Positions 1-64,000 of a stretch of 64,000 bases of DNA are shown one piece after another. The notes under the pieces are model-generated. The model was not told where the DNA came from and did not search any database. It saw only the letters and a list, made by a program, of their open reading frames with translations. The DNA is from an uncultured Alistipes sp. (GTDB taxonomy: Bacteria; Bacteroidota; Bacteroidia; Bacteroidales; Rikenellaceae), in NCBI GenBank assembly GCA_944326855.1, contig CALVFO010000027.1, positions 1 to 64,000 of the forward strand. The letters run 5' to 3'. Made by a program: the position numbers and the translations under genes. Within the stretch, counting starts at the first letter, position 1. Every line of letters begins with the position of its first letter.

Positions 1-796
1 ATTCGGTTCCTTTTAATAACACTGGACCTACCTGACCGGTCAGGGTTAACCCTTGTTCATTGCGATAGACGATTGTAAAAGTGTGTTCGGCTGTATGTAC
101 GGGATCCGAACGGAACAAAAATCTAAAGTCGAAATACAGTAGTTTTCGTTTAAGTCGATTGAACTCTTCTAATGATTCTTGTAAGTAGCTTACACTGGTC
201 GAAAATTCATATTGTTTGAAGAAACTGTTGTAAGATTTTGGTTTGCAGGTAGTTTCTCCTAAATACATGGCTTTTTGATAACCGCTTTTCAAGTAGTCTT
301 CGGCGGAGAAAAATTGAATATCCACAATGTCATTCAGTGGAGTTCCTGCCGGATGGGCCGCATCGTAGTCGGTGTCTGAGATTACATCTATATGGTCTGT
401 ACGTACGAATTGGCAAAAACCAAATACTTCTCCGCTGCGTTTGTATTCGGTGTCATGATGCGCCTTAGCCAATGAATCGCATACGGCTTTACGGTCCAGC
501 CATGTTTGTTCCGGAGAGATTACCCAGCAAGGATATTGTTCCCAGTTTAGATCAACGGATTGTTTATATCCAAATATTAGCCTGATAGGATTGAGAGGGA
601 CATTTGGTTCACCCTCTACAACGGAGGGATAAACGGTCGCTTCTACCATTTCTTGAGTTGGAGGATCGACATAAGAACGAATAAAATAATCCGAGTAAGG
701 TGGCCAGGTTTCGTCTCCATCTTTCTCGTCTTTTTCGCACCCACTCAGCATCATAGCCAGCAATACCGTAACGCTGATACATAAATTCGGTTTCAT
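1..796 (-). CDS. putative lipoprotein, C-terminus beyond window edge
   Basis: The frame opens at the ATG whose complement is at 794-796 and stays open to base 1, so the C-terminal end lies outside the window. The first 20 residues are a lipoprotein signal: a short basic start, a hydrophobic stretch and the lipobox L-S-G-C with Cys20. An acidic and lysine-rich linker (EKDEKDGDE) follows, as is usual for Bacteroidota surface lipoproteins. The remaining ~245 visible residues are rich in Tyr, Phe and charged residues and match no family I can name. It is transcribed away from the beta-propeller lipoprotein gene at 1072, leaving a 275-bp divergent gap. A TACATTTA element close upstream could be its -7 promoter site. 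The lipoprotein call is secure; the function is unknown. Confidence 0.7.
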   Translation of the reverse strand, partial: MKPNLCISVTVLLAMMLSGCEKDEKDGDETWPPYSDYFIRSYVDPPTQEMVEATVYPSVVEGEPNVPLNPIRLIFGYKQSVDLNWEQYPCWVISPEQTWLDRKAVCDSLAKAHHDTEYKRSGEVFGFCQFVRTDHIDVISDTDYDAAHPAGTPLNDIVDIQFFSAEDYLKSGYQKAMYLGETTCKPKSYNSFFKQYEFSTSVSYLQESLEEFNRLKRKLLYFDFRFLFRSDPVHTAEHTFTIVYRNEQGLTLTGQVGPVLLKGTE

Positions 797-1071
797 AATG
801 TTAAATTTTATAAAATTTGTCTAAATGTAAGGATTAATATGATAAAAATCAAATTGTAGCTGATCTGATATAGGATCAATTATAATTTATGTGGACCGTG
901 TTATGGCAAATAGCTGGGGAAATAACATCGGGGAGTGGGGATCGTATGTGAAAAGATGGCTGGAAATTTTGTATCTTTATTACAAGTGCCCGTTTGGGTG
1001 CGGAATTTCCTGGGTAATCGATTCGTTGTGAGGAAAATCTACTACGACAAAAAAGGTATGTTAAAATTTGA

Positions 1072-2142
1072 ATGGATATGCAGAAAGTTTTCATGGTGTT
1101 GTTCGGGGTTTTACTGCTTGCTTGCGGCGAAGATCGTTCAAATTCTTCTCCTACAATAATCTCCATACTTTTTCAAGAACAGGCAGTTTTTCCGTCTAAA
1201 ATAGTCGAAATAATTCCTCTGGAAACGCGACAGGATGCCTTAATCGGGCTTTATTATTCTGTGCTTTCTACCCGGGATTACTTTATTGTTCACGACCAGA
1301 AAAAAGTCATTATATTTAATAAAGCCGGTAAAATCCATGCAGTCATTAATCGTCTGGGCAAAAGTAATTCGGAATATCTTTCTATTGCAGATGTTACGGT
1401 TTATCAGGATACGATTTACGTCAAAGATCCCATGCGAAAAAGGCTTATGCGATTCAATTTAGACGGAGAGTTTGTCGATAATCTGAATATCCTTTCTCCC
1501 GGGTATCAATTCGGGATTGGGAATGGCATTATTTACTCTAATATCATTAATCCGAATGAGGCTGGTGGAATGACCTTGCAATTGAATGATTTTTCCGGTG
1601 AACTCATCTCCCAGGAGATTCCCTTTAAATATTCCTCGGATTTAGCCGCCCGCGAAAAATTCGTTCGATTTAAGGACAAGCTTTATTATGTTCCGAATTT
1701 CTACGCTACGATTTTTGAACTGCATAAAGATGGAAGCATCCACCCTTACTATACATTTGATTTTGGGAATAAGTGGCCTGAAGATTCGGAATTGGATCAA
1801 TGGGACAATATGAGAAACACCAGTTTGACCATGAAAACCTTAAGGGAAGAGGGAAAAATTGCATTTCTCGAATTTCATGAAATATCGAATACCATAGCGC
1901 TATGCTTTAACATGGGATCTTCGAGGTATAGCTGGTTTTATGATAAACAGACTGAACGGCAGTTTATGGTTCAGCATCAAAGTGAGCAATCGTCCGTATT
2001 GGGACATGATATTTTTTGCACGGATGGAGATGCCTTCGTCACCAGCATAGATGCATTTGATTACCTGGAAAATTACCAAGAACTGCGTCCGCTGGAGTTA
2101 TCCGCGGATCATAATCCTGTTTTAGTCGTATATACATTCTGA
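1072..2142 (+). CDS. 6-bladed beta-propeller family lipoprotein
   Basis: This 356-residue protein begins with a lipoprotein signal whose lipobox is L-L-A-C (Cys18), followed by G-E-D. The mature part carries the repeated pattern of the Bacteroidota 6-bladed beta-propeller family: a strand reporting a value (VIIFNKAGKIHAVINRLG), a glycine and serine turn, a site with E-Y-L-S-I-A-D-V, and a strand with D-T-I-Y-V-K-D-P followed by R-L-M-R-F-N-L-D-G-E-F-V. The length fits the family at about 350-400 residues. Such proteins are thought to sit in the envelope, and their ligands are generally unknown. Met1 or Met3 could be the start; both keep the signal intact. It stands alone, divergent from the lipoprotein at the left edge. 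Confidence 0.75.
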   Translation: MDMQKVFMVLFGVLLLACGEDRSNSSPTIISILFQEQAVFPSKIVEIIPLETRQDALIGLYYSVLSTRDYFIVHDQKKVIIFNKAGKIHAVINRLGKSNSEYLSIADVTVYQDTIYVKDPMRKRLMRFNLDGEFVDNLNILSPGYQFGIGNGIIYSNIINPNEAGGMTLQLNDFSGELISQEIPFKYSSDLAAREKFVRFKDKLYYVPNFYATIFELHKDGSIHPYYTFDFGNKWPEDSELDQWDNMRNTSLTMKTLREEGKIAFLEFHEISNTIALCFNMGSSRYSWFYDKQTERQFMVQHQSEQSSVLGHDIFCTDGDAFVTSIDAFDYLENYQELRPLELSADHNPVLVVYTF

Positions 2143-2632
2143 TTCGCCTCACGGGAGAAGCCAGGGGGCAAAATGATTCGGCGCAGATCGGTGGCTCTAT
2201 GGGACCTTATACGTCCAATTCGTTGCCAGGGGATTGAGCGGAGCGAATCTCGAGCGAATGATCCGGAATGTCGGGAGCCGGGCTGATTGTATATTGGGTT
2301 CCCCGGAGGGCGCGAGGGTCAGTACCCCGGTCAGTAAGGGCATTGGGATCTTATCGGCGGGATTCATGGGCTTGTCGAAAGGGCTGATGACATCCACGAT
2401 CCGGTTCGACGTCTGTTGTGCATCCTCATTTGTTAGGCTTCTGTTGAGCGGAGTGCGCTACGGACGAATCCTGGCGGCCCGATTTCGGCATGAATTATAA
2501 CGGGGCCCTCTTTCGTTTTCGGAAGAGAAATGCCTCCCCCTGAAAATCCAAGGGCCTCATGTGCGAGGTCCTTGGACGATGTATCTATCGAAGTCTGTAT
2601 CCGGATTTCAGGAAGGTGACCTTGGGAAACGT
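2143..2632. other. 490-bp gap with no convincing gene
   Basis: Apart from the hairpin at 2547-2576 I see no gene. The stretch 2143-2510 is GC-rich, unlike the AT-rich gap at 3187-3660, and has short open frames on both strands (66-88 codons) with no recognisable domain or signal. It could be the degraded remains of a coding sequence, but no family match supports that. Confidence 0.4.
2547..2576 (-). terminator. hairpin terminator of the XRE regulator gene
   Basis: TCCAAGG and CCTTGGA, extended by CCTC/GAGG across one mismatch, form an 11-bp stem with a 6-nt loop. On the minus strand it is followed by TTTT. It lies about 55 nt beyond the stop of the leftward regulator gene. Confidence 0.55.
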
Positions 2633-3163
2633 TTATTTCGGGCGGTACGAAATAAACGTTTTGTCTTTTAAAAAGATGACGATTTGTTCGATCGTCTCTT
2701 CCGGGATTTGAGAGATATCCAACCGGGATTTGCGGGTCGGCTCCGCTCCATTTTTAAGTGTCTCAGAATTCGATGAAACGGAATCGGCTTGGGAAGGTGT
2801 CGATATAGGCGATTGTTCAGCGGTTTCGGGCGCCGAAGTTTTCGGCAAGACTGGAGTCTCGAAAGGAAGGGTCGGCAGGGTACCCGTCGAGGTCGGAGTT
2901 TGGGTAATGGGAATAGATGGGGGTGTTGATTTTTCCGGCAGCGAATTTTCAGTAGATCGGTAGATCGGGCCTTTCCCCAAAAGCAACCAATCCGGATTGA
3001 CTTTGGGGAAGCGGAGCAACATTTTTTCAATAAAGTCGAAACTCGGTTTATTACGTCCTCCCAGGATATGCGAAATGCTGGAAGGTTGCACACCCATGAT
3101 TTCTGCGAAGCGGGAAGGGGTCAAACCTTCTGTTCGGATGAATTTTTCGAGTCTTTCCCTCAT
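2633..3163 (-). CDS. XRE-family helix-turn-helix transcriptional regulator
   Basis: This 176-residue protein has an N-terminal HTH_XRE domain (about residues 1-65). The helix-turn-helix reads S-R-F-A-E-I-M-G-V-Q-P-S-S-I-S-H-I-L and is followed by N-K-P-S-F-D-F-I-E-K-M-L, then the typical N-P-D-W-L-L-L-G-K-G. A Pro/Ser/Thr-rich linker of roughly 70 residues joins it to a short conserved tail (I-E-Q-I-V-I-F-L-K-D-K-T-F-I-S-Y). This tail recurs in Bacteroidales regulators of the type; its ligand or partner is not known. The gene stands alone between non-coding stretches. A -7 element only a few bases ahead of the start implies a very short leader. TTGTAACA motifs at 3261-3268 and in the inverted repeat at 3544-3571 are possible autoregulatory sites, an inference only. 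Confidence 0.85.
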   Translation of the reverse strand: MRERLEKFIRTEGLTPSRFAEIMGVQPSSISHILGGRNKPSFDFIEKMLLRFPKVNPDWLLLGKGPIYRSTENSLPEKSTPPSIPITQTPTSTGTLPTLPFETPVLPKTSAPETAEQSPISTPSQADSVSSNSETLKNGAEPTRKSRLDISQIPEETIEQIVIFLKDKTFISYRPK

Positions 3164-3178
3164 TTTTCGGATTTTTCA

Positions 3179-3186
3179 CAAAAATA
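3179..3186 (-). promoter_or_regulatory. -7 promoter element of the XRE gene
   Basis: TATTTTTG on the minus strand matches the Bacteroidota -7 consensus TAnnTTTG and ends 15 bases before the start codon, implying a nearly leaderless transcript. Confidence 0.5.
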
Positions 3187-3660
3187 AACAAAATAATAAA
3201 TCCGAGCAAGCGTCAATTTACAAAAATAATCTCCTGCAAGCACATTTTACTGAATTACTTTTGTAACACACCTGAAATAGTCCAATACGAATGTTAGTAC
3301 ACCTGTGTTTACCATAAGTTTATCTTGATATAAAATCAGTAATATGCTGGAATTTAACCTAATGAATAGAAAAATGTGATTTTGTGGTAGGCGAAGAGCA
3401 GAAACGAGTATAGCTCTAAAGAATAACCGGAATCGTTACTTTAAATCAATCTTATTATACACTGATTATTAGTATTTTATTTAAAATACAAACAATAATT
3501 TAACTTGTGATATAGTGTATGCTTTTTGGGTTTTGAATTTCCGTGTTACAAGTGTTAATACAATTGTAACAAAATAGCATTTTGTTAATGTGTTTACAAA
3601 TATAAATCATCACTGGAGATTTATGTATTATAATTTATACACATGTAATTCACGGAACGT
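3187..3660. other. AT-rich gene-free stretch with DnaA-box-like 9-mers
   Basis: No gene is apparent on either strand. The composition is strongly AT-rich against the rest of the window. It holds TTATACACA at 3635-3643, which fits TTATNCACA, a near match TTATACACT at 3455-3463, repeated TTGTAACA words, and a TACTTTTG element at 3255-3262 on the plus strand with nothing obvious to transcribe. dnaA starts 2.6 kb to the right. Regulatory DNA, an undetected small RNA or an origin-like region are all possible; none is shown. Confidence 0.4.
3544..3571. repeat. inverted repeat TGTTACAA-N12-TTGTAACA
   Basis: Two perfect 8-bp arms are separated by 12 bp. A further copy of TTGTAACA sits at 3261-3268, nearer the XRE gene. 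The symmetry suits a dimeric DNA-binding protein. Confidence 0.5.
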
Positions 3661-3701
3661 AAAAAAGGAGAGTTTTGGAGCATTTCGCTCCCCTACTCTC
3701 C
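3661..3701 (-). terminator. branched-looking hairpin with T run, second terminator
   Basis: Outer arms GGAGAGT/ACTCTCC and inner arms GGAGC/GCTCC around a 5-nt loop are separated by a symmetrical 3-nt internal loop. On the minus strand it is followed by TTTTTT. It lies about 60 bp beyond another terminator on the same strand. Confidence 0.6.
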
Positions 3702-3751
3702 CGTTTATCGGCAATTTGGATTCAGGTAAAATCTTTCCGATTAATTATGTT

Positions 3752-3783
3752 AAATAAAAAAGGCGTCCCCTACGGAACGCCTT
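3752..3783 (-). terminator. terminator of the HIT-family gene
   Basis: AAGGCGT and ACGCCTT form a perfect 7-bp stem with a 10-nt loop. On the minus strand it is followed by TTTTTATTT. It begins 22 nt after the HIT gene's stop. Confidence 0.75.
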
Positions 3784-3805
3784 GATAAATAAGTTTTAAA
3801 GCAGT

Positions 3806-4192
3806 TTACATCTGGATCAAGTCGGCAATTTTCTGAAACTCTTCCGGAGTCAATTTGAGCTTTTCGCGATGAAAATCGACGTCTTTTTCACTGTTGATGG
3901 GAATCAAATGAATGTGCGCATGCGGTACTTCCATCCCTAAAACGACGACCGCTACCCGCTTGCAGGCTATTTTCTCCCCTATTTTCCGGGCAATTTTCTT
4001 GGCAAAGATCATCATCTCTGCCAAGGTGCGATCGTCCAGGTCAAACAGATAATCGACTTCCTGTTTGGGAACAACCAGCGTATGCCCCGGTGTCAGGGGA
4101 TTGATGTCCAAAAATGCGTAATAATGTTCATCCTCGGCTACCTTGTAGCTGGGAATTTCGCCTTTTATGATACGAGTGAATATGGTTGCCAT
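3806..4192 (-). CDS. HIT family protein (histidine triad nucleotide hydrolase)
   Basis: This 128-residue protein has the full-length HIT layout. The N-terminal I-F-T-R-I-I-K-G-E-I-P-S and Y-A-F-L-D-I-N-P-L-T-P-G-H-T-L-V-V-P segments resemble HINT-type proteins. The catalytic histidine triad H-A-H-I-H-L-I lies near residue 113; the middle His of the triad forms the nucleotidyl intermediate. Family members hydrolyse AMP-linked compounds such as AMP-amino acids and dinucleoside polyphosphates; the physiological substrate here cannot be read from sequence. It lies 131 bp beyond the phosphohexomutase start-distal end and is read in the same direction, so it may be downstream in one transcript. The gene is intact and followed by a strong terminator. 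Confidence 0.92.
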   Translation of the reverse strand: MATIFTRIIKGEIPSYKVAEDEHYYAFLDINPLTPGHTLVVPKQEVDYLFDLDDRTLAEMMIFAKKIARKIGEKIACKRVAVVVLGMEVPHAHIHLIPINSEKDVDFHREKLKLTPEEFQKIADLIQM

Positions 4193-4323
4193 GAGTTTTG
4201 GTTGTTAATGCGACGCTTTGTGGACGTAATGCCCGAAAAGACGCCATTGTGTTAATTATTTTATGTTTGACGGGAAAATGCCCCAGTCGCACGGTCTGTT
4301 AAATTTTGCCCCTAAAATGAGGC

Positions 4324-6063
4324 TTATACCAGTTTTAGCTCTTCTTTGATTTTTTCGATTCGGGCATCCAGTTGCTTCATCGCCTGGTCGAAATGAGCCG
4401 TGTCGTCCAATTCGCCCCGAACGCCGAAATAAAATTTGATTTTGGGCTCGGTTCCCGAAGGACGAATCGATACAATCGTCGAATCTTCCGTCAGGAATTG
4501 CAGTACATTGGATTTTTCCAGTTCGATCGGCTTGCTTTCCCCCGTTCGGAGATCGGTACTTAATGAGGTCTGGTAATCTCGAAGGATGACGACCGGAGAT
4601 CCGCCGATTGTACGGGGTGGTTGGGCGCGGAAATCGCTCATCATTTGACGGATTTCTTCGGCTCCTTCTTTGCCTTTCCGTACGACCGATACCATCTGTT
4701 CGCGGAACAGCCCGTATTCGACGTAAATGCGCTTCAGCAGTTCATACAGGGATAGACCTTGGGATTTGGCCCAGGCTGCGGCTTCGGCTGCCAGCGAGCA
4801 GGCGCTGACGGCGTCTTTGTCGCGGACGAAATCACCGGCCAGGAAGCCATAGCTTTCTTCCCCTCCGCAAATATATTGGGCTTTCCCTTCGAGGTTGCGG
4901 ATGATCGAGGCGATGTATTTGAAGCCGGTCAGACAGTCGTAATAAGGAATATCGAACGATTGGGCGATACGACCGATCAGTTCCGTCGTGACGATGGTTT
5001 TGATGACGTATTGCCGACCGTTGAGGCGGCCCAGTTCGCTCCAGCGTTTGACAATGTAGTACAGCAGCAGCGAACAGGTCTGATTCCCGTTCAACAAGAC
5101 ATATTCTCCGTTTTCGTCCCGTACGGCGACTCCGATGCGGTCGGCATCGGGATCGGTGGCCAGTACCAGTTCGGCATTTTCCTTGCGGGCCAGGTCGATG
5201 GCCATGGTCATGGCGGCCCGTTCTTCGGGGTTGGGTGAAGCTACGGTCGGGAAGTTGCCGTCCGGGATATTCTGTTCGCGTACCGTCATGACGTTCCGGA
5301 ATCCGTATTTATGCAGGGAGGCCGGTACGAGCACGACGCCGGTGCCATGAATGGGGGTATAAACGATTTTCATGTCGCTGTGCTGGGCGATGGCTTCCGG
5401 CGATAAGGAAAGGCTGTGGACGGCATCCAGGTAGATTTGGTCGAAGGCTTCGTCCAGGATGGTGATGTTGCCCTCACCTCCCGAGGAGAGTACTTGGTCG
5501 GGAGAGGTGATTTTTTGGACCTCTTCGATGATGTTGGTATCGTGGGGCGCCGTCACCTGAGCGCCATCGGACCAGTATGCCTTGTAGCCGTTGTATTCTT
5601 TGGGATTGTGGGAGGCGGTGATCATCACGCCGCTTTTGCATTCGAGGTGTCGGATGGCGAAGCTCAGCTCGGGGGTGGGACGCAAGGAATCGAACAGATA
5701 AACCGAGAATCCGTTGGCGGCAAATATGGCGGCTACGCGTTCCGAAAAGGCCCGGCTGTTATGGCGGCTGTCGTGCGATACGACCACTTTGATTTTCTCG
5801 TTCGGGAAGGCTTTTTTCAGGTAATTGGCCAGTCCCTGTGTAGCCATGCCCACGGTATAGATATTCATGCGGTTGGTTCCGACTCCCATGATACCGCGCA
5901 GGCCTCCGGTGCCGAATTCCAGATCTTTATAAAAACTTTCGGTAAGCTCTTTTAAATCGTTATCTATCAGATTTTTAACTTGCTTTTTTGTTTCTTCGTC
6001 GTAGGGCCCGTTCAGCCATTGTTCCGCTTTTTGGCGCACCAAAATTTCCAAATTGTCAGCCAT
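4324..6063 (-). CDS. phospho-sugar mutase (phosphoglucomutase/phosphomannomutase)
   Basis: This cytosolic 579-residue alpha-D-phosphohexomutase belongs to the longer Pgm2-like group. All four active-site loops are present: the phosphoserine loop T-A-S-H-N-P with Ser151, the metal loop D-P-D-A-D-R at 304-309, the sugar loop G-E-E-S-Y-G-F at 401-407, and the phosphate loop R-P-S-G-T-E-P-K near 534-541. It should interconvert hexose 1- and 6-phosphates, linking central metabolism to polysaccharide and nucleotide-sugar synthesis. Glucose versus mannose specificity is not decidable from sequence. A TATCTTTG promoter element precedes it by about 58 bp in the gap divergent from dnaA. No truncation or frameshift is seen. 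Confidence 0.92.
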   Translation of the reverse strand: MADNLEILVRQKAEQWLNGPYDEETKKQVKNLIDNDLKELTESFYKDLEFGTGGLRGIMGVGTNRMNIYTVGMATQGLANYLKKAFPNEKIKVVVSHDSRHNSRAFSERVAAIFAANGFSVYLFDSLRPTPELSFAIRHLECKSGVMITASHNPKEYNGYKAYWSDGAQVTAPHDTNIIEEVQKITSPDQVLSSGGEGNITILDEAFDQIYLDAVHSLSLSPEAIAQHSDMKIVYTPIHGTGVVLVPASLHKYGFRNVMTVREQNIPDGNFPTVASPNPEERAAMTMAIDLARKENAELVLATDPDADRIGVAVRDENGEYVLLNGNQTCSLLLYYIVKRWSELGRLNGRQYVIKTIVTTELIGRIAQSFDIPYYDCLTGFKYIASIIRNLEGKAQYICGGEESYGFLAGDFVRDKDAVSACSLAAEAAAWAKSQGLSLYELLKRIYVEYGLFREQMVSVVRKGKEGAEEIRQMMSDFRAQPPRTIGGSPVVILRDYQTSLSTDLRTGESKPIELEKSNVLQFLTEDSTIVSIRPSGTEPKIKFYFGVRGELDDTAHFDQAMKQLDARIEKIKEELKLV

Positions 6064-6120
6064 AATGATTATAGTTTTTTCTTATGGATTAAATGCTGTT
6101 CCTCTAAAAGTTTCTATAAA

Positions 6121-6128
6121 CAAAGATA
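6121..6128 (-). promoter_or_regulatory. -7 promoter element of the phosphohexomutase gene
   Basis: TATCTTTG on the minus strand is an exact TAnnTTTG match, preceded by a T-rich tract, in the divergent gap between the mutase and dnaA. Confidence 0.6.
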
Positions 6129-6285
6129 GGCAAAAAAATGAAATCTTCTATATCAGTTCGTTAAAATTTCCCCGGGGAAGAGACCTCCATTGTCTATAAC
6201 ATTATTTCCTGAATAAACAAGATGAGTCCATGTTTTTTTTGTCAAATTTATCTACAATTTTTGTGATGCAAAACAACCCACTTAC

Positions 6286-7698
6286 ATGTCACTCAATCAT
6301 CCCACATACGGAGACGTATGGCAACATTGCTTGTCCCAAATCAAAGAGCGTACTTCGGACGAAGAATTCGCAAAATGGTTCAAGCCTATTGTGCCGCTGG
6401 GCTTCGACGGAACAACGCTGAAGTTGAAAGTTCCTAACGAGAGTTACGTGTATCATATTGAGAAACACTTCATTCCGTTACTTACTCCCATCATTCGCCA
6501 GCAATTCGGCCAAAAAACCAAATTGCGCTATGCCGTGCCTCGGGCCGAACGGCCTGCAACGGTAGTGGCCGAAGCCGATATGACGGCCATCAATACTTTT
6601 GCGACGCAAACCAATACGGCAAATATAAAGAATCCCTTTGTCATTCCGGGCATCCGCAAGCTGGTGATCGACCCGCAACTCAATCCCCATTACACGTTCG
6701 ATACTTTCGTGGAAGGCGATTGTAATCGACTGTGTCGGTCGGCCGGTTTTTCGGTGGCGGTCGAACCGGGGGCAACGCCTTTCAATCCCCTCTATATATA
6801 TGGGGATTCGGGATTGGGGAAAACCCACATCGCGCAGGCCATCGGCATGGAGGTTAAACAGCGCCGTCCGTCAATGCAGGTGCTCTATGTCTCCATGAAC
6901 AAATTTCAGGCTCAGTTTACCAATGCCGTGCGTTCGGGGGAAATCAACGACTTTATCCACTTTTACCAGATGCTCGACGTGCTGATTATCGACGATATTC
7001 AGGAACTTTCGGGCAAGGAAAAGACGCAGAACGCTTTCTTCAACATTTTCAACCATTTGCACCTTTCCGGTAAACAGTTGATCATGACCTCCGATAAACC
7101 GCCCGTGGAGTTGAAGGATATCGAACAGCGTCTGATCACTCGTTTCAAATGGGGCCTGTCGGCTCAGCTGTTGCAGCCCGATTACGAGACCAAAGTGAAG
7201 ATCATCCGCAATAAGGCCTCTCGCCTCGGCGCGGAGGTGCCTGAAGAGGTAATCGATTATCTGGCGCAGAATATCAACGCCAACATTCGGGAAATCGAAG
7301 GGGCACTCTCTTCCCTGGTGGCGAATGCTTCTTTCCTGGGAAAAAAGATTACCAGTTCGCTGGCCAAGGATATTCTGAAGGTTTACGTACAGTTCAATCA
7401 GAAGGAGATCACCTTGGAACATATTCAGAAGGTGGTGTGCGAACACTTCAACCTGGATGCCGAGACGTTCAACTCTCCTCGCCGTACGCGGGAAATCGCG
7501 CAGGCCCGTCAGATTGCCATGTATCTGAGCAAGCAGCACACCAAAGCTCCGTTGACCATCATCGGGGCGGCAATCGGAGGCAAGAACCATGCAACGGTGC
7601 TGCATGCCTGCAAAGCCATTTCGAATTTGATGGAAACCGACAAGGTGTTCCGTCATCAGATCGAAGAAATCGAAAAAAAAGTACTGGCCCGTTCATAA
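6286..7698 (+). CDS. dnaA: chromosomal replication initiator protein DnaA
   Basis: This 470-residue protein has the four DnaA domains in order: the N-terminal domain I (residues 1-75, with WFKPI), a short linker, the AAA+ domain with Walker A G-D-S-G-L-G-K-T-H at 173-181 and Walker B L-I-I-D-D-I-Q, and the C-terminal DNA-binding domain. That domain carries the signature I-I-G-A-A-I-G-G-K-N-H-A-T-V-L-H-A near residues 425-441. It opens the replication origin by binding DnaA boxes as ATP-bound oligomers. The ATG at 6286 gives the normal N-terminus; an upstream ATG at 6266 is out of frame. A hairpin terminator follows. The gene lies between metabolic genes with no dnaN or recF beside it, and I see no DnaA-box cluster in the immediate upstream gap. 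Confidence 0.97.
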   Translation: MSLNHPTYGDVWQHCLSQIKERTSDEEFAKWFKPIVPLGFDGTTLKLKVPNESYVYHIEKHFIPLLTPIIRQQFGQKTKLRYAVPRAERPATVVAEADMTAINTFATQTNTANIKNPFVIPGIRKLVIDPQLNPHYTFDTFVEGDCNRLCRSAGFSVAVEPGATPFNPLYIYGDSGLGKTHIAQAIGMEVKQRRPSMQVLYVSMNKFQAQFTNAVRSGEINDFIHFYQMLDVLIIDDIQELSGKEKTQNAFFNIFNHLHLSGKQLIMTSDKPPVELKDIEQRLITRFKWGLSAQLLQPDYETKVKIIRNKASRLGAEVPEEVIDYLAQNINANIREIEGALSSLVANASFLGKKITSSLAKDILKVYVQFNQKEITLEHIQKVVCEHFNLDAETFNSPRRTREIAQARQIAMYLSKQHTKAPLTIIGAAIGGKNHATVLHACKAISNLMETDKVFRHQIEEIEKKVLARS

Positions 7699-7720
7699 AG
7701 GGGCTTTTATAGAGTGATCG

Positions 7721-7766
7721 GAGAAAGTTTTTCCGGGCAAAGAGCCGGGGAAAACTTTTCTTCTTT
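7721..7766 (+). terminator. terminator after dnaA
   Basis: GAAAGTTTTTCC pairs with GGGGAAAACTTTTC with small imperfections, and a TTCTTT tract follows. It starts about 25 nt past the dnaA stop. Confidence 0.65.
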
Positions 7767-7779
7767 CCGGGTTTATTCG

Positions 7780-7787
7780 TATATTTA
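7780..7787 (+). promoter_or_regulatory. possible -7 promoter element of bcp
   Basis: TATATTTA, a one-base variant of TAnnTTTG, lies 19 bp before the bcp start codon and after the dnaA terminator, so bcp probably has its own promoter. Confidence 0.4.
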
Positions 7788-7806
7788 CCTGCAAATCGAG
7801 TCGGTT

Positions 7807-8274
7807 ATGACCAAGTTGAAAGTAGGAGATCCGGCCCCCCGTTTTGAAGGGGTCGATCAGAATGATCGTAAAATATCGCTGGACGATTTCAGCGGCAAGA
7901 AGCTGGTGTTGTATTTTTACCCCAAGGACAATACGCCGGGCTGTACGGCTGAAGCCTGCAGTTTGCGGGACGGTCGGGACGAACTGCTGAAGATGGGATT
8001 CGAAGTGGTGGGCGTAAGTCCCGATAGCTCGAAGTCGCATCGGGGATTTATCGAAAAGCATGCGCTGAACTTTCCGTTGATTGCCGATACCGATAAACAT
8101 ATCGCTCAGGCTTACGGAGTATGGGGCGAAAAAAAAATTATGGGACGTACCTATATGGGAATTCTGCGGACGACTTTTGTGATCGATCCGCAGGGTGTGA
8201 TCGAACGGGTGTTCGACAAGGTACAGACCAAAGACCATTTTAATCAGATTGTGGAAGCCTATCGGAAAGACTGA
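7807..8274 (+). CDS. bcp: thioredoxin-dependent thiol peroxidase (BCP-type peroxiredoxin)
   Basis: This 155-residue protein is a bacterioferritin comigratory protein/PrxQ-type peroxiredoxin. The catalytic segment Y-P-K-D-N-T-P-G-C-T-A-E-A-C-S-L-R-D carries the peroxidatic Cys in P-G-C-T and a second Cys five residues on, the spacing of the atypical two-Cys PrxQ class. It reduces hydrogen peroxide and organic hydroperoxides using thioredoxin, in the cytosol. An in-frame upstream Met at 7714 would add 31 residues overlapping the dnaA terminator, so the ATG at 7807, beginning M-T-K-L-K-V-G-D, is chosen. A weak terminator separates it from recA. Confidence 0.93.
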   Translation: MTKLKVGDPAPRFEGVDQNDRKISLDDFSGKKLVLYFYPKDNTPGCTAEACSLRDGRDELLKMGFEVVGVSPDSSKSHRGFIEKHALNFPLIADTDKHIAQAYGVWGEKKIMGRTYMGILRTTFVIDPQGVIERVFDKVQTKDHFNQIVEAYRKD

Positions 8275-8313
8275 TGAAACGGATGTACGTGTAGGCTCCG
8301 TGGAAGCGGTACG

Positions 8314-8338
8314 ACAGGTTGACGCTTGCCTGTTTTTT
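8314..8338 (+). terminator. probable terminator after bcp
   Basis: ACAGG and CCTGT form a short stem with a 10-nt loop, followed by TTTTTT. The stem is only 5-6 bp, so termination may be partial. Confidence 0.45.
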
Positions 8339-8367
8339 GGAAAACAGAGAAAACCCAATATATATTT

Positions 8368-9378
8368 ATGGCAGAAAAAGCACAGATCAATCCGGAGAAG
8401 CTCAAGGTGTTGGGCGCCGTGATGGATAAAATTGAGAAGGATTTCGGTAAGGGTGCCATCATGAAGATGAGTGCCAAGGCCGTGGAGTCGGTTCCGGTGA
8501 TCCCGACGGGGTCGATTACGTTGGATATGGCGCTGGGTATCGGCGGATATCCCAAAGGACGTATCATTGAAATTTATGGTCCGGAATCTTCGGGGAAAAC
8601 GACCCTGGCGATCCATGCCATTGCCGAAGCTCAAAAAGCCGGTGGGATTGCGGCCTTTATCGATGCCGAACACGCCTTTGACAGTACCTATGCTCAGAAA
8701 TTGGGCGTGGATGTGGACGAATTGCTCATTTCACAGCCCGATAACGGCGAACAGGCCTTGGAAATCGCCGATCATCTGATCCGTTCGAGCGCCATCGATA
8801 TCGTGGTGATCGATTCGGTGGCAGCCCTGACGCCCAAAGCAGAAATCGAAGGCGAGATGGGTGAATCGAAGATGGGGCTTCAGGCCCGGTTGATGTCGCA
8901 GGCATTGCGGAAACTGACGGCCAGCATCAGCAAGACCGGTACGGTGTGTATCTTCATCAACCAGTTGCGCGATAAGATCGGGGTGGTATACGGCAATCCG
9001 GAAACCACGACCGGTGGGAATGCCCTGAAGTTCTACGCCAGTGTGCGTATCGATATTCGCAAGGCCTCGGTGATCAAGGACGGCGAGGAACAGCTCGGCG
9101 CCCGGGCCAAGGTGAAAATCGTCAAAAATAAACTGGCGCCCCCGTTCCGTCGGGCCGAGTTCGATCTGATGTATGGCGAAGGCATTTCCAAGTTGGGTGA
9201 AATCATCGATTTGGGGGTGGACAACGGCATCATCAAAAAGAGCGGTTCGTGGTTCTCGTACGGAGACCGCAAACTGGGACAGGGTCGTGATGCCGTCAAG
9301 GAATTGCTCAAGTCGGATGAGGCGCTGATGGCCGAGATCGAAACCAAGGTTCGCGAAGCGTTGGCTTCGACTAAATAA
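8368..9378 (+). CDS. recA: recombinase RecA
   Basis: This 336-residue protein is a complete RecA. Walker [10 protein letters not shown] lies near residue 60, followed by the D-A-E-H-A-F-D segment and the loop 1 and loop 2 regions ([26 protein letters not shown]). RecA forms filaments on single-stranded DNA, carries out strand exchange and promotes LexA-type autocleavage. The ATG at 8368 gives the usual M-A-E-K start; 14 codons further upstream are open but overlap the preceding terminator. relA/spoT begins 20 nt downstream, so the two are probably cotranscribed. I see no obvious SOS operator upstream. Confidence 0.97.
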
Positions 9379-9398
9379 TCGTTGTTAGAAGTCGTACG

Positions 9399-11624
9399 AT
9401 GGAATACAGTCCGCAAGATGAACGCATGATCGATGACGCTTTCGGCGTCTTGATGGAACATTGCCGGAAAATTTGCAAGAACGAGGAGGACGAAAATCTG
9501 ATTAAACGGGCGTTTTTTTTGGCTCGTGAGGCTCATCAGGGGGTTCGTCGTCGTTCCGGAGAGCCGTATATACTGCATCCGTTGGCGGTGGCCCTGATCG
9601 TGGTGGATGAAATCGGACTGGGGGTCAAATCGGTGGTGGCGGCCCTGTTGCATGATGTGGTCGAGGATACCGACTATACGGTCGAAGATATCGAAAACCT
9701 GTTCGGCCCCAAAATCGCCAACATGGTGGACGGTCTGACCAAAATGTCCGGGGTGTTCAAAACCGCGGCATCGGAACAGGCCGAAAATTTCCGGAAAATG
9801 TTGTTGACGCTTTCGGACGACGTGCGGGTGATTCTGATCAAGATCGCCGACCGCTTGCACAACATGCGTACGTTGGGCAGCATGCCGGTCAACAAGCAGA
9901 TGAAGATCACCAGCGAGACGATCTACCTGTTCGCTCCCCTGGCCTATCGTCTGGGGTTGTATCTGATCAAGAGCGAACTGGAAGACCTCACGTTGAAGTA
10001 TCGTTTCCCGGAAGAGTATCGGCAGATCGAAGAGAAAATCCAGGCGACCGAAGCCGATCGTGCGCGTTTCATCGAGCGATTCAATGCACCTATCATTCAA
10101 AAATTGCGGGACAACGGCATCGATTTCGAGATTGCGGGTCGGGTCAAGTCGGTCTATTCGATCTGGTCCAAAATGCAGCGCAAGAATATTCCGTTCGAAG
10201 AGGTGTACGATTTGTTCGCGATTCGGATTATCTTCCAACCTTCACCTCAGATTCCCGAAAAATCCCAATGCTGGCATATCTATTCGCTGGTGACCGATAT
10301 TTATAAACCCAAGCCCGACCGGATCCGCGACTGGGTGAATATTCCCAAGGCCAACGGTTATGAAGCGCTTCATTCGACGGTTATGGGTCCCGATGGAGTT
10401 TGGGTCGAGGTGCAGATCCGTTCCAGACGCATGGAAGAGATTGCCGAACGGGGATTTGCCGCCCATTGGAAATACAAGGCGGGGAACGACGGGCATGACG
10501 ACGGGGAGTTCGAACGTTGGATGCGTCAGGTGCGCGATGCCCTGAACAGCCCCACGGAGAATGCCGTGGAGTTTCTGGACAACTTCAAGTTGAACCTTTA
10601 TACCTCGGAAATCGTCGTTTTTACGCCGAAGGGGGAATCCCGAACTCTGCCGAACGGAGCGACGGCCCTGGATTTCGCGTACGACATTCACTCCAAGATC
10701 GGCAACAGTGCCATCGGAGCGAAGATCAACCATAAGATCGAATCCATTTTTACCCCGATTGCCAGCGGCGATCAGATCGAAATCATCACGTCGCAGAATG
10801 TCAAACCCAAAGCCGACTGGTTGGAGCACGTGGTAACGGCCAAGGCCAAACAGTCGATCAAGAGCTACCTGAAAAAGGATCAGCTCAACAGCATCAAGAC
10901 GGGGATGACGCTTTTCGAAGAGAAGATGAAGGAGTTCGGCATTATGCCCAGTGCCCGGGTATTCCGCAAATTGTTACCGGCCTACTCCTGTACGAATAAG
11001 GACCAGTTTTACAGTCAGTTGGGAGCCGGGATTATCAATTTGGACGGGGTGGAAAAGATCCTGCGGGAAAATTCAGCCAGCAAGATTTTGAAATTCTGGA
11101 CCCTGCAGTTGCCCAATCCGTTCAAGTTCCTGACCGGTGACGAGAAGAAACGGGCTCGTCAGAAACTGATCAATCAGGATCACGATGAGCAGGAACCCGA
11201 ATTTGTCATTGCACCGTGTTGTAATCCCATTCCGGGCGACGAAGTGGTGGGTTACATGAATCCCGAAACCGGGAAAATCGATGTCCATAAACGCAGTTGC
11301 AACGAACTGATCAAGTTGGCGACCCAGCACGGCAACAACCTGACGCCGGTGACTTGGGCCAGTCATAAGGCGATGTCTTATTTGTCGATTCTCGAAATTC
11401 GGGGGATCGATCGTATCGGCATTCTGATGGAACTTTCCCAGGTGATTACCGGGGAATTGGGAACCAACATCCGGGAGATGCATATTCAGAGCCACGACGG
11501 GATTTTCGAAGGGAAAATCAGCCTGTACGTCAAGGATACCAGGGACCTGAAGATGATTATGGAGAAGGTCAGCAAGATCAAGGGCGTGGAAAAGGTAAAT
11601 CGGGTTGAAAACAATAAAGAATAG
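9399..11624 (+). CDS. bifunctional (p)ppGpp synthetase/hydrolase RelA/SpoT
   Basis: This 741-residue Rel protein has the full domain series: an HD hydrolase domain with the H-D pair at 85-86 (L-L-H-D-V-V-E-D-T), a synthetase domain (R-V-K-S-V-Y-S-I-W-S-K-M near 230, Y-D-L-F-A-I-R-I-I-F), a TGS domain (V-F-T-P-K-G-E-S-R-T-L-P-N-G-A-T) and a C-terminal region with a conserved Cys motif and an ACT domain. It makes and degrades the stringent-response alarmone. Conserved residues in both the hydrolase and synthetase parts suggest both activities. It lies between recA and a small hypothetical gene with gaps of 20 and 8 nt, so a transcript recA-rel-hypothetical is likely. Confidence 0.95.
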   Translation: MEYSPQDERMIDDAFGVLMEHCRKICKNEEDENLIKRAFFLAREAHQGVRRRSGEPYILHPLAVALIVVDEIGLGVKSVVAALLHDVVEDTDYTVEDIENLFGPKIANMVDGLTKMSGVFKTAASEQAENFRKMLLTLSDDVRVILIKIADRLHNMRTLGSMPVNKQMKITSETIYLFAPLAYRLGLYLIKSELEDLTLKYRFPEEYRQIEEKIQATEADRARFIERFNAPIIQKLRDNGIDFEIAGRVKSVYSIWSKMQRKNIPFEEVYDLFAIRIIFQPSPQIPEKSQCWHIYSLVTDIYKPKPDRIRDWVNIPKANGYEALHSTVMGPDGVWVEVQIRSRRMEEIAERGFAAHWKYKAGNDGHDDGEFERWMRQVRDALNSPTENAVEFLDNFKLNLYTSEIVVFTPKGESRTLPNGATALDFAYDIHSKIGNSAIGAKINHKIESIFTPIASGDQIEIITSQNVKPKADWLEHVVTAKAKQSIKSYLKKDQLNSIKTGMTLFEEKMKEFGIMPSARVFRKLLPAYSCTNKDQFYSQLGAGIINLDGVEKILRENSASKILKFWTLQLPNPFKFLTGDEKKRARQKLINQDHDEQEPEFVIAPCCNPIPGDEVVGYMNPETGKIDVHKRSCNELIKLATQHGNNLTPVTWASHKAMSYLSILEIRGIDRIGILMELSQVITGELGTNIREMHIQSHDGIFEGKISLYVKDTRDLKMIMEKVSKIKGVEKVNRVENNKE

Positions 11625-11632
11625 CGGGAAGC

Positions 11633-12223
11633 ATGGAAGGTCTGTTACCGGTAATCATTGCGTTGGTTGTTTCGGCGATCATCAGCATGCGGCAGAAGAA
11701 GGCTTGGCAGGAAGAGGATCCTTCTTTTCCGCACGACGAGTCTCCGTGGGAGGATCTGATGCGGGAACTGCAGACCCAGACCCCGGACCCGTCGCAGCCT
11801 GCACCGACTCCCTCCCGGGATGCATCGTCGGCTTCGAAGCCGGCTGCTCCGGCAACACTGCCGACACGGCCGCTTCCGGAGGTACGTTCGTCGGACGATA
11901 CACCTCATGAGCCTATTTCCCAAGAACTCTTTTCGGCGGATTCCGAGGGGCCCGAAGGGAAGCCGGCAGCTCCTCGGGGACCGGTCTATGAGGCAGAGCC
12001 CAAGGTCGCCACGGGGCAACCGATTCGCTCCCGGGAAGGGACCGTAACGTCCATGACTCCGGACAAAACGGTGCAGATGCCCTCTCTGCAGCAGGTAGAG
12101 ACGGTCAAAGATCCCGCCATGGCTGCCCAAACAGACGAGCCCGATACACCGTTTGAATCGGGATTCGATCCTCGGATGGCGGTTTTGTACAGCGAGGTTT
12201 TCCGACCCAAATATCAGGATTGA
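11633..12223 (+). CDS. hypothetical protein with N-terminal membrane anchor
   Basis: This 196-residue protein starts with one hydrophobic helix (L-L-P-V-I-I-A-L-V-V-S-A-I-I-S), then a basic patch and a long Pro/Ser/Glu-rich region of low complexity, and ends in a short conserved-looking segment (M-A-V-L-Y-S-E-V-F-R-P-K-Y). I do not recognise a family. The layout suggests a protein anchored in the inner membrane with a disordered, cytoplasmic tail. It starts 8 nt after the rel stop and is almost certainly translated from the same message. Similar small anchored proteins follow rel or recA in other Bacteroidales, but I cannot name a role. The reading frame is real on grounds of codon use and spacing. 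Confidence 0.65.
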   Translation: MEGLLPVIIALVVSAIISMRQKKAWQEEDPSFPHDESPWEDLMRELQTQTPDPSQPAPTPSRDASSASKPAAPATLPTRPLPEVRSSDDTPHEPISQELFSADSEGPEGKPAAPRGPVYEAEPKVATGQPIRSREGTVTSMTPDKTVQMPSLQQVETVKDPAMAAQTDEPDTPFESGFDPRMAVLYSEVFRPKYQD

Positions 12224-12333
12224 TTTCTACGAAAAGACGTGTACGAACCTCTTCTGAAACGGGAAGCGGTGCCGCATACACGTAGGCTTCATACCCGGAG
12301 TACCCCTTTCTCGTACGTTTAAACAGACGGATC

Positions 12334-12855
12334 ATGGAACAGTATATTTTCAGACCGGCTCGAGAGACGGATCTTCCCCGCATTGGGGAGATCATGCGCC
12401 AGGCCAAAATGCTTATGGAGCGGGAAGGACGGCGCCAATGGGATGATACGTATCCTCTGCCCTGTCATATCGAGGAGGATATGCGCCGGGGATATGCATG
12501 GGTTTTGTCCCAAGACGAGATCGTCATGGCGTATGCCGCGGTTATTTTTGATGGAGAACCGGTCTATGCGCATATTCGGGGACGGTGGTTGAGTGAGGGA
12601 CCGTTCGTGGTCGTACATCGTTTGGCTGTGGCGGAAGACTGTCAAGGTCGTGGGGTGGCCACCCGTATGATGCGGGAAGTGGAGGCGATGAGCCAAGCGA
12701 AAGGAATACCCAGTTTTCGGGTCGATACCCATCTTGAAAATACCCGTATGCGCAGGGTATTGGAAAAATGCGGTTTTATTTATTGCGGAGAGGTCTTTTA
12801 TCCGCGGGGCTCCCGTATGGCGTATGAAAAACGGTTGGGGAAACCCGTCCCATAA
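12334..12855 (+). CDS. GNAT family N-acetyltransferase
   Basis: This 173-residue protein has the GNAT fold. Motif A is R-L-A-V-A-E-D-C-Q-G-R-G-V-A-T-R-M-M near residues 95-112, containing the acetyl-CoA pyrophosphate-binding Q-x-x-G-x-G/A pattern. Motif B follows (F-R-V-D-T-H-L-E-N-T-R-M-R-R-V-L-E-K-C-G-F). It transfers an acetyl group from acetyl-CoA to an unknown amine. The 110-bp gap before it has no recognised promoter. It is convergent with the O-methyltransferase gene at 12958, and no clear terminator was found in between. Confidence 0.85.
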   Translation: MEQYIFRPARETDLPRIGEIMRQAKMLMEREGRRQWDDTYPLPCHIEEDMRRGYAWVLSQDEIVMAYAAVIFDGEPVYAHIRGRWLSEGPFVVVHRLAVAEDCQGRGVATRMMREVEAMSQAKGIPSFRVDTHLENTRMRRVLEKCGFIYCGEVFYPRGSRMAYEKRLGKPVP

Positions 12856-12957
12856 AGAGGATGCCGATGCGTTGATGGATGATGGTGCCTTTTGAAGGGA
12901 AGCCGGGTGTCTCTGCTCTACCCTGCTGTCCTGATTTCCGATCGATCTGCCCCGAAT

Positions 12958-13596
12958 CTATTTAACCCGGATCAGATTCAGTCCGTCCCGGATGGGCAAA
13001 ATTACGTTTTCGACCCGGGGATCTTCTTTGACCAAACGATTGAATTCTTTGATGGCCTGTGAAAACCGGTCGTTCGCCGGAGTCTCCTGGATGACTTTCC
13101 CGTACCAGAGGATGTTGTCGGCCAGCAGGTAACTGCCCCGATGAGTGAGCGAATCCATGGCCATACGGTAATAGGCCGGATATTCCCGTTTGTCGCCGTC
13201 GATGAAGATCAGATCGAAAGTCATCCCCAGCGCCGGTGCGATATCCAGCGCCGACCCGATGTGCTGGATGATTCGTCCGGGGATGTTCTGTTCCGCCCTC
13301 CGGAAATATCCGGAGGCCAGTTCTTCGAGTTCGTCGTCGATTTCGATGGTGTGCACCACCCCACCCTCGTTCAGACCTTTCGCCATGCAAATGGCTGAAT
13401 ATCCGGTAAATGTGCCAATTTCAAGCACGCGTTGGGCCCCGATCATCCGAACGATCATTTCCAGCAGACGGCCTTGCAGATGCCCCGAAATCATGCGGGG
13501 TTGGATCATGCGCAGGTGTGTCTCCCGATCGAGTTCCTGCAACAGGGCGTCTTCCGGGTCGATGTGTTCCAGTATATAGCGTTCGAGAGCGTCCAT
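12958..13596 (-). CDS. class I SAM-dependent O-methyltransferase
   Basis: This 212-residue protein belongs to the O-methyltransferase family 3 (YrrM/CCoAOMT-like). SAM-binding motif I is V-L-E-I-G-T-F-T-G-Y-S-A near residues 57-68, an acidic residue closes strand 2 (T-I-E-I-D-D), and the metal-binding segment is I-F-I-D-G-D-K-R-E-Y. Some bacterial relatives methylate 5-hydroxyuridine in tRNA (TrmR), others small catechols; either is possible. Its ATG begins one base after the stop of the M16 peptidase gene, so the two are translationally close and cotranscribed, downstream of uvrA. Confidence 0.85.
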   Translation of the reverse strand: MDALERYILEHIDPEDALLQELDRETHLRMIQPRMISGHLQGRLLEMIVRMIGAQRVLEIGTFTGYSAICMAKGLNEGGVVHTIEIDDELEELASGYFRRAEQNIPGRIIQHIGSALDIAPALGMTFDLIFIDGDKREYPAYYRMAMDSLTHRGSYLLADNILWYGKVIQETPANDRFSQAIKEFNRLVKEDPRVENVILPIRDGLNLIRVK

Positions 13597-13597
13597 C

Positions 13598-14818
13598 TTA
13601 ACGGTAAATAAGGGTCGAAATGCCTTGTCCGTAGATTTCGCGGGCTACGTCGGTGAGCTCCTCCCGGGTAATTTCCAGAATCTTTTCGCGGAACGATTCC
13701 ATGCTGTCTATGTTGTTGTAATGCAAATAGCTGCGTGCCGCTCCCAGCATGTAGTTTTCGTTGCTTTCCATGGCGATGGTCATCTGTCCGAGGTACTGTT
13801 TCTTGGCCAGAGACAACAGCCGTTCGCTGGTATTCCCTTCCAGGATTTTCCCGATTTCCCGATTGATGATCTCGAGGCATTGCTCGACGTTTTCTTTGTC
13901 GGTTCCGAAATAGATGGAGGCGTATCCGGTGTTGCTCAGGGGCGTATAATTCGCCTCGATGGTATAGGAGAGTCCGTTTCGTTCGCGCACGGCAAGGTTC
14001 AGCAACGAATTGGCCGACGGGCCGCCCAACAGATTGGTCAACAGTCCGAGCGTGATACGTTTGTCATCCTGCAGGCTGTAGGCCCGATTCCCCAATACGC
14101 AATGGGCCTGATGATTGTTGCGGTTCATGAATTTGGTGAAAGGCATGTAGCGGGGCGGCACATCCCGGACAAATTGGCGGATATTGGTCGGAATGTCGGC
14201 GAAGTAGCGATCGCAAATTTCCTGAAAACGCTTGGGGGAATGGTTGCCGATCACCGAAAAGACCATTTGATCGGTGTTGTAGGTACGTTCGACGAAGGCG
14301 ATCAGGTCTTCCCGGGTGTATTTTATCAGGGATTTTTTGCTGCCCAGGATGTTATGTCCCAGCGAGCAGCCGGCAAAGATCAGATCTTCGTAATCGTCGT
14401 AGATGCGTTCCGTAGGAGCATCCTTGTAAGAGTTGATCTCATCGACGATGATTTCTTTCTCTTTGGCGATCTCTTTGGCCGGAAAAACAGAGTGAAAAAC
14501 GATATCCGACAGCAATTCGGCCGCTTTTCCCAGATCGCCTTTGAGCGTGGTGGTATGGATAACGGTCTCTTCCTTGGTGGTGTAGGCATTCAGTTCGCCC
14601 CCCAGGTTTTCCAGCCTGCAATTGATATGAAACGCTTTGCGGTGGTTCGTTCCCTTGAAAAAGGCGTGTTCGAGCAGATGGGCCAATCCATGTTGACCTT
14701 CCAACTCGTCCCGACTGCCGGTATTGACCGTCAGGGCACAATGCGTGACGGCCGAGCGTACCTGTTTGTGCAGGCAGCGGATGCCGTTGGGGAGTACGTA
14801 TCGTGTAAATTCTTCCAT
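13598..14818 (-). CDS. M16 family zinc metallopeptidase
   Basis: This 406-residue protein is a single pitrilysin-type peptidase. The inverted zinc motif H-x-x-E-H is at residues 47-51 (H-L-L-E-H), with the third ligand expected in the acidic segment around E-I-I-V-D-E-I-N-S-Y. The C-terminal half is the typical inactive M16 domain (G-G-P-S-A-N-S-L-L-N-L-A-V-R-E-R-N-G-L). There is no signal peptide, so it is probably cytosolic, like mitochondrial-processing-peptidase relatives of Bacteroidales; the substrate is unknown. It sits 41 bp after uvrA and one base before the O-methyltransferase. Confidence 0.9.
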   Translation of the reverse strand: MEEFTRYVLPNGIRCLHKQVRSAVTHCALTVNTGSRDELEGQHGLAHLLEHAFFKGTNHRKAFHINCRLENLGGELNAYTTKEETVIHTTTLKGDLGKAAELLSDIVFHSVFPAKEIAKEKEIIVDEINSYKDAPTERIYDDYEDLIFAGCSLGHNILGSKKSLIKYTREDLIAFVERTYNTDQMVFSVIGNHSPKRFQEICDRYFADIPTNIRQFVRDVPPRYMPFTKFMNRNNHQAHCVLGNRAYSLQDDKRITLGLLTNLLGGPSANSLLNLAVRERNGLSYTIEANYTPLSNTGYASIYFGTDKENVEQCLEIINREIGKILEGNTSERLLSLAKKQYLGQMTIAMESNENYMLGAARSYLHYNNIDSMESFREKILEITREELTDVAREIYGQGISTLIYR

Positions 14819-14859
14819 GGCGATGGTTCATAAGCGGAGGTTTTCCGCACGATGGTTGT

Positions 14860-17712
14860 TTATCGTTGGTATGGTAGCGATTGAGGTTCCCCGGGAGGGC
14901 GAATCCCCTCGTGTCGGGCCAGAAAACGTCCCGTATAACTGCGTTCGCAGTTCATCAGTTGGGCCGGCGTACCCTCGAACACGATTTCTCCGCCTGCGTC
15001 TCCGGCTTCGGGACCCAGATCGATCACCCAGTCGGCGCATTTGATGACGTTCATGTTGTGTTCGACGATCAGAATCGTATGTCCCTTGCTCAGCAGCGCA
15101 TCGAAAGAGCGTAACAGTTTTCGTATGTCGTGAAAGTGAAGACCGGTGGTCGGTTCGTCAAAAATGAACAGGATGGGCTCCGTGGCATTTTCCTTGATGA
15201 GGAACGACGCCAGTTTGACACGTTGGCTTTCCCCGCCCGACAGGGTCGAAGAGGATTGCCCCAGACGAATATAGCCCAGCCCTACATCCTGCAATGTTTT
15301 GAGCTTTTCGACGATTTTTTTGTTGATTGGATCCTCCTTCTGATGGGCTTTGAACAATTCGACGGCGGCATCGACGGTCATCTCCAGGATGTCGTAAATC
15401 GAATACCCGTGGTATTTGACCTCCAGTACCTCGTCTTTGAAGCGTTTGCCTCCGCAGGATTCACAGACCAGTTCCACATCGGCCATGAACTGCATGCCGA
15501 TTTTGATGACCCCCTCACCCTGACACTCTTCGCAGCGTCCGCCCGCGATGTTGAACGAGAAGGTCGAAGGTCCCATTCCGTTGTGTTTGGCGTAGGGTTG
15601 GTCGGCAAACAGTTTCCTGATGTCGTCATACGCCTTGATGTAGGTGACCGGGTTCGAGCGGGTCGATTTCCCGATGGGATTCTGGTCGATGATCTCGATG
15701 CCGCCGAGGCGGTGCAGATCCCCTTCCAGTCCGGCAAAGCTGCCCGGTTTGAGGCCGGTTTCGTAGAGTTCGCGCCGTACGGCCGGATAGAGAATGTCCC
15801 GAACCAGGGACGACTTGCCGCTTCCGCTGACTCCCGTCACACAGGTCATGACGCCTAAAGGAAATTTGACGTCGATCCCTTTGAGGTTATTTTCCCGGGC
15901 CCCCTTGATTTCGAGGTAGCTGTTCCATGGGCGGTAATGTTTCGGGGCCTCGATTTTCTCCTGCCCCGTGAGGTATTGGGCCGTGAGGCTGCGCCGGGCA
16001 TGAATCAGCTGGTCGATCGGACCGGCGAAGACCACCTCTCCCCCTTCGTATCCGGCTCGGGGACCGATGTCGATGATCGTGTCGGCGGCTCGGATGATCT
16101 CCTCTTCGTGTTCGACCACGATGACCGTATTTCCCAAATCCCGCAGCTTTTTGAGCACGCCGATCAGTCGGTTCGTGTCGCGGGGATGCAGTCCGATGCT
16201 GGGTTCGTCCAGAATGTAGAGCGATCCCACTAAGCTGCTGCCCAACGAGGTGGCCAGATTGATGCGCTGACTTTCCCCACCGGATAAGGTGGAGGAGAGC
16301 CGGTCGAGTGTCAGATAGCCCAACCCCACTTCGGAGAGATAGTCCAGACGGGAGGTAATTTCGGTCAATACACGGGCGGCGGTTTGCCGGTCCCGTTCGT
16401 CCAAGGTCAACTCCCCGAAAAATCGTTGCAGTTCGCTGACCGGCATGGCGACCAGTTCGGCGATATTTTTCCCGTCTATTTTGACATACAGGGCCTCTTT
16501 ACGCAGTCTTCCCCCTCCGCAATCCGGGCAGATTGTCTTCCCGGTGTAGCGCGAAAGCATCACCCGAAATTGAATTTTGTAACGTTCCGATTCCAGGTAG
16601 CGGAAAAAGTCGTTCAGCCCGTGGAAATAGCGATTCCCGGTCCATAGCAGGCTTTTTTCGGCCTTGGAGAGTTCATAGTACGGACGATGGATCGGAAAAT
16701 CGAACTTCGAGGCATTCATCACCAACTCGTTTTTCCAGGTCCGCATCGTTTCGCCCCGCCAGCAGGCGATGGCATCCTCATAGATACTTTTGGTCTTGTC
16801 GGGCACCACCAGATCTTCGTCGATGCCGGTCACCTTGCCGTATCCTTCGCAGCGGGGGCAGGCTCCGATCGGATTGTTGAAGCTGAACATGTGTTCGCTG
16901 GGGTGTTCGAAAGTAAGTCCGTCCCGTTCGAAGCGCGAAGAAAATTCCACAATCCGGTCTTCTCCTTCCGGCTGTTGAAGCACGACTTCGCAGAGACCGT
17001 CCGAAAGGTTGAAAGCCGTGCTGACCGAATCCCCCAATCGGCTGATCAACTCTTCGTCCCGGCCGGCGCGAGCGCGGTCGACCACGATCTTCAGGGTTTG
17101 AGGATTGTAGGAGTCGGCAGCCTGTACCGCATCTTCGATGAATTGCATCTGGCCCTGGGCATATATACGCTGGAAACCGTCCTTGGCCAGCAGGGTCAGT
17201 TTTTCGATCAACCCCTGTCCGGCATCGAGTCGCAACGGGGCGGTGACCAGCACCCGGGTCCCCGCTTCCAGGGAGGTAATGTAGTCGACTACGTCGCTGA
17301 CCGAATGAGCCTTGACCTCTTCGCCCGAAATCGGAGAATAGGTGCGCCCGATGCGGGCGAACAACAGTTTAAGGTAGTCGTAGATTTCGGTGGAAGTTCC
17401 TACGGTCGAACGAGGGTTGCGGGTGTTGACCTTTTGTTCGATGGCGATGGCCGGGGCGATACCGGTGATGAAGTCCACGTCGGGCTTGTTGATTTTGCCC
17501 AGAAACTGGCGGGCATAGGCCGAGAGGCTTTCCACGTAGCGTCGCTGACCTTCGGCAAAAATGGTGTCGAAAGCCAGGGTGGATTTACCCGATCCCGACA
17601 GCCCGGTGATGACCACCAGTTGGTTATGGGGAATTCTGACCTCGATGTTTTTGAGGTTGTGGACCCGCGCCCCCTTGACGTGTATTTCTTTGACTTCTTC
17701 GGTTGGTTTCAT
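14860..17712 (-). CDS. uvrA: excinuclease ABC subunit UvrA
   Basis: This 950-residue UvrA has two ABC ATPase halves. The first has Walker A G-L-S-G-S-G-K-S-T and signature L-S-G-G-E-S-Q-R-I; the second has G-V-S-G-S-G-K-S-S and L-S-G-G-E-S-Q-R-V. Zinc-finger cysteines are visible: C-P-R-C, C-P-D-C-G-G and the C-E-E-C-Q-G-E-G / C-E-S-C-G-G module. UvrA recognises bulky DNA lesions with UvrB in nucleotide excision repair. It lies after the pyrI terminator and heads a three-gene unit with the M16 peptidase and O-methyltransferase. No lexA-like site was recognised upstream. Confidence 0.97.
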   Translation of the reverse strand: MKPTEEVKEIHVKGARVHNLKNIEVRIPHNQLVVITGLSGSGKSTLAFDTIFAEGQRRYVESLSAYARQFLGKINKPDVDFITGIAPAIAIEQKVNTRNPRSTVGTSTEIYDYLKLLFARIGRTYSPISGEEVKAHSVSDVVDYITSLEAGTRVLVTAPLRLDAGQGLIEKLTLLAKDGFQRIYAQGQMQFIEDAVQAADSYNPQTLKIVVDRARAGRDEELISRLGDSVSTAFNLSDGLCEVVLQQPEGEDRIVEFSSRFERDGLTFEHPSEHMFSFNNPIGACPRCEGYGKVTGIDEDLVVPDKTKSIYEDAIACWRGETMRTWKNELVMNASKFDFPIHRPYYELSKAEKSLLWTGNRYFHGLNDFFRYLESERYKIQFRVMLSRYTGKTICPDCGGGRLRKEALYVKIDGKNIAELVAMPVSELQRFFGELTLDERDRQTAARVLTEITSRLDYLSEVGLGYLTLDRLSSTLSGGESQRINLATSLGSSLVGSLYILDEPSIGLHPRDTNRLIGVLKKLRDLGNTVIVVEHEEEIIRAADTIIDIGPRAGYEGGEVVFAGPIDQLIHARRSLTAQYLTGQEKIEAPKHYRPWNSYLEIKGARENNLKGIDVKFPLGVMTCVTGVSGSGKSSLVRDILYPAVRRELYETGLKPGSFAGLEGDLHRLGGIEIIDQNPIGKSTRSNPVTYIKAYDDIRKLFADQPYAKHNGMGPSTFSFNIAGGRCEECQGEGVIKIGMQFMADVELVCESCGGKRFKDEVLEVKYHGYSIYDILEMTVDAAVELFKAHQKEDPINKKIVEKLKTLQDVGLGYIRLGQSSSTLSGGESQRVKLASFLIKENATEPILFIFDEPTTGLHFHDIRKLLRSFDALLSKGHTILIVEHNMNVIKCADWVIDLGPEAGDAGGEIVFEGTPAQLMNCERSYTGRFLARHEGIRPPGEPQSLPYQR

Positions 17713-17740
17713 GGATTTTCAAGCATGCCGTTAGGAAACG

Positions 17741-17787
17741 GAAAAATCCGGCTCAGGATTGTGTGCAAGGCGATTCCTGTGCCGGAT
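17741..17787 (-). terminator. terminator of the dapB-to-pyrI transcript
   Basis: ATCCGGC/GCCGGAT plus GGA/TCC form a two-part stem. On the minus strand TTTTT follows. It separates pyrI from uvrA. Confidence 0.6.
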
Positions 17788-17809
17788 GGAGTCTCTGCCG
17801 CATCAGGGG

Positions 17810-18274
17810 CTATTTGACCAGCTTCATGTTGTCCTGATGGGTGGTCTTTTCGCAATATTTGCACACCAGCGAAATTTCGCCGTCCGTTTCCTGCACGGTG
17901 AACGAAGTCTTGACCGGTTCTACGTTGGTGATGCACTTGGGGTTGGCGCATTTGACGAACCCTTCGATGGTGCGGGGTACTTCGACCTGACGTTTTTCCA
18001 CCACCTTGAAGTCCCGGATGATGTTCACCGAGGCCATCGGGGCGAACAGGGCGATCCGGTTGATTTCGTCCTGCTGGCAAAAACGGTCGGTGATCTTGAT
18101 GATCGCTTTGGTCCCCATGCGTTTGCTTTCGAGGTTGTTCCCGAAGGTCATCCGATGGGTGTCATTTTCCAGCCCCAGCAGGTAGATGATCTTGAAAAGC
18201 GAGTCCGATGGCAGGTGGTCGATCACCGTGCCGTTCTCGATAGCTCTGACCTCAAATTTCTGTTCCATATTCAT
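17810..18274 (-). CDS. pyrI: aspartate carbamoyltransferase regulatory subunit
   Basis: This 154-residue protein is the PyrI chain. The N-terminal allosteric domain (V-R-A-I-E-N-G-T-V-I-D-H-L) binds nucleotides, and the C-terminal zinc domain has four Cys in C-A-N-P-K-C-I-T-N and C-K-Y-C. Together with PyrB it forms the CTP/ATP-regulated holoenzyme. It follows pyrB by five bases in the same operon, the arrangement seen in enterobacteria and Bacteroides. The four zinc ligands are intact, so allosteric control is expected to be functional. Confidence 0.96.
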   Translation of the reverse strand: MNMEQKFEVRAIENGTVIDHLPSDSLFKIIYLLGLENDTHRMTFGNNLESKRMGTKAIIKITDRFCQQDEINRIALFAPMASVNIIRDFKVVEKRQVEVPRTIEGFVKCANPKCITNVEPVKTSFTVQETDGEISLVCKYCEKTTHQDNMKLVK

Positions 18275-18279
18275 TGTTC

Positions 18280-19191
18280 TTATTTTACAACGCCCAACAA
18301 ATAACTGATAATGGCCATACGGGTGTACACTCCGTTTTCGGTCTGCTGGAAATAGTAGGCCTTGGGATTGGAGTCGACATCCGGATCGATCTCTCCGACG
18401 CGGGGCAGCGGATGCAGAATGCGCATGTTCGGTTTGGTGCCCTGAAGCATGTCGTTCTTGAGCACGTAAACATTTTTCATGCGTTCGTATTCCATCGGGT
18501 CGGAAAAGCGTTCCCGTTGCACGCGGGTCATGTAGACGATGTCGGCATCGTTGATGGCCGGCAGGATTTCGCGGGTTTCGGTGTAGGGAATGCCTTTGGA
18601 ATCGAGGAATCGTTTGTACTCTTCGGGCATCTTCAGCTCATCGGGAGCGACGAACGTGAAGGTCGGGTTGAAGTGCGAGAGGGCCTGCAGGAGCGAGTGT
18701 ACCGTACGTCCGTACTTCAGGTCGCCGATCATCGTGATGTTGATGTCGTCGAGGCGTCCCTGGGTTTTTTTGATCGAATAGAGGTCCAGCAGGGTTTGGC
18801 TGGGGTGTTGGTTGGCTCCGTCCCCGGCGTTGACCACCGGAACCCGGGAGATCTCTCCGGCATAACGGGCTGCGCCTTCGATGTAGTGGCGCATGACGAT
18901 CATGTCGCAGTAGTTCGAAATGGTGGTGATGGTGTCATGGAAGGTTTCGCCTTTCGAGAGGCTGGTGTTGCTGACCTCCGAGAAACCGATCACGCGACCC
19001 CCTAAGTGATTGATGGCGCTTTCGAAACTGAGCCGCGTACGGGTCGACGGTTCGAAAAAGAGCGATGCGATCACCTTTCCGGCCAGTACCTGCTGATGCG
19101 GGTCGGCTTCGAAGCGTGCGGCCAGCTCCGTGATTTTGATGATTTCCTCACGGGTGAAATCGTTGATGGACACCAAATTTTTCTTCCCCAT
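18280..19191 (-). CDS. pyrB: aspartate carbamoyltransferase catalytic subunit
   Basis: This 303-residue enzyme condenses carbamoyl phosphate and aspartate in the first committed step of pyrimidine synthesis. The carbamoyl-phosphate site S-T-R-T-R-L-S-F-E is near residue 50, followed by H-P-S-Q-T-L-L-D-L and the aspartate-loop element H-P-L-P-R. The ATG at 19191 (M-G-K-K-N-L-V) matches the usual N-terminus; 45 further upstream codons are open but overlap the preceding gene and look unlike the family. It is followed directly by pyrI. Confidence 0.96.
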
Positions 19192-19232
19192 AATCGTTTG
19201 ATATAAGGTTATTGGTTTAACGTAACTGTCGT

Positions 19233-19841
19233 TTAGTCTGTTTCCATATCCATACCCTCGACCTGAGCGAGTCGTCCGGTCAGGGTGTCGTATTGCGAAC
19301 TTCGGATCGAGAGCCTCATTCGGCAAAGGTTGTCGAACTGCTGCTCGAGGATTCGGGGTTGCATCTCCTTGACGATTCGCATGACGTCGTTCATGACCAG
19401 ATAGCCGAACCGGATTTCGACCGTGCGGTCGACGGTGCGCTGAACGATCTGTGCGGCATCCAACACCAAGGCGGCGGACTGTTTGTAGGCCGTAATCAGC
19501 CCCGAAACCCCCAGTTTCGTGCCTCCGAAATAGCGTACCACCACCACCAGCGTATCGGTGACTTCCCGGGAGAGAAGTTGTCCCAGAATCGGTTTGCCGG
19601 CTGTCGAGGAGGGTTCGCCGTCGTCGTTGGCCCGAAATGTTTCGCCTCGGGGGCCCAAACGCCAGGCATAGCAGTGATGCGTGGCGTCGTAGTAGCGTTT
19701 ACGCAGGGCGTCGAGTCGTTCGCGGATCTGTTCCTCGTCGTTTACCGGGTAGGCGTAGGCGAGAAACTTGCTTCCCTTGTCCTTGTAAAGAGCCTCTGCC
19801 TCACCGGACAGCGTATAATAGGTGTCGGCGGGTGCTTCCAT
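19233..19841 (-). CDS. YigZ/IMPACT family protein
   Basis: This 202-residue protein has the conserved YigZ signature [14 protein letters not shown] followed by [15 protein letters not shown]. The second domain (after residue 135) has the ferredoxin-like fold typical of the family. Members are linked to translation control or ribosome-related stress, but the bacterial role is not settled. It sits 11 bp after lepB and 41 bp before pyrB in a leftward operon with little functional theme. Confidence 0.9.
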
Positions 19842-19852
19842 AGATTCGTTCG

Positions 19853-21229
19853 TTATTCAACTCCTTTGAACAGGCGTTTCCAGCGGATGTTGGCCGGGAA
19901 ACTCTTGTCCTTGTCGAGCGACAACCAGATGAAAGAGGCCTTGCCCACGATGTGGTCTTCGGGGACGAAACCCCAGAAACGCGAGTCGGCCGAGTTGTGC
20001 CGGTTGTCACCCATCATAAAGTAGTAATCCATGCCGAATGTATAGCTGTCGGCCGGTTTTCCGTCGATCAGAATCCGATCGCCGTCCACCTGGAGGGTGT
20101 GTCCTTCGTAGGTCTCGATAATCCGGCGATACAGCGGCAGGTTCTGCAGGGTCAGTTGAACGGTTGCCCCTTTTGCCGGGATCCACAGCGGCCCGAAATT
20201 GTCTTCGTTCCAGGCATATGCAGGCTGTTCACTGTGCGGGAAGATCGAGGGGTTCCATCCCTGGGCTTCGTATTTGATCACTTCGGTAATGTTGCGCATG
20301 CCCCGGATGCGTTCCACGTTCTCCTGCGTCAGCGGCAGCGTGTAGGTCTGATCGGCGTTGTTGTAACTGATGTCGTCCTTGGCGATGCCCATCTGTTCAA
20401 AAGCATCTGCTGAAATGGGGGTCCCGTTGGTCCGGACGAAGTAGACGAATTGCATGCCGGGGATTTCCTCTTGGGGGCGTCCGTTGAGGTAAACCTGGCT
20501 ATGGCGGATGCTGAGCGTATCGCCCGGCATGCCGATGGCTCGTTTGATGTAGTTTTCCCGTTTATCGACCGGGCGTTCGATAATGGTTCCGTTTTCCCAC
20601 AAACGACGTCTGCCCTCCTGGGGGCCGTACATGTTTTGGTACTGGCGCAACATTTCGAAATAGCTGACCGCCTGATTTTCCAGAATGACCGTATCGCCTT
20701 CCGGGAAATTGAAGACCACGGCGTCGTAACGTTTTACCGGGCCGAGGCCTTTGAGTCGGTGGTAGGGCCAGGAAATCCATTCCACAAACGATTTTTTGGT
20801 CTGCGAAAAAGGCATCGTATTGTGGACCAGCGGAAGCGACAGCGGGGTGTTGGGAATTTTAGGCCCATAGGCTACTTTGCTGACACACAGATAGTCTCCC
20901 ACTAACAGCGATTTTTCCATCGAGGAGGTCGGGATGACGTACATTTCGAAAAAGAAAATACGGATCAGACTGGCTACGATCGTGGCAAATAAAATGGCTT
21001 CGATCCATTCTGCGGTTCGGCGATAGGTTTTGTTTTCCTGTTTGCGTTGTTTGTGTTTCGACCAGCAGAACCGGTAGAAATATTTCGAGATGTAGAGGTC
21101 GAAGAGGACGATTTCGCCCAGCAGCATCCACAGGTTTCCGGTCCAGACGACGAACCACAAAATATAAAGAATGGATACCAGCGAGAATTTCACCCACTTG
21201 TTGCTCCAGAGTTGTTTGAGGGTCTTCAT
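19853..21229 (-). CDS. lepB: signal peptidase I
   Basis: This 458-residue membrane protease cleaves signal peptides from exported proteins. Two N-terminal hydrophobic segments and a third before the active site anchor it. The catalytic Ser is in P-T-S-S-M-E (Ser103 by this start) and the general-base Lys in P-V-K-R-Y-D-A-V-V-F (about Lys166). The C-terminal box M-G-D-N-R-H-N-S-A-D-S-R confirms the family. The long insertion between Lys and the C-terminal box makes it much larger than the E. coli enzyme, as in other Bacteroidales. A Met at 21244 would overlap the dapB stop; the ATG at 21229, seven bases after it, is preferred. Confidence 0.94.
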   Translation of the reverse strand: MKTLKQLWSNKWVKFSLVSILYILWFVVWTGNLWMLLGEIVLFDLYISKYFYRFCWSKHKQRKQENKTYRRTAEWIEAILFATIVASLIRIFFFEMYVIPTSSMEKSLLVGDYLCVSKVAYGPKIPNTPLSLPLVHNTMPFSQTKKSFVEWISWPYHRLKGLGPVKRYDAVVFNFPEGDTVILENQAVSYFEMLRQYQNMYGPQEGRRRLWENGTIIERPVDKRENYIKRAIGMPGDTLSIRHSQVYLNGRPQEEIPGMQFVYFVRTNGTPISADAFEQMGIAKDDISYNNADQTYTLPLTQENVERIRGMRNITEVIKYEAQGWNPSIFPHSEQPAYAWNEDNFGPLWIPAKGATVQLTLQNLPLYRRIIETYEGHTLQVDGDRILIDGKPADSYTFGMDYYFMMGDNRHNSADSRFWGFVPEDHIVGKASFIWLSLDKDKSFPANIRWKRLFKGVE

Positions 21230-21236
21230 AGGGAGA

Positions 21237-21959
21237 TCAGGCATTGGTTTGCATCAGGTCTTTCATCGAAAAAACACCTTTTTTCCCCAGAATGAATTCG
21301 GCGGCCAGTACAGCCCCGACGGCGAATCCCTGCCGACTTTTGGCCGTATGGGTCAGGGCGATCTGGTCCACGTCCGATTCATAAATGACGGTGTGGGTGC
21401 CCGGAACGACGCTGCGGCGGATAGCTGCGATTCCCAGTTCTTCGGGAACGGTGGTCGACCCGCATATCCAGCGGGTTTTGCGGTCGAGGTTGTCGAGAAT
21501 ACCTTCGGCGGCGGTGATGGCCGTACCGCTGGGGGCGTCTTTTTTCTGGGTATGGTGGGTCTCTTCGAGGGTAACGTCGTACTCTTCGAAGCGGTTCATC
21601 AGTTCAGCCAACCGACGGTTTACTTCGAAGAAGATGTTGACCCCGATGCTGTAATTCGAAGCATAGAAAAATGCCCCGTTTTTACGGCGGCAGAGCTCTT
21701 CCGCTTCGGCGAAACGATCCAGCCAGGCCGTGGTTCCGCATACGACGGGAGTGCCGGCTTCCAGGCAGATCGAGATGTTTTCGAAAGCGGTTTGCGGGGT
21801 GGAGAACTCGATGGCGACATCGACCTTCCGCAGGTTTTCGGCATTCAGATCCCGGGTATTGTCTTTGTCGATGATCAGCTCGATGCTGTGACCCCGCGAG
21901 AGCAGGATCTGTTCGATGGCCTTCCCCATTTTGCCGTAACCTATCAGTGCGATTTTCAT
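21237..21959 (-). CDS. dapB: 4-hydroxy-tetrahydrodipicolinate reductase
   Basis: This 240-residue enzyme reduces HTPA to tetrahydrodipicolinate in the diaminopimelate/lysine pathway, feeding peptidoglycan. The N-terminal NAD(P) site is I-A-L-I-G-Y-G-K-M-G and the catalytic region H-H-T-Q-K-K-D-A-P-S-G-T-A contains the conserved His and Lys. It is the first gene of the leftward dapB-lepB-yigZ-pyrB-pyrI transcript, with a TACTTTTG promoter element about 107 bp upstream and lepB directly downstream. Confidence 0.95.
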   Translation of the reverse strand: MKIALIGYGKMGKAIEQILLSRGHSIELIIDKDNTRDLNAENLRKVDVAIEFSTPQTAFENISICLEAGTPVVCGTTAWLDRFAEAEELCRRKNGAFFYASNYSIGVNIFFEVNRRLAELMNRFEEYDVTLEETHHTQKKDAPSGTAITAAEGILDNLDRKTRWICGSTTVPEELGIAAIRRSVVPGTHTVIYESDVDQIALTHTAKSRQGFAVGAVLAAEFILGKKGVFSMKDLMQTNA

Positions 21960-22065
21960 AGTGAACGGTTAAATTTGCAGGATGTGTCGTTTCGGAACGG
22001 AGGAAACGGACGCAACGTCGGCGAGAACGGAAATCTCGATCATATCTCGCCATGCATTATCCCAA

Positions 22066-22073
22066 CAAAAGTA
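22066..22073 (-). promoter_or_regulatory. -7 promoter element of the dapB operon
   Basis: TACTTTTG on the minus strand is an exact TAnnTTTG match, giving a leader of about 100 nt ahead of dapB. Confidence 0.55.
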
Positions 22074-22145
22074 CGCTAATTTCCCGAGAAAAGAAAACTT
22101 TATCCCGGTGAACTTTCTTCCGCTTCCCGGGGGATTTTGGCGAAA

Positions 22146-22928
22146 ATGGTTATCTTTGTTAGAAAATCGAAAGAGTTGCGCTATTTTTTGGAACTTTCTT
22201 ACGACGGTACGGCCTACAACGGCTGGCAAATCCAGCCGCATTCGCCTTCGGTCCAGGAGGCTTTGCAGCAGGGGCTCTCCACGATCCTGCGGACACCCAC
22301 CGAGGTGGTTGGGGCCGGTCGTACGGATACGGGAGTACATGCCTCGTTTTACGTAGCTCATTTCGATACGGTGCAGCCGATACTCTCTCCGGTCGATTTT
22401 TGTTACCACCTGAATGCCGTTTTGCCGCCCGATATCGCGGTCAGTGCGCTTCGGCGGGTCCGGGATGATGCCCATGCCCGGTTCGATGCCCGGCTTCGAG
22501 AGTATCGTTATTATGTGTCTCCCCGGAAAAACCCGTTTACCCGCGATCGGGCCTATACCCTATCGTGGCCGTTGGATGGGGAGGCCATGAATGAAGCCGC
22601 CTCCGATTTGCTGACGTATGAGGATTTTACCAGCTTTGCCAAACTGCATTCCAACAACCGCACCAACATTTGCCATGTGGTCCGGGCACGGTGGGAGCAG
22701 CAGGACGGTTTGTGGGTCTTTACGATTGCGGCCGACCGATTTCTGCGGAATATGGTGCGGGCGATTGTGGGTACCTTGCTGGATGTGGGTCGGGGCAAGC
22801 TCTCCCGGGAGGCTTTCCGGAGGGTGATCGAGGGGGGCGACCGGGGGTTGGCCGGGACGTCGGTCCCTCCTCAGGGTCTGTTTCTCAGTCGGGTGGAATA
22901 TCCCGACGAAGTGTATTGGAACGAGTGA
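22146..22928 (+). CDS. truA: tRNA pseudouridine(38-40) synthase TruA
   Basis: The protein has the TruA catalytic motif G-A-G-R-T-D-T-G-V-H-A with the nucleophilic Asp, and the early motif Y-D-G-T-A-Y-N-G-W-Q. It isomerises uridines 38-40 of the tRNA anticodon arm. The start is uncertain. The ATG at 22146 gives 260 residues, but a perfect -7 element at 22151-22158 lies inside that frame; a TTG at 22176 would give M-R-Y-F-L-E-L-S-Y-D-G-T, the usual TruA N-terminus, with a leader of a dozen bases. The second start may be the true one. galK follows 45 bp later. Confidence 0.93.
   Translation: MVIFVRKSKELRYFLELSYDGTAYNGWQIQPHSPSVQEALQQGLSTILRTPTEVVGAGRTDTGVHASFYVAHFDTVQPILSPVDFCYHLNAVLPPDIAVSALRRVRDDAHARFDARLREYRYYVSPRKNPFTRDRAYTLSWPLDGEAMNEAASDLLTYEDFTSFAKLHSNNRTNICHVVRARWEQQDGLWVFTIAADRFLRNMVRAIVGTLLDVGRGKLSREAFRRVIEGGDRGLAGTSVPPQGLFLSRVEYPDEVYWNE
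22151..22158 (+). promoter_or_regulatory. -7 promoter element of truA
   Basis: TATCTTTG matches TAnnTTTG exactly. It overlaps the first codons of the longest truA frame, which bears on the start choice. Confidence 0.5.
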
Positions 22929-22973
22929 TCCGAGAGGATCCGTTATATGCATAAAAGCCATAAACTATACGAC

Positions 22974-24125
22974 ATGAAGACACAATTGCAGGAAAAATTC
23001 AAAGCGCGTTTCGGCGAGGGAGCTTCGCTGTACGCCTCTCCGGGTCGGGTCAATCTGATCGGCGAGCACACCGACTATAACATGGGTTTCGTGATGCCCG
23101 GAGCCATCGACAAGGCGATCTACGTGGCCGTCAAACCCAATGGCGGGAAAGTATGTCGTCTCTATTCCGTCGATTACGACGAGGCGATCGAGCTGGACAT
23201 GGCCGGTGAAAAACCCGCCCAGCAGTGGGCCTGCTATATTTACGGGGTGGTCAAAGAGATGGAAAAACGCGGGGCGCAGGTACCTGCATTCGATATGGCC
23301 TTTGGAGGCGATGTGCCACTGGGTGCAGGTCTTTCCTCTTCAGCGGCTTTGGAAAGCGCTGTCGGGTTTGCCCTGAACGATCTTTTTTCGTTAGGCTTCG
23401 ACCGGGCACAACTGGCCAAAATCGGCCAGATGACCGAACATAACTATGTCGGCGTACGTTGCGGAATCATGGACCAGTTCGCCTCGCTGTTCGGGGAAAA
23501 AGGCAAGATCATCCGCCTGGATTGCCGTTCGTTGGAGTATAAACTCGAACCGTTCGATCCGGAAGCGGCCGGATGCAAGGTGGTCTTGTTCGATACCGGG
23601 GTGAAACACTCGCTGGCTTCGTCGGAATACAACGTCCGTCGCGAACAGTGTGAAAAAGGGGTGGCTGTAGTGGCTTCCCATGTGCCGGGCGTGGAATCGT
23701 TGCGGGATGTGACTCTGGAGATGCTCGATCGTTACAAAGGCGAAATGGACGAGGTGGTGTATCGCCGTTGCCGTTTTGTGGTGGAAGAAAACCAACGTTT
23801 GCTGGATGCCTGTCAGGCTTTGGAAAAAGGCGATTACGTGACTTTCGGTCAGAAAGTGAACGGCTCGCACAAGGGGCTGAGTCAGGATTACGAAGTGAGC
23901 TGTCAGGAACTGGATTTTCTGGCCGACATCGCCCATGCCAATCCCGGGGTACTGGGTGCCCGCATGATGGGAGGTGGTTTTGGCGGTTGCACGATCAATC
24001 TGGTCAAATCGGAGGCTTACGATGCCTATCTGCAGGAGATCAAAACCAAATATCAGGAAAAATTCGGACGGGAACCCCGCATCATCGAAGTGGTGATTTC
24101 GCAGGGTGCGCACAAAATCGAATAG
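22974..24125 (+). CDS. galK: galactokinase
   Basis: This 383-residue GHMP kinase phosphorylates galactose at C1, the entry step of the Leloir pathway. The galactokinase signature G-R-V-N-L-I-G-E-H-T-D-Y-N lies near residue 22, the ATP-binding motif 2 is P-L-G-A-G-L-S-S-S-A-A-L-E, and the third motif is M-M-G-G-G-F-G-G-C. The ATG at 22974 gives the usual N-terminus; nine upstream codons are open but include an unlikely basic stretch. No galT or galM lies beside it. A GH36 alpha-galactosidase in the same window at 43.9 kb could supply galactose. A clear terminator follows. Confidence 0.95.
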   Translation: MKTQLQEKFKARFGEGASLYASPGRVNLIGEHTDYNMGFVMPGAIDKAIYVAVKPNGGKVCRLYSVDYDEAIELDMAGEKPAQQWACYIYGVVKEMEKRGAQVPAFDMAFGGDVPLGAGLSSSAALESAVGFALNDLFSLGFDRAQLAKIGQMTEHNYVGVRCGIMDQFASLFGEKGKIIRLDCRSLEYKLEPFDPEAAGCKVVLFDTGVKHSLASSEYNVRREQCEKGVAVVASHVPGVESLRDVTLEMLDRYKGEMDEVVYRRCRFVVEENQRLLDACQALEKGDYVTFGQKVNGSHKGLSQDYEVSCQELDFLADIAHANPGVLGARMMGGGFGGCTINLVKSEAYDAYLQEIKTKYQEKFGREPRIIEVVISQGAHKIE

Positions 24126-24181
24126 CGAGTCGAAGAAAGATTTATCAAAAGGGAAATCTTGTCAGGAAAGTCCATAAAGCG

Positions 24182-24219
24182 ATGCAACAGTCTGAGCAAT
24201 CGGGCTGTTGCATTTTTTT
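24182..24219 (+). terminator. terminator of galK
   Basis: ATGCAACAG and CTGTTGCAT form a perfect 9-bp stem with a 14-nt loop, followed by TTTTTT. Confidence 0.85.
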
Positions 24220-25147
24220 ATGAATGGGACGAGGAGACGAAAAAGCAACGGTTCGATGGGTTGGTTGTATGCCGATGTTCGTCAGGGCAAGAAGAGGTTT
24301 AAAAACCGTAAAAAACGATCGATACCATCGAAATGACAATTTTCTGGCATTGATTATCTTATTTTTATGTCTGCCTCCAGATGAACCTCTCAGACTGACC
24401 ACGTTTCCTCCCCGGCCCCCTTTTCTCCCCTTTCCTGTCGTCCCTGCCAGGTCCCGACTCCTCCCCAATGGACCATCCGGGCCAACAGGATGGCAGCCAG
24501 TGAGGAATCGCTATTCTCTCTCAATATTGGATGAATGTCCCCTTTCGGACGGAGGGAGCTGCCGCTATTTGCATCTTTTACCACGCCCTTTCCGAATCCT
24601 GCACGATACGAGGCAAGGCCTTTTTATCATTATCAACGGGCGGCTTTTCATTCCGGAAAGGATGACGAGAAACCTTATCATCGACAACCTGTCGAAGTGC
24701 GATTTCAAATGTCATGGGCAGGTCCATACCAGGCAGCCGGGGCACAAGTACATTCCATCACTTGTGCCCCGGCTGCCTGGTTATAGTATGTTACATATCC
24801 CGATTAAAAAGAGCGTATTATACATCGGCCATACCTTTGGGCGGGTGTCGGTTCGTCAGCGAGCCTCTTTTCAAGCATGTTTCCTACAATCTATATACGA
24901 TGAAGCAGACATCCAGAAAATGTTTGTGCACGCTCCCCAGTAGAAAATCGGCCGGTTTCAAAAACCCAAAGACGTCGAACGGCATCCATTCCTTCATTTA
25001 GGCGATGGCAAAGGTCCCATTCTGTGTACCTGTATCCTATATCTGTCCCAATGCGCGAGGGTATTGCATCGTCATTTGGTTGGGGTTTGACCGAAGCTTC
25101 TTCCTGAATAAGACGAAATCAGCTCCACGCTTAACCCGAAATACAGT
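24220..25147. other. 0.9-kb gap with no convincing gene
   Basis: Open frames of up to 239 codons exist, but none has a recognisable domain, a credible start region or natural composition; they are rich in Pro, Arg and Cys as expected of non-coding frames. The one notable element is the long inverted repeat at 24728-24781. The gap marks the border between the core genes ending with galK and the accessory surface-protein region. Confidence 0.5.
24728..24781. repeat. 22-bp perfect inverted repeat with 10-nt loop
   Basis: The arms at 24728-24749 and 24760-24781 are exact complements and GC-rich (core GCAGCCGGGGCACAAG). Neither side has a T run, so it is not a standard intrinsic terminator, and the nearest gene end is almost 400 bp away. 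Confidence 0.8.
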
Positions 25148-25161
25148 TTGTTTTAGTCAGA
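25148..25161. repeat. 14-bp direct repeat, left copy
   Basis: TTGTTTTAGTCAGA occurs here and identically at 28067-28080. Each copy lies just past the 3' end of a leftward gene. The pair brackets a 2.9-kb block with three genes. Confidence 0.6.
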
Positions 25162-25168
25162 TAGCACA

Positions 25169-25765
25169 TTAAAAATTGTACCCCGCCGAAATGTAGAATG
25201 ACCCGTTTCGGAGTTTCGGATCGCCTTCTGTATAGTTTTTAGGTAAGTTAACGAAGCTCAGGTCATATCCGGCTCCAACATATACGCGATTGATCAATAC
25301 ACCCAATGCTATTTTCAATCCCACATCCCCGCGTTTCAGAGCTCCGTTCGAACCGAACAGATCACCACTCTGGGTCTGTCCCATGAAAGACTGTTTGAGC
25401 GTTCCCGAAACACCGAATGCGAAATAAGGGCCTACAGCGGGTTGAATGGCCCAAGTATCATTGAGTTGGATGCGATAAGCGAATGTCGCCGGAATTTCCA
25501 CATAGGCCAGATTAAACGTAGATGAAGTACCTTCTCGGGTGAGTTTTCCTCCTTTGAATTGCAACATCACCCCCGGTTCAAAAAAGATCGGGGTACTGGA
25601 CGAAAGCTGCAAACGATACAAGCCGCCCACATGGAATCCCACTTTGGAGTTGTAATTGGTCATGCTGGCAATGTTCACACCGGCACGTACGCCGAAACCG
25701 TTATCTTGAGCATAGACATTCAACCCAAGAAAAACCATAACGATAAGCAAGTAAATCCTTTTCAT
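25169..25765 (-). CDS. outer membrane beta-barrel protein (porin family)
   Basis: This 198-residue protein has a cleavable signal peptide (hydrophobic stretch ending V-Y-A-Q) and then alternating strands with glycine and aromatic residues typical of an eight-stranded outer-membrane barrel (PF13568-like). Examples are G-V-R-A-G-V-N-I-A-S-M, a central F-F-E-P-G-V-M-L-Q-F-K-G-G, and the terminal S-F-Y-I-S-A-G-Y-N-F. It ends with Phe, the usual C-terminal signal for barrel insertion. The ligand is unknown. It is the last gene of the leftward lipoprotein group, with 73 bp separating it from the lipoprotein stop. Confidence 0.88.
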   Translation of the reverse strand: MKRIYLLIVMVFLGLNVYAQDNGFGVRAGVNIASMTNYNSKVGFHVGGLYRLQLSSSTPIFFEPGVMLQFKGGKLTREGTSSTFNLAYVEIPATFAYRIQLNDTWAIQPAVGPYFAFGVSGTLKQSFMGQTQSGDLFGSNGALKRGDVGLKIALGVLINRVYVGAGYDLSFVNLPKNYTEGDPKLRNGSFYISAGYNF

Positions 25766-25838
25766 GATTCGAACAATTAAAAGGTGAATAATCTGTTTTT
25801 TGGAAAAAGGAGAAAACAGGGATTATGTGCAAGGTGTT

Positions 25839-26468
25839 TTACTGTGCATAATACCTATGTTGGATCCTGCCGCCTTTCCAAGCGATCGCGAATTTCTTCC
25901 CGTTCGTGAGCGTGATTTCCCCGGAAAATTCGTACTGTTCGCCCAAATGGCCCCGCTTGATTTCGACAGTACATGCCTTTATATCTCCATTAACAGAGAG
26001 ATATCTCTCTATCCTTTTGTCATTCTCATACAAATCGAAAGCAATATTCATAATGCGCAAGTGTTTGTACTCTTGGCTTCCGTCCCAGGTGTAGGTGCCG
26101 GAAACAAACAAGTCATAGCACTCTTTGCTATTCTCCCCTCTTTCCAGTTTCGCAACCTCTTCATTCAGGCAGCAACAATCAATGCCCAAAACCCAGCCGG
26201 TTCCCAATTCGCCAGATCCGGTGATATAAAAATTATTGGGGTTGATCCCTTTCTCAAAAAGAATCAGGTTATGGAAACTGTATTCGGCAACCGATGGATC
26301 CGTGGAGTTCAATCTCAATGCACAGCCATCCGTAATTTCTATGGTGTTCCCGGAAGGAGTCGGATCAGGGGTATCGTCATTATCTTTGCTGCAGGAGAGC
26401 ATCGTCATCGTCAATGCTGCCAGCATCACGAGACGGGAATGGATGTTTCCTTTCATCATGTTTTTCAT
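25839..26468 (-). CDS. putative lipoprotein, unknown function
   Basis: This 209-residue protein has a lipoprotein signal with lipobox M-L-S-C followed by S-K-D-N-D-D, the acidic Ser/Lys/Asp stretch associated with surface export of Bacteroidota lipoproteins. The mature part looks beta-rich and holds three consecutive cysteines (D-C-C-C-L-N) plus a fourth some 25 residues on. The end, F-A-I-A-W-K-G-G-R-I-Q-H, is hydrophilic. I recognise no family. The ATG at 26468 is chosen; a TTG two codons earlier is also open. It lies 60 bp after the coiled-coil lipoprotein and before the barrel protein, so the three are probably one transcript. Confidence 0.7.
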   Translation of the reverse strand: MKNMMKGNIHSRLVMLAALTMTMLSCSKDNDDTPDPTPSGNTIEITDGCALRLNSTDPSVAEYSFHNLILFEKGINPNNFYITGSGELGTGWVLGIDCCCLNEEVAKLERGENSKECYDLFVSGTYTWDGSQEYKHLRIMNIAFDLYENDKRIERYLSVNGDIKACTVEIKRGHLGEQYEFSGEITLTNGKKFAIAWKGGRIQHRYYAQ

Positions 26469-26527
26469 AATCAAGCAGTTTTAAGAGTACATAATTGGTG
26501 TTGGTCTGTCCTTCTGATCCCACGGTC

Positions 26528-27799
26528 TCAGCGCAACAGCTGCATCTCCTGGTATTCAAGGGTCGATCCTATGTTGGGGTTAAAGAAGTAGCTGTCCGAA
26601 GAGAGGATGGTGCCGGCGTCGGACGTGCTCCATACCTGTGTGCCGCTGCCTATGGGCACATCCACCACCGTGCCGTCACTGCTCATGTAGGGATTGACGC
26701 CCCGGATGGCTTCGCTATGCAACTGCGTCACACGGTCTTGCGTGGCACTGGTACTCTCGTACATAGACATTTGTATGTCGCTTATTTCGGCTGCATTTTG
26801 CCGGATCTGCTCGCTGAGGCGTGCGGCCTGCTGCTGGTTGCGGATGATACCGGCCCGCACGTTTTGCTGGATTTGGCTGAGGAGTGCCTGCTGCATGGAG
26901 ACATACCTCTGTACGTACTGCTCGTTCATCTTCAGCGAGGCTTTCATGCGCTCTGTCTCCTGGACGGCCTGTTCCATACCCTTTTGATCGGGGGCGGTGT
27001 AGGTGGTGAGCCCTATCACTTCCCACATACGGCGGTCGATGGTACGCAGGGTGCCTGCCGGCATGCGGACATCGAGGATGAAAAAGCAGGCGTTCAGGGC
27101 GTGAAGCAGTTTCTGTCCGTTCTTGAGTGTGATGGCATAGAGCACGATGGCAGCATCGGAGCGGGCGGCCAGTATCTGTGTGAAGCTGCTGCCCATGACG
27201 GACTGGGCCAAGCCCTGGCGGAACTGGTTGAGGCGTATCTGCCCGAACTGGTCGGCACGCTGGCGGAATGCCTCGGGTACTTTGTCGTAGGGTGACGTTT
27301 CCACGACTTCAATGGCCTGGGCGTCGGGGAACTGCGATTCGGCTACATAGCGCAGATAGCCTTCGGCACTGGTATAAGGACGTTTCATGCTGCGCAGCAG
27401 CGGATGGCGCTGTCCGGTGGGTACGCCGTCGTTCTCGTCGTAATAGGGCCGACACAGTTCCGTATAGAAACCCAGCTGGCGCGTGCCGTCGCTGCCTTTG
27501 ATCTGGAAGCTGATGCTGCCGTTGCTCTGTTGGAACTCTTCGATGTCAATCCTTCCCACCAGTTGCCAGCCGGGCAGACAATTGATGGTGAGCGCTTCGG
27601 TGTTCTGCATATAAGGGTCGTGCAGGGTGACGGACCGCTCCTCGTTATAGACGGTGGCCGTAGGCTTGTGTTTTTGCGTTGTCACTGGGGCGGTCTTGCC
27701 GGAAGAGTTGTCCCCTCCACTCGCCGTTCCGCACCCGGCGGAGAGACAGGCCGTCAACAATAGTATGGGATACATGTTCATGCTGTTAGTATTTATCAT
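26528..27799 (-). CDS. putative lipoprotein with predicted coiled coil
   Basis: This 423-residue protein (ATG at 27799) carries a signal with lipobox L-S-A-G-C followed by G-T-A-S-G-G-D. The middle region is globular, with a motif around R-Q-L-G-F-Y-T-E-L-C-R-P-Y-Y. From about residue 270 to 350 the Gln/Glu/Met-rich heptad pattern (Q-E-T-E-R-M-K-A-S-L-K-M, Q-Q-A-L-L-S-Q-I-Q-Q-N) predicts a coiled coil. The tail, rich in Ser, Gly and Asp, reads as an extended strand pair (V-D-V-P-I-G-S-G-T-Q-V-W). Bacteroides genomes contain proteins of this style but I cannot name a function. A cluster of GGTTTCA-type repeats starts about 100 bp upstream. Confidence 0.7.
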   Translation of the reverse strand: MINTNSMNMYPILLLTACLSAGCGTASGGDNSSGKTAPVTTQKHKPTATVYNEERSVTLHDPYMQNTEALTINCLPGWQLVGRIDIEEFQQSNGSISFQIKGSDGTRQLGFYTELCRPYYDENDGVPTGQRHPLLRSMKRPYTSAEGYLRYVAESQFPDAQAIEVVETSPYDKVPEAFRQRADQFGQIRLNQFRQGLAQSVMGSSFTQILAARSDAAIVLYAITLKNGQKLLHALNACFFILDVRMPAGTLRTIDRRMWEVIGLTTYTAPDQKGMEQAVQETERMKASLKMNEQYVQRYVSMQQALLSQIQQNVRAGIIRNQQQAARLSEQIRQNAAEISDIQMSMYESTSATQDRVTQLHSEAIRGVNPYMSSDGTVVDVPIGSGTQVWSTSDAGTILSSDSYFFNPNIGSTLEYQEMQLLR

Positions 27800-27897
27800 A
27801 TTTTGGGAGATCAAGAATCAGAAAGTCAGAACAGGATGTGCGTTATAACCTTCGTCCTTATTCGCCCAATAATCCGTTCTGTATCCAGAACACATTG

Positions 27898-27981
27898 GGT
27901 TTCATGGGTAGAACCATTGGTTTCATCGGCAGAAACCGATGGTTTCAAGCCATGAAACCAACTTGAAACCAATCGTTTCAT
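27898..27981. repeat. GGTTTCA repeat cluster, 21-22 bp period, with inverted copies
   Basis: GGTTTCAT/A occurs at 27898, 27919 and 27941, spaced 21 and 22 bp. Inverted copies TGAAACC start at 27953 and 27964, and a further GTTTCAT is at 27975. GGTTTCA and TGAAACC at 27941-27959 form a palindrome around five bases. The cluster lies 100-180 bp upstream of the coiled-coil lipoprotein start, in position for a regulator binding on one DNA face. Confidence 0.7.
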
Positions 27982-28066
27982 GGCCACGGCAACTCTTGAA
28001 ACTTTTCCCTTCCCCTGTAAAAAAGACCTGCCACTCCGTCCTTTCTTAGCTTATACCGAACGGACG

Positions 28067-28080
28067 TTGTTTTAGTCAGA
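28067..28080. repeat. 14-bp direct repeat, right copy
   Basis: Identical to TTGTTTTAGTCAGA at 25148-25161. It lies 44 bp past the 3' end of the leucine-rich-repeat gene. Confidence 0.6.
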
Positions 28081-28123
28081 GCCGAGTATCATGCCGTCTC
28101 TTTCCGGCTTGCGGAAATCGGTG

Positions 28124-29677
28124 TTACTCCGCCTTTATCCATTCGACGTCAATGGATTTCTGGTTGTACACCCACCCGCCAATCAGTATATGGGACGGTC
28201 TCTCTCCTGTCGAGGTCATTATCGGGAAGGTGCTTTCCCCATCGCCGGGATTGTATTCGCAGTCCAATTCTAACAATATCGTATTTTTGCTGATATCCAG
28301 CCCTGTCAACTTACACCATGAGCAGGATAACGTCTTCAGCTCCGGGTTGTTGCGGATATCCAGTTCTGTCAACTTACTCCATGAGCAGGATAACTTCTTC
28401 AGCTTCGGGTTGTTGCTTACATTCAGCTTCACCAAATAAGTGTAGCCGCAGCTCAACTCCGTCAGTTCCGGGTTGTTGCTTAGATCCAGCTCCGTCAACT
28501 CAGTGAATGTGCAGCGCAACAACTGCAGCTTCGGGTTGTTGCTTAGATCCAGCTCCGTCAACGGATTCTCATTGCAAATCAACTGTTCCAGCTCCGTGAG
28601 CTGACTGACATCCAGCTCCGTCAACTGATTGTCTTGGCAATACACTATCGTCAGTTTCGGGTTGTTGCTTAGATCCAGCTTCGTCAACTGATTGTTTTGG
28701 CAGCCCAACCTCGTCAGATTCGGGCTTTTGCGGAGATCCAGTTCCGTCAATTTATTGTCCGGGATCTCCAATTCAATCAGCCCCGGGTTGTTGCTTAGAT
28801 TCAGTTTTGCCAAAGGAGAGGAGCCGCAGGCCAACCCCTCCAGCTTCGGGTTGTTGCTAAGATCCAGCTCCGTCAACTGATTGTAACCGCAGCCCAATAT
28901 CGTCAGTTCCGTGTTTTTGCTGAGATCCAGTTCCGTCAACAGATTGACACTGCATTCCAACCTTTCCAGCTCCGGGTTTACATTCAGCGACGTCAACTGA
29001 TTGTACGTGCAGGCCATCCCCTCCAGCTTCGTGTTTTTGCTTACATCCAGCTCCGTCAACTGATTATAGTGGCAAGACAGTATATTCAGCGACTCGAAAT
29101 ACTCGATCCCTCGCATAGAGGTCAAAGGACCGTAGTTATCAGGACTCCCCGAAACATCCAATTCGGTAATCGCGGCAATATGTTTCATATCATCCCCCGA
29201 GATATATTCCGCATCGGGAATATATTCTCTCTCCTGCAACACCCGGGCGAACACCGGATCGAACAGGGATGCATAGTTACCGTCTTCATGGGTGCTTCCG
29301 ACGGAGAAGTCCTTCTTGCCCCACTCCGAAGGGCTGAACAAATCGGGCTGGGCGGTACTGACCGCCTACACCATGATGGAGTGGCTGCCTTCCTCGAATT
29401 TACTGTACGGCTGGAGTTCAAGGCGTGTTTCCCCGGTTTCGTACACGGTTTCGTCTCCGGAAATCTTGTAGTGGTAGTTGTCCGCATTCTTCACCGCCGG
29501 CCACGAGGCGATGATGGTCTGTGCGTCCCTGTCCACATTCACTGTGACGACCGGAGTGGCGAGTTGCGTCTGGGCATCCGGCTTGTCGATAGCGGGCGTT
29601 TCGTCTTTTTCGCATGCCGTCACCAGGGGGAGGGCAGCGAATAGCATCACGAGTCGGAAGTAAAATTTTGTTTTCAT
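28124..29677 (-). pseudogene. leucine-rich-repeat surface lipoprotein interrupted by one amber codon
   Basis: One frame runs from the ATG at 29677 to a stop at 28124 except for a single TAG at 29366-29368. Part one (103 codons) has a lipoprotein signal (lipobox V-T-A-C) and a fibronectin-III/SusE-like domain. Part two continues in the same frame: the rest of that domain (S-T-A-Q-P-D-L-F-S-P-S-E-W), a linker with F-D-P-V-F-A-R-V-L-Q, then about 13 leucine-rich repeats of 21 residues (x-L-x-C-x-x-N-x-L-T-x-L-D-L-S-N-N-P-x-L) from about residue 198 to 470. The TAG falls inside the domain where Gln (CAG) is expected, so a C-to-T transition explains it. Unless suppressed, only the short N-terminal lipoprotein is made. 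The repeats are of the surface adhesion/interaction type common in Bacteroidota. Confidence 0.85.
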
Positions 29678-29725
29678 GACACTTAAGTTTTAAGTGAGCG
29701 TATAATCATTCGATGCGAGGGAGTA

Positions 29726-29851
29726 TCAGCCCAGCGGGAGCTCGGTTTCCCCGCGACCCGTTCCTCCGCACCCGATGGAAGGGCAGGCGGCCCATAGGAG
29801 TGTTGTATACCTGTTTTTTCCCATTTTGTCCATGCTTGTGAAACGATTCAT
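29726..29851 (-). CDS. tiny putative lipoprotein (41 codons) or gene remnant
   Basis: The frame begins M-N-R-F-T-S-M-D-K-M-G-K-N and continues with a hydrophobic stretch (Y-T-T-L-L-W-A-A-C-P) and a lipobox-like S-I-G-C-G-G-T-G before stopping a dozen residues later. The head resembles that of the coiled-coil lipoprotein at 27799 (C-L-S-A-G-C-G-T). It could be a genuine small lipoprotein or the first exported part of a broken gene; Met4 of the shorter variant at 29824 is an alternative start. It lies 48 bp ahead of the leucine-rich-repeat gene. Confidence 0.35.
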   Translation of the reverse strand: MNRFTSMDKMGKNRYTTLLWAACPSIGCGGTGRGETELPLG

Positions 29852-29900
29852 ATCCGATGTTTTCCTTCTGCCGGAACACGGCTCCCACTCTTTACTTCCC

Positions 29901-29934
29901 GGCTGTCGGGTGGCTGTCCGGCCACCCGACAGCC
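29901..29934. repeat. 14-bp perfect inverted repeat
   Basis: GGCTGTCGGGTGGC and GCCACCCGACAGCC flank a 6-nt loop. No T run follows on either strand. Confidence 0.75.
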
Positions 29935-29970
29935 CGCCAGAAGTGGGTCAGTTTATCGGGTTGTTCTTTT

Positions 29971-29997
29971 CGCCACTCCCCCATGATGGGAGTGGCG
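29971..29997. repeat. 10-bp perfect inverted repeat
   Basis: CGCCACTCCC and GGGAGTGGCG flank a 7-nt loop, 36 bp from the previous hairpin. A TTCTTTT tract adjoins it on its left on the plus strand. Confidence 0.7.
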
Positions 29998-30276
29998 TAA
30001 CACAAGGGGGGTGCTTTACGTTTGTTCGGGTTCAATTTCTGCATCCGTTCGTACGGCATAACTGTTTCCTCCTGTTCCTTTCGGGATTCTTCGGTTCATT
30101 AACCGCCCTCGGTTTCTCCTTCCCCCTCCGGCATTTCTTTCGGGGCTGTGGCAGGTGCCGATGTTTGCCTGTGGAAAAGAACGGCGGAGCCACCGAAAAT
30201 CTAGGGCGTTGCAACTCTCAGCTGATTTAAATATAATCTATAAGGTTTTAATTCACAATAGATTGAATACCCCATT

Positions 30277-30328
30277 TACACGAACGACATCCTCTTTTAC
30301 ACGAACGGAAGCATGCTATACACGAACG
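30277..30328. promoter_or_regulatory. three TACACGAACG direct repeats, 21-bp period: candidate LytTR operator
   Basis: The 10-mer TACACGAACG is identical at 30277-30286, 30298-30307 and 30319-30328, that is with 11-bp spacers and a strict 21-bp period (two helical turns). LytTR response regulators bind pairs of short direct repeats with this geometry. The array lies about 30 bp ahead of the presumed -33 region of the operon encoding a LytTR regulator, the right place for autoactivation. Confidence 0.75.
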
Positions 30329-30359
30329 GATGTTTTTTTTGAAAGGGGCTTGTAGACGA

Positions 30360-30390
30360 TTGGAATTGTCGGCAGGAAAAAATATATTTA
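30360..30390 (+). promoter_or_regulatory. promoter of the two-component operon
   Basis: TTG at 30360-30362 and TATATTTA at 30383-30390 are spaced 20 bp apart, close to the Bacteroidota -33/-7 pattern. The implied start site is about 25-30 nt ahead of the TTG start codon at 30422. Confidence 0.5.
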
Positions 30391-30421
30391 CCAGCGAAGC
30401 CCTGGCAAATACACATCCCGC

Positions 30422-33322
30422 TTGAATACGAAACGCTACATCCTGTTTTGTCTGCTCGCCGCGCTGGCGATCTTGCCGCCGGATGGTGCCGCGGCTACTT
30501 CAGAGCCCGTCACCGTCACCTCGGAATATGCCCGCCGCCATTACACGACGCAGGACGGCCTGCCGCAGATGCTGACCGAGTACATCTGGCAGGACGCGAA
30601 AGGATATATCTGGGTGGGTACCTTGAGCGGCTTCGTACGCTACGACGGATTTGAGTTTATCCCTTATTTAAAAGGAAAGCAGGAAAATATTCTCTCCTTC
30701 TGTCCCGGAACGGACGGCAGCATATGGGCTCTCGGCTTCAGACGCAGACACCTGGTGGACCGGGACGGGAAGATGCGAACGCTGCCGCTGAACGGGCGCG
30801 GACTCTTGTTGAACAACCTCAATGCCTATTCTCTGCCGCCGGGATGGGTGTTGCTGGAAGACGAGCAGGAACGCGGGCGCGAAGTCTGCCGTCTGACCGA
30901 CGAAGGGGCGGAAACCGTATTGAAGTCGCCTGCGCTGGACAGTATGGACCTCTGCCATAGAGTTTATTGGGACAGTGTTTCAAAGATATTCTATATCCCC
31001 ACCGCTCGTCACGTCTGTCGGATCAAGACCGATGGCACCACCCTCTCCCCCATCCAGGTGTCCGAATCCTACTCACTTCTGAGAGACGGGGAGCGACTCT
31101 ACCTTTTTGCGGCTGACGGTATCTATGAAGTGGAGAACGGCCGCGCACGCCCCTTGGCCTCCTATCGTTTCCTGGCACCCGACTACGGCGTGGCCGCCTG
31201 TGCCGACCGCAAGGGAAACATTTTTATACATGATGCCCACAATCTGTATTGCTTTTCGAAAGATGGCAGCGTCAGGCACATCGTAGACGGCATCAACCTC
31301 ATTCGCCAGATGTGTATCGACCGCGAGGGCAACCTCTGGCTGGCCACCTATCAGGGCGTTTATAACTTCTTCCAGCTGAATTTCGTAAACCATCGTCTGA
31401 GCGATCACAACGACATCCTGCGCGCTATCGACGAAGATGCTCAGGGACGTTTGCTGACGGGGACCCTGAACGGGCGCCTTCTGAGGGGGAAGAATGCCGC
31501 TGAATTACGTCCCATTCCTTATCCTCGCGAGTCGGACAACTACTTCCTGCCCCGCACGGCCCGCATAGGCGGCACTACTTACCTGCTGGGCATGGGTGAT
31601 GTGCTGGCCTGCAATGGCGGCGGATGCCGGTGGCTGGGACTGCCGTGGCTCAACTACCAGTTCCTGGGCAGCTACGCCGACAGCCTGCTCGTGGCCACCC
31701 GCCAGGCACTCTACATCACCGACGCACGTGGAGGCATTCGTCAGACACATGAAGGCCTGCGCGGTGTCTTTTGCGCCTGTCCTGACGGGGACGGCAACCT
31801 CTACGTGGGTACCGCCTACGGGGTGGTGCGCCTATGTGGCGGAGAGCGCCGAAACATCGTCATGCCGGACAGTAGCATTGTCTGTACGGCCATGACCGTC
31901 AATCCTTATGGTGAAATCCTCTTTGCCTCGGGCGAAAACCTCTACACCGTGCGCAACGACTCCGCCGTATTGGTGCAAAGCTACGGCAATCTGATACGCT
32001 CGATTCATCAGACGGGCGACAACTTTCTCATCGTGGCTGTCACCGATGGGCTTTACATCACCGACAACCGTCTGCTGCAGACCATGTTTTTCAACCAGTA
32101 CAACGGTTTCACGGGCATCGAACCCCTGGCTGCCCGCATCGCCGAGACCGGCGATGGTACCGTCTGGATTCCATGCGTGGACCAGACGGTGTCTTTCCAT
32201 CCGCGTGAGTTGGTCTATCAGTATACCACGCCCAGGCTGGAACTTTTGTCCGCGCAGGCGTCGGCCGACAACGTCCACTGGCAGCCCTTCTCGACCGGTG
32301 CCGACGGACGTATTCGCTTGGAACACGGGCTGCGCAACCTGCGCTTCTCCTACATCGCCATCTCTCATTCCGCCACCGGAAATGTACGCTACCGTTACCG
32401 TCTGAAAGGCTTCCAGGAACAATGGTCGCAGCCGCAGACCGGACGTGAGGTACAATTCAATAACCTGCCGCCCGGACGCTACCGCTTGGAGGTATCGGCC
32501 CTGCTGGGCAATATCTCCTCGGATACCATCGGGGTGGACTTTCACCTGTTGCCCGCCTTTTGGCAGCACGGGTGGTTCTGGCTGGCGATTGCACTGGGAC
32601 TGAGCAGCGGTATCTGGACTCTGTCTTACACCTACTACAAGCGGCGCGACCGTCGGAAGATGGACGAGCTGCAACGCGAAATCAAACTGAACAACCTGTT
32701 GGTGAAGTCTATCCGCTTGAAGTCCATTCCCCACTTCAATGCCAACGTGTTGGCCGGGATTGAATATTTTATCCAGACCCACTCGGTCACTCAGGCCAAT
32801 CATTACCTGTCATTGTATTCGCGTTTTACCAATTCTACCCTGTTGGATGTGGACAAGCCCTCTCGTTCCATCAGCGACGAGATACAGTATGTCAAACTTT
32901 ACCTTTCGTTGGAACAATTGCGTTACGGCGAAAGTCTTTCCTATCATATCCGTGTGGCGCCCGATGTGGATACCGGTACACAAGTGCCAAACATGATATT
33001 GCACACCTACTGCGAAAATGCCGTGAAACACGGACTTCGCAACAAACCGGGAAACGGACATATAGATATCGAAGTCACTACCCGCGAGGACGGCATTAAC
33101 ATTGCCGTTACCGATGACGGTGTGGGACGCGAAGCCGCCGCCGCCTTTTCCTCTTCCTCCACCAAGCAGGGACTCAGCATCATGGAGCAGCAGATTGAAC
33201 TATACAACCAACGTAACGACAAACACATCGTACAGACCGTGACCGACCTCAAGACCCCGGAGGGTCGAGCCTGCGGCACACGCTTCGAGTTGTTCGTTCC
33301 CAGCCACTATAACTATTTCTGA
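30422..33322 (+). CDS. Reg_prop/Y_Y_Y sensor histidine kinase (LytS-type His_kinase core)
   Basis: This 966-residue membrane protein starts with a signal peptide. Its long periplasmic sensor is built of Reg_prop beta-propeller repeats (T-T-Q-D-G-L-P-Q, G-Y-I-W-V-G-T-L-S-G-F-V-R-Y-D-G, G-N-L-W-L-A-T-Y-Q-G-V), then a Y_Y_Y domain (Y-R-Y-R-L-K-G-F-Q-E-Q-W) and one membrane helix near 715-740. The cytoplasmic core is of the His_kinase (PF06580) type with P-H-F-N-A-N-V-L as H-box, followed by the ATPase motifs C-E-N-A-V-K-H-G-L and V-T-D-D-G-V-G-R-E. It lacks the AraC/receiver fusion of hybrid systems, so it should signal to the adjacent regulator. No ATG is in frame; TTG at 30422 is the only plausible start. 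Related sensors respond to glycans or peptides; the signal is unknown. Confidence 0.9.
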   Translation: MNTKRYILFCLLAALAILPPDGAAATSEPVTVTSEYARRHYTTQDGLPQMLTEYIWQDAKGYIWVGTLSGFVRYDGFEFIPYLKGKQENILSFCPGTDGSIWALGFRRRHLVDRDGKMRTLPLNGRGLLLNNLNAYSLPPGWVLLEDEQERGREVCRLTDEGAETVLKSPALDSMDLCHRVYWDSVSKIFYIPTARHVCRIKTDGTTLSPIQVSESYSLLRDGERLYLFAADGIYEVENGRARPLASYRFLAPDYGVAACADRKGNIFIHDAHNLYCFSKDGSVRHIVDGINLIRQMCIDREGNLWLATYQGVYNFFQLNFVNHRLSDHNDILRAIDEDAQGRLLTGTLNGRLLRGKNAAELRPIPYPRESDNYFLPRTARIGGTTYLLGMGDVLACNGGGCRWLGLPWLNYQFLGSYADSLLVATRQALYITDARGGIRQTHEGLRGVFCACPDGDGNLYVGTAYGVVRLCGGERRNIVMPDSSIVCTAMTVNPYGEILFASGENLYTVRNDSAVLVQSYGNLIRSIHQTGDNFLIVAVTDGLYITDNRLLQTMFFNQYNGFTGIEPLAARIAETGDGTVWIPCVDQTVSFHPRELVYQYTTPRLELLSAQASADNVHWQPFSTGADGRIRLEHGLRNLRFSYIAISHSATGNVRYRYRLKGFQEQWSQPQTGREVQFNNLPPGRYRLEVSALLGNISSDTIGVDFHLLPAFWQHGWFWLAIALGLSSGIWTLSYTYYKRRDRRKMDELQREIKLNNLLVKSIRLKSIPHFNANVLAGIEYFIQTHSVTQANHYLSLYSRFTNSTLLDVDKPSRSISDEIQYVKLYLSLEQLRYGESLSYHIRVAPDVDTGTQVPNMILHTYCENAVKHGLRNKPGNGHIDIEVTTREDGINIAVTDDGVGREAAAAFSSSSTKQGLSIMEQQIELYNQRNDKHIVQTVTDLKTPEGRACGTRFELFVPSHYNYF

Positions 33323-33337
33323 CCCAACTCCCCGACT

Positions 33338-34072
33338 ATGAAAAATTACCGTGCCATCATCGTCGAAGACGAGCGGTTGCCCCGCCTGTCGCTCCTCCAG
33401 AAACTGGAAACCTATCATCCCGATATCGAGGTGGTGGACTGTTGCGAATCCTACGAAGCCGCCCTTACCTCCATCCTGCGCCACAGACCGGACATCCTCT
33501 TTCTCGACATCCAGTTACAGGGACACACTACCTTGGAGTTGTTGCGTGAGCTGAAGGAAGCCATCCCTTTGCCTCACATCATCTTCACTACGGCATACAG
33601 CAATTCGGAGTACCTGCTGCAGGCTATTCGCTTTGCCGCTGCCGATTACCTGTTGAAACCCGTGAATGTATCGGATCTGGCAAAAGCCATTCACCGCATC
33701 GAGGAACGGGATGCAACGACTCCATCTTCTTCCTTCCCATCCCAGGCACAGTCAGAAAAATTTCCTTTCCGTACCCTTAACGGTACCCTCTATGCAGGCA
33801 AGGATGAAGTGGTCTACGTACGTGCCAACGGCAATTATTCCAACATCATGTTGGTTAAAGGCGAGGAGATTGTGCTGGAAAGGCTTGGCGTCATCGAAAG
33901 GAAACTGGGCACGAAGTACTTTATCCGTGCCGGACGTAACCTCTTGCTCAATCGCAACCTGATATATAAGGTTAACCGCAAGCACAAATGCTGCATTCTG
34001 CGCACTCCCGGCGGGCAGGAATACAATGTGGAGTTGTCAGCCGGGGGACTGGAAGCGGTGGAAAAACGGTGA
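33338..34072 (+). CDS. LytTR-family response regulator
   Basis: This 244-residue protein has an N-terminal receiver domain with the acidic pair E-D-E near residue 10, phosphoacceptor Asp in L-F-L-D-I-Q-L, Thr/Ser in I-I-F-T-T-A-Y and Lys in L-L-K-P-V. After a Ser/Pro linker comes a C-terminal LytTR DNA-binding domain with V-V-Y-V-R-A-N-G-N-Y-S-N-I and the R-A-G-R-N-L-L-L-N-R segment. It starts 15 bp after the sensor kinase stop, so the two are translated together. The three 21-bp-spaced repeats upstream of the operon are its likely target. No terminator with a T run was seen directly after it. Confidence 0.92.
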   Translation: MKNYRAIIVEDERLPRLSLLQKLETYHPDIEVVDCCESYEAALTSILRHRPDILFLDIQLQGHTTLELLRELKEAIPLPHIIFTTAYSNSEYLLQAIRFAAADYLLKPVNVSDLAKAIHRIEERDATTPSSSFPSQAQSEKFPFRTLNGTLYAGKDEVVYVRANGNYSNIMLVKGEEIVLERLGVIERKLGTKYFIRAGRNLLLNRNLIYKVNRKHKCCILRTPGGQEYNVELSAGGLEAVEKR

Positions 34073-35200
34073 TCGTCTGCCTTCTGCCAGGATGTCCCTT
34101 CTATTACTTTTTTGTACTCCCCAACCGAGGGAATGCTTTTGTGTTTAGCCTCCTCGCGTAACGGATTGAACATACGATGCTGAACGAAAGGCCATTTGCG
34201 TCATAACCATGTATTGGTTGAGGCCTGACGGAGCAGGATTGTTCCCATACCGATTCCCAGGCAAGGAGATTTATGGAGTAGAAGTACCCTGGGGACCGAG
34301 GATGATTTGTAATCCTTGTTGGGGGTATCGTCGGATTGAAAGACGATCCGGCATAGGGGCATATGCCGCAAGGATAGATTCATTACATCCCGATCTTTGA
34401 CCGGAAACACGTTGCCTCCTGGCCCGTGTCAGTGGCTATACCTTTCTACGAGCCGTTTGGTTACCGGCAACAACTTGACCCGAAATGGGTTTCTATTTTC
34501 TGACGATGGTCGACGCTCTCCAGATATCTCCGTTCATTCGTATGAATATCCCGTAGAAGAGTTTTTTTCATGGGTATCGTCAAGTCCGTGAGGCCTCAAA
34601 ATATACCTATACCCGGACGAGGGTTCTCTCTTTCCATTGTGTCCACGGACATTCATGACAGCCTGCGATGCCGATTCGAGGGAAAGCCTCGGTTGCGGTC
34701 AGTTACCTGGATATGAAATTCTGCGAACGGACCGGAGGGAATCCTTCCGTTCTTAAGAACGGTGTACGTCCTCAGCTTTAGTTTTCTGACCGGAGCATGA
34801 GGAACCTTCCTGTTCTGTTTGTTTGCCGTTTCAGAGAGGCCCCCCCTTTAAACGTGCTTCTTTCCATCATGCTCAAAACTTTATTGTTCATAGTTGGTCA
34901 GAGCGATTCGTTATGGTGAGATTCAGTATAAAAAACTGAAAACAATCCATTAAAAACGAAGATTGGAAAGCATTGCGGTAACGATTAGGTGCCACAATGC
35001 TTTCCAATCTTCATCTCTTCGTGAGACGGAACCGCTCACTTTCTTCCGGAATAATATTAATCAAATACTATTGATGTGCGTTTTATAGTCTTCTGATTGA
35101 TGCCTTTCCAGTCAAGGCCCCTTCTCGAGGGGATTTACTTTTTTGATTTTTGAGAGATCGGGATGAAATCAGATTCTCGGTGTTTCGATCGGTATGCTGT
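34073..35200. other. 1.1-kb gap with no convincing gene
   Basis: I see no gene on either strand: the frames are short and lack recognisable features. It contains an 18-bp perfect hairpin at 34958-35012 and a run of seven Cs near 34842. It separates the two-component operon from the BACON-like lipoprotein gene. Confidence 0.5.
34958..35012 (-). terminator. long hairpin, probable terminator of the BACON-like lipoprotein gene
   Basis: Arms 34958-34975 and 34995-35012 (core GATTGGAAAGCATTG) are 18 bp and perfectly complementary with a 19-nt loop. On the minus strand GTTTTTAA follows, so it probably ends the leftward transcript, although it lies about 190 nt beyond the stop. Confidence 0.5.
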
Positions 35201-36025
35201 TTATTCCTGTCGGATGACGATCTGATCGAATGTGAAACCGTCGAAATTCAGGCATTTGATGATAAGCGTTCTCGCCTGGTTAGTGGGGTTGGCTTCGAGG
35301 GTAATCGTGAACGGGTATTCGCTGTTCGGTTTATCGACCAGAAATTCGGTGCCTTCCGGTATTTTTTCGGTAATGACCTGAGCGGGTTTTTCGTAGTTCG
35401 CAAACCAGTCTTCCAGTTTACGTTCGCAGGTAAACCAATCTCCTTCTATGCGGCAGAGCCATAAACCGACATCCCCTACAAAGTAAGATTGATCGGGTCG
35501 GTATCCGTAGTACCGGTAACCGTATGTATTGGCGGATCCGGAAATGGCTCCGTTTATATAAACTTCTCCGCCCAGTATGGCAGGTTCGAGACTTTCACAT
35601 CCGAGGACGAGATTAAAAGAAGGAGGAATGCGTAAAGCGTCTTCGTATTGGTAGAACATGGTACTTCCGTCTTCCAATTCGACCATGTTCGCAGGAAGGA
35701 AAGAGTGTTGTTTAATCTCTTCAGAACCTTCTGTCCACGATTCGGAGGGGTATGGACATCCGGTTTCATTATAGACGATCTGGCGGAATTCCCATTTGCT
35801 GTCAGCCGTGACAACGACGGATCCACCCTCTTTGGGGCAAGAAAATTCATGCAAGGAGAGGAAATCGTCTTCTCCTCCGGAATTTTCAGGGAGGGTGATC
35901 TCTTCTTGTGGGGTGTCGATCGTTCGGCTGCTGGGTTCTGAAAGTTCGGGAGCCGGTTTGTCGCAGCCGATGATCAAAAAAAGCCCGGCGAGTAAAAATA
36001 TACCCTTTGTAGTGCTTCTTTTCAT
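35201..36025 (-). CDS. lipoprotein with BACON-like domain
   Basis: This 274-residue protein has a lipoprotein signal with lipobox L-I-I-G-C (Cys21) followed by D-K. After an acidic linker comes a segment resembling the first half of a BACON domain (F-S-C-P-K-E-G-G-S-V-V-V-T-A-D-S-K-W-E-F). The C-terminal end completes the pattern (F-T-I-T-L-E-A-N-P-T-N-Q-A-R-T-L-I-I-K-C and D-Q-I-V-I-R-Q-E), with a long insertion of about 130 residues between. BACON domains occur in Bacteroidales surface proteins, often linked to glycan or mucin binding. The insertion makes this an unusual member. It has no operon partner and is bounded by gene-free DNA. Confidence 0.7.
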   Translation of the reverse strand: MKRSTTKGIFLLAGLFLIIGCDKPAPELSEPSSRTIDTPQEEITLPENSGGEDDFLSLHEFSCPKEGGSVVVTADSKWEFRQIVYNETGCPYPSESWTEGSEEIKQHSFLPANMVELEDGSTMFYQYEDALRIPPSFNLVLGCESLEPAILGGEVYINGAISGSANTYGYRYYGYRPDQSYFVGDVGLWLCRIEGDWFTCERKLEDWFANYEKPAQVITEKIPEGTEFLVDKPNSEYPFTITLEANPTNQARTLIIKCLNFDGFTFDQIVIRQE

Positions 36026-36324
36026 GGTTTTGTAGTATTTAGATTTGTCAGTGGGTTATAATTGGATAATGGATGAACGAGGATGATGGAGAAAGTTGAT
36101 TCCGTACGTACAGGACGATCAGTAAGGACGAAAATGAATGTGATTACATAGTGAGTCGGGCATGGCGGCAGAGATTTTAACAGGTAGTGAAAAAGGATCG
36201 AAAAGTCGTCTCACTTTCCCGGCTCACGGATTTCTCCCCTTGTATTATCAGGATGTTTTCTTGGTGAAATATGTTGTATTAATACTAAAAAAAGACGAAA
36301 AAATCAACTATTTTTTTAATGCAA

Positions 36325-36364
36325 TCAATAAAAACGGTGCATGGCGATTCCTCCATGCACCGTT
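36325..36364 (-). terminator. terminator of the C69 peptidase gene
   Basis: AACGGTGCATGG and CCATGCACCGTT form a perfect 12-bp stem with an 8-nt loop. On the minus strand it is followed by TTTTATTG. It lies 30 bp past the peptidase stop. Confidence 0.85.
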
Positions 36365-36393
36365 ATGGCTTGATTTGCGGATAGTCGGATGGA

Positions 36394-38082
36394 TTATTCC
36401 GGAAGATTTTTAGTCTTTACGACTTTCAGACGGTCTCCCGTGCTGCCGGCTACGGCTTTTTTCCAGGCTTCGTTGTATCCCGGATAGTTGGGCGAGGCCG
36501 GAATGTTTTTTCCGTTTCCGTTATCCAGGAAGCGGCCGTCCTTTTCTTTCTTGACATTCCCGTCCATGTATTTGACCAGCAGGTATTCGTCCAGCTCTTT
36601 CCAACGGTCGAACATGTTCTGGGCCGTGCTGACCGAATAGTTGCTCAGGAAGTCAACGGCCAGTTGGGGATTCTGTTGGTAGAGCAATTGGGCGGCAGCA
36701 TCCACGGCCGGAATTTCGGCGAAATTGCGGTCTTCGGTTTCGTGGATGACTTTGATGATATCCTGACTGATCAGGTCGTAACGCATATAGGCGAAATTGG
36801 TCACCCGGTTGAAGAGCCAGAAAGCCGAAGTGGGCGAATATTCGGTCATGTGCCCGTTTCCTTCGCGGAAACATTCCGGAATGCGGTTCGTACAGCTGTA
36901 AATGGGAGTCAGGCAGGAGGTTCCCGAGTCGTCTACCCCGAACCAGATGATTCCGCCGATTACGTCGGGCAACCAGCTGCGCCCCTGGGCCAGGAACCAG
37001 AATCCGGTCTGTTGCGTAGCCGTGGCGCGTTCGTTGAGGTACTCTACCCCATCGACGGTAAAGTTCATCGGGCGCCAACGGTACGGCAGGTTGTGACCTC
37101 CGGCCCCGATATCGTTACGCATATCCATCGGCGTATCTTCATAGTGGTCTCTCATGAGCCACATGACTTCTTTGGGGGTCAGTTTGTGGGAAGGTTTGAC
37201 GAACAGCGGCAGGCGGTTCGAAGCGTCGATTCCCATCGCGTAGTCGAGATATTGCGGAAGCCCACCGTCCACGACCCGGTTGAAGGCACTCCATACACGG
37301 GCTTCGCAAGCTCGCAATCCGCTGAATTCCAGCGGCGCATAGGCGTCTGCAAAACTGAAGTCCTTGTCTTCGCCTTTGAAGTAACCGGCTTCGCGGGCAA
37401 ACGAGATGACGTCGGGTGCATACAAACAGTTTTCCGGGTCATTCAGCGGGAAGGTGGTGATCCGGGCCTGGTTGGCATGCATGCCGATATAACCGTCGGG
37501 AACACGCATGGCGACCCATACGGCCCCTTTATTGACATTCTTACCGTCGACGATCTTGCATCCCTTGCCGATGAGCTCCATGTGCCAGGCTTCGTTCGGG
37601 TCGGCGATCGAAAACGATTCGCCGCTGGAATAATAACCGTATTCGTTGACCAGATCGGCCATAACCTGAATGGCTTCCCGAGCTGTTTTGGCCCGTTGCA
37701 GGGTGGTATAGATCAGCGAACCGTAGTCCATGAGTCCGGTTGAATCGCCCAAACCGCGGCCGCCGAACGTGCTTTCGGCAATAATCAGCTGGTGTTCATT
37801 CATGTTTCCGACGGTCGAATAGGTCTTTTCGACCTGGGGAATCTCACCCAGGTATTTGCCCGTATCCCATTCGTAGATTTTCATCATACTGCCGGCGGGA
37901 TATTCCATGGCTGGATGATAATACAGACAGCCGTAGAGCTGATGGCTGTCGGCGGTGTAGGTGATCATGGTCGATCCGTCGGTCGAAGCACCCTTGGAAA
38001 TGAGGATATTGGTGCAAGCGTCCGTTTGAAGAGTCGGCCACAGGGCGGTCGCCAGAAATAATGCGATCAATTTTCTTTTCAT
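36394..38082 (-). CDS. secreted C69-family dipeptidase
   Basis: This 562-residue protein is a peptidase family C69 (Ntn-hydrolase type) dipeptidase. A signal sequence ends just before the catalytic nucleophile Cys23 in D-A-C-T-N-I-L-I-S-K-G-A-S-T-D-G-S, which becomes the mature N-terminus. Family features G-R-G-L-G, the E-A-W-H-M-E-L segment and the C-L-T-P-I-Y region are present. It probably hydrolyses dipeptides in the periplasm or outside the cell. It stands alone, divergent from the yggS-type gene, with a TATTTTTG promoter element about 50 bp upstream and a strong terminator downstream. Confidence 0.92.
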   Translation of the reverse strand: MKRKLIALFLATALWPTLQTDACTNILISKGASTDGSTMITYTADSHQLYGCLYYHPAMEYPAGSMMKIYEWDTGKYLGEIPQVEKTYSTVGNMNEHQLIIAESTFGGRGLGDSTGLMDYGSLIYTTLQRAKTAREAIQVMADLVNEYGYYSSGESFSIADPNEAWHMELIGKGCKIVDGKNVNKGAVWVAMRVPDGYIGMHANQARITTFPLNDPENCLYAPDVISFAREAGYFKGEDKDFSFADAYAPLEFSGLRACEARVWSAFNRVVDGGLPQYLDYAMGIDASNRLPLFVKPSHKLTPKEVMWLMRDHYEDTPMDMRNDIGAGGHNLPYRWRPMNFTVDGVEYLNERATATQQTGFWFLAQGRSWLPDVIGGIIWFGVDDSGTSCLTPIYSCTNRIPECFREGNGHMTEYSPTSAFWLFNRVTNFAYMRYDLISQDIIKVIHETEDRNFAEIPAVDAAAQLLYQQNPQLAVDFLSNYSVSTAQNMFDRWKELDEYLLVKYMDGNVKKEKDGRFLDNGNGKNIPASPNYPGYNEAWKKAVAGSTGDRLKVVKTKNLPE

Positions 38083-38129
38083 ATTGCGTCTTTTTAGCTA
38101 ATTTTGATGGTTCGAAAGTCGAAAGTCAA

Positions 38130-38137
38130 CAAAAATA
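38130..38137 (-). promoter_or_regulatory. -7 promoter element of the C69 peptidase gene
   Basis: TATTTTTG on the minus strand matches TAnnTTTG exactly in the 83-bp gap divergent from the YggS-type gene. Confidence 0.5.
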
Positions 38138-38165
38138 GAAAATTCCGGTCAAACGACCGCACGTT

Positions 38166-38834
38166 ATGTCCATAAAAGAACATATTCTGTCACTGAATGC
38201 CTCTCTGCCCGCCGGAGTGACGCTGGTGGCCGTATCCAAAACCTATCCCCCTGAGATTATCATGGAGGCCTATGACGCCGGTCAGCGTGTTTTCGGGGAG
38301 AATCGGGTGCAGGAACTCGTGGCCAAATATGAAGCCTTGCCGAAAGATATTCAGTGGCACCTGATCGGACATCTGCAAACCAACAAAGTCAAATACATCG
38401 CTCCGTTCGTAGTGCTGATCCATTCGGTGGATTCGGCTCACTTGTTGGAGACGATTCACGAGCAGGCGCTCCGGAACGATCGGGTGATCGATGTGCTGAT
38501 GGAGGTGCACGTGGCCCGTGAGGTGAGCAAGCACGGTTGGCAGGAGGATGAACTGTTTGATTATATGGCTTCGGGAGCCTGGAAAGGCCTCAGCGGAGTC
38601 CGTCTGCGGGGCGTGATGGGCGTAGCGACGTTTACCGATGAACAGCAAGTGGTTCGGGCTGAATTCGAACGGTTGCACGAAATATTTCTTCGCTTGAAGC
38701 AAACGTATGATTTTGGTCCGGAATTCGATACGCTTTCCATGGGGATGAGCGGAGATTATCCGTTGGCCCTAGATTGCGGCAGCACCATGGTGCGTATCGG
38801 CAGTCTGATTTTTGGAGCCAGACAATATCAATAA
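38166..38834 (+). CDS. YggS family pyridoxal phosphate-binding protein
   Basis: This 222-residue protein is a YggS/PROSC (PLPBP) member with a single alanine-racemase N-type barrel. The PLP lysine is in V-A-V-S-K-T-Y near residue 25; G-E-N-R-V-Q-E, W-H-L-I-G-H-L-Q-T-N-K and L-S-M-G-M-S-G-D-Y are the conserved signatures. It is not catalytic; it keeps the cell's vitamin B6 and amino acid pools balanced. The downstream flavoprotein starts 20 bp after its stop, implying a two-gene transcript ending at the terminator near 39870. Confidence 0.94.
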   Translation: MSIKEHILSLNASLPAGVTLVAVSKTYPPEIIMEAYDAGQRVFGENRVQELVAKYEALPKDIQWHLIGHLQTNKVKYIAPFVVLIHSVDSAHLLETIHEQALRNDRVIDVLMEVHVAREVSKHGWQEDELFDYMASGAWKGLSGVRLRGVMGVATFTDEQQVVRAEFERLHEIFLRLKQTYDFGPEFDTLSMGMSGDYPLALDCGSTMVRIGSLIFGARQYQ

Positions 38835-38854
38835 ACCCATATTACAATAAGATT

Positions 38855-39832
38855 ATGAGCATTTTACAGACCAATTACCTGGGATTGTCGTTGCGTAACC
38901 CGTTGATCGTGAGCAGCAGCGGTCTGACCTCGACCCTGGAAAAAATTACTCGACTGGAGGCTTCGGGGGCCGGAGCCGTCGTGTTGAAATCGGTGTTCGA
39001 GGAGCAGATTCTCAACGAAACGACTCATCTGGAAAATTATACGGCTTATGCCGAAGCAGCTGATTACCTCCAATTTTACCTCAAGGAAGATTACCTGGGG
39101 CAGTACCTGAATCTGATACGCGACGCTAAAAAGGCGTTGTCGATTCCGGTGATTGCCAGCATCAGTTGTGTCGCCGAAGGCGGCTGGGTCGATTTTGCCC
39201 GTCGCATCGAAGAAGCCGGAGCCGATGCCTTGGAAATCAATGTATTCCTGCTTCCTACCCGTCGTGACGAAACGGCTGCGGCCATCGAACAACGTTACCT
39301 GTCGATCGTTTCTGCAGTCACTTCGGCAGTCAAGTTGCCGGTGGCCGTGAAGATTACTTCGCGGTTTACCAATCTGTTGAACGTGGTGGAAGGCATTGCG
39401 CACCGAAACGCACGGGGTGTGGTGATGTTCAATCGTTTTTACGAACCCGATATCAACATCCAGTCTCTGGAAGTGACCGAGGCCGATATTTTCAGTTCTT
39501 CCTCGGAATTGCGCAACAGCATTCGTTGGATCGCCATGACGTCGGCCGCTTTCCCGACACTGGATATTGCCGCTTCGACCGGCGTTCATACCGGAGAGGA
39601 TGCTGCCAAGGTGTTGTTGGCCGGGGCTCGGGCGTTCGAAGTCTGCTCGGCCGTGTATCGCGGAGGGCTGGAAACGATCGGTAAGATTACGGCTTCGTTG
39701 GAGGCCTGGATGCAGCAACAAGGCTTCGAATCGATCGACGAAGTGGTCGGCAAGCTGAATTACAGCCGGGTAAGCAGTCCGATCGCCTACGAACGGGCTC
39801 AGTTTATGAAGTATTTCGCTTCACACGAATAG
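38855..39832 (+). CDS. dihydroorotate dehydrogenase-like protein
   Basis: This 325-residue protein has the flavin-binding TIM barrel of the dihydroorotate dehydrogenase superfamily: L-R-N-P-L-I-V-S-S-S-G-L-T near the start, then the V-L-K-S-V-F-E-E-Q-I stretch, E-I-N-V-F, a lysine strand V-A-V-K-I-T, and G-A-R-A-F-E-V-C-S-A near the phosphate site. It lacks the clear class I or II catalytic loop, so it is better called a DHOD-like flavoprotein than PyrD. The ATG at 38855 is chosen because the in-frame upstream Met lies within the yggS-type gene. Confidence 0.88.
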   Translation: MSILQTNYLGLSLRNPLIVSSSGLTSTLEKITRLEASGAGAVVLKSVFEEQILNETTHLENYTAYAEAADYLQFYLKEDYLGQYLNLIRDAKKALSIPVIASISCVAEGGWVDFARRIEEAGADALEINVFLLPTRRDETAAAIEQRYLSIVSAVTSAVKLPVAVKITSRFTNLLNVVEGIAHRNARGVVMFNRFYEPDINIQSLEVTEADIFSSSSELRNSIRWIAMTSAAFPTLDIAASTGVHTGEDAAKVLLAGARAFEVCSAVYRGGLETIGKITASLEAWMQQQGFESIDEVVGKLNYSRVSSPIAYERAQFMKYFASHE

Positions 39833-39853
39833 AGTGATCCGAATCGTTTTTTC

Positions 39854-39886
39854 AACGCCCTGCCCCGAAAAGGCAGGGCGTTTTCG
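39854..39886 (+). terminator. terminator of the YggS-type/DHOD-like transcript
   Basis: AACGCCCTGCC and GGCAGGGCGTT form a perfect 11-bp stem with a 7-nt loop, followed by TTTTCG. The 265 bp from here to the AraC gene end hold no visible gene. Confidence 0.85.
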
Positions 39887-40151
39887 TTAGGGTCGGAAAC
39901 GGGAAGTGCGACGGAAGAAAGTATCAGTTTTTGAGTGCAAGGGCTGTGGCCCGTCAGGAGGATCGTTCGTCGGTCGATGGAAGGAGGTGGAAAGCTGAGA
40001 AGGAAGGTAGGAAGGAATCTCTTCCCTAAATGTAGATTGGGAATAGCCGTAGGAGCCAGCAGATCGAAGCATGGTAGCTGATCGATGGCGAAATTGTTCC
40101 TGTGGCCGATGGGTTTTTCGGCGGATATAGAAAGTCGGTGTATGAAACATG

Positions 40152-41069
40152 TCATGACAGACGGGGCGGTACCGGTTCTTCCAATCCGATTTTTTGCCGG
40201 TAGGCGCTTGGCGCGAGCTGCATGTGTTCCTTGAAAAATTTGCCGAACGAGGCCTGGTCGGCAAAATGCAGTTCTTCGGCAATTTGCTTGATGGGCCAGT
40301 CGGTACAGTCCAGCAGATAGCGGGCTTCGATCAATAGTCTATGGGCGATCTGATGGTTGACGGTGCGACCGGTTACCTGACGGACGATCCGGGAAAGATA
40401 GGTCGGTGAGATACAGAGTTTGTCCGCGTAAAAAGCGATGTTGTGTTCGTGTTTGTAATGGACGGCGAGAAACTTTCGAAATTGTTGATACAATTCGGTA
40501 GCGTGGGCGATTCGTCCGCTCGGGCGGGTACAGTTTTCGTATAAAACGTCGGCAATTTGCAGAAGCAGGAAGTTGGTCAGGTAGCGCAGCATGCCGTTTC
40601 GATGCAGCCGGGAGGTTTCAATGCGGGGAAACATCGAAAGGTTTTGGAACAGGTTTTTCCAGGGGGCGTCACGCAGTTCGATCACCGGGCTGGCGTGTTC
40701 ACTGACGTAGGCGGTCCACTGATTGTAAAAATGGGAGTATGGAGGCAGGCTGTCGAAAAAATTGGGATCGAAACCGATCGCATAGGCTCGGAAATTCGGA
40801 CTGGCAGCTCGCCAGGTGACGATGGTGCGTGGGGTCAGGATGACGAGACTCTTTCGGTGTACGGAATGCTGCTGGTAGTTGGCCGACAGGTCGATCGTTC
40901 CGTTTACGACGAATAGAATGAAAAAGGCTCCCGACAGAATCGGACGATCGAGTTCGGGCGGAAGCGCCCGGGTGAAAAGCTCGAGAAAAACGGCATCGCC
41001 ATCTACCAGGTTCTGCCCCGACTTTTTCTCTCGTATGTATCGGAAAAGAGAAGATTGAGCAGTGTTCAT
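40152..41069 (-). CDS. AraC family transcriptional regulator
   Basis: This 305-residue protein has an N-terminal cupin-like sensory region (G-A-F-F-I-L-F-V-V-N-G-T-I-D-L) and a C-terminal AraC/XylS DNA-binding domain. The second helix-turn-helix reads I-K-Q-I-A-E-E-L-H-F-A-D-Q-A-S-F-G-K-F-F-K, followed by M-Q-L-A-P-S-A-Y-R-Q. The ATG at 41069 is preferred; an in-frame Met further upstream at 41102 would run through the promoter element at 41092. It is divergent from the YczE-type membrane protein gene with a 125-bp gap, a common arrangement for a local regulator and its target, which is an inference here. Confidence 0.9.
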   Translation of the reverse strand: MNTAQSSLFRYIREKKSGQNLVDGDAVFLELFTRALPPELDRPILSGAFFILFVVNGTIDLSANYQQHSVHRKSLVILTPRTIVTWRAASPNFRAYAIGFDPNFFDSLPPYSHFYNQWTAYVSEHASPVIELRDAPWKNLFQNLSMFPRIETSRLHRNGMLRYLTNFLLLQIADVLYENCTRPSGRIAHATELYQQFRKFLAVHYKHEHNIAFYADKLCISPTYLSRIVRQVTGRTVNHQIAHRLLIEARYLLDCTDWPIKQIAEELHFADQASFGKFFKEHMQLAPSAYRQKIGLEEPVPPRLS

Positions 41070-41091
41070 GTTCCCCAAAAGTTTTTGGGTA

Positions 41092-41099
41092 CAAAGATA
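41092..41099 (-). promoter_or_regulatory. -7 promoter element of the AraC gene
   Basis: TATCTTTG on the minus strand matches TAnnTTTG exactly; a short CCCCAAAA-type palindrome follows between it and the start codon. Confidence 0.6.
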
Positions 41100-41194
41100 C
41101 ATTGTTTCGGATTTGACGAATTTAAGTCGGCTTTATAAAAATCGGTTTTTTGGGAAAAAACGAACTTTGCACCCGATTTTAATATGGAGACAAG

Positions 41195-41854
41195 ATGGCT
41201 AAAGAGGAGTGTGTGAAACGGTATGGCCTGTTGGTGATTTCTCAGTTTGTCAATGCTTTGGGCGTTGTGTTGATTACGAAAGCCTTTTTGGGAACCTCCC
41301 CCATTTCCAGTCTGCCTTATGTGGTCAGTGTTTTTACCCCCTACACCCTGGGGGAATATACCTTTCTGCAAAACATGATTTTCATTCTGATCGAAGTGGC
41401 GGTGATGGGTTGGCAAAACTTTAATCGCAAACGCAGCGAAATATTGGTTCAGATACCCCTCGTGTTGTTTTTCAGTTTTTCCATCGATTTATGCATGCAT
41501 GTGTTGGCCGGTATGAATCCCGTGCATTACGCCGATCAGTTTTTGAATCTGTTGTTGGGATGCGGTTTGTTGTCGATCGGTATCGGTTGGGCCGTAAAAG
41601 CGAACGTGGCGATGAATCCCGGAGAATATGTCGTTCGCGTCATCGCTCAGCGTCTGCAAAAGGAATTCGGGGTCGTCAAGTTGTGGTTCGATGTTACGTT
41701 GGTTTCGTTGGCTTGTCTGGTTTCGCTGCTGTTCATGCACAATTTCACCGGCGTTCGGGAAGGTACGTTGGTGTCAGCCTTGCTCGTAGGCCCTGTCGTT
41801 CGTTTTACGGCCCCATACTGGCGATTTATGGATAAATGGTTGTTTGTCCGCTAA
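41195..41854 (+). CDS. YczE/YyaS/YitT-type integral membrane protein
   Basis: This 219-residue protein is very hydrophobic with five or six predicted membrane segments, starting with L-L-V-I-S-Q-F-V-N-A-L-G-V-V-L. The conserved motif G-T-S-P-I-S-S-L-P-Y is typical of the YczE/DUF6198 group, as is A-M-N-P-G-E-Y-V-V-R-V-I-A. No function is established for the family. The sharing of a divergent promoter region with the AraC gene hints at control by that regulator. A GAACTTTG element 26-33 bp upstream of the ATG could be its promoter. Confidence 0.82.
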   Translation: MAKEECVKRYGLLVISQFVNALGVVLITKAFLGTSPISSLPYVVSVFTPYTLGEYTFLQNMIFILIEVAVMGWQNFNRKRSEILVQIPLVLFFSFSIDLCMHVLAGMNPVHYADQFLNLLLGCGLLSIGIGWAVKANVAMNPGEYVVRVIAQRLQKEFGVVKLWFDVTLVSLACLVSLLFMHNFTGVREGTLVSALLVGPVVRFTAPYWRFMDKWLFVR

Positions 41855-41903
41855 CGGGGGATTTGTCGCAGGTGTGTTGCAATCTGATACAACACGGTGT
41901 TTG

Positions 41904-41967
41904 GACGGTTGGGAAATGAGAAAGTGTCGATTCGATCAGAAACACCCAAACCGTCACCTCTTTTTGG
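41904..41967 (+). terminator. possible terminator of the YczE-type gene
   Basis: GACGGTTGGG pairs with CCCAAACCGTC with one bulged base across a long loop, followed by CTTTTTG. The large loop lowers confidence. Confidence 0.35.
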
Positions 41968-42064
41968 GGAACAGAGTCGTTCCCTGTGAGCACATTCTCC
42001 CCCTCCCCTATAAAAGGTTAGTATACAGAGAAAAAATCTCTATCAAAGAATCTGTGTGCGGCTC

Positions 42065-43144
42065 TTATTTGATGCGGAGTTTTCGCCCGATCCGAAGGAT
42101 CGTCGTGCGTGTGATACCGTTCAGACGACAAATCTGATCGACGGTGACTCCATACCGAATGGCCAGTTTCCCCAACATGTCGCCCGATCGAATCGTGTGG
42201 TAGACGGCTTCGCTGGAGTTGATTCCGGCCGGTTTTGCTTGTTGTTGCCGGTCTTTCTGTTGTGCTTCGGCGATGCGTTCCAAGATGTCTTTGGAGGATG
42301 CCAGGGTGTCTCCCTCTTCGGCATCGGTCAATAATGGAATGTCGTATTCGTCGTCCTCTTCCAGAATCTCCGAAGCCCGGGAATGAATGTTGAAATACGA
42401 TTTTTCCAGTGCAAAGGTCTGGTATTTGAGTTGACCGGTTTCGAAGTCGATGATAAATTCCGGATCGAAGGTTTGATCCTGATACCGCATTTCGTAATGC
42501 AGGTGCGGGCCCCGGCTGCGTCCGGTGCTGCCGCCGAATCCGATGACCTGTCCGGCCTTGACGTATTCATCCACGGCGACATTGATCTTGGAGAGGTGGG
42601 CGTTCCAGGTTTCCAACCCGTTGGGATGGCGGATAATGACCAGGTTGCCGAATCCTCCCGTGTTGTATTTGGCATAACGGACCTTCCCATCGAAGGTGGC
42701 ATAAATGGGTTCGCCGATTTTCAGCGGGATGTCTACGCCGTTATGGCTGCGTCGGCGCCGGGGACCGTATTTGGAGAATACCTTTCCGGTGATGGGCGCC
42801 TTAAATTCCGAGAGGTCCTGTACCAGGTTCAGTTCCACGATGGGCGGCAGGCTTTCGTAGGGAATGCTCTTATAGGCAAAAACTCCGGTCGTATCCCAAT
42901 GTTCGGTATAAACCGGCAGAGAATCCATTTTGTGCAGAGAAGGACGGAAATAACTCCAGGTGTTGTTGCTGTACAGGATGATGCGGGTTTCGGGGTCGCT
43001 CGTGGGAATGGTATCCAGCGGACGTCGGGGCAGATCCTCCAGTTTGGGGGCAACCGGTCTGCTGTAGGAGCGTCTGCGCTGTGCCGACAGCGGCAAAGTG
43101 ATCAGTAGCAGTAAGATCGCGAGCGAAAAGGTTTTGGCATTCAT
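42065..43144 (-). CDS. M23 family metallopeptidase with LysM domain
   Basis: This 359-residue exported protein has a signal peptide (ending L-S-A-Q), then a central LytM/peptidase M23 domain with zinc ligands in H-N-G-V-D-I-P-L and H-L-H-Y-E, and a C-terminal LysM module (Y-H-T-I-R-S-G-D-M-L-G-K-L-A-I-R-Y-G-V). It most likely cuts peptidoglycan cross-links, or regulates amidases, while LysM binds glycan chains. The ATG at 43144 puts the signal at the N-terminus; sixteen upstream codons are open. It follows the DUF3109 gene by 90 bp in the same direction. Confidence 0.93.
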   Translation of the reverse strand: MNAKTFSLAILLLLITLPLSAQRRRSYSRPVAPKLEDLPRRPLDTIPTSDPETRIILYSNNTWSYFRPSLHKMDSLPVYTEHWDTTGVFAYKSIPYESLPPIVELNLVQDLSEFKAPITGKVFSKYGPRRRRSHNGVDIPLKIGEPIYATFDGKVRYAKYNTGGFGNLVIIRHPNGLETWNAHLSKINVAVDEYVKAGQVIGFGGSTGRSRGPHLHYEMRYQDQTFDPEFIIDFETGQLKYQTFALEKSYFNIHSRASEILEEDDEYDIPLLTDAEEGDTLASSKDILERIAEAQQKDRQQQAKPAGINSSEAVYHTIRSGDMLGKLAIRYGVTVDQICRLNGITRTTILRIGRKLRIK

Positions 43145-43233
43145 ACGGGGAAATTTTCGGCATCCGCAGAGGGAATCGTACAAAAATAGCAAAAAACGGC
43201 GATACTTCTGTCTGTTGAGTCAATATGTGTCGG

Positions 43234-43812
43234 TTATTTTTCTTGTTCCTGCCACAAACGATCGGCCTCTTCGAGCTGGTGGTAGAATGCTTCGCCGAAG
43301 CGGCGGATCAGGGCTTCCCGAACAGCCCGGTAGACGGGAATACCTCGCTTTTCTCCTAAGGCCAATGCCCCTGAACACACGTCCCATTGGTGATAATTCA
43401 GTCCGATGGATCCGTTGCCGAAAGTCGACAGGCGGATCGGATAGAGGTGGCAGGAGATGGGCTTCAGAAAAGAGGTTTTGCCCTCTTTGCAGGCTCGTTC
43501 GATGGCGCAGAAGGTGATACCGTTTTCCTGAAACGAATAGGCGCATTCCGCCTCATTGATTAAAGGGGTGGTATAGTCGCCGTCGCTGTCTACGACCATA
43601 AATCCCTGACGTTCGATGGCTTCGATGCCCTCGGGGGTGAGATAGGGCTTATAGGCTTCGTATTCCTGTTCGAGGATATCGATCTCTTCGGCTTCGAGCG
43701 GGGCTCCGGCATTGCCTTCCACGCAACAGATGCCCCGGCATTGGGCCAGGTCGCAGCAAAACCGGACTTTCAGCAGGTCGATGCTGACAATTTTATCGTC
43801 GATTTGGATCAT
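43234..43812 (-). CDS. DUF3109 family protein
   Basis: This 192-residue protein is a Cys-rich DUF3109 member. Cysteines lie in F-C-C-D-L-A-Q-C-R-G-I-C-C, A-E-C-A-Y, F-C-A-I-E-R-A-C, I-S-C-H-L-Y and D-V-C-S-G, an arrangement suggesting an Fe-S cluster or zinc binding, as in related YkgJ-type proteins. The role is unknown. It precedes the M23/LysM gene and is divergent from the alpha-galactosidase gene. The -7 element at 43841 implies a leader of about 20 nt. Confidence 0.9.
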   Translation of the reverse strand: MIQIDDKIVSIDLLKVRFCCDLAQCRGICCVEGNAGAPLEAEEIDILEQEYEAYKPYLTPEGIEAIERQGFMVVDSDGDYTTPLINEAECAYSFQENGITFCAIERACKEGKTSFLKPISCHLYPIRLSTFGNGSIGLNYHQWDVCSGALALGEKRGIPVYRAVREALIRRFGEAFYHQLEEADRLWQEQEK

Positions 43813-43840
43813 ATTTCGGTTCGGATTTTTGACTTTGAGA

Positions 43841-43848
43841 CAAAAGTA
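43841..43848 (-). promoter_or_regulatory. -7 promoter element of the DUF3109 gene
   Basis: TACTTTTG on the minus strand matches TAnnTTTG exactly. On the other strand TATTTTTA at 43864-43871 may serve the alpha-galactosidase gene. Confidence 0.55.
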
Positions 43849-43892
43849 TCACAAATTTTTGGCTATTTTTACAGGAATTATTATTTGAACCT

Positions 43893-46061
43893 ATGAAACG
43901 ATACTTTTTATTCCTGTTGATTTTGTGGCTCTGTCCGTGGGCGATGCGGGCTCAGAGCGATTCCGTGATCCGGATCGGTACCCAACAGACCGATCTGGTG
44001 TTGCGACTCACCCCGGAAGGTAAGTTGACTCAGGCTTATCTGGGGCCCCGTCTTTTGAACGAAACCGATCTTCAACAGTTGGCTGCCGCCCAGGGTAAAG
44101 AAGTCTATTTTGCCTACGGGAGCAACGACTATTTCGAACCGGCCATTCGGGTGACCCATGCAGACGGTCATCCCGGCATGCAGCTCGATTATGTGTCGCA
44201 GGAGGTCGTCCCTCAATCGGATCCCAATGTTCGATTGACGGTCGTAACGTTGCGGGACAAAGTGTATCCGGTGGAGGTGAAACTCTATTATGAGACGTTC
44301 GATCGGGAAAACGTGATGAAGATGTGGACGGAGATTCGTCATGAGGAGAAAAAGGCCATCGTATTGCATGAAGGAGCCTCCGCCATGTTATACCTGAGCG
44401 GTCCTCCGTATTATCTGACTGAATTTACCGGTTCGTGGGGCGATGAAGCCATGATGCGTGAACAGCAGTTGCTGCCGGGCAAGAAGGTGCTCGATACGCG
44501 TTTGGGCTCCCGGGCAGCCATGTTTTGTTCCCCTCTGTTTGTGCTGAGTGTCGGCGATCGGATGCGGGAAAACGAAGGGGAGGTAATGCTCGGTACGCTG
44601 AACTGGACGGGAAATTTCCGGTTTACCTTCGAAATGGACAGCCGGCATACGCTGCGTCTGATTTCGGGCATTAATCCCTATGCGTCGGAATATCGTCTGG
44701 AACCCGGCGAGGTGTTCCGTACGCCGGAATTTGTCTGGACGCTGAGTGAAACGGGAACGGGACAGGCATCCCGTAACTTGCAGGACTGGGCCCGCAACTA
44801 TCAGCTCAAGGACGGTCATGGCGATCGGTTGACCCTGTTGAACAACTGGGAAAGCACGGGATTCGATTTCGATGAAGAGGTTCTGAAAACCTATATCCGC
44901 AAATCGGCCGATCTGGGTGTGGATATGTTCCTGCTCGATGACGGTTGGTTTGCCAACAAATATCCGCGTAAGAACGACAAACAGGGGTTGGGTGACTGGG
45001 ATCCGACTCACGATAAACTGCCCGGAGGGGTGCAGGCTCTGGTGGCCGAGGCCGATCGGGCCGGGGTGAAATTCGGGATCTGGATCGAACCCGAGATGGT
45101 CAGCATGAAGAGCGAATTGTACGAAAAACACCCCGACTGGGTGATTCGTTTCCCGGATCGGGAACCCTATTTCTACCGCAACCAGCTGGTATTGGATCTG
45201 TGCAATCCTCAGGTGCAGGATTATGTATTCGGGGTCGTGGACAAGCTCTTGAGCGAGAACCCTACCCTGGCCTATTTCAAATGGGACTGCAACAGCCCGA
45301 TCACCAATCCGATGTCCCCCTATCTGAAAGACAATCAGTCGCATCTCTATATCGATTATGTGCGGGGTCTGTACAAGGTGCTGGATCGGATCAAGGCGAA
45401 GTATCCCGATGTGCCGATGATGTTGTGTTCGGGAGGCGGTGGACGTTGCGATTACGAGGCCCTGCAGTATTTCACCGAGTTTTGGGCCAGCGACAATACC
45501 GATCCGATTCGCCGTATCTTCATTCAGTGGGGTTTCTCGCACTTCTTCCCGGCTAAAAGCATCGGGGCTCATGTCACCTCGATGGGAAAACAGAGCCTGA
45601 AGTTCCGGACCGATGTGGCGATGACCGGCAAACTGGGATTCGACATCAACGTGAATAAGTTGACTCCCGAAGAAATCGCTTTCTGCCGTCAGGCGGTGGG
45701 CCATTTCAAACGTCTTTCTCCGGTGACGCTCGAAGGAGATCAGTATCGTTTGTTGTCGCCTTATGAAAGTCAACATGCCGCCCTGATGTATGTGGCCAAG
45801 GATCAGAAGAAGGCCGTCTTGTTCTCCTACGATCTTTTCCCCAACCGTTATACCGAAAAACTATTCCCTGTCCGTTTGCAGGGGCTCGATCCTCATCAGA
45901 TGTACCGGGTCGAAGAGATCAATCAGGAAACCGGTGTGGAAGTGGTTCCCTGGATCGAGGACGGGAAGGTCTTCTCCGGTGATTATCTGATGAAAGTGGG
46001 ATTGAATGTGCTGACGGACCGTCGTGAAAACAGTCGGGTGATCGAAATTACGGCGCAGTAG
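43893..46061 (+). CDS. alpha-galactosidase, GH36 family
   Basis: This 722-residue exported enzyme has a signal peptide (ending M-R-A-Q), an N-terminal beta-sandwich, the catalytic TIM barrel and a C-terminal beta domain. The nucleophile is Asp465 in Y-F-K-W-D-C-N and the acid/base Asp534 in W-A-S-D-N-T-D; L-L-D-D-G-W-F and W-I-E-P-E-M-V are further GH36 hallmarks. It releases alpha-linked galactose from raffinose-type sugars or galactomannan. With galK in the same window the cell can phosphorylate the product. It has no SusC/SusD neighbours, so it is not in a standard polysaccharide-utilisation locus. Confidence 0.95.
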   Translation: MKRYFLFLLILWLCPWAMRAQSDSVIRIGTQQTDLVLRLTPEGKLTQAYLGPRLLNETDLQQLAAAQGKEVYFAYGSNDYFEPAIRVTHADGHPGMQLDYVSQEVVPQSDPNVRLTVVTLRDKVYPVEVKLYYETFDRENVMKMWTEIRHEEKKAIVLHEGASAMLYLSGPPYYLTEFTGSWGDEAMMREQQLLPGKKVLDTRLGSRAAMFCSPLFVLSVGDRMRENEGEVMLGTLNWTGNFRFTFEMDSRHTLRLISGINPYASEYRLEPGEVFRTPEFVWTLSETGTGQASRNLQDWARNYQLKDGHGDRLTLLNNWESTGFDFDEEVLKTYIRKSADLGVDMFLLDDGWFANKYPRKNDKQGLGDWDPTHDKLPGGVQALVAEADRAGVKFGIWIEPEMVSMKSELYEKHPDWVIRFPDREPYFYRNQLVLDLCNPQVQDYVFGVVDKLLSENPTLAYFKWDCNSPITNPMSPYLKDNQSHLYIDYVRGLYKVLDRIKAKYPDVPMMLCSGGGGRCDYEALQYFTEFWASDNTDPIRRIFIQWGFSHFFPAKSIGAHVTSMGKQSLKFRTDVAMTGKLGFDINVNKLTPEEIAFCRQAVGHFKRLSPVTLEGDQYRLLSPYESQHAALMYVAKDQKKAVLFSYDLFPNRYTEKLFPVRLQGLDPHQMYRVEEINQETGVEVVPWIEDGKVFSGDYLMKVGLNVLTDRRENSRVIEITAQ

Positions 46062-46106
46062 TTCTTCCCCGTCGCTTGTCGATTGGAAGACAATCTTCCG
46101 GTCGAA

Positions 46107-46158
46107 AGGATATGAGAAACGCCCCGGGAAAAGATTCCCGGGGCGTTTCTCATATCCT
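46107..46158. terminator. 24-bp perfect hairpin, bidirectional terminator
   Basis: Arms 46107-46130 and 46135-46158 (core AACGCCCCGGGAA) are exact complements with a 4-nt loop, placed between the convergent alpha-galactosidase and D-Ala-D-Ala ligase genes. T runs are weak on both sides, so strength rests on the stem. Confidence 0.75.
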
Positions 46159-46229
46159 ATTAAATGGAAATTCCGAATCGTGCGTTTTAGGGATTCTCCC
46201 AGCGTGTCGGCGTGGAAAACCCTTCGCGA

Positions 46230-47210
46230 TCAGGCTTTCGGACAGGTATCCCGAATGATGATGTCGAACAGTTCGCTCAGGCTCATCCCCATGGCGGCAG
46301 CCTGTTGGGGTATGATGCTCTGGGCGCTCATCCCCGGAATGGTATTGACTTCGATCAGATAGGGCGTTTCCCCCTTGATGATGAAGTCGATGCGGACGAC
46401 GCCCCGGCAATTGAGGGCCTTGTAGGCGGCCAAGGTGAGTCGGTTGACCTGGGCAACGACCGATGCGGGCAGATCGGCCGGGGTCACTTCCCGGGAAAGA
46501 CCTTCGTATTTGGCTTCGTAGTCGAAAAACTCGGTTTCACAGATCAGTTCGGTGATCGGGAAAATGTACTCTTTGCCTTCGGCGATCATAACGCCGCAAC
46601 TGATTTCCCTCCCTTCGATGAACTCTTCCAGCAGAGCCTGATCACTCTCCTGCCAGGCTTTTTGTACGGCTTGGACGAGTTCTTCGGGGCGTTTTACCTT
46701 GGTGACGCCGAAACTGCTGCCGCTGGCGTTGGGTTTTACAAACAACGGGAGTCCCAGTTGGGCAACGATCGCTTCGGTATCGATCGGAGCGTTTCGGTTG
46801 AGCCGGACTTCCCGGGCCAGATAGACGCCGGTTTCAGCCACGGCCCGTTTACAGGCCGCTTTGTCGAACGTGAGCACCGAAGAAACCATGCCGCAGGAAG
46901 AATACGGAATGTGCATCATATCGAGGTAGGCCTGCAGGTGGCCGTCTTCGCCCGGTGTGCCGTGAATGATAATCAGCGCATAGTCGAGGCGGATTTTTTC
47001 TCCTTGGACGGTCAGCGTGAAATCGTTGCGGTCCAAATCGTATTCGGTACCGTCAGGGGCGGTGTACCACCAGCGTGTGTCGCGCACCATGATGCGGTAA
47101 ACATTGTACCGGGCGGGATCCAGAGCCTGTTGTACGGTCTGGGCGCCTTTGAGGGCGATCTGCCATTCCGACGAATCGCCTCCGGTCATTAGGGCGATAT
47201 TGAGTTTCAT
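46230..47210 (-). CDS. ddl: D-alanine--D-alanine ligase
   Basis: This 326-residue ATP-grasp enzyme joins two D-alanines for the peptidoglycan stem peptide. Visible elements are the N-terminal A-L-M-T-G-G-D-S-S-E-W, the I-I-H-G-T-P-G-E-D-G loop, P-L-F-V-K-P-N-A-S-G-S-S-F-G-V and the metal/substrate site I-E-V-N-T-I-P-G-M-S. The ATG at 47210 gives the normal N-terminus; an in-frame Met 16 codons upstream is less likely. It is the last gene of the yicC-gmk-nadD-TPR-ddl block, 52 bp after the TPR gene; a TACCTTTA at 47235-47242 may be an extra promoter. Confidence 0.95.
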   Translation of the reverse strand: MKLNIALMTGGDSSEWQIALKGAQTVQQALDPARYNVYRIMVRDTRWWYTAPDGTEYDLDRNDFTLTVQGEKIRLDYALIIIHGTPGEDGHLQAYLDMMHIPYSSCGMVSSVLTFDKAACKRAVAETGVYLAREVRLNRNAPIDTEAIVAQLGLPLFVKPNASGSSFGVTKVKRPEELVQAVQKAWQESDQALLEEFIEGREISCGVMIAEGKEYIFPITELICETEFFDYEAKYEGLSREVTPADLPASVVAQVNRLTLAAYKALNCRGVVRIDFIIKGETPYLIEVNTIPGMSAQSIIPQQAAAMGMSLSELFDIIIRDTCPKA

Positions 47211-47262
47211 GAGATATGCGTTTTTCTCGGGGCGTAAAGGTAATGCTTTTGCCGACAAGTTG

Positions 47263-47511
47263 TCAGGGATTGTACAGATCGACGTAATGAAATGCGAAAA
47301 TTTCTTTCAGCAGCCGGATATACTCTCGGGCTTCGGCGTTGTCGGGATCGGCAGCGAGCACCGCTACGAAATCGTTGTAGGCCTGATCGAAGCGGCCTTC
47401 ACGATGGTATTCTTTCCCGCGCTGCAGGTGTAGAGCCGGATCGTTCGGGCGTTCTTCCAGTGCTCGGTTGAGGGTTTCCAGGTTATTTTCGGGCGTATCC
47501 ATAAAGTCCAT
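47263..47511 (-). CDS. small TPR-repeat protein
   Basis: This 82-residue protein contains one clear tetratricopeptide repeat pair (P-A-L-H-L-Q-R-G-K-E-Y-H-R-E-G-R-F-D-Q-A followed by L-A-A-D-P-D-N-A-E-A-R). It ends in a hydrophobic tail (I-F-A-F-H-Y-V-D-L-Y-N-P) conserved in related Bacteroidales proteins. The start overlaps the 3' end of nadD by 20-29 bases (ATG at 47511 or 47502), so its translation is probably coupled to nadD. TPRs mediate protein contacts; the partner is unknown. Confidence 0.8.
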   Translation of the reverse strand: MDFMDTPENNLETLNRALEERPNDPALHLQRGKEYHREGRFDQAYNDFVAVLAADPDNAEAREYIRLLKEIFAFHYVDLYNP

Positions 47512-48088
47512 GGGTTTGAATGTAGGTCCAGATGCCCGGAGGCAGTTCGTTGCGGCTGTCATCGCCGTGGGCGATCAGCTCCCGGATGTCGGTCGCGGCC
47601 TGAGGCATCAGCGGAACGTTTTCCAAATAATGAAAACGTCGGGAAAAGTCATCGAGGGGAGGGTTGTATCCTTCGCGGGGATAGACCCATACCGGATAAC
47701 GGTCGAGAATTTCTTCGTGGCGCACCCATCGGCGGAATCCGGGGACGTTGTCGCTGCCGATCAGCAGGCTGAAACGCCGTTCGGGATAACGTTCCGAGAG
47801 AGCTTCCAGCGTTCGGATGGTCAGCGACGGACGGGGCAGCTCGAACTCCAGGGTGCAGATTTCAATGCGATTGCGGTTGCGGGCGCTTTGCAGGGCCAGA
47901 CGTACCATGGCCAACCGATCCTGTTCGGAGGCTAACTCTTCGGCGTTCTTGAGCGGATTGTGCGGGGATACGACCCACCAGAGTCTGGCTGCGGGGAAAC
48001 GATCCAGCACCTCGTCCGCTACGGCGACATGGCCCCGATGCGGCGGATTGAACGATCCGAAATAGAGTATGGTGTCGCAGGCATCCAC
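47483..48088 (-). CDS. nadD: nicotinate-nucleotide adenylyltransferase
   Basis: This 201-residue nucleotidyltransferase makes deamido-NAD from nicotinate mononucleotide and ATP. The ATP-binding signature G-S-F-N-P-P-H-R-G-H is at residues 11-20, with S-P-H-N-P-L-K and L-I-G-S-D-N following. The usual C-terminal S-S-T-x-I-R appears as Q-A-A-T-D-I-R, a slightly divergent version. It starts 10 bp after gmk and its end overlaps the TPR gene. Confidence 0.94.
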   Translation of the reverse strand: MDACDTILYFGSFNPPHRGHVAVADEVLDRFPAARLWWVVSPHNPLKNAEELASEQDRLAMVRLALQSARNRNRIEICTLEFELPRPSLTIRTLEALSERYPERRFSLLIGSDNVPGFRRWVRHEEILDRYPVWVYPREGYNPPLDDFSRRFHYLENVPLMPQAATDIRELIAHGDDSRNELPPGIWTYIQTHGLYGYARK

Positions 48089-48098
48089 GTTCAGGGGA

Positions 48099-48692
48099 TT
48101 ATCGGGCGAGAAATTCGGTCAGCATCTGTTGGGCATTGGCTACGGCCTGCTGCAGGTCGTCGTTGATCAGCACCCGGTCGAAACGGTCGGCATACGTCAG
48201 CTCCTCGGCGGCTTTGGCGACCCGTTTTTCGATCACTTCGGGAGCGTCGGTGCCCCGGCCTTCCAGTCGGCGGCGAAGCTCGTCGATCGAAGGAGGCATG
48301 ATGAAAATCGCCAGCGCCTGATCACCGAAAAGTCGTTTGAGGTTTACTCCGCCTTTGACATCCACGTCGAACACGATGACGTGTCCCTGATTCCAGATGC
48401 GTTCGGTCTCGCTGTGCAGCGTACCGTAACAAGTCCCGGCATAGACCTCTTCCCATTCGACGAAATCGCCATGTTCTACCCGGCGGAGGAACTCTTCGTG
48501 GCTGAGAAAATAGTATTCCTTGCCGTTTTGTTCCGTGCCGCGCGGAGCGCGGCTGGTAGCCGAGATAGCGAATTCGAGTTGGGGAAAACGTTCGAGCATA
48601 TAACGGATGATGGTCGATTTGCCGGCGCCGGACGGAGCGGAAAAAATGACCACTTTCTGATCTCGGACGTTAGTGGATGGCGTGCTGGACAT
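48099..48692 (-). CDS. gmk: guanylate kinase
   Basis: This 197-residue kinase converts GMP to GDP. The P-loop S-A-P-S-G-A-G-K-S-T lies at residues 18-27, the GMP-binding region has S-A-T-S-R-A-P-R and Y-Y-F-L-S-H-E-E-F, and V-F-D-V-D-V-K-G completes the family pattern. It is coupled to yicC upstream (13-bp gap) and nadD downstream, the usual Bacteroidales order. Confidence 0.96.
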   Translation of the reverse strand: MSSTPSTNVRDQKVVIFSAPSGAGKSTIIRYMLERFPQLEFAISATSRAPRGTEQNGKEYYFLSHEEFLRRVEHGDFVEWEEVYAGTCYGTLHSETERIWNQGHVIVFDVDVKGGVNLKRLFGDQALAIFIMPPSIDELRRRLEGRGTDAPEVIEKRVAKAAEELTYADRFDRVLINDDLQQAVANAQQMLTEFLAR

Positions 48693-48705
48693 GGCGCGGA
48701 TGGTT

Positions 48706-49590
48706 TTAGAGAATATTCAATACTTGTTCCTTGATCTTTTCCAGTTCGTCTTTCATCTCCACGACCAGTTTTTGCATCTCGGCGTCGTTGGATTTGGATC
48801 CCAGGGTGTTGATTTCCCGTCCCAGCTCCTGGGCAATGAAACCGAGTTTGCGCCCTACCCCTTCTTCGCTGTGGGCCACTTCCCGGAAATAGTTGCAGTG
48901 ATTCTGAAGACGGACTTTCTCTTCGGTAATATCCAGTTTTTCGACGTAAAAGATCATTTCCTGTTCCAGACGATTGCTGTCGACGGGAATACCGACTGAT
49001 TCGATGCTTTCGCGGATGCGGTTTTTGATCGTTTCGGTGCGGGCCTTTTCATACGGTGTCACCGCATTTTTGAGGCTTTCGATCTTGTCGATGCGACGCA
49101 GCAGGTCGGCGATCAGGACGGCTCCCTCCTGACGGCGGAATTCCTCGATGTGATCCAGTGCGCTTTCGACCGTTTGAAGCAATACGGCGGCTTCCTGTTC
49201 GTCGATGGCCGAGGCTTCGTTCTGAATCACTTCGGGCATACGTACGATGGCCGATAGCAGGGCTGCATCCATGGCGGTACTGCCCCACTCCATGTGGTTG
49301 GCGGCGGCGATTTCTTTCAACTGGGCGTAGTAGCTGGCAAAGGCTTCCCGATTGATCGTTACCGTAGGAGCGCCTTCGGCCATCTCGTACGAGATGTAAA
49401 CATCGATCTTCCCGCGACCGAGACGTCCTGTAATACGGTTTCGAATGTCGTATTCGTAAGGACGATATATGGAGGGCAACTTGATGCTCAGATCGGCCTG
49501 TTTGCTGTTGAGCGAACGGATTTCCACCGTGATTTTCTTGGGACCGAACATGGATTCTCCCTTGCCGTATCCCGTCATGGATTTGATCAT
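48706..49590 (-). CDS. YicC/YloC family endoribonuclease
   Basis: This 294-residue protein opens with M-I-K-S-M-T-G-Y-G-K-G, the hallmark of the family, followed by the N-terminal domain (S-L-N-S-K-Q-A-D-L-S-I-K-L-P). It ends with the DUF1732 region (D-S-N-R-L-E-Q-E-M-I-F-Y-V-E-K-L-D-I-T-E-E and F-I-A-Q-E-L-G-R-E-I-N-T-L-G-S-K-S-N-D). Members are endoribonucleases that act on RNA turnover. It is the first gene of the yicC-gmk-nadD-TPR-ddl transcript, with a -7 element 27 bp upstream. Confidence 0.95.
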   Translation of the reverse strand: MIKSMTGYGKGESMFGPKKITVEIRSLNSKQADLSIKLPSIYRPYEYDIRNRITGRLGRGKIDVYISYEMAEGAPTVTINREAFASYYAQLKEIAAANHMEWGSTAMDAALLSAIVRMPEVIQNEASAIDEQEAAVLLQTVESALDHIEEFRRQEGAVLIADLLRRIDKIESLKNAVTPYEKARTETIKNRIRESIESVGIPVDSNRLEQEMIFYVEKLDITEEKVRLQNHCNYFREVAHSEEGVGRKLGFIAQELGREINTLGSKSNDAEMQKLVVEMKDELEKIKEQVLNIL

Positions 49591-49616
49591 GGAATAAAAT
49601 GAGATTCGTTTATCCG

Positions 49617-49624
49617 CAAAAGTA
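49617..49624 (-). promoter_or_regulatory. -7 promoter element of the yicC operon
   Basis: TACTTTTG on the minus strand, an exact TAnnTTTG match, 26 bp from the yicC start. Confidence 0.6.
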
Positions 49625-49708
49625 TGGAAATTTTGTCAGATAATACGGGTCGTTCGTCATATGTTGAAGAAAATGGCCGGTTCGTTATGTCTTTCCGGTA
49701 ATTTTTGA

Positions 49709-49716
49709 TATTTTTG
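49709..49716 (+). promoter_or_regulatory. -7 promoter element of the serine operon
   Basis: TATTTTTG, an exact TAnnTTTG match, gives a leader of about 35 nt ahead of serC. Confidence 0.6.
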
Positions 49717-49757
49717 AGGATAATACCGAGTTCATTTATTTTAAAGCATTGCAGACT

Positions 49758-50831
49758 ATGAAAAAACACAATTTCAGTGCAGGACCTTCCATCCTCCCGC
49801 GTGTAGCGATCGAAAATGCCGCAAAAGCTGTCTTGGATTTTGACGGTATCGGCCTTTCGTTGCTCGAAATTTCGCACCGTAGCAAGGATTTCGAAGCGGT
49901 CAATGATGAGGCCGAAGCGCTTTTCCGCGAGTTGCTGCAAGTTCCCGATAATTATAAGATTCTCTTTTTGGGCGGAGGGGCCAGCACCCAGTTTTTCCAG
50001 GTGCCTTACAACCTGCTCGAACACAAAGCCGGTTATATCAATACCGGGGTCTGGGCCAAAAAAGCCCTCAAGGAAGCCAAAAATTTCGGAGAGGTGGAAG
50101 TGATCGCCTCCTCGGAAGATCGTAATTTCAGCTATATCCCTAAAGAATATACCATCCCGACGGATCTGGATTATCTGCACATTACCACCAACAATACGAT
50201 TTACGGAACCGAATACAGAGGCGATATGAATTCTCCGGTAACGCTGGTGGCCGATATGAGTTCGGATATTCTGTCGCGTCCGGTGGATGTGACCAAATAC
50301 GGGTTAATCTACGGCGGAGCTCAGAAAAATATGGGACCGGCCGGGGTAACCTTCGTGATCGTACGTGAAGATATTTTAGGCAAGGTGAGTCGTCCGCTGC
50401 CTTCGATGGTGGATTATCGCAACCACATCGCCAACAAGTCGATGTTCAATACGCCTCCGGTGTATGCGATTTATGTGGTGCGCGAAACGCTCAAATGGCT
50501 CAAATCCATCGGGGGTGTGCCCGAAATCCAGAAACGCAACCAGGCCAAAGCGGCCTTGTTGTACGGCGAAATCGACCGCAACCCGCTTTTCAAAGGAACG
50601 GCTGCGGTGGAAGACCGTTCGTTGATGAACATCTGTTTCGTGATGGCGGACGGGTACGAAGATCTGGCTCCGGAATTCCTGAAATTCGCGACCGAACAGG
50701 GCATGGTAGGCGTCAAGGGCCATCGTTTGGTGGGTGGTTTCCGGGCATCGACTTACAACGCGCTGCCGATCGAAAGCGTACAGGCATTGGTGGATTGCAT
50801 GCGTCAGTTTGCGGAACAACACGCTCGTTAG
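49758..50831 (+). CDS. serC: phosphoserine aminotransferase
   Basis: This 357-residue PLP enzyme converts 3-phosphohydroxypyruvate to phosphoserine, and can also serve pyridoxine synthesis. The start [11 protein letters not shown] and the PLP-lysine segment [12 protein letters not shown] are diagnostic; [10 protein letters not shown] lies near the end. The ATG at 49758 is used; the TTG three codons earlier is unlikely. serA follows after 78 bp. Confidence 0.96.
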
Positions 50832-50909
50832 ATCATGCCCCTGATGACGGTTTATCGGCCTTCGAAAGAGAAAAAGGCTGTATTTTTCAACGATTTAATC
50901 GATGACTCT

Positions 50910-51830
50910 ATGAAAGTATTGGTAGCTACCGAAAAACCGTTTGCCCGGGCTGCGGTGGATGGAATCCGGGACATTGTGGAAAAAGCGGGCATGAAGTTGG
51001 CCTTGCTGGAAAAATATACGGATAAAGCCGATTTGCTCACAGCGGTGGCTGATGCCGATGCGTTGATCGTTCGCAGCGACAAGGTGACCGAAGAGGTGGT
51101 GGCGGCGGCTCCGAATCTGAAAATCGTGGTGCGGGCCGGTGCCGGATACGACAACGTCGATCTGGAAGCCTGTACGCGCCGGAATATTGTGGTGATGAAT
51201 ACCCCCGGACAGAACTCCAATGCCGTAGCCGAACTGGCTATCGGAATGATGATTTTCATGGCCCGGAATCAGTTTACGCCCGGTACCGGTTCGGAAATCA
51301 GCGGCAAGACGTTGGGTATCCAGGCCTATGGCAATGTGGGCCGGATCGTAGCCCGTTATGGAGCGGCCTTGGGTATGAAAGTCTGCGCATACGATCCTTA
51401 TGCCAATCCGGTGGTGTTCAAAACCGATCAGGTGGAGGAAATCAACTCCCTCGAACAACTGTATGAGGTTTCCGATTACCTCTCCGTACATATCCCGGCC
51501 ACCGATCAGACCCGTCGTTCGATCGGTTACGATCTGATTCGTCGGATGCCCAAAGGGGCGACTTTGGTCAATACGGCCCGTAAGGAGGTGATCGACGAAA
51601 TTGGATTGGTCAAGGCGCTGGAAGAGCGTCCCGATCTGAAATACATTACCGACATTGCGGCCGATGCCCAATCGACCCTTCAGGAAAAATTCGGGAAACG
51701 GGTCTTCGCCACGGCCAAGAAAATGGGAGCGGAAACCGCCGAAGCCAATATCAAGGCCGGTTTGGCGGCTGCGTCCCAAACCGTCGATTTCCTGTTGAAC
51801 GGGAATCGTAAATTTCAGGTGAACAAATGA
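50910..51830 (+). CDS. serA: D-3-phosphoglycerate dehydrogenase
   Basis: This 306-residue enzyme is a short SerA without ACT or ASB regulatory domains, as in other Bacteroidales. The substrate domain has V-R-A-G-A-G-Y-D-N-V-D and the NAD fold G-K-T-L-G-I-Q-A-Y-G-N-V-G. The catalytic Arg neighbourhood is N-T-A-R-K-E-V. In the place of the usual catalytic His segment (H-x-G/A-x-x-T) it reads K-K-M-G-A-E-T, so the His appears replaced by Lys. It should oxidise 3-phosphoglycerate as the first serine step, unless the change alters activity. The long upstream frame to 50835 is not used since the ATG at 50910 gives M-K-V-L-V-A-T. Confidence 0.9.
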   Translation: MKVLVATEKPFARAAVDGIRDIVEKAGMKLALLEKYTDKADLLTAVADADALIVRSDKVTEEVVAAAPNLKIVVRAGAGYDNVDLEACTRRNIVVMNTPGQNSNAVAELAIGMMIFMARNQFTPGTGSEISGKTLGIQAYGNVGRIVARYGAALGMKVCAYDPYANPVVFKTDQVEEINSLEQLYEVSDYLSVHIPATDQTRRSIGYDLIRRMPKGATLVNTARKEVIDEIGLVKALEERPDLKYITDIAADAQSTLQEKFGKRVFATAKKMGAETAEANIKAGLAAASQTVDFLLNGNRKFQVNK

Positions 51831-51850
51831 TCAGGTGATTTGCGGATCTG

Positions 51851-51922
51851 CGTTCTGTCAGAACGGACGATCCCGGAAATCAGGAATATAACCTTGGGGC
51901 CGACCAGCGTGTCGGCCCCTTT
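51851..51922 (+). terminator. paired hairpins between serA and the DUF1015 gene
   Basis: CGTTCT/AGAACG (3-nt loop) and then GGGGCCGAC/GTCGGCCCC (9 bp, 6-nt loop) followed by TTTC. The second can act as terminator for serC-serA or as an attenuator in the leader of the DUF1015 gene, 16 bp downstream. Confidence 0.55.
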
Positions 51923-51937
51923 CAAACCGAAAGAAAA

Positions 51938-53179
51938 ATGGTAAGAATAAAACCTTTTCGGGGCATTCGTCCCCCTGCCGAACATGCTGCCGAGGTAGCT
52001 TCCCGTCCGTACGATGTACTCAACTCCCGGGAAGCGCGGGATGAGGCGACCGAAAAATCGCTGTTGCATATCATCAAACCCGAGATCGATTTCGAACCGA
52101 TTGCGGATGAACATTCCCAGCAGGTATACGACAAAGCCGTGGAAAATTTCAAGAAATGGCGCGATGAGGGTTGGTTGGTGCAGGATGACACGGACAAATA
52201 TTATGTGTATGCCCAAACGATGAACGGTCGTACCCAGTACGGATTGGTGGCGGCCTGTCATTTCGGGGATTATATGCAGAATAAGATTAAAAAGCACGAG
52301 TTGACCCGTCCCGACAAGGAGGAAGACCGTATGATTCATGTGCGCAATCAGAATGCCAACATCGAACCGGTATTTTTCTCCTATCCGGCCGTTCCCGAGG
52401 TGGATGAAATTATTCGCCGGGTGGTTTCCGAACAGCAACCTGTGTACGATTTTACGGCGGCCGACGGTTTCGGTCACCATTTTTGGGTGATCGACGATGA
52501 AGCCGTACAGCAGCGGATCACCGAGTTATTCCGCGATATTCCGGCTTTGTACGTGGCCGACGGACATCATCGTACGGCTGCTGCCGCCCGGGTGGGCCAA
52601 GAAAAAATGGAGGCTAATCCGAATCATATGGGGGAAGAGGAGTATAATTATTTCCTGGCGGTGATTTTCCCCGACGATCAGCTTCAGATTATCGACTATA
52701 ACCGTGTGGTGAAGGATCTGAACGGTTTGACCCCGACGGAATTGTTGGAAAAACTGACTGTCGATTTCGAGGTGGAAGAGAAAGGAACGGAACCTTATCG
52801 CCCCGATCGTTTGCATAATTTCGGAATGTACCTGGCAGGGCGTTGGTACAGCCTCACGGCCAAACCCGGCACCTATGACGATCAGGATCCGATCGGGGTG
52901 TTGGATGTGACTGTACTGTCGAATCGGGTACTTGATGCGTTGTTGGGGATCAAAGACCTGCGTACCGATAAACGGATCGATTTCGTGGGCGGGATTCGAG
53001 GTCTGGGTGAGTTGCAGCGGCGTGTGGACAGCGGGGAAATGAAAGTGGCCTTTGCCCTCTATCCTGTTTCGATGAAGCAATTGATCGATATCGCCGACTC
53101 GGGAAATATCATGCCGCCGAAAACGACCTGGTTCGAACCGAAATTGCGTTCGGGACTGGTGATTCACAGCCTGGATTAA
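51938..53179 (+). CDS. DUF1015 family protein
   Basis: This 413-residue protein is a full-length DUF1015 member with P-F-R-G-I-R-P at the start, R-P-Y-D-V-L-N and the strongest motif, V-A-D-G-H-H-R-T-A-A-A-A-R, near residue 207. The D-G-H-H-R element resembles the loop of ParB/Srx-fold proteins, some of which are serine kinases or nucleases. Placed after serC-serA with no phosphoserine phosphatase nearby, it probably belongs to serine metabolism, a recurrent linkage in Bacteroidales. The biochemical activity is not known to me. Confidence 0.9.
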   Translation: MVRIKPFRGIRPPAEHAAEVASRPYDVLNSREARDEATEKSLLHIIKPEIDFEPIADEHSQQVYDKAVENFKKWRDEGWLVQDDTDKYYVYAQTMNGRTQYGLVAACHFGDYMQNKIKKHELTRPDKEEDRMIHVRNQNANIEPVFFSYPAVPEVDEIIRRVVSEQQPVYDFTAADGFGHHFWVIDDEAVQQRITELFRDIPALYVADGHHRTAAAARVGQEKMEANPNHMGEEEYNYFLAVIFPDDQLQIIDYNRVVKDLNGLTPTELLEKLTVDFEVEEKGTEPYRPDRLHNFGMYLAGRWYSLTAKPGTYDDQDPIGVLDVTVLSNRVLDALLGIKDLRTDKRIDFVGGIRGLGELQRRVDSGEMKVAFALYPVSMKQLIDIADSGNIMPPKTTWFEPKLRSGLVIHSLD

Positions 53180-53676
53180 TACTCTCTCGGTGCGTTTCGC
53201 ACGGAGGAGACCGGACGTCGGCGTCCGACGGGCAACCTTGATGGAAACCACCTTATCGACATGGTTTTATCCTTGAAGATAAGGTGGTTTCTTGGCTGAA
53301 GCTCGTTTTAGAGAGACTGGATTCCCGCTCCCTGAAACGACGCTTGTGACGAGAACCGATTGGAGTTATTCGGGAGGGAATGCGGTTTGTCGTTCGGGGA
53401 AAACGGAATCCGAATATCGGAACCTTAAGAACCGATCGACAAATCAGAATGATCCTTTTCCCGGAAGACAGCTCCCCCGTTCGGGCTGTGCGGAGTCGGG
53501 GCTTTCGGGGGGGGCAGGAATGAATCGACGGGGAATCCCGGAAATATTCCCGGCCTGCCATCATGACGGAATCGGAATTTTGAAATGGTTTATTCTGAGG
53601 GAGAAATCCTCGGAAAATTTCGTTTAGGTATCGTAAAAAAATAAGAAAAATTATTATCGACTTGCTAAAAAATAGT
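53180..53676. other. 0.5-kb gap between the serine and oxidoreductase operons
   Basis: No gene with support. A 111-codon frame at 53292-53627 lacks any domain and is Arg/Ser/Gly-rich. The stretch begins with a hairpin and ends in AT-rich promoter DNA. Confidence 0.45.
53244..53291 (+). terminator. hairpin, probable terminator of the serine operon
   Basis: GAAACCACCTTATC and GATAAGGTGGTTTC form a perfect 14-bp stem around a 20-nt loop, about 65 bp after the DUF1015 stop. No long T run follows. Confidence 0.5.
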
Positions 53677-53684
53677 TAAATTTG
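53677..53684 (+). promoter_or_regulatory. -7 promoter element of the oxidoreductase operon
   Basis: TAAATTTG matches TAnnTTTG exactly in an AT-rich tract, 22 bp before the first start codon. Confidence 0.6.
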
Positions 53685-53705
53685 TAAAGCAAATTCAAGT
53701 AAATT

Positions 53706-53936
53706 ATGTCAAAGATAAAGGGAAAGGTGTTGATCGACCGCGAACGCTGCAAAGGTTGCGATTTATGCGTGGTGGCGTGTCCGGTTCATATCCTGGCCCT
53801 GGCCGACCAGGTGAACGCCAGAGGCTATCATTTCAGCATGGTACAACAGCCCGAATCCTGCATCGGATGTGCCAGTTGTGCCCTGGTATGCCCGGATAGC
53901 TGTATCACGGTATACCGTCAGAAAGTAGAAGCCTAG
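53706..53936 (+). CDS. 2-oxoacid:ferredoxin oxidoreductase, ferredoxin-type (delta) subunit
   Basis: This 76-residue protein carries two 4Fe-4S motifs: C-K-G-C-D-L-C-V-V-A-C-P near residues 15-26 and C-I-G-C-A-S-C-A-L-V-C-P near 53-64. It relays electrons in the oxidoreductase complex encoded by the next three genes. The order delta-alpha-beta-gamma and short spacing (27 bp to the next gene) mark one operon. Confidence 0.93.
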   Translation: MSKIKGKVLIDRERCKGCDLCVVACPVHILALADQVNARGYHFSMVQQPESCIGCASCALVCPDSCITVYRQKVEA

Positions 53937-53963
53937 TCGAAAAGTATAACATCAAACGAAACG

Positions 53964-55049
53964 ATGGAAGAGGTAAAATTGATGAAGGGGAACGAAGTGG
54001 TGGCCGAAGCTGCGGTACGATGCGGCTGTGACGGCTATTTCGGCTACCCCATCACGCCCCAGTCAGAAATTCTGGAGACGCTCATGCAGATGCGCCCGTG
54101 GGAAACTACCGGGATGGTGGTTTTGCAGGCCGAAAGCGAAGTGGCCGCCATCAATATGGTTTATGGAGGGGCGGCATGCGGTAAAAAAGTGATGACCTCC
54201 TCGTCGAGTCCCGGTATCAGCCTGATGTGCGAAGGATTGAGCTATCTGGCCGGAGCCGAACTGCCTTGCGTGGTGGTCAATGTGTCGCGTGGAGGTCCCG
54301 GTTTGGGAACGATCCAGCCTTCGCAGGCCGACTATTTTCAGGCGGTCAAAGGAGGCGGTCACGGCGATTACCACCTGATTGTCCTGGCCCCCAATTCGGT
54401 ACAGGAAATGTACGATTTCGTCTTTTTGGGATTCGAACTGGCCTTCCGCTACCTGAATCCGGTGATGATTCTCTCCGACGGGGTCATCGGCCAGATGATG
54501 GAAAAAGTAGTATTGTCGGCGCCGGTTGCCCGTTGGACGGATGAACAGATTGCGGCCCAGAGTTCTTCATGGGCGGTCTATGGGAAACCCGAAACTCGTA
54601 CGCGGAATATCGTCACCTCGTTGGAACTCGAGGCCGATCGGCAGGAAAAGGTCAATCTCAAATTGATCGAAAAATATCGTCGTGTGGCGGCTGAAGAGGT
54701 CCGTTACGAGACTTCCCTGTGCGAGGATGCGGATTATGTGCTGGTGGCATACGGTTCATCGGCCCGTATTTGTGCCAAAGTGGTGGAAATGGCCCGCGAA
54801 GAGGGACATAAGGTCGGTTTGTTGCGTCCTATTACGTTGTATCCGTTCCCGACAAAGGCGATTCGTGAACTCGCTGATCGGGTCAAAGGTTTTCTGTCGG
54901 TGGAAATGAACGCAGGACAGATGGTCGAAGATGTACGTCTGGCGGCCGAACATTGCGCTCCGGTGGCCCATTATGGCCGCATGGGCGGAGTGGTACACTC
55001 TCCCAGCGAGGTGTACGAAGCATTGAAACGGGAATTTATCAATCAGTGA
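53964..55049 (+). CDS. vorB: 2-oxoacid:ferredoxin oxidoreductase alpha subunit (VorB/KorA-type)
   Basis: This 361-residue subunit has the pyrimidine-binding TPP domain and the transketolase C-terminal-like domain. The segments K-G-N-E-V-V-A-E-A-A, G-Y-P-I-T-P-Q-S-E-I and T-S-S-S-S-P-G-I-S-L-M are diagnostic. The complex converts a 2-oxoacid plus CoA to an acyl-CoA, CO2 and reduced ferredoxin, or the reverse. Branched-chain (2-oxoisovalerate) or 2-oxoglutarate specificity cannot be told from sequence; similar proteins are annotated VorB. Confidence 0.92.
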   Translation: MEEVKLMKGNEVVAEAAVRCGCDGYFGYPITPQSEILETLMQMRPWETTGMVVLQAESEVAAINMVYGGAACGKKVMTSSSSPGISLMCEGLSYLAGAELPCVVVNVSRGGPGLGTIQPSQADYFQAVKGGGHGDYHLIVLAPNSVQEMYDFVFLGFELAFRYLNPVMILSDGVIGQMMEKVVLSAPVARWTDEQIAAQSSSWAVYGKPETRTRNIVTSLELEADRQEKVNLKLIEKYRRVAAEEVRYETSLCEDADYVLVAYGSSARICAKVVEMAREEGHKVGLLRPITLYPFPTKAIRELADRVKGFLSVEMNAGQMVEDVRLAAEHCAPVAHYGRMGGVVHSPSEVYEALKREFINQ

Positions 55050-55054
55050 AAATC

Positions 55055-55825
55055 ATGGCAGCAGAAGTGGAAATGAAACCCGAAAATCTGGTTTATGCCA
55101 AACCGCGTCTGATTACCGACAAGACGATGCACTATTGTCCGGGATGCAGCCACGGGGTCGTTCATAAACTGGTGGCCGAGGTGATTGACGAAATGGGCCT
55201 CGAACACGATGCAATCGGTATTTCACCGGTAGGATGCGCTGTGCTGGCTTACGATTATATCGATATCGATTGGGTGGAATCCGCCCATGGTCGGGCTACG
55301 ACTTTAGCGACGGCCATTAAACGTTTGCGTCCCGATAAGATGGTGTTTACCTATCAGGGCGACGGCGACTTGGCGGCTATCGGTACCGGCGAGACCATTC
55401 ATGCCGGCAACCGGGGCGAGAATATCACCATTATTTTTATCAATAACGCCATTTATGGAATGACGGGCGGTCAGATGGCCCCCACGACACTGGTGGGCAT
55501 GAAAACGGCCACGACGCCTTATGGTCGCGATACCCACTTGAACGGGTATCCCTATAAAATCGGGGAAGTGATGAGTTTGTTGGACGGAGTATGTTATGTG
55601 ACTCGTCAGAGCGTTCATACTCCGGCGGCGGTACGCAAGGCGAAAAAAGCCATCCGCAAAGCGTTTGAAAATTCAATGGCGGGCCGGGGTCTTTCTTTGG
55701 TCGAGATTGTGGCGACCTGCAATTCGGGGTGGAAACTTTCTCCGGTCGAAGCCAACCGTTGGATGGAAGAGCACATGATGGAGTTCTATCCGTTGGGTGA
55801 TTTGAAAGATACCGAGAAGAAGTAA
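55055..55825 (+). CDS. 2-oxoacid:ferredoxin oxidoreductase beta subunit, TPP-binding
   Basis: This 256-residue subunit binds thiamine diphosphate. Key features are H-Y-C-P-G-C-S-H-G near the start, the G-D-G-D-L-A-A-I-G motif and the metal-binding N-N-A-I-Y-G-M-T-G-G-Q. It starts five bases after the alpha-subunit stop; the open frame upstream (to 54953) lies within the alpha gene and is not used. It forms the catalytic heterodimer with the alpha subunit. Confidence 0.94.
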   Translation: MAAEVEMKPENLVYAKPRLITDKTMHYCPGCSHGVVHKLVAEVIDEMGLEHDAIGISPVGCAVLAYDYIDIDWVESAHGRATTLATAIKRLRPDKMVFTYQGDGDLAAIGTGETIHAGNRGENITIIFINNAIYGMTGGQMAPTTLVGMKTATTPYGRDTHLNGYPYKIGEVMSLLDGVCYVTRQSVHTPAAVRKAKKAIRKAFENSMAGRGLSLVEIVATCNSGWKLSPVEANRWMEEHMMEFYPLGDLKDTEKK

Positions 55826-55832
55826 TACGACT

Positions 55833-56378
55833 ATGATAAAGGAAGAGATCATTATTGCGGGTTTCGGCGGACAGGGAGTCCTGTCGATGGGAAAAATACT
55901 GGCCTACTCCGGCGTCATGCAGGGATTGGAAGTCAGTTGGATGCCTTCGTACGGTCCTGAAATGCGAGGCGGTACGGCCAACGTGACGGTGATTCTGAGC
56001 GATCGTCCGATCAGCTCCCCCATTTCGCACGATTTCGATACGGCCATCATTCTCAATCAGCAGAGTATGGACAAATTCGAGCCGATGGTCAAGCCCGGCG
56101 GCGTATTGATTTACGATCCTAACGGAATCACCCGCACTCCGGAACGCCAAGATATTCAGGTGTATTCCATCGATGCGACGGCGGAAGCGGCCCGTTCAGG
56201 CAATATGCGGGTTTTCAATACGATGATTCTGGGCGGTTATCTGAAGGTCAAACCCATTCTGACGTTCGATTACGTGATCGCAGGGTTGGCCAAATCGTTG
56301 CCCGAACGTTTGCACAAGTTGTTGCCGGCCAATGAGGCGGCCATTCGTCAGGGCATGGAGTTGATTCGTCCCCGGTAA
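55833..56378 (+). CDS. 2-oxoacid:ferredoxin oxidoreductase gamma subunit
   Basis: This 181-residue subunit has the typical G-F-G-G-Q-G-V-L-S-M-G-K-I-L start and the E-M-R-G-G-T-A-N-V-T motif. It completes the four-subunit complex and is thought to take part in CoA binding. It begins seven bases after the beta subunit; a strong terminator follows. Confidence 0.94.
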   Translation: MIKEEIIIAGFGGQGVLSMGKILAYSGVMQGLEVSWMPSYGPEMRGGTANVTVILSDRPISSPISHDFDTAIILNQQSMDKFEPMVKPGGVLIYDPNGITRTPERQDIQVYSIDATAEAARSGNMRVFNTMILGGYLKVKPILTFDYVIAGLAKSLPERLHKLLPANEAAIRQGMELIRPR

Positions 56379-56412
56379 TTCCGGGACACCGTATGGCGGT
56401 GCTTCTTATCGA

Positions 56413-56454
56413 ACAGCGAAGTCTTTTCTCGAAAGACTTCGCTGTGTTGTTTTT
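56413..56454 (+). terminator. terminator of the oxidoreductase operon
   Basis: ACAGCGAAGTCTTT and AAAGACTTCGCTGT form a perfect 14-bp stem with a 5-nt loop, followed by GTTGTTTTTA. Confidence 0.9.
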
Positions 56455-56636
56455 AGGGAATTGGCGGGGAAAATGGTTGCGACTTGCCGGGTGAGAATCC
56501 TTCGGTGTCGCTGATTTTCGTTTTTATGTTCGAAAACGGTATGTTCGGAAACAAACCTTGTGCGGAGGATCTGGCGGCTATATCTCCTCCGGGATCCCTT
56601 TATTCTCTGTGGAAAATTCCGTATTTTCGAGGCAAA

Positions 56637-57233
56637 ATGGACGTTATGAACGAGCTGGAAAAAATGCGTGGCGGTCTGTTGGCCGATATGCGGGCGGAAG
56701 AGCTGCAACAGAGTTTCATGCACTGCAAAAAGTTGTTGGCACGCCTGAGAAACATGACTATTTACGACGAAGATTACCGAACCTTGTTGGAAGAGTTGGT
56801 GCCCGGCATACCGTCTACGTCGATCATTATCCCGCCGTTTTATTGCGATCACGGTCATGGCATCCGTCTGGGAGAACAGGTGTTTGTGAATGCGGGCTGT
56901 ACGTTTTTGGACGGAGCCTATATTACCATTGGCGATTACACACTCATCGGTCCGGACGTGCGCATTTATACGCCCCACCACCCGATGGATTATCGGGAAC
57001 GTCGTTCTCCGCTGGAATATGCCTGCCCGGTGACGATCGGACGGGATTGTTGGATCGGAGGTGGAACGGTCATCTGTCCGGGGGTCAGGATCGGCGATCG
57101 GGTGGTGATCGGTGCGGGCAGCGTGGTTGTACACGATATTCCGGAGGATTGTGTGGCGGTGGGGAATCCGGCCGTGGTGAAAAAGCGGCTGCGTTCCCCG
57201 GAGCAAGCGGATCCGTCGGGTTCCCCGGAGTAA
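56637..57233 (+). CDS. sugar O-acetyltransferase (maltose/galactoside acetyltransferase type)
   Basis: This 198-residue protein starts with the Mac domain (E-K-M-R-G-G-L-L) and continues in the left-handed beta-helix hexapeptide repeats (I-T-I-G-D-Y-T-L-I-G-P-D-V, V-T-I-G-R-D-C-W-I-G-G-G-T-V). Active-site residues N and H appear in F-V-N-A-G-C and the T-P-H-H-P loop. It acetylates a sugar with acetyl-CoA. Start ATG at 56637 (or 56646) is chosen because the longer open frame to 56484 has no family counterpart. The last 20 residues are Pro/Ser/Glu-rich. Confidence 0.88.
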   Translation: MDVMNELEKMRGGLLADMRAEELQQSFMHCKKLLARLRNMTIYDEDYRTLLEELVPGIPSTSIIIPPFYCDHGHGIRLGEQVFVNAGCTFLDGAYITIGDYTLIGPDVRIYTPHHPMDYRERRSPLEYACPVTIGRDCWIGGGTVICPGVRIGDRVVIGAGSVVVHDIPEDCVAVGNPAVVKKRLRSPEQADPSGSPE

Positions 57234-57341
57234 GGTGGAACGCAGGACAAGACTCCGAGGTAGAACTTCAGGTATCTCGAACCCCAATCCCCCCAAGCCA
57301 CTCTTTTTAGCTGCCGGGTCGGAGAAATTCACCTGGCTCGT

Positions 57342-57971
57342 TCAATCTTTTTGCATCTCTTCGTAGCTGCGCAGTGTGGGCAGACTCCAGTGGTACTTGA
57401 CGGCGAGGATGCGGCAGGCTACGACCGAAATGGCCGATATGATTTGCACCGTATTCGCATGCAGGTTGAGTTGTAACCCGATCCAATAAAACAGTCCCCC
57501 GACCACACAGGCCAGTGCATAGATATCTTTGCGGAAAATAAGCGGTTCTTCGTTGATCAGGATGTCGCGCATGACGCCTCCGAAAGCCCCGGTGATCGTT
57601 CCCATCACGACGGCTACCCAAAAGGGAAATCCGGCCAACAGGGATTTCTGGATGCCCACGACCACAAACAGCGCCAACCCGATGGAGTCGAAGATAAAGA
57701 AAGTGTTGTTGAGTCGGATCAGGTATTTGCCGAAGATGATGACCAACAGCAGGGCCACGCCGGTAACGGTCAGGTAGATGCCGTTTTCCATCCAGAACGG
57801 GGTGATATCCAGCAACAGGTCGCGCAGCGTCCCGCCGCCGATGGCTGTAATCAGCCCTACGACATAGGCCCCGAACCAGTCGAATTGTTTGGCCGAAGCC
57901 AGTCGGATGCCACTGATGGCGAATGCCAGTGTTCCGAGCATCTCGATGATGGTCATGAATGTATTGCTCAT
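57342..57971 (-). CDS. trimeric intracellular cation channel family protein (UPF0126)
   Basis: This 209-residue protein has about seven membrane segments. The two repeats G-G-G-T-L-R-D-L-L-L and G-G-V-M-R-D-I-L identify the UPF0126/YicG group, prokaryotic relatives of TRIC channels. It probably forms a monovalent-cation or glycine-type channel in the inner membrane; the ligand here is not known. It lies 25 bp after fmt in the same direction and is convergent with the acetyltransferase gene. Confidence 0.9.
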   Translation of the reverse strand: MSNTFMTIIEMLGTLAFAISGIRLASAKQFDWFGAYVVGLITAIGGGTLRDLLLDITPFWMENGIYLTVTGVALLLVIIFGKYLIRLNNTFFIFDSIGLALFVVVGIQKSLLAGFPFWVAVVMGTITGAFGGVMRDILINEEPLIFRKDIYALACVVGGLFYWIGLQLNLHANTVQIISAISVVACRILAVKYHWSLPTLRSYEEMQKD

Positions 57972-57996
57972 CGTGGAAGGGTGTTTGGCCGTGAAA

Positions 57997-58962
57997 TTAT
58001 CGGGCTCGGTAAGAGGTGATGGATTTGAAACCGCGCAACAGCTCTTCGGTACTCATGCGTTTTTTCCCGGCCAGTTGCAGTTGTTCGATATGCAACCATC
58101 CGTCGGCGCAGGCGATGGAGAGTTCTTTTTTGCCGTCCGTGCGGATTTGGCCCGGAGTAACGGAAGGAGCATTTCCGATACGGGCTTTGTAGATTTTGAG
58201 GGTTTGAGGCGTGGCCGATGGCTCGTCGATGGTTTCCAGCTCGCACCAGGCTCCCGGATAGGGACTCAGGCCCCGAATCAGATTGCATATTTCGGCAGCC
58301 GGTTTATGCCAGTCGATTCGACAGGTCTCTTTGAAAATCTTGGGGGCCGGCTTGTCTGCCTGGCTGTCGATCTGCGGGATGGGTGTGGCTTCACCCCGGG
58401 CGATCCGTTCCACGGTTTGGAGGACCAGAGCCGTACCTTCCACCATCAGTTTGTCGTGCAGGCTGCCTGCGTCATCGGAGGGTTCGATGGTTACCCGCGT
58501 GCGTCCCAGAATGTCTCCTTTGTCGATTTCATGGTTCAGCATAAAGGTCGTTACCCCGGTTTCCGTCTCGCCGTTGATGACGGCCCAGTTGATCGGAGCC
58601 GCTCCCCGATAGTCCGGCAGCAACGAGGCGTGCAGGTTGAAGGTCCCCAAACGGGGGGCCTCCCAGATGATTTCGGGCAGCATCCGGAACGCAATGACGA
58701 TGCCCAGATCGGCCTCCAGGGCCCGAAACGTCTCAACGAACGTCGGATCTTTGAGCTTTTCGGGTTGCAAAACCGGCAGCCCGACCGACAGGGCATATTG
58801 TTTGACGGCCGATTGTTGCATCTTCAGACCGCGTCCGGCGGGTTTGTCGGGCGAAGTGACGACGGCCACCACCCGATATCCCTCTTCCACCAGTTTGCGC
58901 AGGGGCATGACGGCAAAATCCGGTGTGCCCAAATATACGATTTTCAGTTGTTTCGGATCCAT
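57997..58962 (-). CDS. fmt: methionyl-tRNA formyltransferase
   Basis: This 321-residue enzyme formylates initiator Met-tRNA. The N-terminal domain has V-Y-L-G-T-P-D-F-A-V, the catalytic H-A-S-L-L-P-D-Y-R-G-A-A-P-I and T-G-V-T-T-F. The C-terminal OB-like domain follows from about residue 205. The ATG at 58962 gives the standard start; a longer open frame to 59004 runs into the terminator region. The channel gene follows directly. Confidence 0.96.
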   Translation of the reverse strand: MDPKQLKIVYLGTPDFAVMPLRKLVEEGYRVVAVVTSPDKPAGRGLKMQQSAVKQYALSVGLPVLQPEKLKDPTFVETFRALEADLGIVIAFRMLPEIIWEAPRLGTFNLHASLLPDYRGAAPINWAVINGETETGVTTFMLNHEIDKGDILGRTRVTIEPSDDAGSLHDKLMVEGTALVLQTVERIARGEATPIPQIDSQADKPAPKIFKETCRIDWHKPAAEICNLIRGLSPYPGAWCELETIDEPSATPQTLKIYKARIGNAPSVTPGQIRTDGKKELSIACADGWLHIEQLQLAGKKRMSTEELLRGFKSITSYRAR

Positions 58963-59035
58963 GTTGAGTGTTGCTTCGGTATTAATCTGGAACGCTGGCT
59001 CCACATAGAGCCAGCATGGAGTCTTCGGGTCGGGA

Positions 59036-59073
59036 AAAATCGACTACCGGTGAGAATCGCTCACCGGTAGTCG
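59036..59073 (-). terminator. terminator of the permease-lptF-ribBA operon
   Basis: A 14-bp perfect stem (CGACTACCGGTGAG/CTCACCGGTAGTCG, 5-nt loop) is followed by ATTTTT on the minus strand. A smaller hairpin GCTGGCTC/GAGCCAGC at 58994-59015 lies just beyond it. Confidence 0.9.
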
Positions 59074-59102
59074 GGTATACAGCGAGACCGCATCGGCCGG
59101 TC

Positions 59103-60323
59103 TTATTTGAGCAGGCCCAGTTTGTGGCCCATGACCGCTTCTTTGGTCTTGAGGTATTTTTCGTTGTAGGGATTGGGCGCGATCACGATGGGTACGATTT
59201 GGTCGATGCTCAGTCCGTACCCTTCCAGTCCGGCCCGTTTGAGGGGATTGTTGGTCAGCAATTTCATTTTGGTGATCCCGATTTCGCGCAGAATGCTGGC
59301 CCCTACCCCATAGTCTCGTTCGTCGACCCGGAAGCCCAACTTGAGGTTGGCTTCGGCCGTATCGTAACCTTCTTCCTGAAGTTTATAGGCTTTCATCTTG
59401 TTGCACAGCCCGATACCCCGGCCTTCCTGATTCAGGTAGATGAGGGCTCCTTTGCCCTCTTTTTCGATCATCTGCATGGCTGTGTGGAGTTGGTCGCCGC
59501 AATCGCAACGATACGACCCCAGAATATCGCCCGTGGCACAGGAGGAGTGCATGCGTACCAGAACCGGTTCGTCTTTTTCCCAGCTGCCTTTGATCAGGGC
59601 GAAATGTTCCAGTCCGTTGCTTTTCTGCCGGAAGGGAATCATCTTGAATTCCCCCCAACGGGTGGGCATTTCGACCATGACGCCTTTTTCGACGATCGAT
59701 TCGCTCTTGAGCCGGTAGGCGATAATGTCGGCGATAGAAACGATTTTCAGATCGAATTTTTCGGCAATTTTCAACAGATCGCCCAAACGGGCCATCGTAC
59801 CGTCTTCGTTCATGATTTCGATCAGGGCGCCTCCCGGAGTCAGTCCCGCCATGCGGGTCAGATCCACGACGGCTTCGGTATGTCCCGGACGGCGCAGTAC
59901 GCCCTTGTTGCGGGCCCGCAACGGGAAGATATGTCCCGGGCGTCCCAGATCGCCGGGTTTGGTGGCGGGATCGACCAGGGCCCGGATGGTGTTGGCCCGT
60001 TCGAGTGCCGAAACTCCGGTCGTCGAACCTTCGCCCAGCCAGTCCACCGAAACGGTGAACGGCGTGCCCAGCAGAGAGGTGTTGTCCGCTACCTGCATGT
60101 TCAGTTCCAGTTCTTTGCACCGGTCTTCAGTCAGCGGGGCGCACATGACTCCCCGTCCGTTATGCAACATGAAATTGACGATTTCGGGGGTGATCTTTTC
60201 CCCGGCCACGATAAAGTCGCCTTCGTTTTCGCGGTCTTCGTCGTCGACCACGATCACGACTTTCCCGGCGCGGATGTCTTCGAGAACCTCTTCGACACTA
60301 TTGAGCGTTCGCTGTTTTTCCAT
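59103..60323 (-). CDS. ribBA: bifunctional DHBP synthase/GTP cyclohydrolase II
   Basis: This 406-residue fusion makes two riboflavin precursors. The N-terminal RibB domain has [14 protein letters not shown] and R-P-G-H; the C-terminal RibA domain begins near residue 210 and has zinc cysteines in C-A-T-G-D and C-D-C-G and the R-E-G-R-G-I-G-L motif. Both active sites look intact. Its start overlaps the 3' end of the lptF-type gene by 26 bases, so translation is likely coupled. No FMN riboswitch was recognised. Confidence 0.96.
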
Positions 60324-61782
60324 CTTTGTGTCTATTTCGTTTGAGAATATTTTGCAACTGTGTTTTCAACTTTTTGTACTGCATGTGATACCATTCGGCA
60401 TTGAGCAGGTTGGAGTCGTTGGTAGCCTTGTAGGTCAGGTAGATCGATATGGGCAGCAGAATGAACGACGAAATCCAGACTCCCTGGAATGACGACCAGC
60501 TTCCTTCACGGGCCATTTTTTCCCCGGTCATGGAGATGATGTAATAAATGACGAAAAAGGCGACCGACACGACGATCGGAGTTCCCAGACCTCCTTTGCG
60601 GATGATGGCGCCCAGCGGAGCCCCGATCAGGAAGAAGATCATGATCGACGCCGGCAGGGACATTTTGTTGTGCCAGGCAATCTGGAAACGATAGAGTTGG
60701 CTGAGGGCGTCTTTGGAGGTCGTTTCGTCGAACGTATAGGAATTGCGGGCGTTTTTGGCGCTTTGAATGGCCGATTCGTACAGGTCTCTTTTCTGACGCA
60801 CGTCCACATCCGGAATCTGGGCCATAATATCCAGTTGCTGTTTCCCCTGCGGTTTGGACAGCGAATCGACCACGATCGACAGATCGTGCGGGAACAGGAA
60901 GGATTGCATCATGGGGTCGTATGAGGCCGAAGAGGTCTCTTCGCTGAGTCGCCGCAGCGAATCGATGCCGATTTCCAGATCGTGGATATTCTTGGTCTGG
61001 CTGTTGTTGCTGAACAGAGACATGTCGCTGCGCTCGAAATCGAAACCCGACAGGGGAATGACGCCTTTCTGTACGTCGAACATATTATGGCGTAAGGCGC
61101 TGTTGGTATACCAGTCGGCATAGCTGCGAGTGTTCTCATAGGTTTCTCCGTTGTAGAGCGTCACCAGCAAGAAGCGCTTGTCGTCCGACAAGGTAATGTA
61201 TCCCGAATCGGCTACGGTGGTAGTCATGTTTCCGCTTGGATCCCGGGTGTCGTAAATGAGTACGTCGGTCAGCAGTTTGGTTTTCGGGTTCTGTTTGCCT
61301 ACGCGGATACTCATGTTTTCGATGCCGTTGAAGAAGATGCCGTCTTTGAATTCGATGGATTGTTTTTGTTGTCGGACGTCGTATAGCAGGGCGAACATTT
61401 TCTGGGTTGCGTAAGGGACCAGGTTGTTGGCCACGAAGAAACTGGCTACGGCGATGAAAAAGACGACGATGATCAATGGCTGGAGAATGCGGGGCAGCGA
61501 GATTCCGGCCGATTTGAGGGCCAGCAGTTCGTAGTGTTCGCCCATGTTTCCCAGCGTCATGATGGCGGCCAGTAGGGTGGCCAGCGGCAGGGCCATCGGA
61601 ATCAGGGTAGCCGAGACATACCACATCAGTTCGAAGATCACGTCCAGCCCGATACCTTTGCCTACCAGTTCGTCGATATAACGCCACATGAATTGCAGCA
61701 GCAGAACGAACATCACGATGAAAAACGTGAGGATCATCGGCCCCAGATAGGCTTTGAGGATCAGTTTGTGGACGGTTTTCAT
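60298..61782 (-). CDS. LptF/LptG family permease
   Basis: This 494-residue membrane protein is a YjgP/YjgQ-type permease of the lipopolysaccharide transport system. Three N-terminal and three C-terminal membrane segments flank a large periplasmic domain (about residues 130-370). The first helix [16 protein letters not shown] and the [15 protein letters not shown] coupling-helix motif are diagnostic. It should work with LptB and a second permease elsewhere. It overlaps the metal permease gene by four bases (ATGA) and ribBA by 26. Confidence 0.93.
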
Positions 61783-62615
61783 ACCTTAGCGGTTTGCCTG
61801 CGCAAGCGTCGCAAAGTTAATAGTTTTACGATAATAAGCGTAAGTGTCAGGACAAATATTGTAGAGGCCCCGGAGGGAATGTTGCTGCGGTAGCTGACGT
61901 ACAGACCGGCGAAGGCGCACAGCGAGGCGATCAGGGAGGCGTAGAGAGCCGTTCGATAGAAATTTTTGGTCAATGTGCCGGCGATGACGGCCGGAATGGT
62001 CAGCAGGGAGATCAGCAGGACGATGCCCACGACGCGTATGGTGATGACGATGGTAATGGCTGTCAGGGCCGACATCAGGTAGCTCACGGTTCGGGTGGGC
62101 ATGTGTTGGCTGCGGGCGTATTCGCGGTCGAAGGCGGTGTAGAGGATCGGACGGGAAAGGAGCGTGAAAATGAGGAGGATCGTCACATCGGTCATTCCCA
62201 TCCAGAAGATGTCTTCGGAGGTGACGCTCAGGATGTTCCCGAACAGAAAACTCATCAGGTTGGGTGCATACCCCGGTGTCAGGTAGATGAAGATGATGCC
62301 GATGGCCATGCCCAGCGACCAGAGCAGTCCGATGGCCGAGTCTTCGCGGATCTGACGTCGGGCCGACAGGGTCTCGATGCCCAGTGAGGCCAGAATGGCG
62401 AAAATCAGGGCTCCCAACAGGGGGTTCATGCCGAAATAGTAAGCCATGCCGATTCCGCCGAAAGAGGCGTGAGTGATACCTCCGCTCAGAAAAACCAGTC
62501 GTCGACAGACAACATAAGTTCCTATGATTCCGCAAGCTATACCGGTCAGCAGGCAGGCCAGGGCGGCATTGCTCAGGAATTGGTATTGGAATATTTCGCT
62601 GATAAAATCCATCAT
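61779..62615 (-). CDS. metal ABC transporter permease (ZnuB/TroC-type)
   Basis: This 278-residue inner-membrane protein has eight or so membrane segments and the family motifs G-G-I-T-H-A-S-F-G-G-I-G near residue 60 and L-L-I-S-L-L-T-I-P-A. It is the channel subunit of a zinc, manganese or iron importer; the ATPase and binding protein are not in the window. ATG at 62615 or 62612 (M-M-D-F) is selected because a promoter lies just upstream; the longer open frame would run through it. First gene of the permease-lptF-ribBA operon. Confidence 0.9.
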   Translation of the reverse strand: MMDFISEIFQYQFLSNAALACLLTGIACGIIGTYVVCRRLVFLSGGITHASFGGIGMAYYFGMNPLLGALIFAILASLGIETLSARRQIREDSAIGLLWSLGMAIGIIFIYLTPGYAPNLMSFLFGNILSVTSEDIFWMGMTDVTILLIFTLLSRPILYTAFDREYARSQHMPTRTVSYLMSALTAITIVITIRVVGIVLLISLLTIPAVIAGTLTKNFYRTALYASLIASLCAFAGLYVSYRSNIPSGASTIFVLTLTLIIVKLLTLRRLRRQTAKV

Positions 62616-62626
62616 GATAAGGGAGA

Positions 62627-62634
62627 CAAAATTA
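62627..62634 (-). promoter_or_regulatory. -7 promoter element of the permease operon
   Basis: TAATTTTG on the minus strand matches TAnnTTTG exactly, 11 bp from the start, so the message is nearly leaderless. Confidence 0.55.
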
Positions 62635-62666
62635 CGGCTTTTTCTTAATAAATAGAGTTGTTTTCG

Positions 62667-62674
62667 TACTTTTG
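62667..62674 (+). promoter_or_regulatory. -7 promoter element of mtaB
   Basis: TACTTTTG matches TAnnTTTG exactly, 23 bp before the ATG, divergent from the permease promoter. Confidence 0.6.
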
Positions 62675-62697
62675 CTGTCGATTTCAAATCCGTTTTC

Positions 62698-64000
62698 ATG
62701 ATTTCAGCCAAGAAAGTCGCTTTCCGAACCTTGGGATGCAAACTCAATTTTTCGGAGACCTCGACCATCGCCCGGGCCTTCGAACAGAGCGGTTTCGTAC
62801 GGGCCAAACAGGGAGAGTCGGCCGATATATATGTGATCAACAGTTGTTCGGTAACCGAACATGCCGATAAAAAGTGTCGGAACCTGGTACGTCGTTTGGT
62901 GCGGGAGAACCCCCGGGCGTTGGTGGTTGTAACGGGGTGTTATGCGCAGCTCAAGCCGAAGGAAGTCGCTTCGATCGAAGGGGTCGACCTGGTGGTGGGC
63001 AATAACGAAAAGGGGTCGATCCCCGAACAAGTGGCGGCCCTGGCTTCTGAGCGGTTGACCGCAGGAGAACGTTTCGGGGCAGTGATCCACACCTGCGAAG
63101 TGGAAGAACTGACCGGATTTTTTGCCGCATTTTCCAGCGGTGACCGGACCCGATCGTTCCTGAAGGTACAGGACGGGTGCAGTTATCGTTGTTCGTATTG
63201 TACCATCCCGCTGGCGAGAGGAGCCAGTCGCAATATCCCGGTGGCCGATTTGGTGGAGGAAGCGCGTCAGATCGCTTCCCGCGGTCAGAAAGAGATCGTC
63301 CTCACGGGGATCAATATCGGAGATTTCGGACGGACGACCGGAGAATCGTTTTTGTCGTTGCTGGAGGCGCTGGATGAGGTCGAGGGGATCGAGCGCTACC
63401 GGATCTCGTCGATCGAACCGAATCTGCTGACCGATCCGATCATCGAATTTACGGCCCGTTCCCGGAAATTCCAGCCCCATTTTCATGTGCCTTTGCAGAG
63501 CGGTTGCGATCGGATTTTGGCTTTGATGCGACGACGTTATAACACGGCGCGATTTGCCGAACGCATCGAAGCCGTTCGTCGGGTGATGCCCGATGTGTTT
63601 TTCGGCATTGATGTCATCGTGGGATTCCCCGGCGAGACCGAAGCGGATTTCGAACAGACCTATCGTTTCCTGGAGACGCTTCGTCCGGCTTTTCTGCACG
63701 TTTTCCCCTACTCCGTTCGCCCTCATACGCCGGCCGCGGAAATGGCGGATCGGGTCGATGCCCGGATTGCAGCCGACCGGGTGAAACGCCTCAGTGAACT
63801 GTCGGATCGTTTGCATCGGACATTCTGTGAGGAGCATATCGGCCGTCAGGCCCGGGTCCTGTGGGAAAGTACGCGGCATGGAGGGGATATGTTGGGATAT
63901 ACCGAAAATTATCTTCGGGTTCGGGCTCCCTTTCAGCGCGAAAAGATCAATACCCTTTCGGACGTACGATTGGGAAAACCGGGACCGGATCAGGTCATGT
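62698..64000 (+). CDS. mtaB: tRNA t6A37 methylthiotransferase MtaB, C-terminus beyond window edge
   Basis: The 434 visible residues form a methylthiotransferase. The N-terminal UPF0004 domain has F-R-T-L-G-C-K-L-N and V-I-N-S-C-S-V-T, with a third Cys in V-T-G-C-Y-A, giving the first Fe-S cluster. The radical-SAM triad C-x-x-x-C-x-x-C is at Cys161, 165 and 168 (C-S-Y-R-C-S-Y-C), and a C-terminal TRAM-like region has begun by the window edge. The G-C-K-L-N and overall layout fit MtaB rather than MiaB or RimO. It converts t6A37 to ms2t6A in tRNA. The ATG at 62698 follows a TACTTTTG promoter. Confidence 0.93.
   Translation, partial: MISAKKVAFRTLGCKLNFSETSTIARAFEQSGFVRAKQGESADIYVINSCSVTEHADKKCRNLVRRLVRENPRALVVVTGCYAQLKPKEVASIEGVDLVVGNNEKGSIPEQVAALASERLTAGERFGAVIHTCEVEELTGFFAAFSSGDRTRSFLKVQDGCSYRCSYCTIPLARGASRNIPVADLVEEARQIASRGQKEIVLTGINIGDFGRTTGESFLSLLEALDEVEGIERYRISSIEPNLLTDPIIEFTARSRKFQPHFHVPLQSGCDRILALMRRRYNTARFAERIEAVRRVMPDVFFGIDVIVGFPGETEADFEQTYRFLETLRPAFLHVFPYSVRPHTPAAEMADRVDARIAADRVKRLSELSDRLHRTFCEEHIGRQARVLWESTRHGGDMLGYTENYLRVRAPFQREKINTLSDVRLGKPGPDQVM

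Follow-up and report, generated by a model that had tools for sequence, protein, structure and literature searches.

The window, by which we mean the whole 64,000-nucleotide stretch of an uncultured Alistipes sp. contig (CALVFO010000027.1) analysed here, contains a minus-strand frame that reads as a leucine-rich-repeat (LRR) lipoprotein and is interrupted by one TAG. We asked whether this codon separates two genes, is read through, reflects an error in the assembly, or breaks what was a single gene. Translation of 28124-29677 bore out the statement in an earlier note that a 103-codon lipoprotein frame and a 405-codon LRR frame are one frame with a single TAG between them; the figure of 405 codons applies when the 3' piece is counted from its first TTG (29341). 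No second premature stop was found in the translation of the whole frame, and all 413 codons past the TAG are open up to a TAA, as the same note had held in claiming no other downstream lesion. The features are as follows (ends of the fn3-like domain and of the LRR cap are approximate).

28124-29677, minus strand: whole gene, one frame broken only by the TAG
29369..29677, minus strand: 5' piece of 103 codons, with lipoprotein signal peptide, lipobox Cys and most of the fn3-like domain (translation; lipobox read by eye)
29366..29368, minus strand: in-frame TAG, codon 104 (translation of the window)
28127..29365, minus strand: 3' piece of 413 codons, with the end of the fn3-like domain, the LRR cap and the LRRs (LRR_4 match, E 1.5e-17)
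29291..29560, minus strand: fn3-like domain, about residues 40-129, spanning the stop (alignments and shuffle control)
29090..29266, minus strand: N-terminal LRR cap (FDPVFARVLQ...), common to the LRR lipoproteins of the genus of locus L031
28277..29089, minus strand: 13 leucine-rich repeats (LRR_4 match and repeat count)
28124..28126, minus strand: natural terminator TAA (translation)

The stop stands out within the window. Among 3603 stops in six frames, 123 are flanked by at least 60 open codons on each side, and the TAG at 29366-29368 ranks second of these for coding signal on both sides. Codon log-odds in the gene's frame were 0.21 and 0.17 per codon for the flanking pieces, and the 3' piece gave -0.32 and -0.14 when read in the two alternative frames of the same strand. 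The stop ranked first, at 50829, lies between two adjacent ORFs sharing a frame, and those at 33320 and 22926, also on this list, lie between adjacent ORFs that happen to share one.

With respect to the encoded protein, the 5' piece carries a lipoprotein signal peptide with the lipobox LVTAC (residues 18-22, identified by eye), and no signal peptide belonging to the 3' piece itself was seen. The 3' piece matched Pfam LRR_4 with 63.6 bits (gathering cut-off 27). The repeats had been described as perfectly periodic, which proved slightly too strong: of the 12 steps among the 13 repeats, counted from residue 197, 11 are 21 residues long and one is 19. Pfam fn3 (PF00041) gave no match at E values up to 1 on the window's domain, queried with an X at the stop, and scored 33.1 and 24.2 bits (cut-off 25) in the relatives L047 and L105, respectively. 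A single-sequence AlphaFold2 model was confident for the LRR solenoid alone, and since pLDDT was near 30 up to about residue 170 it is uninformative on the place of the stop in the fold.

One question was whether the fn3-like domain runs across the stop. Residues 1-205, with an X at the stop, were used as the query in a search that reads through stops and counts them, and this matched 85 of 268 genomes via either the fn3-like part or the LRR cap. The 57 fn3-like relatives used below are a subset of the matches in these 85 genomes. Extending the query by the 25 residues past the stop improved the score in 55 of the 57, with a summed gain of 225.0 bits. When the same 25 residues were shuffled (60 shuffles), a mean of 25.6 and a maximum of 45 of the 57 relatives gained, and the summed gain averaged 44.3 bits (sd 24.6, maximum 136.0). 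Because some shuffles also raise scores, the number of gaining relatives is a weaker measure than the summed bits. Both the 55 gaining relatives and the summed gain exceeded what the shuffles produced, so that the fn3-like domain runs across the stop, and the earlier placement of the TAG within an fn3-type domain holds in this fn3-like form. The same note had argued that the domain pattern calls for Gln at the stop, and this was not what the alignments gave. In the 55 that cover the stop column (two of the 57 do not reach it), the residue is Lys in 23, Val in 10, Arg in 6, Met in 5 and Gln in only 4, with Thr and Gly in two each, and Ala, Leu and a gap in one each. From this composition, Gln at the stop is possible and not favoured.

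We then considered the possibility that the locus holds two separate genes, a short lipoprotein gene followed by one for an LRR protein starting at TTG 29341 or further down. Adjacent ORFs sharing a frame do occur in the window, for example at 50829 and 33320, which is in favour of such an arrangement. Three observations led us to reject it, and we hold it to be the least probable of all explanations: the residues right past the stop continue the fn3-like domain, the first in-frame ATG 3' of the TAG is codon 164 and thus within the LRR cap, and LRR-cap frames in the relatives examined do not stand alone as intact genes. This last point follows from a census of LRR-cap frames in these loci, 25 of them distinct (26 minus one cut copy of another; L105 and the copy in genome G026 fall outside the 25, as their caps are too different). 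An in-frame upstream lipobox signal peptide was found by pattern in 20 of these, and in L099 a lipobox missed by the pattern was read by eye (MKKTGFLVALSDVSEAGC). The remaining four are one frame that runs off the locus end (the second frame of L097), two that are frameshifted (L115, G243:C8, within the LRR cap, and L154, G062:C12, 3' of the signal peptide), and one shortened frame from which the lipobox and a large part of the spacer have been lost (L157, G062:C14). The last three come from two other genomes of the family, and two frameshifts and one lipobox loss among 25 frames mean that loss recurs in this LRR lipoprotein family. Orthologues that stop at the same place and carry a separate gene starting at the LRR part, named in the earlier note as evidence against its reading, were looked for. 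No separate intact gene of this kind was found among the relatives examined, and none of them combined the same stop with a start codon and ribosome-binding site ahead of the LRR cap. Two loci, L088 (G068:C49) and L089 (G214:C28), contain similar LRR lipoprotein frames that break off early, with about five repeats, ahead of stop-rich sequence; these may be shortened copies.

Judged from the sequence, then, the two pieces are one gene that has been broken. The alignment with relatives that had been proposed as a check showed no stop at the corresponding place in any of the 57. This result has a bearing on two further explanations. The main alternative to a nonsense allele is an error of consensus or assembly at the TAG, or a mixed population in which TAG is the minority allele, with the gene intact in most cells. 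It fits with the lack of the stop in all 57 relatives, and with the draft state of the genome (55 contigs, 93% complete). On the other side, the TAG site 29366-29368 lies outside any homopolymer, and polished short-read assemblies seldom contain an isolated wrong base within a gene of 1.5 kb, which counts against a consensus error. We regard an error or mixture as improbable, while still placing it ahead of the other alternatives.

The second explanation is readthrough of the stop at some rate, by near-cognate decoding or an unseen suppressor, yielding a little full-length lipoprotein. The open frame and coding signal over the 413 codons past the stop are compatible with this. A search for an amber suppressor, as suggested previously, showed that none of the 39 tRNA hits in the 93% complete assembly has anticodon CTA (38 were read by ARAGORN, and the remaining one, truncated by a contig end, shows a TTC loop on inspection by eye). 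A tRNA-Ile with anticodon GAT was likewise missing from these hits, so the tRNA set is incomplete, which is unsurprising in such a draft, and a suppressor tRNA could sit in the missing part of the assembly. Release factor 1 (prfA) is present with 498 bits, PylS gave no match in the same genome at E values up to 0.001, and TAG ends 8 of 46 other ORFs in the window (chosen for their length and codon signal, not all of them proven genes), which agrees with the earlier argument that TAG-terminated neighbours speak against general recoding. General recoding, pyrrolysine insertion and a suppressor tRNA thus remained unsupported, and the lack of the stop in all 57 relatives also argues against readthrough.

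The literature can be read in both directions here. PMC7918605 argues that bacterial genes widely contain in-frame stops, many of them with dN/dS below 1, that readthrough is frequent and that many stop-bearing genes are not pseudogenes. The same paper describes such stops as tending to persist only briefly, and assumes functional recoding to be absent from the vast majority. Altogether we consider readthrough at some rate to be quite unlikely. The more specific idea of an amber codon maintained as a leaky stop that keeps the full LRR lipoprotein at a low level, with the fn3-like stump as the main product, seems to us more doubtful still.

It had also been proposed that the intact downstream frame means either a recent mutation or readthrough. 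To put a number on the first possibility, we counted 172 single changes in the 413 codons 3' of the stop that would create another stop. A model that assumes the transition rate ratio to be 4, and that considers stops but no indels, gives a frame free of further stops a probability of one half at 0.017 neutral substitutions per site and of 5% at 0.074. The missing second stop therefore sets only a loose 95% bound on the age, of ∼0.07 neutral substitutions per site, and on this estimate the intact downstream frame says 'not old' rather than 'functional'. Both parts of the proposal are possible in principle; the intact frame fits with a stop that is not old, and nothing that we found favours readthrough.

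The explanation that we prefer is an ordinary nonsense allele of an accessory surface lipoprotein gene, whether as a young pseudogene or as a polymorphism that is still segregating, and we consider this very probable. The gene has the mark of a nonsense pseudogene, i.e. a premature stop where relatives are intact, while the coding signal kept by the downstream frame and the lack of a second lesion count against the gene being dead. As originally composed it would have encoded one exported lipoprotein with a signal peptide and lipobox, an fn3-like spacer, an LRR cap and 13 LRRs. Translation would now end at the TAG and yield a lipoprotein stump of 103 residues that lacks the last stretch of the fn3-like domain, and the LRR part, for which no separate signal peptide was seen, would fail to reach the surface. 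The outcome would most likely be loss of function. One more broken accessory surface gene carries little weight alone. It is, however, one more sign that the lesions breaking LRR lipoproteins of the family differ from genome to genome, and it is a warning against annotating the 5' and 3' pieces as two genes.

The surroundings of the gene were inspected as well. Divergent from it, at 30422-34072 on the plus strand, lie a two-component sensor (Reg_prop, Y_Y_Y, His_kinase) and a LytTR response regulator. The sensor kinase had only partial matches in the 8 other genomes of the genus, at 31% identity or less (the best match covers ∼230 residues at 25% identity), so that gene order could not be used for finding an orthologue. 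The minus strand at 25169-25765 weakly matches the outer-membrane beta-barrel family NF049866 (50.6 bits, cut-off 135).

With respect to the gene itself, its first 205 residues had no match in the 8 other genus genomes at E values up to 0.001, and the 3' LRR part had matches in 5 of them, all partial. The 5' piece alone, searched against the genomes of 61 relatives at the same threshold, gave one match outside its own genome (in G029), and a scan with the 3' piece gave 13 loci in genome contigs and 2 in viral contigs, all of them distant LRR relatives with a best segment of 56% identity. The viral-collection loci L044 and L045 lie on a contig (IMGVR_UViG_3300035698_010599) with many short adjacent LRR genes that have an FNEEDWDE-type motif near their start in common.

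Finally, we compared the gene with systems already known. A literature search on LRR lipoproteins in Alistipes found no paper that we judged pertinent. The closest systems include other loci of the same family: L031 and L093 (G216), L087 (G215), L105 (G257) and L158 (G029) have a lipobox signal peptide, a related LRR cap and the same type of LRR. L093 and L031 (recorded as uncultured Alistipes sp.) have 293 of 293 sampled 40-mers in common, which points to Rikenellaceae as the family. G257 (L105, 477 aa) and G026 (483 aa), which belong to one other genus of the family, show the order lipoprotein, fn3-like domain, LRRs within a single open frame; in L105 the lipobox was seen, as were Pfam matches for the LRRs and, just below the cut-off, for the fn3-like part. 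These two copies have an fn3-like spacer like that of the window gene but are distant from it (26-30% identity). The LRR lipoproteins with the nearest caps, up to 70% identical over the matched part, differ in having, in place of the fn3-like spacer, either a short linker or an Ig-like spacer of another kind. In G029 (C3:549500-553500), two adjacent LRR lipoprotein genes (L003 and L158) have near-identical Ig-like spacer modules, which suggests duplication and module shuffling.

Outside the family, the LRRs are similar in sequence to those of the class 1 internalin InlJ (NF033187; 200.8 bits, best stretch residues 62-298 of the 3' piece), but with a cut-off of 1700 bits the gene is no member, the LRR part alone matches, and unlike InlJ the window gene has a lipoprotein anchor and an fn3-like spacer. 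With regard to the lesion, the cases treated in PMC7918605 differ in that the stop is known here from one genome, where selection past it is not measurable. The likeness to the nonsense alleles and young pseudogenes described there is nevertheless clear: one in-frame stop, a frame that is otherwise open, and relatives that are intact.
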